Program-made: the position numbers and the translations under genes
Origin: Phycisphaerae bacterium
Lineage (GTDB): Bacteria; Planctomycetota; Phycisphaerae; SM23-33
DNA length: 36,163 bases
Assembly (NCBI GenBank): GCA_016931655.1
Contig: JAFGEJ010000121.1
Coordinates: 1-36,163, forward strand
Direction: 5' to 3'
The notes under the pieces: model-generated
What the model was told of the DNA's origin: nothing
Databases searched by the model: none
The model's input: the letters and a program-made list of their open reading frames with translations, nothing else
Shown here: piece by piece, positions 1 to 36,163 of the stretch
Layout of the letters: every line of letters starts with the position of its first letter
Numbering within the stretch: position 1 is the first letter of the stretch

Positions 1-21
1 GCGCCCGGAAGGCAGGACTCG

Positions 22-1269
22 ATGGCGAAACGACGTGTCGTGATTACCGGCTTGGGGACGGTCAACCCCTTGGCGCATACCGTGCCGGACTTCTGGTCCG
101 CCCTGCTGGCGGGGCGAAGTGGAATTGCCCCGATCACGCTGTTTCCCGCCGCCGACTTCGACAGCCGGATCGGCGGGGAAGTCAAAAACTGGGACGGCCC
201 GCCGCCGGACATGGTGGACGTCCGCGAGAGCAAGCGGATGGACCGCTACGCCCAGTTCGCCGTGACCTCCGCCGTTGAGGCCGTGCGCGACAGCGGGATC
301 CACTTTGACAAGGAAGACCGCACCCGCTGCGGCGTGATCGTCGGCAGCGGTATCGGCGGCCTGCTGACCCTGGAGCAGCAGCACGAGCGCCTGATGGAAA
401 AAGGCCCGAGCAAGGTCAGCCCCTTCACCGTTCCCCGCCTCATGATCAACGCCGCCGGCGGACACATCGCCATCCAGTACAAACTGGAAGGTCCGAATTT
501 TGCCATCGTCACGGCCTGTGCCTCGGCGGCCCATTCCATCGGCGAGGCCGTCCGGATCATCCAGCGCGGCGAAGCCGACGTGATGATTACCGGCGGCACG
601 GAGGCGGCCTTAACGAAGATCGGCCTGGCGAGCTTCTGCGCCCTGCGGGGCCTTTCCACGCGAAACGACGATCCCGAGCACGCCTCGCGCCCCTGGGACG
701 AGGGCCGGGACGGATTCATCCTGGCCGAGGGCGCCGGCTGCGTTGTGATCGAAACCTACGAACACGCCCAGGCTCGCGGGGCACGCATTTACGCCGAGAT
801 GATCGGCTATGGCCTGAGCTGCGACGCCAGCCACATCACCGCCCCCGATCCGGAAGGCGAAGGCGCCGCCCGGGCCATGCGCCTGGCGCTGGCCGACGGC
901 GGCGTGAACCCGCGGGACGTGGGGTACATCAACGCCCACGGAACCAGCACCCAACTGGGCGACGCCGCGGAAACCATCGCGATCAAAAAAGTCTTCGGCG
1001 ATTACGCCAACCACGGCCTGCTGGTCTCCTCCACCAAGAGCATGACCGGCCACCTGCTGGGCGCCTCCGGCGGCGTGGAACTCGTCGCCTGTGCCAGGGC
1101 GATGGAAACCGGCGTGCTTCCGCCGACCATGAATCTCGAAACGCCCGGCGAGGGCATGGACCTGGATTTCATTCCCGATACGCCCCGCGAGAAGAAGGTG
1201 GACGTGATGCTCTCCAACAGCTTCGGCTTCGGCGGACACAACGGATGTATACTCATCAAGCGGGTATAA
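22..1269 (+). CDS. fabF: 3-oxoacyl-[acyl-carrier-protein] synthase II
   Basis: 415 aa ORF, MAKRRVVITGLGTVNPLAHTV..., active-site region TACASAAHSIGEA, NAHGTSTQLGDAAE, KSMTGHLLGASGGVE, SNSFGFGGHNGCILIKRV; classic KAS II motifs. Confidence 0.97.
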   Translation: MAKRRVVITGLGTVNPLAHTVPDFWSALLAGRSGIAPITLFPAADFDSRIGGEVKNWDGPPPDMVDVRESKRMDRYAQFAVTSAVEAVRDSGIHFDKEDRTRCGVIVGSGIGGLLTLEQQHERLMEKGPSKVSPFTVPRLMINAAGGHIAIQYKLEGPNFAIVTACASAAHSIGEAVRIIQRGEADVMITGGTEAALTKIGLASFCALRGLSTRNDDPEHASRPWDEGRDGFILAEGAGCVVIETYEHAQARGARIYAEMIGYGLSCDASHITAPDPEGEGAARAMRLALADGGVNPRDVGYINAHGTSTQLGDAAETIAIKKVFGDYANHGLLVSSTKSMTGHLLGASGGVELVACARAMETGVLPPTMNLETPGEGMDLDFIPDTPREKKVDVMLSNSFGFGGHNGCILIKRV

Positions 1270-1291
1270 GACAGTACAAGTAAAACGATAT

Positions 1292-1466
1292 GTGGCACCT
1301 TCAAGCGAGTTTTTTATAAAAGATATCGCTTGTGGGTGCTTTTTTTCTTCCTGCTGCCTACTCTGCTTCGCCCTGCGTAGCGGCTACGCAGAGCAGGGTT
1401 GCCTGTTCCCTGCTGCCTTTTCTGGAAAGCACCCACAATCGTCGAAGCGACGATTGAAGGCGCCAC
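1292..1466. repeat. Cloverleaf-like inverted-repeat element, copy 1 (terminal IR GTGGCACCTTCAA / TTGAAGGCGCCAC with three internal hairpins)
   Basis: Ends complementary with one A/G difference; internal hairpins CAAGCGA..TCGCTTG, TTGTGGGTGC..GCACCCACAA, AATCGTCG-AAG-CGACGATT; second copy with the same architecture at 19049-19176. Confidence 0.85.
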
Positions 1467-1480
1467 AACCTTGAAAAATT

Positions 1481-1513
1481 GCCTGGTGGAGCACCCGCTC
1501 CACCAGGCTTTTT
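1481..1513 (+). terminator. Perfect 12-bp hairpin GCCTGGTGGAGC-ACCC-GCTCCACCAGGC followed by TTTTT; also a member of the 26-nt REP hairpin family
   Basis: Direct reading of stem-loop and T-run; related hairpins at 8835, 8875 and 34105. Confidence 0.6.
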
Positions 1514-1528
1514 CCAATCGAGTTTTTT

Positions 1529-1685
1529 GATAGTAGCCACGGGCGCAAGCCCGTGGGAATCGAAAGACAATTTTTCAAAAGCCCCGGAGGGGCGATTGAA
1601 CTTTTATACGTTTCAGTCGTCCCTCCGGGACTCCGAAGAAATCTATCACCGCGTAGTCCACGGGCTTGCGCCCGTGGCTACTATC
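1529..1685. repeat. REPIN/MITE-like element with perfect 28-bp terminal inverted repeats GATAGTAGCCACGGGCGCAAGCCCGTGG
   Basis: 1529-1556 is the exact reverse complement of 1658-1685; each end is itself a hairpin with GCAA loop. Confidence 0.85.
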
Positions 1686-1702
1686 AGAAGTCTGATACAC
1701 AT

Positions 1703-1737
1703 AAAAACATGGCGGTATCCTTAAGGAATTCCGCCAT
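1703..1737 (-). terminator. Intrinsic terminator downstream of argG
   Basis: On minus strand ATGGCGGAATTCCTTAAGGATACCGCCAT hairpin followed by GTTTTT, just past the argG stop. Confidence 0.6.
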
Positions 1738-1758
1738 GCAAAACTTGTTGAACTGACT

Positions 1759-2964
1759 CTATTTCCCCCGGCCTTTCATCTGCAGGCCGAAGAGCTTGAT
1801 AAACCCCGTCGCGTCGGAGGGGGTGTACTCCTGGCCCATGGTGAAGCTGGCGAGCTTGTCGGAGTACAGGCTGTTGGGGCTTTCCACGCCGGCGGCGGTC
1901 GCCCGGCCTTTGAAACACTTCATCCGCACCGATCCGGTGACGTTCTTCTGCGTCGAGGCCACGAACGCGTCCAGGGCCTTGCGCAGCGGACAGAACCATT
2001 GGCCGTTGTAGACCATCTCGGCGTACTTCAAACCGACCTGCTGCTTGTAGTGCAGCGTGTCGCGGTCGAGAGTCAGGCTCTCCAGCGCCCGGTGGGCTTC
2101 GTACAGAATCGTACCGCCCGGCGTTTCGTACGCGCCGCGGGACTTGATGCCCACCAGCCGGTTCTCCACCAAATCCACCTGGCCGACCGCGTGCTTACCG
2201 CCCAGGGCGTTGAGCTTCTCAATGATCTTTTCGCCGGGCAGCTTCACGCCGTCCAGCCCGACGGGTTTTCCGTAGCGGAAATCCACCCGCACGTAGGCGG
2301 GCTTGTTCGGGGCCTTCGAGAGCGGTACGGACATCACCCACAGGTCGTCCTTCGGCTCGTTGCGCGGGTCTTCCAGGTCCGCGCCCTCGTGGCTGATGTG
2401 CCACAGGTTGCGGTCGCGCGAGTAGATTTTCTTTTTGCTCTGGGCGATGGGGATGCCTTTCGCTTTGGCGTAGTCGATGGCGGCCTCCCGGCTGGTCAGC
2501 TCGAAGGACGGATCCTTCCAGGGCGCGATAATCGTCAGCTTCGGCGCCAGGGCCATGAACGTCAGCTCGAAGCGCACCTGGTCGTTTCCCTTGCCCGTGG
2601 CGCCGTGGGCGACGGCGTCGGCGTGGTACTTCCTGGCGCAGTCCACCTGCCCGCGTGCGATCAACGGCCTGGCGATACTCGTGCCGAGCATGTACACGCT
2701 TTCGTACACCGCGCCGGCGGCCAGCATCTTGAAGCAATACTCCTCCGCGAATTCCCTGCGCAGGTCGTCCACCACGCACTTACTCGCGCCGCTGGCCAGG
2801 GCCTTTTTCTCGATGCCTTTCAGTTCGTCGGCCCCCTGGCCGAGGTCGGCGACGTAGGCGATGACCTCGCAGCCGTATTTGTCCTTCAGCCACGGCAAGA
2901 TGACCGACGTATCCAGCCCGCCGGAATAGGCGAGCACGACTCTCGAAACGTTCTTTTTAGACAT
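1759..2964 (-). CDS. argG: Argininosuccinate synthase
   Basis: [44 protein letters not shown]..., [13 protein letters not shown]; start assigned to MSKKN within the longer ORF (1759..2994). Confidence 0.97.
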
Positions 2965-3244
2965 ATATTCGTCTCCTGCGCCGCGAGGGCGCATTATGGC
3001 GTTTCAGGAAAAGAAACAGAACGGGGATTCTAGGCGCACAGGAGGGGTGTTGGCAAGGGTCTCACCGGAGCGAGACCCGACGCCGCAGGCGAAGCGTCGA
3101 GAGGACGAACACGTTGACGCGGCTGCAACCCATGATTCCGTTATTTTATATCGGCGTTTGGAGAAAGCCAACACGGATATTTCCTTGTTTCCGAAAAATT
3201 CCGAAAGATTCCGAACGTTTTCAAAAAGCTGCAATCCGCGCGGG

Positions 3245-3445
3245 AGTAACCTTATTTCCTGGCGGCAACTCGATGATTCCCACAAGCCCTGTGGACGTGC
3301 AAAAAACGCGACACAGAGCAACTGAGAAACTGAGAAGATTTTTATTTTTTCCTTCTCTATATCTTCTCTGTCTCTCAGGAACTCTGTGTCGGATTTTCTT
3401 GATTTTTCATCGTACCAGATTTTGGATGAAAATCCGGTCGCACAC
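3245..3445. repeat. ~200-bp dispersed repeat, copy A (AGTRACCTT..TTCCTGGCGGCAACT ... CGACACAGAG ... CTCTGTGTCGG ... CGGTCG..CAC)
   Basis: Nearly collinear with 9771-9961 over its whole length; imperfect internal inverted repeat. Confidence 0.8.
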
Positions 3446-3532
3446 ATCCGCGTCTCGATCACCAAGCCGGCCTCGACATCCCCTCGCCCCTCGGCGTATA
3501 CTATGGTTTGCCATCCAGCAGGGAGACGACAA

Positions 3533-4726
3533 ATGAACACTTCAACGAGACTCGGCCTGGCGGTGTTGACGGGAATGCTGATCGGTTCGGCGGCCTTGGC
3601 CCAGGACGGCGGCGGGGCGCTGCAGCGCAAACTGGACGAACCGGTGCGGCTGAATCTGCGGAACACGCCCCTGCCGGCGGTCTTCGCGGCCCTGAGCCGC
3701 CAGTCGGGCGTGCGGTTCGACGTTCTGCCCGATACGTACCGCTTTTTGCCCTACGGCGAGGACACGCGGCTGGACGTTTCGCTGCCCGGCCAGAGCCTGC
3801 GAGAGACGCTCTCGAATATGCTCGCGCCGCAGGGACTCGCCTGGGAGGTGCACGACAAGGACGTTCGCATTCAGCCGGCCGAGCCGCTCTACCGCATTGC
3901 CCGCCGAGCGACGTACGACGAACTGAAGCGCATCGGACAGTTGATGACGGCCCGTGTAAAGAAATTGGAAAAGAACGACGTGGCGGCCACTCTGGCCGGC
4001 GCCGCCGACGGGACGGACTGGAAGGTCATTCTCCCGGCCGCCTGGAGTGAAAAACAGGTCGAGCAGTTTGGGGAGCAGTTTGCCAAGGCGCCGGGCGGTA
4101 CGGCGGCGGACTGGCTGGACGCCGGCTGCGGGCCAAAGCTGACCTGGCGACTCGACGGCGAAAAAATCATCATCCTTTCCCGCAAAGACCAGGTCCTCCA
4201 CCAGCTCGAGAGGCGCGTCTCCCTGCAATACAAGGACGCGCCGCTGATGACGGTGCTTCTGGACCTGGCCCGGCTGGCTCGCGTCAAGCTCCTGCCCGCC
4301 CCGGGCGTGATGAACTACCTCCCGCCGACGGTGCGAAAGAATTTCACGCTGGCGGTGGACGACGCGAGTATCGACCAGGCGCTGAAGGTGATTTCCGGCT
4401 CCACGGGTCTGGAATTTCCGGTCTCCGCGGAGGGCATCGCCGTCCGCCGCGCCGCGGACGTACCGATCGGCCCGATCGAGTCGCGCGGCACGGAACCCGG
4501 CGGTGCAGCCGGCGTGTTCGTTCAGACCGTGATCCCCACCTCCGGCGGGCGCGAGTTGCGCGTGTTCTTCGTTCCCGGAGACATGTCCACCGATCTCCAG
4601 GCCGCCCTGGAGGCCGAACGGCGGCGCATCGTCCGGGAACTGGAAAAACACTTCGTCTCCCCCGACGCCCCAGCCGGCAAAACCGACGGCGAAGATAAAT
4701 ATCCCCCCGCTTTTATTCAGAAGTAA
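3533..4726 (+). CDS. Secreted protein with two secretin/TonB short N-terminal (STN)-like domains
   Basis: Signal peptide MNTSTRLGLAVLTGMLIGSAALAQ; repeated STN-like segments (VRLNLRNTPLPAVFAALSRQSGVRFDVLP...; VSLQYKDAPLMTVLLDLARLARVKLLPAPG...). Confidence 0.7.
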   Translation: MNTSTRLGLAVLTGMLIGSAALAQDGGGALQRKLDEPVRLNLRNTPLPAVFAALSRQSGVRFDVLPDTYRFLPYGEDTRLDVSLPGQSLRETLSNMLAPQGLAWEVHDKDVRIQPAEPLYRIARRATYDELKRIGQLMTARVKKLEKNDVAATLAGAADGTDWKVILPAAWSEKQVEQFGEQFAKAPGGTAADWLDAGCGPKLTWRLDGEKIIILSRKDQVLHQLERRVSLQYKDAPLMTVLLDLARLARVKLLPAPGVMNYLPPTVRKNFTLAVDDASIDQALKVISGSTGLEFPVSAEGIAVRRAADVPIGPIESRGTEPGGAAGVFVQTVIPTSGGRELRVFFVPGDMSTDLQAALEAERRRIVRELEKHFVSPDAPAGKTDGEDKYPPAFIQK

Positions 4727-4760
4727 TATAACCGATTTGTTGATTGGTTCATTGAGGCCG

Positions 4761-5051
4761 TCCGGAAATTACTATGTCATTTTTTCTTTTCTTCGACCCG
4801 AAGGGTCGAGGAGCGTCTGGCCGGGGGTGAGCGAAGCGAACCCCCGGAAACGAGTTCTTTTTTAAAAAGAATTTGAGTCCCAACGGGACGACAGCGAGTT
4901 TGATGAGAAGGAACCGTTGCTGTCGCCCCGTTGGGGCTATAAGAAAATTAGCCGCCTTCCGGGGGGTCACTTCGTTCACCCCCGGCCAAACGCTTTTGGT
5001 CCCTTCGGGACCAGGAAACCGGTCTATTTGAAAAATGAAGTACTTCCCGAC
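4761..5051. repeat. MITE-like composite element with terminal inverted repeats GTCCGGAAATTACT..TCATTTTTTC / GAAAAATGAAGTACTTCCCGAC and nested hairpins
   Basis: Inner arms CTGGCCGGGGGTGAGCGAAGCGAACCCCCGGAA / TTCCGGGGGGTCACTTCGTTCACCCCCGGCCA; second partial copy at window end (36088-36163). Confidence 0.8.
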
Positions 5052-5065
5052 AGGAGTTTCAAGGC

Positions 5066-5284
5066 ATGAAACTGAATTACTATAAAGACACGGACTCGCT
5101 TTACATCGATCTGTCTTCCAAACTCAGTACAAACAGCAGGGAAATTTCCGAAGGCCTTGTGTTGGACTTTGACGCCGAGGGCAATATTGTCGGAATCGAC
5201 ATCGACAATGCCAGCCGAAAAGTGGACCTCAGGGAAATCAGTCTCAGTAAAATTCCCTCTGAAACCGAACGGTTGACGGCATAA
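5066..5284 (+). CDS. DUF2283 domain-containing protein
   Basis: MKLNYYKDTDSLYIDLSSKLSTNSREISEGLVLDFDAEGNIVGIDIDNAS, typical DUF2283 pattern. Confidence 0.85.
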   Translation: MKLNYYKDTDSLYIDLSSKLSTNSREISEGLVLDFDAEGNIVGIDIDNASRKVDLREISLSKIPSETERLTA

Positions 5285-5436
5285 ACACGCTCTGCGATCT
5301 CTCCGTGGTTTTTTTTGACTCGCTTCTTTTTTCTTCCTGATTCATCCAATGAAATTGCGGCGGGGGCGGAAGGAAATCGCAGCCGGAACAATCCTCTTGC
5401 TCCGCGCCCCGGCGGGCCGATAGTATCGGTATTATT

Positions 5437-6609
5437 ATGGCCAGCGTCGTTTTTTACTTTCAGGTGCACCAGCCGTACCGGCTGCGGCGATACAGCATTT
5501 TCGACGACAGTCCGTCGTACTTCGACGACTACAACAACGAGCAGATTCTGCGCAAGGTGGCCCAGAAGTGCTACCTGCCGACGAATCGCCTGCTGCTGGA
5601 GCTTCTGCGCCAATACGGGGGGCGTTTCCGCGTGAGTTATTCCGTCACCGGCACGGTGATCGACCAGTTCCGCCAGTGGGCGCCGGAGGTGCTCCAGACG
5701 TTCGAGGACCTGGCCGCCACCGGCTGCGTGGAATTCATCGCCGAGACGTTCTATCACAGCCTGTCGTTTCTCTACAGCCGGGAGGAATTCGTCGATCAGA
5801 CCGAGCAGCATTGCGGGATGATGAAGGCCCTGTTCGGCGCCCGGCCGAGGGTGTTCCGCAACACCGAACTGACCTACAACAACGACGTCGCCCGGACGGT
5901 CGAGGAGATGGGCTTCGACGCCATCCTCACCGAGGGCGCCGACAACGTGCTGGGGTATCGCAGCCCGAATTTTCTCTACAACCCGCCGAACTGCCGCCGT
6001 CTGAAAATGCTGATGAAAAACTACCGCCTCAGCGACGACATCGCCTTCCGCTTTGGAAACCGCGCGTGGGCGGAATGGCCCCTCACCACGGAAAAATTCG
6101 CCGGCTGGGTCGATCAGATCAACGGAAACGGCTACGTCTGCAACCTGTTCATGGACTACGAGACGTTCGGCGAACACCAGTGGGCCGATACGGGCATCTT
6201 CGATTTCCTCCGCGCCCTGCCGGACGCGATTCTGCGCGGCGGGAAAAACGACTTCCTGACCGTTTCGGAGGCGATTCATCGCTACCCCGCCGTCGGCGAG
6301 GTGGACGTGCCGCACATGATCTCCTGGGCCGACACCGAGCGGGACCTGTCGGCCTGGCTGGGCAACAGCATGCAGTCCAACGCCCTGCACGACGTCTACA
6401 CCCTGCGGAACGACGTGCTGGCCGCCGGCGACCCGCTGCTGCTCCACCAGTGGCGCATGCTCCAGACGTCCGACCACTTTTATTACATGTGCACGAAATA
6501 CTTCGCCGACGGCGACGTGCACAAATACTTCAATCCCTACGAATCGCCCTACGACGCCTATATCAACTATATGAACATTCTTGATAACGTCCGTGCCCGC
6601 TGCCATTAG
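5437..6609 (+). CDS. Glycoside hydrolase family 57 (alpha-amylase-like) protein
   Basis: MASVVFYFQVHQPYRLRRYS..., FRNTELTYNNDVARTVEEMGFDAILTEG, MDYETFGEHQW; GH57 motifs. Confidence 0.9.
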   Translation: MASVVFYFQVHQPYRLRRYSIFDDSPSYFDDYNNEQILRKVAQKCYLPTNRLLLELLRQYGGRFRVSYSVTGTVIDQFRQWAPEVLQTFEDLAATGCVEFIAETFYHSLSFLYSREEFVDQTEQHCGMMKALFGARPRVFRNTELTYNNDVARTVEEMGFDAILTEGADNVLGYRSPNFLYNPPNCRRLKMLMKNYRLSDDIAFRFGNRAWAEWPLTTEKFAGWVDQINGNGYVCNLFMDYETFGEHQWADTGIFDFLRALPDAILRGGKNDFLTVSEAIHRYPAVGEVDVPHMISWADTERDLSAWLGNSMQSNALHDVYTLRNDVLAAGDPLLLHQWRMLQTSDHFYYMCTKYFADGDVHKYFNPYESPYDAYINYMNILDNVRARCH

Positions 6610-6642
6610 AGGGTGAGAGAAAACAAAACACACAAAAAATTG

Positions 6643-6782
6643 ACCACAGAGACACTGAGGGCACAGAGAAGAAACCAGGAAATGGAAGTTAGAAGCTATG
6701 CAAAACGCTGAAGGATGAAATGCGGATAGCTCCTGGCTTCTGACTCCTGATTTCTTCTCTGTGTTCTCTGAGTCTCTGTGGT
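6643..6782. repeat. Inverted-repeat element of the common ACCACAGAGACACNGAG type
   Basis: Left ACCACAGAGACACTGAGGGCACAGAGAAGAAA versus right (reverse complement) ACCACAGAGACTCAGAGAACACAGAGAAGAAA. Confidence 0.85.
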
Positions 6783-6794
6783 AAAAAAATTCTT

Positions 6795-8825
6795 ATGCCC
6801 ACAGACGCCTACAGCCTCGCGCCGCTTCGACCGACCGTCGTGTACTGTCCCCAGTTTCACCGGGATCAGCTCCTCTCGATGGAATGGCTGCGGACCAATC
6901 GCCTGGGGGCGTATTCGTCCTCGACCGTCGTGGGGTGCAACACGCGGCGGTATCACGGCCTGCTGGTGGCGGCGACCCATCCGCCCGTCGGACGCGTCGT
7001 GGCGCTGACGACCGTGATGGAACAACTGGTCATCCGCGGCAGGACGTACGACCTGGCGACCAACGAGTTCATCGACACGTTCAGTCCGTCGGGCTACTCG
7101 AGCATCACGGAATTTCACGACGGCCCGGACGCCTGTTTCGTCCACGCCGTCGGGGGAACCACGCTGCGCAAGCGCGTCGTCCTGAGCGACGAAGCCAACG
7201 CGGTGGCGGTTCACTACGAACTGGAAGGCCCCGCCGAGGAATTGATCCTTCGGCCTTTCGCGGCCCTGCGGGACTTTCACGCCCTGCGCTCGGCGGCGGC
7301 GGGGCACGAAATGCTCTTTGCCGCGCGCGACGAGAACGGCGTGGAGGTTCACGACCGCCTGAGCGGATACCCGGGGCTGTTTCTCCGCGCCGGCGGCGCT
7401 ACGTTCCAGGCCGATCCGCAATGGTGGTATCGTCTGCTGTATCGCGCGGACCTGGCGCGCGGGCAGGAGGCCTTCGAGGACCTGTATTCGCCCGGCGTGT
7501 TCGTATGGCGGCCGGGCGACGCCGGCGCCTGCACGCTGAGCGCCTCGCTGGGCGAACCGGCGGACGTGAAGTACCGCGCCGTGCTGGGCCGGCGACGCCG
7601 ACGGCAGGCCGAACTCCTCACGCCGTTTGCGCACGCGACGCCCTCCACGCGACGCCTCGCCGTCGCGAGCGACGCGTACATCGTGGACCGCCGCACCCGC
7701 CGCGGCGACGGCGCGTCGATCCTGGCGGGGTTTCCCTGGTTCGCCGACTGGGGACGCGACACGTTCATCGCACTGCCCGGCCTGCTGCTGTGCACGCGGC
7801 AGTTCGACCTGGCGCGGCGCGTCTTTGAAACCTACGCCGAGGCCGTCGACGAGGGCATGATCCCCAACCGGTTCGACGATTATTCCGAGCAGGCCCATTT
7901 CAACAGCGTGGACGCCTCGCTGTGGTTCATCCTCGCCGCGGAGCGATACCTCCGCGCGACGAACGACGAAGCCTTCGGCCGCGACGTGCTCCTGCCGGCC
8001 TGCCGCGAGATTCTCACCCGCTACACCGCCGGGACGCGCTTCGGCATCCGCGCCGACGCCGACGGACTGCTGCAGGCCGGCTCGCGCGACACGCAACTGA
8101 CCTGGATGGACGCGAAAATCGGCCTCGAAGCCGTCACGCCCCGCTGGGGCAAAGCCGTCGAGGTCAACGCCCTGTGGTACTGCGCCCATCGCATCCTCGC
8201 GGAGCGCCTGGCGGAAGCCCATCCGAAGGACGCCCAAAATTTTACCGCCAAGGCCGAACTCATCGCCAAATCCTTCGTCGAGGTATTCTGGAATCGGCAT
8301 TTCGAATGGCTTCACGACGTGGTGAACGAGGACGGCCCGGACGCCTCGCTGAGGCCGAACCAGATTTTCGCCGCCTCCCTGCCGTACAGCCCCCTGTCGC
8401 TCGGGCAGCAGGGCTGCGTCCTGCGGGCGGTGCGGGAGAATCTCTTTACGCCCATGGGCCTGCGGACGCTCTCGCCGCGCGACCGGCGCTATCGCGACCG
8501 CTACGGCGGCTGCGGCGAGTCGCGCGAGCGGGCGTATCACCAGGGAACCGTCTGGGCATGGCTGATGGGGCCGTTCATCGAGGCGCACCTGAAGGTGGAA
8601 AACGCCGCCCAGACCCCCAAGGCCGTCGCGCAGGCCGAGGCGTGGATGTTCGAGCTGGACGCCCACCTCGACGCGGCGGGCCTGGGACACGTCAGCGAAA
8701 TTTTCGACGGCTCCCCGCCGCACGAACCACACGGCTGCTTCGCCCAGGCGTGGTCCGTCGCCGAGGCCCTGCGGGCGAAATGCCTGATCGAGGAGTGCAA
8801 GGCCCAATGCGCCTCGCGGGAATAA
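6795..8825 (+). CDS. Glycogen debranching enzyme (amylo-alpha-1,6-glucosidase family)
   Basis: 676 aa; WLRTNRLGAYSSSTVVGCNTRRYHGLLVAA, FPWFADWGRDTFIALPGLLL, MIPNRFDDYSEQAHFNSVDASLWF, YHQGTVWAWLMGPFIEA. Confidence 0.93.
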   Translation: MPTDAYSLAPLRPTVVYCPQFHRDQLLSMEWLRTNRLGAYSSSTVVGCNTRRYHGLLVAATHPPVGRVVALTTVMEQLVIRGRTYDLATNEFIDTFSPSGYSSITEFHDGPDACFVHAVGGTTLRKRVVLSDEANAVAVHYELEGPAEELILRPFAALRDFHALRSAAAGHEMLFAARDENGVEVHDRLSGYPGLFLRAGGATFQADPQWWYRLLYRADLARGQEAFEDLYSPGVFVWRPGDAGACTLSASLGEPADVKYRAVLGRRRRRQAELLTPFAHATPSTRRLAVASDAYIVDRRTRRGDGASILAGFPWFADWGRDTFIALPGLLLCTRQFDLARRVFETYAEAVDEGMIPNRFDDYSEQAHFNSVDASLWFILAAERYLRATNDEAFGRDVLLPACREILTRYTAGTRFGIRADADGLLQAGSRDTQLTWMDAKIGLEAVTPRWGKAVEVNALWYCAHRILAERLAEAHPKDAQNFTAKAELIAKSFVEVFWNRHFEWLHDVVNEDGPDASLRPNQIFAASLPYSPLSLGQQGCVLRAVRENLFTPMGLRTLSPRDRRYRDRYGGCGESRERAYHQGTVWAWLMGPFIEAHLKVENAAQTPKAVAQAEAWMFELDAHLDAAGLGHVSEIFDGSPPHEPHGCFAQAWSVAEALRAKCLIEECKAQCASRE

Positions 8826-8834
8826 TCCCAAGAA

Positions 8835-8900
8835 CGTGGTGCAGCAGGTGCTGCACCACGCAAAAAATGCATTGCGTGGCGGAGCACCTGCTCCGCCACG
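8835..8900. repeat. Inverted pair of 26-nt REP hairpins (REPIN-like): CGTGGTGCAGC-AGGT-GCTGCACCACG and CGTGGCGGAGC-ACCT-GCTCCGCCACG
   Basis: Two perfect 11-4-11 hairpins with reverse-complementary loops separated by CAAAAAATGCATTG, 9 nt after the debranching-enzyme stop. Confidence 0.85.
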
Positions 8901-9775
8901 TCAAAACGTGCGGAATCCTCCTGCTTCTCTTGACGCCTCTTTTTGCTCAGACTCCAACAATGAAATCAGACGATGGGAATTCACTTGTCGTTTCTTCCAC
9001 GCAGAATCCCGGGCATTTTCCCTATCGCGACGCGAGGCTGACGGTGGAAAACGCGACGGCTCACCCGATCGCGGCCGTTCGGTTGCGCTGGTGCGGCGGC
9101 GGGCCGGCTGTGCAGTTTCCCCTGGCGATTCCGCCGGGCGGGCGGGGCGAACGGGCCGTGTTTTTGCCCGCGTTGAGCGTTTCACAGACGTACGACATCG
9201 AATTGCTCCCAGCCGACGAATTCACCGCACAGCCCGTTGCGCGAATGTGTGCGGACATCCAGTGGCCCGCCAAACTGCTGACGAAAGACGCCTTCCTCGA
9301 TCCGACGATATGGGAAACCAGTGATGTTTCCTCCCCGCCGTGGAGCGGCGCCGTCAAGACGTCGGCCTTGTTCGTGGGAACGCTTGTCGTCCTGGTGCTC
9401 GGGGCAGTGCTGCTGTTTCGTCGCGGCGTGGTGCGGTTCCGGGTCTGGACGGCTGGGATTGCCTGTTTACTGGTGGTTGTGTTTGTATGGCTGTATGGAT
9501 TCAGCGGCGATGTGCTGCAAAAAGTAAAACTCCCCAACGGTTATCGAATCCAGACCCGTCGAACGGGCGAATATTCCTTTCCGGATCTTGTGCCGCCCAA
9601 TTTTCCCGTCTACACCTATCAAAGCGAGATAAGGCAGGAAACGTTGATTGCTCATCCCGAGCGGGGCGCGTATTTGACTCTCCGTCCGAACGAAACGCGC
9701 GTCTTTCTGAAACTCAAACCGGGCAAAGCGGAAGGAAACAAGAACCCTTCCGGTTCGGAAAACCAGCGCAAGTGA
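8867..9775 (+). CDS. Hypothetical secreted/membrane protein (signal peptide plus central TM segments)
   Basis: MHCVAEHLLRHVKTCGILLLLLTPLFAQTPTMKSDDGNSL...; hydrophobic segment TSALFVGTLVVLVLGAVLLF and IACLLVVVFVWLYGF; start uncertain because it lies inside the REPIN. Confidence 0.6.
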   Translation: MHCVAEHLLRHVKTCGILLLLLTPLFAQTPTMKSDDGNSLVVSSTQNPGHFPYRDARLTVENATAHPIAAVRLRWCGGGPAVQFPLAIPPGGRGERAVFLPALSVSQTYDIELLPADEFTAQPVARMCADIQWPAKLLTKDAFLDPTIWETSDVSSPPWSGAVKTSALFVGTLVVLVLGAVLLFRRGVVRFRVWTAGIACLLVVVFVWLYGFSGDVLQKVKLPNGYRIQTRRTGEYSFPDLVPPNFPVYTYQSEIRQETLIAHPERGAYLTLRPNETRVFLKLKPGKAEGNKNPSGSENQRK

Positions 9776-9961
9776 CCTTTTTTCCTGGCGGCAACTTTCT
9801 GATCGCTCTGATCCCTGTGGGCGTGTAAAAAACGCGACACAGAGAAACAGAGGAACTGAGAAGATTTTTTATTTTTCCATCGTCTATATCTTCTCTGTCT
9901 CTCAGGAACTCAGTGTCGGATTTTCTGTTTTTTGTTTATGCCAGAAAATTCGGTCGTTCAC
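9771..9961. repeat. ~190-bp dispersed repeat, copy B (see 3245-3445)
   Basis: Shared CTGGCGGCAACT, AAAAAACGCGACACAGAG, CTATATCTTCTCTGTCTCTCAGGAACT, GTGTCGGATTTTCT; overlaps the TGA stop of the preceding ORF. Confidence 0.8.
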
Positions 9962-9986
9962 AAACTAACACAATCCGAAAAAAACC

Positions 9987-10014
9987 TTGCTTTTTCGCCC
10001 GGAATCGGTATAAT
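9987..10014 (+). promoter_or_regulatory. Candidate sigma70-type promoter TTGCTT-16-TATAAT
   Basis: TTGCTT 9987-9992, TATAAT 10009-10014 upstream of the 10080 CDS. Confidence 0.5.
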
Positions 10015-10079
10015 CTACCCGCTTATGCTCCGTGTTGGGATTCGGTAAAGGCATGTGAGGAAGAGAGGAGAAAGTAAGG

Positions 10080-12065
10080 ATGCCCAGGAAGCTTCATCAA
10101 TGCGCCTACTTCGTGGTTTTGGTTTGCGCTTCCGCGGTATTTGCGGAACGAAACATTACCGCCGAGGCGTATCGGGACCGTCTTGGGGGCATGTGGCTGG
10201 GCCAACTGCTGGGAAACTACGCCGGCCGACAGGTCGAGGGGAAAACGACGGTCTACTACGACGGGCCGACGTACATCGAAGGCGGAAAACCGGTCACGGA
10301 CTACCAGGTGCAGTGGAACACGATCCTGCAGGGGCAGTATTACAAGGATTATTACAGCAGCAGCCAGGGAAAGTGGCTTACCAAGCAGAGCGTCGTTGAT
10401 ACAACGCAGTGGCAGGGGGACGACGACACCTGCCTGGAGTTTCTTTACGCCCACGCCCTTCAGAATCAATCCTCCCTGAGCGTTACGGAACGGACGGGGC
10501 TTTGGACGAATAACCTTGCGTCGAGCGGTTTGTATATCGCCAATCGCCAGGCGTGGTATCAGATTCACAATCACGGACAGGACGCCTCCGCGTCCGGGTC
10601 GATTCAGCGAAACATGTACGCCGGCTGGGCCATCGACGCGCAGATCACCACGGAAACCCTCGGCGCCGTGTCGCCGGGAATGCGTCAGCAGGCGGCGAAT
10701 CTCGCCGGCGACTTCGGCGGAATCACCAACAGCGGATACAGCCTTCACGCGGCGCAGTTTTACGCGGCCATGTATGCCGAAGCGCCGCTCATGTCCACCC
10801 CCGACGTGGAAACTGTTGAAACTCTTGTTAATCGCGGGCTGGAGGTCGTGCCCACGGGTAGCTGGACGCGCGACATCATCACAAAAGCCCAACAACTTTA
10901 CGCAGCGGACAAGGCCGACGGCACGCTCGATAACTGGCTTGCCAGCCGAAACGCGATCCTCGACTACACCGGTCAGCAAGGGCGCTACCAAAGCTGGGTG
11001 GAGTCCTCGTCCAATGCCGGCCTGACCACACTGGCGATTCTCTACGGCCAGGGGAATTTCAAGGATACCGTGGAATACGGCGTCCGCGGCGGACGGGATT
11101 CGGACTGCAATCCCGCCACCGCCGCCGGACTGGTCGGCATGATGAAAGGGCAAGCCGCCGTCCTGGCGGAACTGACGGCGGCGGGATTCACGACCACCGC
11201 CCTGCCGCAAAACTATGAAGACGGTTCGGCGGTAACGGGTTTGCCCCAATCGGTCTGGACGACCGACGAAGTGCTGAACGTCCTTCAGGCCGCGGCCGAA
11301 AAACAAATCCTCAACGGCGGCGGGTTCATTCTCGACCCCAGTGGGAACAAGCAGTATGTTCTTCCCGACGCGGGAACGGGCCTGGACGACGTGATTACGG
11401 GTGACGTGAGCGATCCGATCACCGGTCCTCGCGGCCTGGTAGGCGGTGTTCTGGCGCTGGGCGGGGTCGTGGACGTGGTCGTCACGCGGAACGGCGCGGT
11501 CGTGGCCGATGATCCGTCGAAGGATCGCACCAATCAAAGCCGGCTGATTGACGGCGTGATCGACCTGACGAACAACGGCGTGCTCCCGTTTGAAACGTAC
11601 GTCGCCAATATGACCGATCCGCGAACGGACGGATACGAACTTCACTTTGACCGCGAAGTTCTCTTTCAAAAACTCACTCTGCACGAAGGCGACATTCGTG
11701 CGAAGACTAATACCGATCCCGCGGATCCCATCGGCGCCGGGCCGTATGGTGGATATTTTAAGGAGGAGGAATCCTTGGTCGTCGAGGTTCTGAAGGACGG
11801 CGTGTGGACGGCGGTGATGAATCTGGACTTCAGCGGCGAGGCGCTGGACGATTTGCTGTTCTTTCAATCCATTGAATTGACGTTCGATTCGATCTCCGGC
11901 CAGGCTGTTCGCGTAGTCGGGTCGGCCGGCGGCTCCCAGCCGTATACGAGCTTCACGGAGATCGAGGCCTACGGCGTGGTTCCCGAACCGACGACGGCGA
12001 TGCTTTGCACAGCCGGGGCGGTGATCGCCTTTTTCCGCCGGCGGCGTTCTTCGCGCACCGCGTAG
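10080..12065 (+). CDS. Secreted ADP-ribosylglycohydrolase-family protein with C-terminal discoidin-like region and PEP-CTERM anchor
   Basis: Signal peptide; YRDRLGGMWLGQLLGNYAG, WQGDDDTCLEFLYAH, GGRDSDCNPATAAGLVGMMKG; C-term VPEPTTAMLCTAGAVIAFFRRRRSS. Confidence 0.82.
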   Translation: MPRKLHQCAYFVVLVCASAVFAERNITAEAYRDRLGGMWLGQLLGNYAGRQVEGKTTVYYDGPTYIEGGKPVTDYQVQWNTILQGQYYKDYYSSSQGKWLTKQSVVDTTQWQGDDDTCLEFLYAHALQNQSSLSVTERTGLWTNNLASSGLYIANRQAWYQIHNHGQDASASGSIQRNMYAGWAIDAQITTETLGAVSPGMRQQAANLAGDFGGITNSGYSLHAAQFYAAMYAEAPLMSTPDVETVETLVNRGLEVVPTGSWTRDIITKAQQLYAADKADGTLDNWLASRNAILDYTGQQGRYQSWVESSSNAGLTTLAILYGQGNFKDTVEYGVRGGRDSDCNPATAAGLVGMMKGQAAVLAELTAAGFTTTALPQNYEDGSAVTGLPQSVWTTDEVLNVLQAAAEKQILNGGGFILDPSGNKQYVLPDAGTGLDDVITGDVSDPITGPRGLVGGVLALGGVVDVVVTRNGAVVADDPSKDRTNQSRLIDGVIDLTNNGVLPFETYVANMTDPRTDGYELHFDREVLFQKLTLHEGDIRAKTNTDPADPIGAGPYGGYFKEEESLVVEVLKDGVWTAVMNLDFSGEALDDLLFFQSIELTFDSISGQAVRVVGSAGGSQPYTSFTEIEAYGVVPEPTTAMLCTAGAVIAFFRRRRSSRTA

Positions 12066-12078
12066 GAGCAATCCGGAA

Positions 12079-12975
12079 TTACACCGCGTTTTTGGAAACG
12101 GCGTCGGCGTCCGGGGACGGAGAGGGTTTCCCGTTGGCCTGGCGGAGAAAGGCGGCGAGTTTGTCTTTCATGCCCTCGTCCAGAAATCGGCGCAATTCCC
12201 GGAGGGCGGGGAACACTTCAAGCATGAGCACGCCGGTGTATCGGCCTTCGTTCAGTGCTCGGGCGAAGGCGTTCCAGTCGATCGTTCCGCAAAACGGCAT
12301 GAGGTGATCGTCGCTGCGGCCGTGATTGTCGCAGATGTGCACGTAGATCATTTGTCCCGCCGCCGCTGCCGTCGCGCGGATCGGATCGCCGACGAGATTC
12401 GCGTGGGCCACGTCAAAACACATGCCGACCCGGGGCGAGTTCAGCTCGTCCAGCAGGGCGCGCAGGGCCGGCGTGTCCGAACCGACGAAGTGATACGGCG
12501 GGAGATTCTCCAGGGCGTAACGAACGCCCTGGGCCTGGCCGAAGGACGCCAGCTCGGCGGCGCTTTTTCGCAGTTGCGACCATCGCAAGGCCCGCTCTTC
12601 CGCGGAGACGGATCGGCCTTCCGGTACGATCCCCGCGCAATGCACCACGACCAGCGGTCCGCCCAGTTCCATCGCCAGGTCCCCCTCGGCCTTGAACACG
12701 TCCACCGCGGCGCGGCGGGCGGATTCGTCGGGATTCGAGGGGTCCAGATCGTTTCCGTACAGTCCGTGCAGCGAGTCGCAGGGCATTTCCCCCGCCGCGA
12801 CGTAGTCCCGCATCTCCCGCGTGGTGACGGGCTTGGCCGGGTCGCCGCCGCGACCGATGCGATTGCGGTACACCTGCACGCTGGAGCAGCCCAGTTCCCG
12901 CATGCACCCCAGCCAGGCCGGGTCCGCGAACTCCGCAAACCCCACCGGCGCCACCGTACCCAGCCTGATGGTCAT
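12079..12975 (-). CDS. Sugar phosphate isomerase/epimerase (xylose-isomerase-like TIM barrel)
   Basis: MTIRLGTVAPVGFAEFADPAWLGCMRELGCSSVQVYRN..., YALENLPPYHFVG, GMCFDVAHANLVGDP, YVHICDNHGRSDDHLMPFCGTIDW. Confidence 0.88.
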   Translation of the reverse strand: MTIRLGTVAPVGFAEFADPAWLGCMRELGCSSVQVYRNRIGRGGDPAKPVTTREMRDYVAAGEMPCDSLHGLYGNDLDPSNPDESARRAAVDVFKAEGDLAMELGGPLVVVHCAGIVPEGRSVSAEERALRWSQLRKSAAELASFGQAQGVRYALENLPPYHFVGSDTPALRALLDELNSPRVGMCFDVAHANLVGDPIRATAAAAGQMIYVHICDNHGRSDDHLMPFCGTIDWNAFARALNEGRYTGVLMLEVFPALRELRRFLDEGMKDKLAAFLRQANGKPSPSPDADAVSKNAV

Positions 12976-13003
12976 CGTATTTGCACTCCTTTGCCGTCGC
13001 TTC

Positions 13004-14086
13004 TTACGTACCACCCAGCCGTTGGCGAAGAACCTCCGCGCGGATTTCGTCGCGTTCCTCGGGGGGCATCGCCGCGGTGGGGCCTTCCAGACCGCGACGA
13101 AGGGCGTGCATTTTCTGCACGTGCGCGGGCTGGCCGATCAGGAACAGTTCATTGACCGTTTTAAGGTCCACCTCGTCGATCCGCTGCAGATTGATTCCCA
13201 GGCGCAGCAGGGACAGCAGGGCCATCATTTCGTCGCTCGCCAGGCGCCGCGCCGAGCGCAACAGCGCCAGGGCGCGAAACACCTTGTCGTCGATTTCGAC
13301 GCTGTTGTGTTTCAGCAGCGCCTCGCGGGCCTTGCGTTCGTAGTTGAGGATTTCCGGCACGATTTGCGTGAGGAATTCCTCCACGATATCCTCTTCGGCC
13401 CTGCCGAGGGTGATCTGGTTGGAGATCTGGAAAAAGTCGCCCGAGGCGTCCGTGCCTTCGCCGTAGAGGCCTCGAATCGCCAGGCGCATGTCGCGGGCGG
13501 CGTGGACGGCCTTGTCCAGTTCGCCGGTCAGGCGAAGGGCCGGCAGGTGCAGCATCACGCTGACGCGCAGGCCCGTGCCGACGTTCGTCGGACAGGCCGT
13601 CAGATACCCGTAGCGGTTCGAGTAGGCGAAATCCACCCGCTCCTCAAGGCGGTCGTCGACGGCGTTGATCTGCTCGAAGGCGTCGCGCATTTGCATTCCG
13701 CTGCGCAGGACCTGCATGCGGACGTGATCTTCCTCGTTGATCATGACGGCGAAGGTTTCGTCGCCGCTGACGGCCACGCCGCGCGGGTGCTTGGCGTCGG
13801 CGTGCTGCCGGCTGATGAGATGTCGCTCCGCCAGCAGCGCCCGGTCCAGCGGCCCGGCCGCGGCGACGTCCACGTGAAAGACGCCCTCGGCGAGGTTCGC
13901 GGAGAGAATCTCCGTTCGCAGACGGTCGGCGATTTCCTGCTGCTGTTGGGCGGTGCACTTTCGCAGAAACGGCATGCCGGCGAGATTGCGCGCCAGGCGC
14001 ACGCGGGAAGAGATGACCACGTCGTGCATCGGCCCGACGCCGCGCAGCCATTCGCTCGTGCGGTGGGTGAGATCCGAAAGCGTCAT
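13004..14086 (-). CDS. mcsB: Protein arginine kinase (ATP:guanido phosphotransferase family)
   Basis: VVISSRVRLARNLAGMPF, NEEDHVRMQVLRSG, GYLTACPTNVGTGLRVSVMLHLPAL; McsB signature. Confidence 0.95.
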   Translation of the reverse strand: MTLSDLTHRTSEWLRGVGPMHDVVISSRVRLARNLAGMPFLRKCTAQQQQEIADRLRTEILSANLAEGVFHVDVAAAGPLDRALLAERHLISRQHADAKHPRGVAVSGDETFAVMINEEDHVRMQVLRSGMQMRDAFEQINAVDDRLEERVDFAYSNRYGYLTACPTNVGTGLRVSVMLHLPALRLTGELDKAVHAARDMRLAIRGLYGEGTDASGDFFQISNQITLGRAEEDIVEEFLTQIVPEILNYERKAREALLKHNSVEIDDKVFRALALLRSARRLASDEMMALLSLLRLGINLQRIDEVDLKTVNELFLIGQPAHVQKMHALRRGLEGPTAAMPPEERDEIRAEVLRQRLGGT

Positions 14087-14601
14087 TCCGCGGGCCTTTC
14101 CGGTTCGGCGGCTTCGACCTGCTTGATCTGGTCCCGCAGATCGGCCGCTCGCTCGTACTGCTCAGCCGTGATCGCCTGCTTCAACTGCGAACGCAGGCGC
14201 AGGATCGCCATCTGCTTCTGCTGGGCCGTTCCCGCCCGGCGGGGGGCTTTGCCCACGTGCTGCGTGTTTCCGTCCTGCGCGCGGGCGAGGATCGGAAGAA
14301 GCTGCTCGCGGAAGGCTTCGTAATCGTTCGGACAGCCCAGTTGTCCTTTGTCACGGAATTCCGAGAACGTCATCCCGCACACTTCGCACGTCATCGGCGT
14401 TGAAGGCGTCTCTTCCTCCTCGCCGACCGTTTGCAGCACGAAATCCTCCAGAAGCTGGCTGATGGGGATGTTGGCCTTGATCGTAATGCCCTCGGCCTCG
14501 GCGCAGTCCTCACAGAGGTGCTTTTCCATCTTCTGCCCGTTGACGATCTCCGTTAAGTGGATCGTCGCGGGTTTATCGCATTTGTCGCACTTTTTCTTCA
14601 T
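14083..14601 (-). CDS. mcsA: McsA-like UvrB/UvrC-motif protein, activator of McsB
   Basis: Zinc-finger CxxC pairs (CDKC, CEDC, CEVC) and UVR-like LRSQLKQAITAEQYERAADLRDQIKQVE; 4-bp ATGA overlap with mcsB. Confidence 0.9.
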   Translation of the reverse strand: MKKKCDKCDKPATIHLTEIVNGQKMEKHLCEDCAEAEGITIKANIPISQLLEDFVLQTVGEEEETPSTPMTCEVCGMTFSEFRDKGQLGCPNDYEAFREQLLPILARAQDGNTQHVGKAPRRAGTAQQKQMAILRLRSQLKQAITAEQYERAADLRDQIKQVEAAEPERPAE

Positions 14602-14701
14602 CCGTCACCACCTATCATCCTAGGGGGGCGGAAAAGGAGAGTCAAGGGGACGCACCGGGAAACGGCGGCGTATCCACAGACAGGCGGAAAAGGATATATC
14701 C

Positions 14702-16690
14702 TCATTTCGGCGCTTCGGTGCGGAAGGGGCAGGCGGGCAGGCCGGCCTTGTTGTACAGGTTGCAGGCGGGATTGTTCGCCCAGGCGTAGCGGACGGCCCT
14801 GGGTTCGGACACCTTATCCGACCAGACCAAAACCGTCTCGCCGTCGATTTTCGCCTCCGCCCAGACGAACTTGCCGTCTTCACCCGCCACGGCGAAACCT
14901 TCCAGCGGCTTGTTGTCCCTGCTCACCAGTCCGCCGTTGACGTGGTCGAAGGAAAGGCGGATTTTGTTCCCTTCTACCTTCATGTCTTTGTACATCGGCC
15001 CGGAGTAGGGAATATCCTGGCCGTAGACCTTCGCGCGAGCCCACAAGGCCAGTCGCTTGCCCACGTCCTGCTTGTTTCGGGGGTGAATGTCGTTTTCGTC
15101 GCCAATGTCGATCGCGACGGCCATCCCGGTGTTCGGGACGGAGAGGGTCATCGTCTGGGCTTCCCGAAGCTGTGCCCATCCGGGGTCGCTGGGGGCAAGT
15201 TCGCGTTTCATGAAGTTCGCCAGTTGCACGAATCCGAAGGCGAATTCCTTTTGTCCCCATGCGTCTCGCCAGGTTTGGATCATGGCGGGGAACATCGCGC
15301 GATATTGTGCGGCGTCGCCGGCGTTGGCTTCGCCCTGATACCAGATCGCCCCGCGCAGGGCGTAGGGGATCAGCGGATGAATCATGCCGTTGTACAGGAC
15401 GCACGGCAGGTTCGGATGCAGAAACGCGACCGGGGGAAGCGGTTTGGCCTTGCCGGTTTTCCGCACGTTCTGGGTTCGCTCGACGCGATACTGCCATCCG
15501 CCTTCCAGCGAAATCGGTTCGCCGCCCTGGCGGGCGGGACGAAGTTTGCCGGATCCGGAAAATTCCCCCGCAAGATGATTGTTGAACACGCGAACGGCGA
15601 TCACGTTTTTCCCGGATGCCGTGCAGTGTTTCGGTACGTGATACACGCGGGGATGGGTCCAGTAGTTCAGCACGTCCTTGCCCGTCCTGCCGATCTCCAG
15701 GCCGTTGACGTAGGTCGTGTCGTAATCGTCGATGGCGCCCAGTTCCAGCACCAGCTCCTGGCCGACCCAATCGGAGGGAATGTCCACCGTCCGGCGGAAC
15801 CAGACCGCCCCGATCTCCTGAAACTGCAGGTGATCCGCGGCGTCCTTCCACTGGTCGGGCGCGTTGTGCGGATCCGCCCAGCCCAGGTCGAAGCCGTCGT
15901 TGTGGTAATCGTTACAGTTGGAGGCCTTCTCCCATTGGGTCAAATCCTCCAGGTACTTTCGCATCGCCTGGGGGAAGTTTCGATGGGCCAGGTTGGAGAG
16001 TTGTTCGATCCGCTGGAGTTCTTTTTCCCGTCCCGCCGCGGCGAACGTGGCCTGGCTGCTCCAGGCCTCGATCGGCGTTCCGCTCCAGGAGCTGTTGATC
16101 AAGCCAACGGGAACCTTCAGGTCGTTCAGGAGTTCGCGCCCGAAGAAGTAGGCCACCGCCGAGAAGCCCGGCACGGTTTTCGGGGTGCATTTCACCCAGG
16201 CGCCCGTCACGTCCTGCTTCGGCTGGAAGGAGGCGTCCTTGGCGACGGTAAACAGACGCAGCGTTGGGTGGTCGGCCGATTCTATTTCCTTCAAGGCGTT
16301 GTCGGACGCCCCCACGGGCCATTCCATGTTCGACTGCCCCGACGCCAGCCAGACCTCGCCGATCAGGATATTCCCCAGCGTTCGGGAGGTCTCCCCGGCC
16401 TGGATGGTCATGGTCTGCGGCTGGTCGCTGGCTTTCTGGGCCGGCAGGCGAACCATCCACTTTCCGTCTTTGTCCGCCGTGGCGGAGGCCGACTGTCCGG
16501 CAAAGGTTACGGTGACGTCCTGTCCCGCGTCCGCCCAGCCCCAGATCGGAATCGGCATGTCCCGCTGGAGGACCATGTCGTCGCTGAGGATGGCCGGGAG
16601 CTTCAGTTCCGCCGCCGCCCACGTCGCGGCCAGAAGGACGACCACCAGCCCCGCCGTACCGAGGATTTGCATTCGTTCATAACGCTTCAT
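14702..16690 (-). CDS. Sialate O-acetylesterase
   Basis: Signal peptide; LKLPAILSDDMVLQRDMPIPIWGWADAGQDVTV, WLASGQSNMEWPV, GAIWYQGEANAGDAAQYRAMFPAMIQTWRD. Confidence 0.92.
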   Translation of the reverse strand: MKRYERMQILGTAGLVVVLLAATWAAAELKLPAILSDDMVLQRDMPIPIWGWADAGQDVTVTFAGQSASATADKDGKWMVRLPAQKASDQPQTMTIQAGETSRTLGNILIGEVWLASGQSNMEWPVGASDNALKEIESADHPTLRLFTVAKDASFQPKQDVTGAWVKCTPKTVPGFSAVAYFFGRELLNDLKVPVGLINSSWSGTPIEAWSSQATFAAAGREKELQRIEQLSNLAHRNFPQAMRKYLEDLTQWEKASNCNDYHNDGFDLGWADPHNAPDQWKDAADHLQFQEIGAVWFRRTVDIPSDWVGQELVLELGAIDDYDTTYVNGLEIGRTGKDVLNYWTHPRVYHVPKHCTASGKNVIAVRVFNNHLAGEFSGSGKLRPARQGGEPISLEGGWQYRVERTQNVRKTGKAKPLPPVAFLHPNLPCVLYNGMIHPLIPYALRGAIWYQGEANAGDAAQYRAMFPAMIQTWRDAWGQKEFAFGFVQLANFMKRELAPSDPGWAQLREAQTMTLSVPNTGMAVAIDIGDENDIHPRNKQDVGKRLALWARAKVYGQDIPYSGPMYKDMKVEGNKIRLSFDHVNGGLVSRDNKPLEGFAVAGEDGKFVWAEAKIDGETVLVWSDKVSEPRAVRYAWANNPACNLYNKAGLPACPFRTEAPK

Positions 16691-16822
16691 GGAAAATCCT
16701 TTCCACGGGAAAACCCATCTCCACCGGGGCGAAACACCGCCGGAAAGAGTAATGTCTCATCCAAAGGATTATTTCAGGATACGCGGAAAAACACGTAAAA
16801 AACACGAAAAAAAAAACATCGG

Positions 16823-16851
16823 TTGACCCTTTTATGCGAATTCGGTATGAT
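16823..16851 (+). promoter_or_regulatory. Near-consensus sigma70 promoter TTGACC-17-TATGAT
   Basis: TTGACC 16823-16828, 17-nt spacer, TATGAT 16846-16851; predicted start about 16858. Confidence 0.7.
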
Positions 16852-16857
16852 TTGATT

Positions 16858-17456
16858 CAGCCGAGAAGCTCGGCAAACCGATAGAAAAAATGAAGAGTCC
16901 TGTTTGTATGGAACGACGGCTGAGAATTCCGGGTGTGTTTGCCCGGAACGGATGACGGCAGGCCGTCGAGCAAGCGGTGTTCCGGTCCGGACCCCACGGT
17001 GGTGGTCCGCGGGACCGATGCGCAGCAGGCGCCGCCCTTCGGGGAAACCCTGGTGCTGTTCAAAGGGCGTCGCTGCGTGGAGCACCGATCATCGCCGTGC
17101 GTCGCGAGCAAACCATTCGCCTCGCCCGGCGGGACCTGGCCGTTCACGGGTTGTGAACGGTTGTTCGGGCCATAGATTCGCGAAGACCACAAATATCGGA
17201 TTGTTCCTGTGGTGTATGAGAACGTGTGGGTGTTGACGTGTTTTCCTCCGGGTTTTCGAGGAGGAAAAACAACGGTGAATCTCGGATGGGTCTCCAGGCC
17301 GATCCGTAGAGGTGTGTCTCCGGTATAAGGGACACATTTCTTTCCAATTCCCAACGGCGTGAATCAGGCCTTTCTTGCTCGACGCCGCAACGCCGCTCCG
17401 TCCGCCTGGGACGGAATCTCTCGGCGGTCCTTCCAAAATAGAAAGGATAGACCGCA
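16858..17456 (+). ncRNA. Structured non-coding leader or independent ncRNA upstream of rny
   Basis: No credible ORF; hairpins GCCGAG/CTCGGC (16862), TTCCGGG/CCCGGAA (16927), CGGTGTTCC/GGAGCACCG (16975-17087) enclosing CGGTCC/GGACCG and CGCAGC/GCTGCG arms, CCGTTCAC/GTGAACGG, TTTTCCTCC/GGAGGAAAA. Confidence 0.45.
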
Positions 17457-19043
17457 ATGACGGTAAGTCTGCTTTCGGAAATCCCCGCGACCGTCGCCGG
17501 CGTGATCGGCGTGATTTCGTTCCTGGTCGGGGCGGCTGTGATCTTTGTGGCTAAGCTCTACACCGAAAAAATGCGTCGCGCAACGGTGGACGCGGAAGTC
17601 CGCGCCCTGACCGCCGCCGCGGAGGCCGACGCCCAGAAAATCCGTGCCCAGGCCGAGGCCGGCGCCAAAACGGAATACCTCCGCCGACGCGAACAATTCG
17701 ACAAGGAAACCGAAACCACCCGCCACGAACTGCGCGACGAGGAAAAACGCCTCGCCAAACGCGAAGACGCCATCGACCACAAACTCGACACGCTCAACAC
17801 CAAGGAGCGGATGCTCGAGACCTCCGAAAAGGCCCTGGCGGAGCGTGAAAAGTCCCTTGCTCATAAGGATCGTCACCTCAACGACCTGATCGGCCAGCAA
17901 AAATCGCAGTTGATGAAGGTCTCCGGCCTTTCCCAGGAGGAGGCGAAAAAACTCGTCCTGGAACAGATCGCCCACGACGTGGAGGGCGACGCGGCCGAGC
18001 TGATCGACCGGAAACTCACCGAGGCCCGCGAAACCGCCGAAACCGAAAGCCGCGAAATCCTTCTGCAGGCCATTCAACGCTACGCCGCCGACCATACCTC
18101 CGATCACACCGTCTCAGCCGTCGATATCCCCTCCGACGACATGAAGGGTCGCGTCATCGGGCGCGAGGGAAGAAATATCCGCGCGTTCGAGAAGGCCACC
18201 GGCGTGGACGTGATCGTGGACGACACGCCCGGCGTGGTCGTGTGCAGCGCGTTTGACCCCGTTCGCCGCGAAGTCGCCCGGCGCAGCCTGGAAAAACTCA
18301 TCCAGGACGGGCGCATCCACCCGACGCGCATCGAGGAGGTCGTCGCCGGCGTGCAGAAGGACGTGAACAAGGAAATCCTCGCCGCCGGCAAGAACGCCAT
18401 GCTCGAGGCGAACATCCGCAGCCTGCACCCGAAGCTCGTGGAACTGCTGGGCCGGCTGCAATTCCGCACCAGCTACGGGCAAAACGTCCTGAAACACGCC
18501 ATCGAGGTGGGCTATCTCTCCCAGGTGATTGCCGAGCAGCTCGGCCTGAACGGCCAGATCGCCCGGCGCGCGGGCATTCTGCACGACATCGGCAAGGCCG
18601 TCGATCACGAGGTCGAGGGCGGCCACCCGCAGATCGGCGCGGACCTGCTGAAGCGCTACGGTGAGAAGGAGGAAATCGTCAACGCCGCCGGCGGACACCA
18701 CGGCGATATCGAAGCGACCAGCCCCTACACGCCCATCGTGCTGGCCGCCGACGCGATCAGCGCCTCGCGCCCCGGCGCGCGACGCGAAAGCCTCGAACGC
18801 TACGTGCAGCGGCTCGAAAAGCTCGAAGCCATCGCCACCGCCTTCGAGGGCGTCAAAAACGCCTACGCCATCCAGGCCGGGCGGGAGGTGCGCGTCATCG
18901 TCGATCCGGAAAACGTGGACGACCGCCTCACGCAGAAAATCGCCCACGACATCGCCAAGCGCGTCGAGGAGGAAATGGAATACCCCGGCGAGGTGCGCGT
19001 CACGCTCATCCGCGAGGTCCGCTGCGTGGACTACGCGCGGTAA
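17457..19043 (+). CDS. rny: Ribonuclease Y
   Basis: N-terminal TM, coiled coil, KH domain [65 protein letters not shown] domain [13 protein letters not shown]. Confidence 0.97.
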
Positions 19044-19048
19044 GTCAT

Positions 19049-19176
19049 GTGGCACCTTCAAGCGAGTTTTTTTGAAAAAACGAGCTTGTGGGTGTCTCTT
19101 TATGTAAAACAAAAGCACCCACAAGCGTTGTTTCGATCTTTATTAAAAAGACCGAAACAACGCTTGAAGGTGCCAC
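19049..19176. repeat. Cloverleaf-like inverted-repeat element, copy 2 (perfect terminal IR GTGGCACCTTCAAGC / GCTTGAAGGTGCCAC)
   Basis: Begins 6 nt after the rny stop codon; three internal hairpins matching copy 1 at 1292-1466. Confidence 0.9.
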
Positions 19177-19276
19177 GGGAGAAAAAAAGGCGGAGTCGGC
19201 CCAAACCGATCTCCGCCCAAACTTCAGCGGTCCCTCGGCGCCAGAACATCGGCGTCCTACCCGAACGCCGGCGGCG

Positions 19277-19465
19277 CTACCACTGATGTCCCGCAAACGA
19301 CTCCTCGGCGGTCACGCTGGTAATCCAGCCCCGCCGCGACGGCGACGCGACGGCACCGTGCCGGACGTTGAATTTCACCATCGCCTCGGCGGGGCTGTTC
19401 GCCTCGATCATCTCCGTGGCGGGACGCCCTTTCTGAGGCTCAACATATCGGATTCGATATACCAT
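19277..19465 (-). CDS. Small conserved-looking hypothetical protein (62 aa)
   Basis: MVYRIRYVEPQKGRPATEMIEANSPAEAMVKFNVRHG...; balanced composition unlike the antisense ORFs around it. Confidence 0.6.
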   Translation of the reverse strand: MVYRIRYVEPQKGRPATEMIEANSPAEAMVKFNVRHGAVASPSRRGWITSVTAEESFAGHQW

Positions 19466-19564
19466 TGTATCCTTTGTTTCCTACTGACAATCCCGTACAA
19501 CGGTTCGCCCCAAACCTACGATCTAAAATTTTACAAAAGCAAATTTAATCCGAATTTTTCATTG

Positions 19565-19738
19565 ACCACAGAGACACAGAGTGCACAGAGAATATTTTTT
19601 TTATTACCAATAGGTTACGAATGATTTGTTTGTTCTGATGAAAATCGAAATATACAGAGTGTTATTCCAAACAGATCCCTAGTTATTCTCTAACTCTTTG
19701 ATAAATAAATACCTCTGTGACCTCTGTGTCTCTGTGGT
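19565..19738. repeat. Second ACCACAGAGACACAGAG-type inverted-repeat element
   Basis: Left ACCACAGAGACACAGAGTGCACAGAGAATA; right TACCTCTGTGACCTCTGTGTCTCTGTGGT. Confidence 0.85.
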
Positions 19739-19983
19739 AAAATATCCGGGTTAAGGGGATTTTTTTTATCAGACGTTTCATTCCGCGGGGAAAAATGAAG
19801 GAAAAATCAAGCCATAAACCATTTTCAATAAAGAAATTACGGCCCATCTGTTCGTTTTGTGGTTCCCTGGGAAATTTCCGGGGGATTTTCAGATCCGCGG
19901 GCCGAAAAAACACCGTTCGGAGGGGAATTTCTCGCGCCTCGAAACCAGGCCGGAAAAAATTGAGCGGAATTTCCTTCTCCGTC

Positions 19984-20010
19984 TAAAGATTCTTATCTTT
20001 CCTTCGAGAA
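19984..20010 (+). promoter_or_regulatory. Possible sigma28-like promoter TAAAGATT-11-TTCGAGAA upstream of fliD
   Basis: Partial match to TAAAGTTT-N11-GCCGATAA; overlaps a CTAAAGATTCT/AGAAT..CTTTAG inverted repeat. Confidence 0.3.
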
Positions 20011-20053
20011 TCCCTTTAGGCGACGGCGGACGCCTGATAAGGAGCTACCAGAC

Positions 20054-22084
20054 ATGGCTACCATATCCTTCGGCGGTGTTTTCACGGAAATCGACTGGAG
20101 CGTCATCATCGACAGCATGATGGCGGCGGAACGGATTCCTCTGACGCGCCTGCAAACGAAAAAAACGGATTATGAATCCAAGCAGGGCGCCATCGATGCT
20201 CTGAGCGACGCCTTCACGAGCTTCAAAAGCGCCATATCTTCGCTTAACAGCAATTCCACCCTCCGCAGCGTCAGCGTGACGAGTTCCGATTCGGACGTAG
20301 CCACCGCCACGGCCGGCTCGGGCGCCTATGAGGGCACGCACACCGTCGAGGTCAACCAGATCGCCCAGTCGCATCGTCTCGTGCACAGCGCCGGGATCAC
20401 CCACACGCTCGACCAGATCGGTTCGGGGGCCGTCTATTCCACCGCCCGCAACGACAACAGCATGGTCGGGGCCGGGCAGGACGACGCCACGTGGTTCACC
20501 ACCGGCGCCAACGGCGCGACCTACACGTTCCAGTTCGGCGAGGAGCCGGCTGTCACCGTCGAGTTCGCCGCGAGCACGGATTATTCGCTCAACCAGGTCG
20601 CCGCGATGATTAACGCCGAGGCCGGCTACACGATGGCCCAGGTTGTCGATGAAGGCGGAGACACCTACAAGCTCGACTTCACGGCCCAGTACGCCGGCGA
20701 AATCGGCGAAATGACCCAGACCCTCGACGCCGGCGACGCCGTGGACGTGCTCAACGACGAGGAAGATTACACCAAAACGGACGGTACGGACGGGGCGGCG
20801 GGCGTGTTTTCCTACACGTACGACGGCGTGACGCGCAATTTATCCGTGGAGGCCGGCGCGACCCTGGAAGACCTTCGCGACCGGATCAACGACGACTCGG
20901 CCAATCCCGGCGTCACCGCCAGCCTGATCCAGTACAGCGGGACGTATCACCTCGTGCTGACCGGCAACGACACCGGCGCGGACTACGCCATTACCATCAA
21001 CGACGCCGAGACCACGCTGCCGGGCTTCGACACCGCCGACTATTACGAGGCCCAGGCCGCCCAGAGCGCCAAGTACCGCATCGACGGCACGCCGCCGGCC
21101 GGCACGTACATCGTGAGCAACTCGAACACCATCACCGACGCCGTGGACGGCCTGACGCTCTCGCTGACCGGCACGGGGACGGCCACCATCAGCCTGACGC
21201 GAAACACCGCCACGCTCAAGAGCGCGATTCAAACCGTCGTCAATCAGTACAATTCGCTCTACAGCACCATTCAGGTTCTGACCGGATACGACGCCGAAAC
21301 GCAAACCGGCGGTATTCTGCAGGGCGACGCGATGGTCCAGTCGCTGCTGTCGCCCGTGCGCTCGCTGCTGACGGGTTCGGTGGCGGGGTTCGACTCGGCG
21401 GTGGAACCCTATACCATGGGCGCACAGATCGGCGTTGAAGTGGACCGCTACGGCGAAATGACCTTCGATGAAAGCGCGTTTGACGCCGCCGTCGAGGACG
21501 ACTACGAAGCCCTGGTGGACTTCATCGGCGGCGTGCGGAAGGGCTACGTCTCCGACGACTATTTCCAGTACGACAGCGCCTTAAGCTCCACCGTCGCAGG
21601 CAAATACGAAGTGAAGGTCGAGTTCGACGGTGGTGGAAACATCACCGGCGCGTGGTTCCGCGACGAAGGCCAGGGCGAAGAGGACTGGCGGGAAGCGGCG
21701 GTGGAAGGCAACACGATTACCGGCTCGCTCGACACCGACGAACAGGGCCTGCAGGTCGTCGTCACGTGGGACGGCGTCAGTGCGACGCAGACGTCCGACG
21801 TTCGCCTGATGAACGGCTTTGCCGTCGCGCTGGAAGACGCGATCGAAGAGATTCTCGATACGGTGGACGGGCCGTTCAAGACGCGCCTGGACGGCTACAA
21901 CAGCGCCGTCGACGAACTGGAAGCAAAAATCGAGAACATGGAAACCCGCCTGGAGAAAAAAGAGGTCATTCTGACCGCCAAATACGCCCGCCTGGAGGCG
22001 GCGCTGGCCCAGATGGACGCCTTCCGGGCCTCCTTCGACGCGCTGTTCAGCGCACTGGAAAGCAACAAGAACGATGACAACTAA
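20054..22084 (+). CDS. fliD: Flagellar hook-associated protein 2 (filament cap)
   Basis: MATISFGGVFTEIDWSVIIDSMMAAERIPLTRLQTKKTDYESKQGAIDALSDAFTSFKSAISSL; C-term RLEKKEVILTAKYARLEAALAQMDAFRASFDALF; followed by fliS. Confidence 0.93.
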   Translation: MATISFGGVFTEIDWSVIIDSMMAAERIPLTRLQTKKTDYESKQGAIDALSDAFTSFKSAISSLNSNSTLRSVSVTSSDSDVATATAGSGAYEGTHTVEVNQIAQSHRLVHSAGITHTLDQIGSGAVYSTARNDNSMVGAGQDDATWFTTGANGATYTFQFGEEPAVTVEFAASTDYSLNQVAAMINAEAGYTMAQVVDEGGDTYKLDFTAQYAGEIGEMTQTLDAGDAVDVLNDEEDYTKTDGTDGAAGVFSYTYDGVTRNLSVEAGATLEDLRDRINDDSANPGVTASLIQYSGTYHLVLTGNDTGADYAITINDAETTLPGFDTADYYEAQAAQSAKYRIDGTPPAGTYIVSNSNTITDAVDGLTLSLTGTGTATISLTRNTATLKSAIQTVVNQYNSLYSTIQVLTGYDAETQTGGILQGDAMVQSLLSPVRSLLTGSVAGFDSAVEPYTMGAQIGVEVDRYGEMTFDESAFDAAVEDDYEALVDFIGGVRKGYVSDDYFQYDSALSSTVAGKYEVKVEFDGGGNITGAWFRDEGQGEEDWREAAVEGNTITGSLDTDEQGLQVVVTWDGVSATQTSDVRLMNGFAVALEDAIEEILDTVDGPFKTRLDGYNSAVDELEAKIENMETRLEKKEVILTAKYARLEAALAQMDAFRASFDALFSALESNKNDDN

Positions 22085-22145
22085 CGCGAACCGGTCCCCC
22101 CAGGAGGATCAAACGCGTGCGGAACATCGCACGAGGGAGCACCCC

Positions 22146-22511
22146 ATGCCGTTAAAAGGAATACAGACATATCAGACCAACGCCGTGACCACCCAGTCGG
22201 GCGGAAAGATCATCGTGATGCTGTATGAGGGGGCGATCCGCTTCCTGCATCAGGCGATCGCGGCCCTGGAGAAGAAGGACTACATCGAGAAGGGACGGCT
22301 GATCAATCGGACCCTCGACATCCTCATGGAACTCGACGCCGTACTGAATATGGACGCCGGCGGCGAGGTCGCACAGAATCTTCGCAAGCTCTACCGCTTC
22401 ATGGGCGTGCATCTCGTGCAGGCGAATGTCAAGAAAGACCCCGATAAAATTCGGCAGGTGATCCATTTGCTGGAGAATCTTCTGGAGGGCTGGCGGCAGA
22501 TCGCGGCCTGA
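22146..22511 (+). CDS. fliS: Flagellar export chaperone FliS
   Basis: MPLKGIQTYQTNAVTTQSGGKIIVMLYEGAIRFLHQAIAALEKKDYIEKGRLINRTLDILMELDAVLNMDAGGEVAQNLRKLYRFM. Confidence 0.95.
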   Translation: MPLKGIQTYQTNAVTTQSGGKIIVMLYEGAIRFLHQAIAALEKKDYIEKGRLINRTLDILMELDAVLNMDAGGEVAQNLRKLYRFMGVHLVQANVKKDPDKIRQVIHLLENLLEGWRQIAA

Positions 22512-22558
22512 GGGCACACAAAGACCATGTCACGGGACGTATGTCCCGAAGCTCCTAT

Positions 22559-22594
22559 AAAACGCGGCCGATTCGCCAGGCCGCGTTTTTTTTT
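22559..22594 (+). terminator. Intrinsic terminator after fliS
   Basis: AAAACGCGGCC-GATTCGCCA-GGCCGCGTTTTTTTTT. Confidence 0.85.
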
Positions 22595-22605
22595 GTATGC
22601 CTTTC

Positions 22606-22684
22606 GAGCGGTGGGCGTAAGCCCACCGATTCATCCAAATACTCATCGCATACGGACAAATCGGCGGGTTTACACCCGCCGCTC
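22606..22684. repeat. REPIN-like doublet: GAGCGGTGGGC-GTAA-GCCCACCGAT and inverted GAGCGGCGGGT-GTAA-ACCCGCCGAT
   Basis: Two hairpins in opposite orientation with identical GTAA loop and compensatory stem changes. Confidence 0.85.
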
Positions 22685-22806
22685 ATTGAATCGAATCCGG
22701 ATTTTCCGTTTGTGTGATATTGACGAACCCGTCCCCGCTCCCCCGATCAGCGTCACACGGACGAAAAAAATGTTCACAAAGGGAATGGCTTGTTTTTTCA
22801 TTTTAC

Positions 22807-22836
22807 TTGACGAAAAGAAACGGCGCAAACTACGAT
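22807..22836 (+). promoter_or_regulatory. Candidate promoter TTGACG-18-TACGAT for a leaderless transcript
   Basis: -10 ends 7 nt before ATG at 22844; no Shine-Dalgarno. Confidence 0.5.
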
Positions 22837-22843
22837 ATCCTCT

Positions 22844-23365
22844 ATGATTTCCACACCGGGGAATGAAACGGAATCGTCAATCGACGCCGGCCAAGGCGCC
22901 GTTCCGCCCGTCCCTTCCCCCAAGCTCGTTGGCCTGAAAGTCTTCGTCTATGTTGTGAGCATATTTGCCGGTCTGGCGGCGGGGGGGTTGGTTGCAGATA
23001 TTATTTGGGAAGGCGACTACTGGTTATTGGACTGGCCTGATATCACGGGACGCGTAAGCCTTTTTGCAGGCATTTTGGGCGGGATTGCAGCAGCCTGGTT
23101 CTGGACGAAGATGATGACGCGTCATGTCCGGAATTACAAGTCACCATGCAGACTTGCTCTTTACGGAATTCTTTGGGGACTTCTTTCCGGATGGGTTGCG
23201 GCGATCATTCTCTGGGTATTTGAAGGTTTTTTATTTATGATAAAAGATCAAGAGGGAATAGAAATTGCCATCGTCTTTGGAGTTGGTTATTGCGGCAGTA
23301 TTGGCGGTTTAGGTGCGGGTGTGTTATGCGGCGTGGTCTGGGCGATCTGGGCGCGCCCGAAGTGA
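22844..23365 (+). CDS. Hypothetical multi-pass membrane protein
   Basis: 173 aa with four hydrophobic segments (VFVYVVSIFAGLAAGGLVADII; LFAGILGGIAAAWFW; LALYGILWGLLSGWVAAIILWVF; GSIGGLGAGVLCGVVWAIW). Confidence 0.7.
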   Translation: MISTPGNETESSIDAGQGAVPPVPSPKLVGLKVFVYVVSIFAGLAAGGLVADIIWEGDYWLLDWPDITGRVSLFAGILGGIAAAWFWTKMMTRHVRNYKSPCRLALYGILWGLLSGWVAAIILWVFEGFLFMIKDQEGIEIAIVFGVGYCGSIGGLGAGVLCGVVWAIWARPK

Positions 23366-23462
23366 AAGGGTTTGTGTGATTAAAAAGATGTTTTCTCCCT
23401 CTTCAGGGGCGGGTCAGAAAAAAGGGCTTGCGCATCTACATTCTTTGTGTTTCTGTATCTTT

Positions 23463-23646
23463 CGCCTGAAAGGCGTATACATACCAGCCCAGGGCGAAGC
23501 CCTGGGTGAAGAGGGATTTTTATTTTTCAGCCCTGAAAGGGCGCGACAAATCTTATTATGTCTCGCCCTTTCAGGGCTTGGATTTTTATAACACCTTTTT
23601 CCCAGGGCTTTGCCCTGGGCTGGTATGTCTCAGCCCGTTGGGCTGA
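23463..23646. repeat. Nested inverted-repeat element with 28-bp ends ACATACCAGCCCAGGGCGAAGCCCTGGG
   Basis: 23479-23506 vs 23601-23628 complementary with 1 mismatch; inner GCCCTGAAAGGGC / GCCCTTTCAGGGC; outer CGCCTGAAAGGCG and CAGCCCGTTGGGCTG. Confidence 0.85.
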
Positions 23647-23799
23647 AAACAAGGAATTTAGATGCGTAAGCCCCGGGGTCAGAAAAAGGCCGGTTGCCAA
23701 ATCGCGTATCTTCGGGTATCATAGCAACTTCCGTTTGTCGTGCTGTATGGGTTCAGCCGACGGACGCGGAACACGACAATACCCGAAAGGACGGCGGTA

Positions 23800-24744
23800 A
23801 TGGCAAAGTATCTGGTCACGGGCGGCGCGGGGTTCATCGGATGCAATCTGACGAGGTTTCTCCTGGAGAACGGCCAGGAGGTTGTGGTCCTGGACAACTT
23901 CGCCACGGGCAAGCGCGAGAACATCGCGGAAATCATTGACCAGATCACGCTGATTGAGGGCGATATTCGTCACCGTGAAACGGTGGACCGGGCGGTGGCC
24001 GGGTGTGCGGCGATTTTTCACGAGGCGGCCCTGGGGTCCGTGCCGCGCAGCGTCGAGGATCCCGTCACCAGCCACGACGTGAACGTCAACGGCACGATCA
24101 CCGTGCTGGAGGCCGCCCGCGCCGCGGGCATCCAGCGGGTGATCTTCGCCGCCTCCAGCAGCGCGTACGGCGACCAGGAAGAATCGCCCAAGCACGAGGG
24201 CATGGTTCCCCGCCCGATCAGTCCCTACGCCGCGAGCAAGCTCGCCTGCGAGGCCTACCTGCGCGGCTACGCCGCCGTCTACGGGCTGGAGACGCTCTGC
24301 CTGCGGTACTTCAACGTCTTCGGCCCGTACCAGGACCCCTTCGGGGCCTACGCGGCCGTCATTCCCGCGTTCGTCAGCAGCCTGCTGAAGGGCAAGCAGC
24401 CCGTGGTGTTCGGGACGGGCGAGCAAAGCCGCGACTTCTGTTTCATCGAAAACGTCTGCCGGGCCAATTGGCTCGCGGCGACCGCGCCGGCCGAGGCGTG
24501 CAAAGGCCAGGCGCTCAACATCGCCTGCCACAGGGCCACCTCGCTCAACCAGATTCTCGACCAGTTGCGCGATCTGCTGGGCGTGGACGTAAAGGCCGAG
24601 CATAAACCCATGCGCCGCGGCGACGTGATGCACTCCCTGGCGGACGTTTCCCTGGCCAGGAAGACGATCGGATATGAACCGAAGGTATACTTCGAGGAAG
24701 GCCTGCAACGGGCAATCAACTGGTATCGGGAAAACCTGAAATAG
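23800..24744 (+). CDS. NAD-dependent epimerase/dehydratase (UDP-sugar 4-epimerase-like SDR)
   Basis: MAKYLVTGGAGFIGCNLTRFLLENGQEVVVLDNFATGKRENI, FHEAALGSVPRSVEDPVTSHDVNVNGTITVLEAAR, YAASKLACE, RYFNVFGPYQDP. Confidence 0.93.
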   Translation: MAKYLVTGGAGFIGCNLTRFLLENGQEVVVLDNFATGKRENIAEIIDQITLIEGDIRHRETVDRAVAGCAAIFHEAALGSVPRSVEDPVTSHDVNVNGTITVLEAARAAGIQRVIFAASSSAYGDQEESPKHEGMVPRPISPYAASKLACEAYLRGYAAVYGLETLCLRYFNVFGPYQDPFGAYAAVIPAFVSSLLKGKQPVVFGTGEQSRDFCFIENVCRANWLAATAPAEACKGQALNIACHRATSLNQILDQLRDLLGVDVKAEHKPMRRGDVMHSLADVSLARKTIGYEPKVYFEEGLQRAINWYRENLK

Positions 24745-24805
24745 CGTTCAGCGGTCAACATTCAGCGGACAATATCTGAACGCTGATCGCTGAAAGCGGA
24801 CAGCT
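24744..24805. repeat. TTCAGCG/CGCTGAA inverted-repeat element
   Basis: GCGTTCAGCGGTCAACATTCAGCGGACAATATCTGAACGCTGATCGCTGAAAGCGGACAGCT. Confidence 0.65.
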
Positions 24806-24813
24806 ATTTTCTC

Positions 24814-25467
24814 ATGGCCAAGCGCATCTTCGACATTGTGGTCAGTGCGATTCTGTTGATGTTCACTGCGCCGTGGATCCTGCTGTTGGCGGTCTGGATT
24901 CGCCTGGATTCACCCGGCGATCCGGTTTTCCGTCAGCGTCGGGTGGGATGGCGGGGCAGGCCGTTCGCCATGCTGAAGTTTCGCACGATGCGGACGGACG
25001 TGAATCCGTACGGCATGAGTCCGCGGTCGGCGGACGATCCTCGCCTGACGCGCCTGGGCCGTCGCCTGCGCGAGACCAGCCTGGACGAGTGGCCGCAACT
25101 GTGGAACGTGCTGACCGGTTCGATGTCGCTGGTGGGTCCTCGCCCGCTGTACGAGCGACAGGCCGAAAAATGGACCCCGCACCAGCGCCGCCGCCTGGAG
25201 GTCAAACCCGGCCTGACCGGATACGCCCAGGTCATGGGCAGAGGCGCCCTGACGCATGAGGAAAAAATCGAACTGGATTTAGTGTACGTGGAAAGGCATA
25301 ATCTTGCTTTGGACGTGAAATTGCTTTGGATGACGCTGTGGGGCGGCAGCGCGGGCCAGAGGGATGTCTATGAGCAGCGGTACAGCGTGGATCGCCGCCG
25401 CGAGATGGAATCAAACGGGGCGGAGGACGGCCGCCGGCAAGCCGACGAAGGAACCAGGGTATATTGA
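24814..25467 (+). CDS. Polyprenyl-phosphate sugar phosphotransferase (bacterial sugar transferase)
   Basis: MAKRIFDIVVSAILLMFTAPWILLLAVWIRLDSPGDPVFRQRRVGWRGRPFAMLKFRTMR, SLDEWPQLWNVLTGSMSLVGPRPL, KPGLTGYAQVMGRG. Confidence 0.95.
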   Translation: MAKRIFDIVVSAILLMFTAPWILLLAVWIRLDSPGDPVFRQRRVGWRGRPFAMLKFRTMRTDVNPYGMSPRSADDPRLTRLGRRLRETSLDEWPQLWNVLTGSMSLVGPRPLYERQAEKWTPHQRRRLEVKPGLTGYAQVMGRGALTHEEKIELDLVYVERHNLALDVKLLWMTLWGGSAGQRDVYEQRYSVDRRREMESNGAEDGRRQADEGTRVY

Positions 25468-26480
25468 GCCGTCAATTGAATATTTTGTTCACCTGCGTGG
25501 GACGACGCGTTGTCCTGATGGAAGCGTTTCGTCACGCCATGAAGGAACTGAAGATCAAGGGGAGGATTTTGGCCACCGACGTGACGCCGGCCGCCCCGGC
25601 GCTGCAACGGGCCGACGAGCAGTTCCTCGTTCCCCGGGCGGGGAACATCGAATACATACCCGCCCTGGAGAACATTATCGAGCAGAACAACGTCGGCCTG
25701 GTGGTGCCCCTGACCGACCTGGACCTGCGTAGCCTGGCGCGGCGGAGGGAACGACTGGCCGAGTGCGGCTGCACGATCATGATCGGCCCGGAGCCTACGG
25801 TCAAAATCTGCCGCGACAAGCGACTGTTTTCCCAGCACCTGCAAAACGCCGGCATGTTGAGCATTCGCACGTTCAGCATGGCGCAGTTTCGCCGAAGCCC
25901 ATTTTATCCCTGTTTCGTCAAGCCGCTGCGAGGTTCAGGGGGACTGGGCACGGCCCGGATCAATTCCGAACGGGAACTGCGGGCACACATTCACGTCTTT
26001 GGGGATCAGTTGCTCGTGCAGGATTACGTGCCCGGGCGCGAGTACACCATCGACGTCTACCGCACCCGGGCCGGCGAGATCAAGTGCATCGTGCCGCGAC
26101 AGCGCCTTGTTGTGCGCAGCGGTGAGGTGGATCAGGGCGTGACGGTTCACGACGAGGAACTCATCGCCGAAACGCGAAAACTCGTGGCGCTGATGGAGGG
26201 GCTCTGGGGCGTGTTCTGCTGCCAATGCCGTCGACCCGAGGGAAAGCCGCCGTACTTTTTCGAGATCAATCCCCGGTTCGGCGGCGGGGCGCCGTTGTCC
26301 ATCGCCGCCGGCGCCGATCTGCCGAAATATCTCCTCCAGGAAGTGCTCGGCCTGAACATCGACGCCAAGGCGGGAGAATTCACCCCCAACATGCTCATGC
26401 TCCGATACTCCAGCCACGTGATACAAACAATCGGCGATCCGTCGGAACTGCCCGGCTTCAGCGCTCCGCTGTTTAAATAA
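25464..26480 (+). CDS. ATP-grasp domain protein (CarB/PylC-like ligase)
   Basis: MSRQLNILFTCVGRRVVLMEAFRHAM..., CFVKPLRGSGGLGTARINSERELRAHI, QDYVPGREYTIDVY, FFEINPRFGGGAPLSIAAGAD; TTG start overlapping the upstream TGA. Confidence 0.88.
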   Translation: MSRQLNILFTCVGRRVVLMEAFRHAMKELKIKGRILATDVTPAAPALQRADEQFLVPRAGNIEYIPALENIIEQNNVGLVVPLTDLDLRSLARRRERLAECGCTIMIGPEPTVKICRDKRLFSQHLQNAGMLSIRTFSMAQFRRSPFYPCFVKPLRGSGGLGTARINSERELRAHIHVFGDQLLVQDYVPGREYTIDVYRTRAGEIKCIVPRQRLVVRSGEVDQGVTVHDEELIAETRKLVALMEGLWGVFCCQCRRPEGKPPYFFEINPRFGGGAPLSIAAGADLPKYLLQEVLGLNIDAKAGEFTPNMLMLRYSSHVIQTIGDPSELPGFSAPLFK

Positions 26481-26499
26481 TCCATCGGCGGTGTATCCC

Positions 26500-27195
26500 A
26501 TGTCGCAGGAGAGGCGCGAAATCCAGGTGGTCGTTTTTGACGTGGACGACACGCTCTATCCGGAGCGGCAGTTCGTTCGCGACGGTTACTGCGCCGTCGC
26601 GGACCTGCTACGAAGGGAACTTGCCCGCGAGGATTTGTTTGAAGACTGGCTGTGGCGACGATTCCTCGACGGCCAGGCCGGCGGCGCATTCGATGCCCTG
26701 AACGAACATTTCCATCTGGCGTTGGACGCCGCCGCCGTCGCCCGGCTGGTGGAGTGCTACCGATTTCACGCCCCGACGATTTCGCCGTTCGAGGGAATCC
26801 CCGCCCTGCTGGAGCGCCTGGGCAAAACGCATCGTCTGGGCCTGCTGACCGACGGGCCGGCGCAAATGCAGAAAAACAAAGTTCGCGCCCTGGGATTGAC
26901 GGAGCATTTCGACGAGCGGCTGGTGATTCTGACCGATCTGCTGGCCCCCGGCTGCGGCAAGCCCAGTCCGGCTGGCTTTGAGATGATCGCCGAACGGGCG
27001 AACGCGGCGCCTTCCGCCTGCGTGTACGTCGGGGACAATCCCGCCAAGGATTTCGTCGCGCCCAACGCCCTGGGCTGGCGGACGATTCAATATCTCCGCG
27101 ACGGACAGATTCACGCCCACAAACCCGCCCCCGCCGGCGGGGAACCGAAATTCATCGTCAAAACCGACGAGGAATTTCTAAGTTGTCTGCAGTGA
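26500..27195 (+). CDS. HAD-superfamily hydrolase
   Basis: VVVFDVDDTLYPERQFVRDGYCAVADLL, LGLLTDGPAQMQKNKVRALGL, KPSPAGFEMI, YVGDNPAKDFVAPNALGWRTI. Confidence 0.92.
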   Translation: MSQERREIQVVVFDVDDTLYPERQFVRDGYCAVADLLRRELAREDLFEDWLWRRFLDGQAGGAFDALNEHFHLALDAAAVARLVECYRFHAPTISPFEGIPALLERLGKTHRLGLLTDGPAQMQKNKVRALGLTEHFDERLVILTDLLAPGCGKPSPAGFEMIAERANAAPSACVYVGDNPAKDFVAPNALGWRTIQYLRDGQIHAHKPAPAGGEPKFIVKTDEEFLSCLQ

Positions 27196-27230
27196 CATTG
27201 AAATAGCGTTTTCTTGTCGGAAACCAAATC

Positions 27231-27326
27231 ATCCACGGATTACGCGGATTTAGAAAGGATTTCACGGAGAATTTTTTTAAGAAAAATCCGTGTAATCTTT
27301 TACCATCCGTGTAATCCGTGGAGGAT
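27231..27326. repeat. ATCCACGGATTACRCGGATT-type inverted-repeat element
   Basis: Left ATCCACGGATTACGCGGATTT, right ATCCGTGTAATCCGTGGAGGAT. Confidence 0.8.
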
Positions 27327-27352
27327 TTTACAGCCGGCCGAAATTTGCCAGG

Positions 27353-28075
27353 CTATTTCGCCCCCATCGCCGCCACGAACAGATCCCACCAGACGTGCGA
27401 GCAGACAGCCGTCGCGAAGCCGCGCCACACGAACAGCACGCCCCACCACACACCGGCGACCGAAAGGAAGACAAACCGCCCCCACGGCAGGGGCGCTTCG
27501 CCCTGCCATTGCCCCGGCGAAAAATGCAACGCCGCGAACGCCACACCCGCCAACACCACCGCCACCACGCCGAACGTTTCCTTCCGAAGACCCAGCAGAT
27601 CGACGAACACCATCATCAGCACGCTCAGCAGGACCAGGCGAAAGAGGAACTCCTCGTACACGCCCGCGCCGACGGCCTCCACGACGCCGCGAAGCAGGTC
27701 CTGCCGAATCGCCGCCGGCGTGAAGTCCCGCGTGATCCAGCTCAACCCCAGCAGCGGGACGGACCAGAGGGCCGACTCCACCACAATTCCCCCAGCCACC
27801 CAGCCGTTAACGCGCCACGGGTCGTTGCGCGTCAGATGCTGCCCCAGCAGCACCGCCACGACCAGCCCCGCGGAGAGAAACGGCCCCGTCACGCCCATCT
27901 GGAGAAACACGTACCGCAGGTAGTGCGGCACGAGCAGACTGCTGCCCCAGTGCATCGCGCCAAGCTGAAAGATCACCAGCAGCGGCGCGATCACGAGCAG
28001 TTGATTCAAAGGCCGATGCGTCTCCTTTCCATATCGCAGACGCTCCGGCGGCAGCCTGGACGACGCTTTTACCAT
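27353..28075 (-). CDS. CPBP-family intramembrane metalloprotease
   Basis: EEFLFRLVLLSVLMM motif and FAALHF motif in a hydrophobic protein; start at MVKASSRLPPERLRYG. Confidence 0.85.
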   Translation of the reverse strand: MVKASSRLPPERLRYGKETHRPLNQLLVIAPLLVIFQLGAMHWGSSLLVPHYLRYVFLQMGVTGPFLSAGLVVAVLLGQHLTRNDPWRVNGWVAGGIVVESALWSVPLLGLSWITRDFTPAAIRQDLLRGVVEAVGAGVYEEFLFRLVLLSVLMMVFVDLLGLRKETFGVVAVVLAGVAFAALHFSPGQWQGEAPLPWGRFVFLSVAGVWWGVLFVWRGFATAVCSHVWWDLFVAAMGAK

Positions 28076-28093
28076 GCGGGCATTGTAGCGATT
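28072..28093. repeat. 22-bp direct repeat, left copy: CCATGCGGGCATTGTAGCGATT (contains CPBP start codon and -10)
   Basis: Exact match to 30333-30354; brackets the restriction-modification genes. Confidence 0.9.
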
Positions 28094-28318
28094 CTGACGA
28101 CGGCGGGTAGTTGTTATTACGTCCGGGAAGGTGTAGTAACCGTTTTTTTTGCAAGGGACGGGATGAGGAAATGCGAATAGAGGCATAAGGAAGCGCAGAA
28201 AACGTTTCATGGATAAACGCAGCGCGTATGACGATACTAAAACGGGCTATTGATTTATAAACCTTTGGGGGGTATCTTATCTTGCTCGCAAGGAACTTTT
28301 TCAAGCCATGTGCGGGAA

Positions 28319-29203
28319 ATGATCGCAAACAAAGAGACATTATTGTCATTGCCTTGGCCGTCTCTTAAGGACGTGGTCAACGTTGCTTCCGTGCCGCAAC
28401 GAAGTCCATTTCGCTATCCGGGAGGTAAAACATGGCTGGTTCCACAGGTTCGTCGGTGGTTGCTTTTGATGAATCGTCGCCCGCTCCTGTTTGTCGAGCC
28501 GTTTGCCGGAGGGGGAATCGCGGGATTAACCGTGGCGTTTGAGAATTTGGCGAAACAGGTTCTTATGGTCGAACTTGATCCCGAAGTGGCTTCCGTTTGG
28601 CGCACCATATTGAACGGTGGAAATCGTAAACTTGCGGATCGGATTCGCAATTTTGATTTAACCCTTGAAAACGTACAACAAGTATTGACGGCGAAACACC
28701 GAACTGTTTCAGGCCTCGCGTTTGCCACGATTCTTCGTAATCGGGTTCAGCACGGGGGGATTTTGGCGCCGGGCGCCGCTTTCATGCGCAAGGGGGAAAA
28801 CGGGAAAGGTATTCAATCCCGCTGGTATCCTGAAACCCTGGCGAAACGAATTCGCAATATCCATGCGATTCGTGATCGAATTGTATTCAGGCAAGGCGAT
28901 GCGTTTGACGTTATCGAGACATATCAGAATGAAAAAAATATCGTTTTCTTTGTCGATCCTCCGTACACCGTTGCGGGAAAAAGGCTTTATCGATACTCCG
29001 AGATCGATCATGAAAAACTGTTTGACAGGATGTCATCCGTGGCGGGTGACGTCTTGTTGACGTATGACGATACTCCGGAAATTCGTCGTTTGTCTTCGCG
29101 TTTCGAGTATCAAGTTGAAACGATCATGATGAAAAATCGGCAGAATAGCCGAAAATCGGAGCTTTTAATCGGACGCGACCTTTCATGGCTGCGAGGCGAA
29201 TAA
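28319..29203 (+). CDS. D12-class (Dam-like) adenine-specific DNA methyltransferase
   Basis: SPFRYPGGKTWLVPQVRRWL, FVEPFAGGGIAGLTVAFE, ILRNRVQHGGILAPGAAFM, FFVDPPYTVAGKRLY (DPPY), DVLLTYDDTPEI. Confidence 0.92.
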   Translation: MIANKETLLSLPWPSLKDVVNVASVPQRSPFRYPGGKTWLVPQVRRWLLLMNRRPLLFVEPFAGGGIAGLTVAFENLAKQVLMVELDPEVASVWRTILNGGNRKLADRIRNFDLTLENVQQVLTAKHRTVSGLAFATILRNRVQHGGILAPGAAFMRKGENGKGIQSRWYPETLAKRIRNIHAIRDRIVFRQGDAFDVIETYQNEKNIVFFVDPPYTVAGKRLYRYSEIDHEKLFDRMSSVAGDVLLTYDDTPEIRRLSSRFEYQVETIMMKNRQNSRKSELLIGRDLSWLRGE

Positions 29204-29215
29204 TTGTATTCCCGC

Positions 29216-30181
29216 TTATTTCCCTTTATTCAGCTTTTCTCTGATTTTGGACTCGAAATCTTCCAGGGTCACGGGAAGTCCGCCCGTTAAACCTTCGACG
29301 GCTCGTTCCAGTGTTTGTTTCTCCGGCTCTCCAAGCGTCAATACGGCAGTTTCACCGGATTCATCATATCGGGCGATAAACCACGCGATATCGCAGTTGG
29401 ATATTTCATCGACGGTATTCATTTGTCCAAGGTTCCGATAAAATCCCGCGTCCACAACAACAGCCATTTTCTTGCCCCATCGCCGAAGAGTGGGAACTTT
29501 GATCTGCAGTTGAGGCATCAAACGCTTGGGGCCGCTGCTTCGATAGTCGGGGCGGCGTACCGCATCGGGAAACGGTATACCCTCACCTTTATAATCACGG
29601 ATACTCCGGAAAAGAGAAGACATTCCGGTCCCGGAAAAATATACCGCCTGGATTTCCAGAGCGCACCATCGCATGGGGGAAGCCGTCGGATGAACAAGTA
29701 CATTGTCGATATTCCCGACGTCTTCTTTGCCGGATATTTCCCTTTCCCCATGTTTTTCTGAGGCTTGTTTTACGGCGCCGTCATCCGCACGAAATCGCTG
29801 TAAAAATCGAATTTCACTGACAACCAATGGTTCTGGCACTCCGAGAAGATGCTGCCCTATAGTTCGGTAAATGATGTTATTCTGCCTGAACCGATGCGGA
29901 CAGACGGCTCGCAAATCCCCTTCAACACCCTTTGCCGGAATTGCGGTTCCATGACCCGCGGACTCATACAGCCGTAACGAACAAACGCCACCCTTCTTGG
30001 TGCATTTTTCCGAACCATCAGGCGACTTGAACGGGCAAGGCATCTCCGTTTGCCGATTGTGTCGCAGCGCTGTTTTTGCCAATTCCTGTTGTTTCCGCTT
30101 CGGCATGGATTGGAATGAATACCCATACCACTCCCCGATTCCAAATCTTGCCGCCGTGTTCCTTGTTGCTTTACGCGCCAT
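29216..30181 (-). CDS. Putative NotI-family type II restriction endonuclease
   Basis: Four cysteines CPFKSPDGSEKC-TKKGGVC-...-RAVCPHRF, CALEIQAVYFSG, RPDYRSSGPKRLMPQLQIKVPTLRRWGKKMAVVVDAGFY, CDIAWFIARYD; resembles R.NotI from memory; convergent to a methylase. Start MARKATRN (alternative 30196). Confidence 0.78.
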   Translation of the reverse strand: MARKATRNTAARFGIGEWYGYSFQSMPKRKQQELAKTALRHNRQTEMPCPFKSPDGSEKCTKKGGVCSLRLYESAGHGTAIPAKGVEGDLRAVCPHRFRQNNIIYRTIGQHLLGVPEPLVVSEIRFLQRFRADDGAVKQASEKHGEREISGKEDVGNIDNVLVHPTASPMRWCALEIQAVYFSGTGMSSLFRSIRDYKGEGIPFPDAVRRPDYRSSGPKRLMPQLQIKVPTLRRWGKKMAVVVDAGFYRNLGQMNTVDEISNCDIAWFIARYDESGETAVLTLGEPEKQTLERAVEGLTGGLPVTLEDFESKIREKLNKGK

Positions 30182-30332
30182 TATGGATATCCCCATTAAG
30201 GGGTATTACCGGTGTATTATGCCTCGTCCGCCTGATTTGTTATTCCATTGTATTCAGAGACACGGCAATGGCAAGGGGGAGAGTTCAGATGTCACAGTGA
30301 TGATTCCGGCGGCGGTTTGAATGCCTGCGTCG

Positions 30333-30354
30333 CCATGCGGGCATTGTAGCGATT
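30333..30354. repeat. 22-bp direct repeat, right copy: CCATGCGGGCATTGTAGCGATT
   Basis: Exact match to 28072-28093; adjacent sequence encodes a truncated start MATQAFKPPPESSL*. Confidence 0.9.
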
Positions 30355-30539
30355 TGTTCGGCGCGATGACGCGAAAAAAAACCACAGCCGCCCCTCATTT
30401 ATTCCGATACGCATAGTATCGGCGAATGGGTGTTGAAGCGCCGTCCCCGGAGGGCGAATTCGGCACGGAAATTGCTCTTATAAGCAAGAACGAAGCCGGG
30501 AAGCGGTATTTCCCCTCACAGAACAGGAAAGGAACAATC

Positions 30540-30743
30540 ATGGCCCAGGATTGCGAACTACTCAGTAAGTGCGGTTTTTTCAAAAAATACGGCGCCTCGA
30601 AGGAGCTGGCCTGCAAGGGTTTCGTCCAGCAGTACTGCAAAGGCCCGAAACAGAATGATTGCGAACGAAAAAAATACCGCCTCCAAAACGGCAAGCCGCC
30701 CGCGGACGACATGATGCCCAGCGGACAGACGATGAAGGCCTGA
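30540..30743 (+). CDS. Small cysteine-rich conserved hypothetical protein (67 aa)
   Basis: MAQDCELLSKCGFFKKYGASKELACKGFVQQYCKGPKQNDCERKKYRLQNGKPPADDMMPSGQTMKA. Confidence 0.8.
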   Translation: MAQDCELLSKCGFFKKYGASKELACKGFVQQYCKGPKQNDCERKKYRLQNGKPPADDMMPSGQTMKA

Positions 30744-30790
30744 TCCGCTTCCGATAAAAAAATCGCCCGCATCCCACGGCGAATCGTACA

Positions 30791-30846
30791 ACAACAGCGT
30801 CGCTCGGCTATAATGAAATATGCCGAACGGCGCTGTTGTGTTTTTT
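30791..30846 (+). terminator. Large inverted repeat plus T-run, overlapping a TATAAT promoter element (30809-30814)
   Basis: ACAACAGCG ... CGCTGTTGT G TTTTTT with inner CGGC/GCCG arms. Confidence 0.5.
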
Positions 30847-30864
30847 CCTATCGGGAGGTGCGAC

Positions 30865-31203
30865 ATGGGTGAATCGAATACGTGCAAACTGGCGGATCGA
30901 AGCTGCGTCCCCTGCCGGGGCGGAGTTGCCCCGCTGAAGGGCGAGGCGATGGAGAACCTGGCCCGGGCCGTGCCCGACTGGCAGGTCGTTCAGGAGCATC
31001 ATCTCCGCCGCGTCTGGAAATGGAAGAACTTCGCCGAGGCCTTGGCGTTCGTCAATCGCGTCGGCGCCCTGGCCGAGCAGCAGGGCCATCATCCCACCGT
31101 CGAACTGTCCTGGGGACGCGTAGCCGTCGATCTCCACACGCACAAGATCGACGGCCTGTCCGAAAACGACTTCATCCTCGCCGCCAAAATCGACGCCCTG
31201 TAA
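30865..31203 (+). CDS. 4a-hydroxytetrahydrobiopterin dehydratase (pterin-4-alpha-carbinolamine dehydratase)
   Basis: WQVVQEHHLRRVWKWKNFAEALAFVNRVGALAEQQGHHPTVELSWGRVAVDLHTHKIDGLSENDFILAAKID. Confidence 0.92.
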   Translation: MGESNTCKLADRSCVPCRGGVAPLKGEAMENLARAVPDWQVVQEHHLRRVWKWKNFAEALAFVNRVGALAEQQGHHPTVELSWGRVAVDLHTHKIDGLSENDFILAAKIDAL

Positions 31204-31229
31204 GAGAACACGCAAGGCCGGCTTTGTTC

Positions 31230-31445
31230 CTACTCTTCCTGAGCCTTCTCCACGTCGATGGCCGCTTCGATCTTCCCGTAGCCCAGGGCGGCCAGCAGCA
31301 TGGTCGCCAGCGCGGCGATGCGGACCGCGGCTGTCTGATACACCTCCGCCTGCTCCGGCCAAAACAGCGCCGCCACCGCGGCAATCTGCACCGTCAAGGC
31401 GGCCAAAAACTTCCGCGACGAAATTCGCTCTAAAAATGAACGCAT
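31230..31445 (-). CDS. Small membrane protein, holin-like size and topology
   Basis: MRSFLERISSRKFLAALTVQIAAVAALFWPEQAEVYQTAAVRIAALATMLLAALGYGKIEAAID; two hydrophobic segments. Confidence 0.5.
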   Translation of the reverse strand: MRSFLERISSRKFLAALTVQIAAVAALFWPEQAEVYQTAAVRIAALATMLLAALGYGKIEAAIDVEKAQEE

Positions 31446-31467
31446 GATGTTCTCCTTGTTTTGAAAT

Positions 31468-31583
31468 AGTAGCCGGTAGTCGGTAGCCAGTAGTCAGGAG
31501 TCGGTTGTCAACGCCACCGGCTACCCGGCTTCGCCAAGGATTCGCCGGGCAAGCCGGCTACTGACTACCGACTACTGGCTACC
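31468..31583. repeat. AGTAGCCGGTAGTCGG-type inverted-repeat element
   Basis: AGTAGCCGGTAGTCGGTAGCCAGTAGTCAG ... CTGACTACCGACTACTGGCTAC with CCGGC-rich centre. Confidence 0.8.
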
Positions 31584-31833
31584 CTAATAGCTGCTGAAGA
31601 ATCGGCCCCGCGAGGGCCAGGAGCTGATTGAACAGGTCCAGTTCATTTCGACTTTCGTGATATCCCGCGACGGCTTGTTTGTATTCGTCCGTCTCGCGCA
31701 GACGCTCGGCCGATCGCTCGAAAATCACGATCCGGTCGATGACGGCGGCGAGGTTCGGATGCTCGACGGCCCAGTCGGCGTACGCCTGCCGGACGGCCTG
31801 CTGCACCGCGCTTTGGACAATATCATTTTCCAT
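31579..31833 (-). CDS. Hypothetical protein (84 aa)
   Basis: MENDIVQSAVQQAVRQAYADWAVEHPNLAAVIDRIVIFERSAERLRETDEYKQAVAGYHESRNELDLFNQLLALAGPILQQLLG; overlaps upstream lipoprotein gene, same strand. Confidence 0.55.
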   Translation of the reverse strand: MENDIVQSAVQQAVRQAYADWAVEHPNLAAVIDRIVIFERSAERLRETDEYKQAVAGYHESRNELDLFNQLLALAGPILQQLLG

Positions 31834-32320
31834 TGTCGGCCTCCTTTTGTTGCGTGAGTTTCAAAAACTGCTGTTTGAATCGCTCGGAAACGTTCCATTG
31901 CAGGACCGTCAGTTCCTCGGCCATCTGAAGCGCCTCGACGGCCGCGGCGATGTTGTCCTGCTCGACGGCGTGGGTTTCGGTTTCCTTGCGGATCTGCTCA
32001 GCCAGCAGGTCGCGGGCGACGGCGTAGCCTTTTCGCGCGGAGACGATCCAGTCAGCCGACAGCTCGACCGGCTCGCCCCGGGCGTTTTTGAGCTGCCCCG
32101 CCGCGGCCAGGCGAACGTCGGCGTCGAACGCGGCGTCAAGGGCCGCCTGCTGGGCCTGGTATTGACCCACGAGCCGCTCGTGGCTCTGCTGCTGGGTCGT
32201 GGCCGTGGCGGCGAGGCTCTTCTTCGCGACGCCGATCAGATCGACCGTCGCGGTCGGCGAAGCACAGCCGGGCAGTAGCATCGCCAGAAACAATACAAGA
32301 TGTTTACGATATGCGTGCAT
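31823..32320 (-). CDS. Hypothetical lipoprotein
   Basis: MHAYRKHLVLFLAMLLPGCASP lipobox followed by helical region. Confidence 0.6.
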   Translation of the reverse strand: MHAYRKHLVLFLAMLLPGCASPTATVDLIGVAKKSLAATATTQQQSHERLVGQYQAQQAALDAAFDADVRLAAAGQLKNARGEPVELSADWIVSARKGYAVARDLLAEQIRKETETHAVEQDNIAAAVEALQMAEELTVLQWNVSERFKQQFLKLTQQKEADNGK

Positions 32321-32582
32321 GGTGCAGTTCCTCCTTCAGTTCGTGGAGAATGCGGGTTTGTTCCTTCTGGTGTTCGACGAACCGCACGAGGGCGGCGGTG
32401 TTTTTGTCGATCACGTCGGTGAGGCAGGCGAGTTTCTGCTCGTCGCGGCCGATGCGCTGATGGGCCTCGGTGATCTGCTGTTCGCGCGTGCGATTCAGCC
32501 GTCGCTCCGCCAGCCACATCGCGCCCATCAGCCCCGCGGCGCCGAAACTCGTCAGGTCGGATACCAAACTGAGAAGAGTCAT
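32304..32582 (-). CDS. Hypothetical protein, N-terminal TM plus coiled coil
   Basis: MTLLSLVSDLTSFGAAGLMGAMWLAERRLNRTREQQITEAHQRIGRDEQKLACLTDVIDKNTAALVRFVEHQKEQTRILHELKEEL; overlaps downstream lipoprotein gene. Confidence 0.6.
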   Translation of the reverse strand: MTLLSLVSDLTSFGAAGLMGAMWLAERRLNRTREQQITEAHQRIGRDEQKLACLTDVIDKNTAALVRFVEHQKEQTRILHELKEELHHARIS

Positions 32583-32716
32583 AAGCGTCTCTCCTTTTTT
32601 TGCGTGGAGGGCAGAGGGTATTGCGCGCCCTACGGCTGCTGCGATTTGAAATTCGTGGGCTTTTTTCGAATTGGTGCGTTACAGTATTCTCATTCGAAGA
32701 ATCGGCGGGTGCGTTT

Positions 32717-33094
32717 ATGAAGACTCTGACACTTCTTCAGCCGTGGGCGTGGCTTGTTATCCACGGGCCTAAACGCTGGGAAAACCGCACGTGGACAACC
32801 ACGTATCGCGGGCCTCTTCTCATTCATGCCGGGCGTTCACGCGCCAGGATGGCCGACGCCTACGCCGATCCCCGTTTGGCCGCCATTTTGCCCGAGCCTT
32901 CGACGTTGTTTTTTTCCGCCGTCATCGGCGTGGTGGACTTATCGGGCATTGAACCCATCGACAGGGTTTTGGGCGAACCGTTCGCGGAGGGTCCGTGGTG
33001 CTGGCGGCTGGCCAATCCCAGGCCGTTGTCCCCGCCCGTACCCATGAAGGGACGGCGACGGCTTTGGGAGACAATGGGCGATTTTATTTTGTAA
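32717..33094 (+). CDS. ASCH-domain protein
   Basis: MKTLTLLQPWAWLVIHGPKRWENRTWTTTYRGPLLIHAGRSR..., GVVDLSGIEP, WCWRLANPRPL. Confidence 0.85.
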   Translation: MKTLTLLQPWAWLVIHGPKRWENRTWTTTYRGPLLIHAGRSRARMADAYADPRLAAILPEPSTLFFSAVIGVVDLSGIEPIDRVLGEPFAEGPWCWRLANPRPLSPPVPMKGRRRLWETMGDFIL

Positions 33095-33140
33095 ACGTTT
33101 GAGGCCGCGAAGTGGTCGCACGATGCGCGGAGGCGAAATT

Positions 33141-33605
33141 ATGACGGACGAACAAAACAAGTCGGGATGTCTGTTTCCGCCGGAACAAATCCAGTCCTGC
33201 CGCGAACCGGTATTGATCAGCGCCTGTTTTCTCGGCGTTCCCTGCCGCTGGCACGGCCGACGGGCCAAACGTCGCGACGATCTGATCCAGAAATTGAAGA
33301 ATCGTTACGTTCTCGTGCCGGTCTGTCCCGAACAATTGGGAGGAATGCCCACGCCGCGCACCAGCGAAACACTGCACGGAACGGGCGCCCAGGTGCTGGA
33401 CGAAGGCCTTCGGCTTGTCGCGCCGGAAACCGGCCGGGACGTGACCCATTTTCATGTGAACGGCGCAAGGTATCTCTGCGAAATCGCACAGATCGTCGGC
33501 GCCCGGCGGGCCTATCTTAAAGGCGGCAGCCCTTCGTGCGACCGGGACGGCGTCGCCGGTGAAATGCTCCGCCGCGACGGCGTTAACGTGGTGCGGGTTC
33601 CCTGA
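33141..33605 (+). CDS. DUF523 domain-containing protein
   Basis: PVLISACFLGVPCRWHGRRAKRRDDL, YVLVPVCPEQLGGMPTPR, AYLKGGSPSCDRDGVAGEMLRRDG. Confidence 0.9.
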   Translation: MTDEQNKSGCLFPPEQIQSCREPVLISACFLGVPCRWHGRRAKRRDDLIQKLKNRYVLVPVCPEQLGGMPTPRTSETLHGTGAQVLDEGLRLVAPETGRDVTHFHVNGARYLCEIAQIVGARRAYLKGGSPSCDRDGVAGEMLRRDGVNVVRVP

Positions 33606-33645
33606 TTCCTTTCGCGTGCAATCTTCCGGGAACACATCAGACTGC

Positions 33646-34092
33646 TTAGATGTGCCGGATCGCTATTGACGGCCAGGCGTGTTGGAGATATTCAGCCGCC
33701 AGGCGGCGGTGGCAGTGGTGGGACTCGGCCTCGGCGCACAGAAGGCAGGCGTGGTTCAGTTCATCGGGCGTCAGGCCTTGTTGCGGCTGGCGCTGTGCAA
33801 GGATTTCCTTATAACGCTTTTCATAATCATCCCACGTAACCACGCCTTTTTTGTAGTCGTTCAATAACGCCTTCGTCGGGGCAAATTCCATTCGATGGAC
33901 ATAGCTCGCGTTACAAAGACTTCGAAGAAAATACGCCAGGTCGTCCCGCTTGGCGAACCCGGCCAGTTGCGAGCGGTTGAACAGACGCGCGTCGATCACG
34001 CGCCTGATTTCGTACTGGCGCAGCAAGCCAAAAAATTCCTCCGCCGACTTGCCGGCAAAACCAACGGTGAAAAGTTGAATGGAATGATTCAT
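33646..34092 (-). CDS. DUF488 domain-containing protein
   Basis: IQLFTVGFAGKSAEEFFGLLRQYEIRRVIDARLFNRSQLAGFAKRDDLAYFL, CLLCAEAESHHCHRRLAAEYL. Confidence 0.9.
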   Translation of the reverse strand: MNHSIQLFTVGFAGKSAEEFFGLLRQYEIRRVIDARLFNRSQLAGFAKRDDLAYFLRSLCNASYVHRMEFAPTKALLNDYKKGVVTWDDYEKRYKEILAQRQPQQGLTPDELNHACLLCAEAESHHCHRRLAAEYLQHAWPSIAIRHI

Positions 34093-34104
34093 GGTGTCAT
34101 TCTA

Positions 34105-34130
34105 CGTGGTGGACCGGGTGGTCCACCACG
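34105..34130. repeat. 26-nt REP hairpin CGTGGTGGACC-GGGT-GGTCCACCACG
   Basis: Perfect 11-4-11 hairpin with loop and CAA tail shared with 1481, 8835 and 8875. Confidence 0.8.
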
Positions 34131-34190
34131 CAAATTCAGATCCTTCGGCTTCGCTCGAAGACTCACTTCGCTCAGGATGACAAATATAAT
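34131..34190. repeat. Fragment of the common TCATCCTGAGCGAAGTGAGTC.. ('CHPERSE') inter-repeat
   Basis: Reverse-strand translation ICHPERSESSSEAEGSEF. Confidence 0.75.
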
Positions 34191-34193
34191 GAT

Positions 34194-35186
34194 TCAATTC
34201 GGCGGGGTGGACAGGTCGAACTCGACGACGACCCTGCCGCTGACGTAGATCGTCGGATAGCCGGTGTCGCTGCGGCGGAGGAGGAAGAACTGGTTCGCAC
34301 CGTCGAGGACGGCCTGGAAGGCCTGCCGGACGGCCTCGCCGGTCAGTGTGCCGGGCACGCCCGCCGAGAGGTTCAGCGTGCCGACGTAGGCCGCGTCGTC
34401 CGGCCCCGTGCCGCCGGGCGTCTGCCACGCCAGACTCGCCCCGGGGTTGTACTCATTCCACGTGGGCAGATTCACGGCGAAGTCGATCGGGCGCTTCACG
34501 CGGTAGACTTCCACCTGGCAGGGGGTGTCGGCGGTGATTTCGATTTGGCTCGACGCGCGGGCCGTCGCGCCGGTCAGCCCGCGGATCGGCGAACCGGCGG
34601 CGCGGAACACGGCGTATCCGACGCTCCGCAGCTCGGCTGAGCCGTTGTTGCCGATGGCCTCGCCCATCCAGGGCGTGTCGGGCAGCAGGGAGAACAGGCC
34701 GGTGGTGAAGTAGATCGGCAGAGTCCAGCGGCCTCGGGAAATCCACTCGACGGCCTGGCGCAGTTCGTTGGCGTGGACGGCCTCGGCGAAGTCGCCGGCT
34801 GATAGGCTCGCGTCGGTCCAATCGCTTGTACCGTTGAGCTGTTCAAAGAGCGACACGTCGCCGCCTTCGTTCGGCGCGAGCACGCCGTTTTCGTTTTCGT
34901 CCGCCACCGGCCACAGCCAGGCCATCGCTTCGGGCGTGGGCGGTTCGCCGCCCAGGCCGCCCGCCGCGGGCAGAAGGATCGTGTCGGCGATCTGCTCCCG
35001 CAGGGCCGGCAGCGGAGCGACGGAGATCATCTCCGCGGCGTCGAACGACTGCTCACTTAGATACACCAGTCGGCGGCGGCGGTTGACGGCCTCGGCGAGT
35101 TCCTGCACGTCGCAAAGGCCGATCCACTGCTGGTTCGTCACCCGGCCCTGCGCGTCGGCGTTGGTCCATGCGGGGGTGTAGGACAT
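34194..35186 (-). CDS. Hypothetical protein, possibly phage-derived structural protein
   Basis: 330 aa, MSYTPAWTNADAQGRVTNQQWIGLCDVQELAEAVNRRRRLVYLSEQSF...; no recognised domain. Confidence 0.6.
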   Translation of the reverse strand: MSYTPAWTNADAQGRVTNQQWIGLCDVQELAEAVNRRRRLVYLSEQSFDAAEMISVAPLPALREQIADTILLPAAGGLGGEPPTPEAMAWLWPVADENENGVLAPNEGGDVSLFEQLNGTSDWTDASLSAGDFAEAVHANELRQAVEWISRGRWTLPIYFTTGLFSLLPDTPWMGEAIGNNGSAELRSVGYAVFRAAGSPIRGLTGATARASSQIEITADTPCQVEVYRVKRPIDFAVNLPTWNEYNPGASLAWQTPGGTGPDDAAYVGTLNLSAGVPGTLTGEAVRQAFQAVLDGANQFFLLRRSDTGYPTIYVSGRVVVEFDLSTPPN

Positions 35187-35198
35187 GGTTCAGACCTG

Positions 35199-35280
35199 TA
35201 AAAATTGGTAACCGGTAGTCAGTAGCCGGTAGTCAGTAGCCGGTTAAAAACTGACTACCGGCTACCGACTACTGACTACT
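35199..35280. repeat. GGTAGTCAGTAGCC-type inverted-repeat element, second copy
   Basis: AACCGGTAGTCAGTAGCCGGTAGTCAGTAGCCGGTTAAAAACTGACTACCGGCTACCGACTACTGACTACT. Confidence 0.8.
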
Positions 35281-35281
35281 A

Positions 35282-35848
35282 TTACGTGAGATACTTCGCA
35301 TACGCCGGATGATCGAAGACGTATCGCAGCGTGGGGGGATTGCCCGTGTCTTCGATGGCGGTGGCGAGAATGATCGCATCGTTCGGGACGGCCGCCCCCG
35401 GGCCGAGGGCCAGTTCCGCCAGGTTGCGGGCGGTAACGTCCGTCGCGCCGGGTGCGTCGGAAAAAACACCCGCGGGGCTGAGGGCCTGCTCGCGGACGGT
35501 GTACAGCCCGCCGCCCTGGGCGGAGAGGATTTTCGCGGGGAATTGCGCCGTCGCTCCGCCGTTGCCTTCGCCGCCGAGGCGGATGAAGATGACCCATCGG
35601 CCCTCCGCGTCGATGGCGACGGCTTCGGTGTCGGCGGTCAGTTGGCCGGCTGTGTCGGCAGGCTCGGCGAGATTGGTTACGGTAAGCGTTTCGTCGTCGG
35701 CGAATTGCGTCGTGCCGTCGTCAGCGAATTCCACTCGCCGGGCGGTGTAGCGGTTGGCGGCCTGCAGACTCACCAGCCGCACGAGGCACGCGCCGAGAGC
35801 GGCGCCGGCCTGGACCAATGTTCCAAAATGTGCAATGGCATCAGTCAT
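35282..35848 (-). CDS. Hypothetical protein, possibly phage-derived
   Basis: MTDAIAHFGTLVQAGAALGACLVRLVSLQAANRYTARRVEFADDGTTQF...; start with upstream GGAG. Confidence 0.6.
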   Translation of the reverse strand: MTDAIAHFGTLVQAGAALGACLVRLVSLQAANRYTARRVEFADDGTTQFADDETLTVTNLAEPADTAGQLTADTEAVAIDAEGRWVIFIRLGGEGNGGATAQFPAKILSAQGGGLYTVREQALSPAGVFSDAPGATDVTARNLAELALGPGAAVPNDAIILATAIEDTGNPPTLRYVFDHPAYAKYLT

Positions 35849-35888
35849 ATCTCCGCCTTCCAAAACCAACATGGCTTGCCGATTTATT

Positions 35889-35924
35889 TTAAAAAATGCC
35901 GAAATGTGCGATCACGTCGGTCAT
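35889..35924 (-). pseudogene. Truncated paralogous start MTDVIAHFGIF* upstream of the 35282-35848 gene
   Basis: Nine-codon match to MTDAIAHFG of the neighbouring ORF, then frame ends at TAA. Confidence 0.45.
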
Positions 35925-35945
35925 GCTCAGCCCTCGAGAATTAAT

Positions 35946-36057
35946 GTGGCTTGGACCTCTGGTCCAAGTGTCACAGGGGCATCTTGCCCCTGTATTGAGA
36001 CGTGCGTTTCCGCGGGCAGGATGCCCGCGGGACACTTGGGCGAGACGCCCAAGCCAC
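35946..36057. repeat. Four-hairpin inverted-repeat element (GTGGCTTGG..CCAAGTGTC / GACACTTGG..CCAAGCCAC)
   Basis: Hairpins with GGCATCYTGCC loops and complementary but divergent stems in each half. Confidence 0.8.
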
Positions 36058-36087
36058 CATCTATGGCCTTTTGAGATAATTGAGGCT

Positions 36088-36163
36088 GTCCAGAAATTAT
36101 CCTGTTGTTTTTTCTTCTCTTCGACCCGAAGGGTCGAGGAGCGTCTGGCCGGGGGTGAGCGAA
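36088..36163. repeat. Second copy (truncated by window end) of the 4761-5051 element
   Basis: CTTCGACCCGAAGGGTCGAGGAGCGTCTGGCCGGGGGTGAGCGAA is identical to the 4761 copy. Confidence 0.85.

Follow-up and report, generated by a model that had tools for sequence, protein, structure and literature searches.

REPs are defined by a GTAG or GTGG tag and a stem that is optionally broken by a small bulge (PMC6006769, PMC3733652, PMC3686654). A doublet of inverted REPs is called a REPIN, and in Pseudomonas fluorescens compensatory changes have also been found within the doublet (PMC3116915). The GTAG-tagged REP superfamily has families in Planctomycetes and Verrucomicrobia (PMC3733652). TnpAREP binds folded single-stranded REP hairpins, touching their loops or stem irregularities, and recognition and cleavage in vitro have been described for the Escherichia coli, Stenotrophomonas, and Marinomonas enzymes (PMC8266576). 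By analogy, the units described here would be cleaved by a RAYT.

The window, which is the whole stretch of 36,163 nucleotides analyzed from a Phycisphaerae bacterium, contains two copies of an element that can be compared with these systems (Table 1). The element is read here as a REPIN, with a probability of about 0.8. In this reading, it is an inverted pair of REP-type units, in each of which a hairpin stands between the feet GTGGCACCTTCAA and TTGTGGGTGC and would be recognized by a RAYT as a single strand, and the family would have spread in this manner. Membership in the REP/REPIN class is well supported by the architecture and by the linkage to RAYT genes in relatives. The element is a dispersed repeat that was probably once mobile.

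The similarities to the REPINs and BIMEs of Pseudomonas fluorescens and E. coli, with their cognate RAYTs, include a GTRG tetranucleotide, an imperfect palindrome, spaced inverted doublets, dispersed copies, and a RAYT gene flanked by units, here in related genomes. The GTAG or GTGG tag and loops of few formats are shared with the GTAG-tagged superfamily. A single-strand hairpin with a two-base stem mismatch next to the tag is shared with the E. coli TnpAREP and its REP (PDB 4er8), and the RAYTs of the relatives carry the same HuH and Y motifs. Unlike in REPINs and BIMEs, the foot and the arm-2 stem are conserved, whereas the REP hairpins vary completely in sequence and length, and the whole element folds as a three-arm cloverleaf. 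It differs from the E. coli system in its GTGG tag, its hairpin, and its distant protein (E 1.6e-8). The combination of conserved feet with free, shape-constrained arms appears to be new within REP/REPIN. GTGGCACCTTCAA was absent from the relevant papers of the literature searched, and no description of the GNA/GNNA loop rule or of stacked GNA/GNA arms was found in that literature, whose coverage was incomplete.

Table 1. Positions of the two element copies and their parts in the window.
Feature	Position	Strand	Remarks
Copy 1, complete cloverleaf REPIN-like element	1292..1466	.	Between the 3' ends of a FabF-like beta-ketoacyl synthase gene and argG
Copy 1, left REP-like unit	1292..1339	+	GTGGCACCTTCAA-hairpin-TTGTGGGTGC
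Copy 1, arm 1	1302..1332	+	Variable hairpin CAAGCGAGTTTTTTATAAAAGATATCGCTTG
Copy 1, arm 2	1330..1438	.	Conserved stem 1330-1339/1429-1438, loop 1340-1428
Copy 1, extra repeated hairpin	1370-1394		Inserted in the arm-2 loop
Copy 1, right REP-like unit	1429..1466	-	Inverted
Copy 1, arm 3	1436..1456	+	Variable hairpin CAATCGTCGAAGCGACGATTG
Copy 1, closing stem	1292-1304/1454-1466		Right side with one A-to-G-type change
Copy 2, complete element	19049..19176	.	Begins 5 bp past the RNase Y stop codon
Copy 2, left REP-like unit	19049..19095	+
Copy 2, right REP-like unit	19115..19176	-	Inverted
Copy 2, closing stem	19049-19061/19164-19176
Copy 2, arm 1	19059-19088		Tandem 5'-CGAG-3' G.A mismatches
Copy 2, arm 2 stem	19086-19095/19115-19124
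Copy 2, arm 3	19122-19166

The sequence-only reading had described a closing stem and three arms in both copies, and all of these stems were located. As single-stranded DNA, both copies fold into the cloverleaf far beyond chance (z = -7.08 for copy 1 and z = -11.77 for copy 2), with 0 of 200 dinucleotide shuffles as good in each case. The extra hairpin that had been noted in arm 2 of copy 1 was also found, inside the loop. This hairpin recurs in the sister species, where it is 95% identical over 43 nt (G001:C39), and at three further loci (L020, L027, and L033). The spacer of copy 1 is long because the extra hairpin is carried there. That structure is the conserved thing holds in part. It applies to arms 1 and 3, in which the sequence is free, and it fails for the closing stem and the arm-2 stem, which are conserved in sequence.

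Further copies were searched for in the draft assemblies of the window's own genome (G000, 90% complete) and of a sister species (G001, 92% complete). Nearly all of the genomes that were compared are drafts. With the half-unit pattern GGCACCTTCAA-N(8..38)-TTGTGGGTGC, 24 + 20 exact half-units were found in the own genome versus 0 with the reversed pattern, and 36+34 = 70 exact units were found in the sister species. A 16-base probe from the left end, with up to 3 mismatches, matched the own assembly at 87 places versus 38 in the reversed control. A total of 29 complete elements, each an inverted doublet, were recovered from the own-genome loci examined. Thus, the element proved to be one of many. 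The aligned elements share the plan GTGGCACCTTCAA - arm 1 - TTGTGGGTGC - spacer - GCACCCACAA - arm 3 - TTGAAGGTGCCAC, and the spacer is often 19-20 nt long. Because the right half corresponds to the left half in inverted orientation, the element consists of a single type of unit, present twice in opposite directions, and it is this pair that folds into the cloverleaf.

By crude gene calls, 17 of the 29 elements lie in no predicted ORF, and 6 of the 12 overlaps are with ORFs of less than 100 aa. Target-site duplication is lacking in 47 of 55 elements, and the longest match is 3 nt. The base pair just outside the element varies by genus. C..G or TC..GA is favored in the window's genus, and GG..CC is found in family f17 and genus g9. 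Imperfect direct repeats of 25-35 bp, a few bases away, flank three elements (L004 1501, L034 1523, and L019 1501), and at L034 the repeated piece corresponds to the beginning of the gene that lies downstream. Another repeat, (G)TGTGGCTGGAAAATCGTGG, lies beside or contains five elements (L006, L011, L024, L031, and L038). At L006 and L011, it has an inverted copy on the other side.

The simplest unit is found in related genomes of family f17 and reads GTGGCACCTTCAAGC-GNA-GCTTGTGGGTGC. Read directly, the hairpin of this minimal unit is GCACC-TT-CAAGC-loop-GCTTG-TG-GGTGC, with a TT/TG mismatch within the stem. The GTGG tag is at the 5' end of every unit, next to the palindrome. The units are patchy in the class, occurring in 13 of 397 genomes. 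None were found outside the class among 392 genomes of the phylum with a slightly longer pattern. Among the matches listed, single units are present in a Smithella and a KSB1 bin, which may represent transfer or mis-binning. Matches in Aquificaceae, Comamonadaceae, Rhodococcus, and Saprospiraceae were treated as chance because they lack GTGG and their middle is a poor palindrome. A virus-borne element was rejected, as the unit is on just one IMG/VR contig.

RAYT genes are connected to the units in several relatives. In two f17 genomes, G256 and G301, a pair of inverted units encloses an ORF that is about 200 aa long, and a class-wide protein search with a flank scan found the same layout in G120 and in G168, which belongs to the window's own family. 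In all four genomes, the upstream unit is in + orientation and the downstream unit in - orientation. The proteins of G301, G120, and G168, which are the three that were scanned, are above the NCBIfam cut-off for NF047646, 'REP-associated tyrosine transposase', and the RAYT of G256 is 96% identical to that of G301. HuH (EHVH, EHLH) and Y (YIHxNPV) motifs were recognized by eye. For the G168 protein, there is a match to the solved structure of the E. coli TnpAREP (4er8), with E 1.6e-8. Related RAYTs of G157, G126, and G207, which cluster with the G168 RAYT in the tree, have flanking repeats that are related but altered (GTGGCACGGTCAAGC.., GTGCCACCCTCAAGC..). Such correspondingly altered repeats are as expected of cognate RAYT/REP pairs. 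A small hairpin-cutting enzyme, the RAYT, appears to serve the repeat in related planctomycetes.

The feet are nearly invariant, and arms 1 and 3 change wholly between copies yet still pair. The 69 units of the own genome carry 49 distinct arms, and the 66 of the sister carry 29. Covariation among more copies, which the sequence-only reading had proposed to look for, is seen in both of the arm sets that were scored. Arms of 20 nt have two-sided changes in 4 of 8 pairs, and 98.9% of cells pair. Their covariation score is 0.400 versus 0.096 in shuffles, and that of the 21-nt arms is 0.173 versus 0.052, with 0 of 500 shuffles as high in either set; these shuffles ignore the relatedness of the copies. 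Slid-register controls are far lower too, except for the 21-nt set at register +3 (0.144).

Four insertion sites are filled in both the own and the sister genome (L002/L058, L033/L095, L034/L091, and L043/L074). Both flanks are orthologous, except at L043, where this applies to the left flank alone, and the flanks are about 72-88% identical. The feet match at 175 of 184 positions (95%), and arm identity is 31-87%, with unequal lengths in 5 of 8 cases. So the insertions are probably old, with feet that were maintained and arms that were renewed. A less likely alternative is that insertion occurred more than once at one and the same site. In the left unit of L043 (GTGGCACCCACAAGCG..CGCTTGTGGGTG), the TT/TG mismatch became perfect pairing, and tandem duplications are present in L011 and L017. 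These changes look like fold-back or slippage copying. Copy 2 sits at a rearrangement junction: in the sister genome, its left flank adjoins L069 and its right flank adjoins L066. At least one junction of a rearrangement between the sister species is marked by elements. At the site of copy 1, the sister genome has kept argG, the fabF side is not adjacent, and there is no clean filled/empty comparison. No clean insertion polymorphism of that kind was demonstrated, which counts against the REPIN reading.

In genus g9, 69 of 80 arms, with 47 distinct sequences in all, fit a GNA grammar. They can be parsed as a stem, a GNA/GNA mismatch, two base pairs, and onward to a terminal GNA triloop. The G and A of every triplet are invariant in 17 distinct 23-nt and 20 distinct 33-nt arms, up to four different bases are seen at N, and changes in the two-base-pair steps are partly coordinated. 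This variation is almost digital, with G and A fixed and N free. The loops of the minimal units in f17 and related contigs are GNA or GNNA in 33 of 34. In DNA, a GNA or GNNA loop that is closed by a G-C pair makes an extraordinarily stable hairpin, and d(GCGAAGC) melts near 78 C (PMC4686876). A sheared G.A pair is found within such DNA loops (PMC6479982). Many left arms in the window's own genus contain tandem GA mismatches in a CGAG context. This context would favor sheared pairs in DNA. Sheared G.A pairs form in RNA too, so selection of the arms at the DNA level is just the more likely reading.

The element probably works as follows. The unit would fold into a hairpin when the DNA is single-stranded, for example on the lagging strand. 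A RAYT, as an HuH/tyrosine single-strand transposase, would recognize the unit by its GTGG tag, its conserved foot, and the shape of its arm. It would nick and rejoin single strands and so move the units, and the family would have spread this way. The general lack of target-site duplication fits such a single-strand mechanism. The arms would be recognized by shape, not by sequence, and could be renewed in place via fold-back copying or exchange between copies. Tentatively, the hairpin read by the transposase would be free in sequence and fixed in single-stranded DNA geometry. Selection would favor arms in which sheared G.A motifs stack, as GNA triloops, GNA/GNA mismatches, and tandem GA mismatches, the arms would be remade in place by fold-back copying, and only the feet would be sequence-specific. 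This extension is considered rather doubtful. REP hairpins are normally recognized and classified by their conserved sequence, and here the hairpin has been varied repeatedly with the feet held still. The set of arms is ready-made data for asking whether such a transposase, acting on single strands, is guided by sequence or by shape. If true, the arms would be natural evidence of genomic selection on non-Watson-Crick DNA motifs, which are known mainly in vitro.

A further point against the REPIN reading is that a close cognate RAYT was not found in the own or sister genome, both element-rich drafts, or in G009. The best match in the own genome, on C253, is 43% identical. It is of the same broad family, but it was rejected as the cognate, having other flanking palindromes and a place outside the cognate clade in the tree. 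A RAYT about 300 bp from an element on G000:C74 was first taken as the cognate and was rejected because it is beside its own GTAG repeat and just distantly related. So in the window's genus the elements may be orphaned, or the cognate RAYT may have been lost or be unassembled, and current mobility there is therefore uncertain. Residual REPs after RAYT loss are a state proposed in the REP literature. It is quite possible, if somewhat less than an even chance, that the elements are fossils of this type, orphan REPINs in a genus with no active RAYT, whose palindromes are kept passively by fold-back template switching and inter-copy exchange during replication. The missing RAYT in both genomes and the old insertions common to the sister species are in line with this, and the change to pairing in L043 and the duplications in L011 and L017 are of the kind expected from replication errors at palindromes. 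However, in fossils free of selection the feet should decay as well, and the feet at shared sites are far better kept than their flanks. In addition, the absence of the RAYT is read from drafts that are just 90-92% complete. The conservation of the feet where no RAYT is seen hints that something else may also maintain them.

The REPIN reading was also weighed against the other options that had been listed for the element, a MITE, a terminator, or an RNA. REPIN-like was the option that stood, with dispersed inverted REP-like doublets, the GTGG tag, and units that flank RAYT genes in relatives. A structured RNA or terminator used by the host, in which the cloverleaf is transcribed and selected for 3'-end formation or mRNA stability, is unlikely. 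Many copies are directly downstream of genes, as is copy 2 after the RNase Y gene, and arm covariation suits RNA as well as DNA. Against this, 3 of 15 classified copies are between divergent genes (crude gene calls), the distribution in the class is patchy, the units flank RAYT genes, and the f17 loops are nearly all of a motif known for its stability in DNA. No match to a tRNA, a tmRNA, or a known structured RNA was found with Rfam and ARAGORN. A terminator or RNA role may be a side effect of the REPIN-like element. It is very improbable that the element is a MITE of a double-strand (DDE-type) transposon, even with perfect terminal inverted repeats, GTGGCACC, and a small size. This option is disfavored because there is no target-site duplication, and single units also exist, and the genes that units flank encode RAYTs rather than a DDE transposase.

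Other repeats and hairpins were also noticed. A second, different REPIN adjoins copy 1 (window 1523-1689) and reads GTAG-CCACGGGC-GCAA-GCCCGTGG plus its inverse. About 40 copies resembling it are in the sister genome. A strong G+C hairpin follows the element at window 1476-1513, where it is succeeded by a T run, and another is in the right flank of L020. It is a terminator-like neighbor. At 500-1320 and 1800-1930 of L052 (G000:C253), the RAYT is followed by long palindromes, GGGTGCCGTGGTTCGCG..AGCGCAGCGGAGCAACCACG, which again have GNA-spaced pentamers.

IS200/RAYT-like HuH transposase domains were also found within aminoacyl-tRNA synthetases. In the own genome, such a domain is in frame inside leucyl-tRNA synthetase, before the editing domain (L049, G000:C242, 1-2898 minus). 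In the sister species, one is in frame inside valyl-tRNA synthetase (L176, G001:C90, 481-3186), and a region of the own genome matches this insertion (L051, G000:C245). The reading frame is open in both synthetases.

What the first reader, a model, noticed from the sequence alone, without database searches (positions are those of the whole stretch)
28072..30354. Restriction-modification module bracketed by an exact 22-bp direct repeat that duplicates a neighbouring gene's promoter and start codon
CCATGCGGGCATTGTAGCGATT occurs at 28072-28093 and 30333-30354. The left copy is the start codon and -10 (TACAAT) of the CPBP protease gene. Next to the right copy, the minus strand reads MATQAFKPPPESSL*, which has PPE at the same codon positions (9-11) as the real start MVKASSRLPPE. 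The ~2.26 kb between them holds only the methylase and endonuclease genes. This fits insertion with a long target duplication, a mode proposed for type II RM systems, or an att-like site. The inserted stretch also looks AT-richer than its neighbours.
Basis: partly seen in the sequence, partly recalled or inferred. Interest (0 to 1): 0.78.

Follow-up and report, generated by a model that had tools for sequence, protein, structure and literature searches.

The report
Restriction-modification genes beside duplicated gene start
A foreign-looking pair of DNA-methylating and DNA-cutting genes in a Phycisphaerae bacterium sits between two copies of a neighbouring gene's promoter and start codon, most likely a footprint of its insertion, but no empty site is available to prove it and the module itself is of a known kind.

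Summary
The 22-bp direct repeat is real: exact at 28072-28093 and 30333-30354, and found nowhere else in the genome. It brackets a convergent type II restriction-modification pair: a D12-class adenine methylase (28319-29203, +) and a NotI-family endonuclease (29216-30196, -). The genes are compositionally foreign (GC3 0.50 against 0.66-0.85 in neighbours), the endonuclease is absent from the only congener held, and the pair occurs in other planctomycetes at unrelated loci without comparable repeats. Fifteen of the 22 bases (TACAATGCCCGCATG) match a start signal common across the family, probably leaderless, so the naive rarity is overstated. Against 2080 pairs of other such starts, the two copies still outscore every apparently unrelated pair, so shared ancestry is likely. 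Unlike real orthologues, the promoter is identical and the coding part diverged (16/28). That fits a roughly 22-bp target duplication, or a crossover within the start signal, better than an old 50-bp duplication. The empty-site test is inconclusive: the congener has one diverged copy (17/22) and no RM genes, but its other flank is not syntenic. No inverted ends or integrase were found. New member of a known kind; insertion mode unproven.

The parts
28072..28093 (-). left repeat copy: TACAAT box and start codon of the CPBP gene (probable leaderless start)
   Evidence: aligned with congener start at 17/22
30333..30354 (-). right repeat copy, upstream of the endonuclease gene; ATG at 30336 opens a 14-codon ORF
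28044..28071 (-). CPBP codons after the start (MVKASSRLPPE), 16/28 to the matching stretch beside the right copy
30292..30336 (-). 14-codon ORF MATQAFKPPPESSL*, probable remnant or look-alike of a CPBP gene start
28319..29203 (+). D12-class DNA N6-adenine methyltransferase, motifs EPFAGGG and DPPY intact; ATG at 28319
   Evidence: PF02086 5.5e-10; PADLOC MTase_II; alignment
29216..30196 (-). NotI-family type II restriction endonuclease; start at 30196 or 30181
   Evidence: PF12183 1.5e-66; invariant D164, E181, Q183 and C54, C65, C72, C99 across 7 homologues
30247..30274 (-). sigma-70-like promoter TTGCCA-16-TACAAT upstream of the endonuclease gene
   Evidence: consensus match only; number of matches in the region is close to chance
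27353..28075 (-). CPBP/Rce1-like membrane protease gene, native to the genus (80% DNA identity to congener)

Best explanation
A horizontally acquired type II restriction-modification unit (adenine methylase plus NotI-family endonuclease, tail to tail) inserted at the start of the CPBP protease gene. The insertion left two copies of that gene's start signal: the left copy still starts the CPBP gene, the right copy stays with the old upstream flank and now lies upstream of the endonuclease gene on the same strand. Shown: the repeat, the RM genes, their foreign composition, the absence of the endonuclease in the congener, and the relatedness of the two copies above the background of similar starts. 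Inferred: that the insertion event itself made the second copy, either as a ~22-bp target duplication or as a crossover within the start signal, and that the right copy may now transcribe the endonuclease gene.
For: Exact 22-bp repeat unique to this place in the genome. GC3 of the two RM genes is 0.50 against 0.66-0.85 in nine neighbouring genes. Congener G001 has the CPBP gene (79% aa) with one start copy and no endonuclease gene. Homologous convergent modules occur in G032, G012, G068 and G153, next to quite different genes, so the unit moves. The two copies score 26/38 at the variable positions; of 2080 pairs of other TANAATGNNNNCATG starts in the family only two score as high, and both encode near-identical N-termini (MSKRDYYEVLG/MAKRDYYEVLG; MTRRNRSEPMP/MPRRHRTEPMP), so they look like the same gene in two genomes.
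Against: No clean empty site: the congener's CPBP upstream neighbour is a different gene, and orthologues of the window's right-hand genes lie on other contigs there. Outside the 22 bp the copies match only 16/28, about as far apart as either is from the congener (16 and 17 of 28), which a simple recent 50-bp duplication would not give. No terminal inverted repeats. The AT-rich block runs about 0.5 kb beyond the right copy. No comparable repeat flanks the homologous modules elsewhere.
Confidence: 0.6

Rival explanations
1. The two copies are independent instances of a common leaderless start signal (TACAATGCCCGCATG); the right one is simply a promoter near the endonuclease gene and the extra matching bases are coincidence.
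For: TACAATGNNNNCATG occurs 29 times against 11 for the reversed control at up to 1 mismatch in this genome; all 9 other sites read out open long ORFs, by eye including DnaJ-, MnmA- and LexA-like starts; TANAATGNNNNCATG is about four times enriched over the reversed control across 35 family genomes, with TACAATGCCCGCATG itself exact in G008, G018 and G019.
Against: The 6 bases before the box also match (6/6, seen in 2 of 2080 pairs) and the total of 26/38 exceeds every pair that does not look like the same gene. The right copy does not open a gene: stop after 14 codons, whereas 63 of 65 other sites stay open for 16 codons.
Confidence: 0.2
2. The right copy is the start of a diverged CPBP orthologue rather than a duplicate made on the spot: foreign DNA (linear or a circle) carrying RM genes next to its own CPBP start recombined within the identical 22 bp, leaving one native and one foreign start.
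For: Sharp border between 22/22 and 16/28 (if 12 mismatches were spread at random over 50 positions, the first 22 would all match with probability 0.0002, though the border was chosen after the fact). The right copy shares codon 2 GCG and the PPE codons with the congener (17/28). Coding divergence equals species-level divergence while the RM genes are not ameliorated, which an old local duplication would not explain.
Against: Tiny sample (28 nt). Same-gene pairs in other genomes show the opposite polarity, coding 22-24/28 and upstream 2-3/6. No donor locus found.
Confidence: 0.15
3. Integrase-type att site: the 22 bp is the core of a site-specific element.
For: Exact direct repeat at a gene end with one copy keeping the gene intact.
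Against: Only two genes fit between the copies, neither a recombinase; module homologues lack the repeat; 22-mer absent from viral contigs.
Confidence: 0.04

Closest known systems
Insertion of type II RM systems with long target duplication (Nobusato et al. 2000; reviewed in PMC3874152, PMC3031569)
   Same: RM pair bracketed by a direct repeat of host sequence, no transposase or integrase
   Different: 22 bp exact (50 bp at 76%) against 'in the order of 100 bp'; no allele without the insertion available
NotI-family restriction endonucleases with adenine methylase on plasmids (pEST4011, Aeromonas pKAM497_4)
   Same: 45-46% identical endonuclease and 51-52% identical methylase side by side
   Different: plasmid genes run in tandem, endonuclease first; in planctomycetes they are convergent, here with 12 bp between stop codons
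NotI itself (GCGGCCGC)
   Same: Pfam NotI domain; D..ExQ and four cysteines conserved in the homologues
   Different: no solved chain was matched by sequence; the partner is an adenine methylase, so the site should contain an A, unlike GCGGCCGC (inference)

Membership tests
RM insertion with target duplication | direct repeat of target sequence at both borders | tested here: met
RM insertion with target duplication | allele without insertion carries one copy at the same place | tested here: inconclusive
   G001 has one 17/22 copy at the CPBP start and no endonuclease gene, but the other flank is not syntenic
RM insertion with target duplication | duplication of the order of 100 bp (long mode) | tested here: not met
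   22 bp exact, similarity ends at 50 bp; length from PMC3874152
RM insertion with target duplication | imperfect terminal inverted repeats (short-duplication mode) | tested here: not met
   no end-to-end inverted match above shuffles
NotI restriction endonuclease family (PF12183) | profile match over the catalytic region | tested here: met
   1.5e-66, residues 43-284 of 326
NotI restriction endonuclease family (PF12183) | PD-(D/E)XK-type D..ExQ and four-cysteine metal site | tested here: met
   D164, E181, Q183, C54, C65, C72, C99 invariant in 7 homologues; equating them with NotI's own sites is from general knowledge
NotI restriction endonuclease family (PF12183) | cleavage of a defined site, blocked by the partner methylase | not testable with these tools
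   needs purified proteins or methylome data
site-specific integrated element | integrase gene inside the element | tested here: not met
   only the two RM genes between the copies

The most novel reading that the evidence does not exclude
RM units can integrate without an integrase by recombining at leaderless start signals, which are short and nearly identical across genes and species, so that each insertion keeps the target gene's start intact and hands a spare copy of the promoter to the endonuclease gene.
Probability: 0.07. Interest if true: 0.7.

Novelty: new member of a known kind. Interest (0 to 1): 0.3.

Why it matters
RM mobility without transposases is an old puzzle known mostly from Helicobacter comparisons; this would extend it to planctomycetes and put the insertion exactly on a start signal. 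It also warns that in genomes with leaderless genes, long exact repeats can partly reflect a shared promoter-plus-ATG signal.

Tried and rejected
Empty site in other genomes: family (35 genomes), 60 relatives and one genome-contig scan gave only one congener, with a rearranged flank. The congener's upstream neighbour gene has no match in the own genome (no positive control). Borders of the mobile unit from non-coding homology with G032, G012, G024, G068, G153: nothing above shuffles. Flanking repeats in other modules: none convincing. A sister genus with the module (G068, G153) offered no RM-free member. Viral contigs and phages: no relatives of the endonuclease by close search, no 22-mer. Solved-structure search by sequence matched nothing. 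An assembly artefact at a 22-bp repeat was considered; it cannot be excluded without reads, but assemblers normally resolve repeats this short. A first reading of the methylase start (28320) was off by one base and was corrected to 28319.

Full report
Observation. The 22-mer is exact at 28072-28093 and 30333-30354 and has no third copy in the window within 3 mismatches. In the whole own genome (2.82 Mb, 289 contigs) an 18-base core with up to two mismatches finds these two and one weak site. The similarity continues for 28 nt into the CPBP coding side at 16/28, giving 38/50 overall.

What lies between. The plus-strand gene (ATG 28319, stop 29203) is a D12-class adenine methylase (PF02086; PADLOC type II methylase models). 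The minus-strand gene (30196 to 29216) is a NotI-family endonuclease (PF12183, 1.5e-66). The stop codons are 12 bp apart. The alignment of seven endonucleases keeps D164, E181, Q183 and four cysteines invariant, and the methylase keeps its EPFAGGG and DPPY motifs (EPFAGG-type in all), so both look intact. The same convergent pair occurs in G032 (65 and 60% identity), G012, G068 and G153, and in tandem on proteobacterial plasmids. Neighbours differ each time except in the congeneric G068/G153. GC3 of the pair is 0.50 against 0.66-0.85 for nine neighbours. The pair is therefore a mobile, probably recently acquired RM unit (inference from composition and distribution).

What the repeat is. Its core, TACAATGCCCGCATG on the minus strand, is a -10-like box six bases before a start codon. 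That signal is enriched in the own genome (29 against 11 for the reversed control at up to one mismatch), the nine other sites inspected open long reading frames, and across 35 family genomes TANAATGNNNNCATG is found 207 times against 47 for the reversed control (summed). PMC5397173 infers leaderless and/or S1-dependent starts in planctomycetes from nucleotide bias. So most of the 22 bp is a generic start signal, probably leaderless; the chance calculation must be made against other such starts.

Are the copies related? For 65 other starts of this type (2080 pairs), matches were counted at the six bases before the box, the four variable core bases and 28 bases after ATGG. The pair in question scores 6+4+16=26 of 38; background mean 10.9, s.d. 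3.0; two pairs score at least 26, and both are evidently the same gene in two genomes, judged by their N-termini. The caveat is that pairs are not independent and only a part of all sites was sampled. Relatedness is likely, not certain.

How the copies differ. Same-gene pairs from different genomes keep the coding part (22-24/28) and lose the bases before the box (2-3/6). Here it is the reverse. In the congener the CPBP start differs from the left copy at 5 of 22 and 12 of 28 positions. An old 50-bp duplication should have diverged inside the 22 bp as well unless selection held it. A ~22-bp duplication, with the further 16/28 a coincidence (12 of 2080 pairs reach 16, same-gene pairs included), or a crossover inside the start signal, fits better. 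These cannot be separated with 50 bases.

Empty site. The only congener (G001, Phycisphaerae MAG, JAFGJE01) has HAD hydrolase and CPBP genes in the same order, one CPBP start, and no endonuclease homologue. But the gene upstream of its CPBP is unrelated to the window, and the orthologues of the window's right-hand genes lie on other contigs. So it shows the gene without the RM unit, not the ancestral site.

Mechanism classes. Integrase: none between the copies. Transposon-like RM with terminal inverted repeats: none found. Long target duplication: the length does not fit the published order of 100 bp (PMC3874152), although those lengths are described as variable. Composition places the left border at about 28065, but the AT-rich block runs to about 30890, so the right border is not marked by composition.

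Possible consequence. The right copy points towards the endonuclease gene, 140 bp upstream of its start, with a 14-codon ORF behind it; a second promoter-like site lies nearer (30274-30247). Whether the spare start transcribes the endonuclease gene is untested.

Verdict. A real, probably meaningful repeat around an acquired RM pair of a known type; insertion at the start of the CPBP gene is the best reading at about 0.6, with the mode of duplication unresolved.

Noticed in passing
window 27226-27328: Palindromic dispersed repeat (ATCCGTGTAATCCGTGG type) with over 20 matches in the congener genome.
   Followed up: no
window 31470-31590: Dispersed GTAGTCGGTAGCCAGTAGTC-type repeat arms; a related copy lies in L034:142-212.
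   Followed up: no
window 28319-30196: NotI-family endonuclease paired with an adenine methylase, so its site should contain A, unlike NotI's GCGGCCGC; on plasmid pBN5 the relative is paired with a cytosine methylase instead.
   Followed up: partly
own genome and 34 family genomes: TANAATGNNNNCATG is about four times more frequent than its reversed control, a family-wide probable leaderless start signal.
   Followed up: partly
window 4751-4835 and 36079-36163: 85-nt repeat at 91% identity whose second copy ends exactly at the contig end.
   Followed up: no
window 30406-30424: Inverted repeat CCGATACgcataGTATCGG about 50 bp outside the right repeat copy.
   Followed up: no
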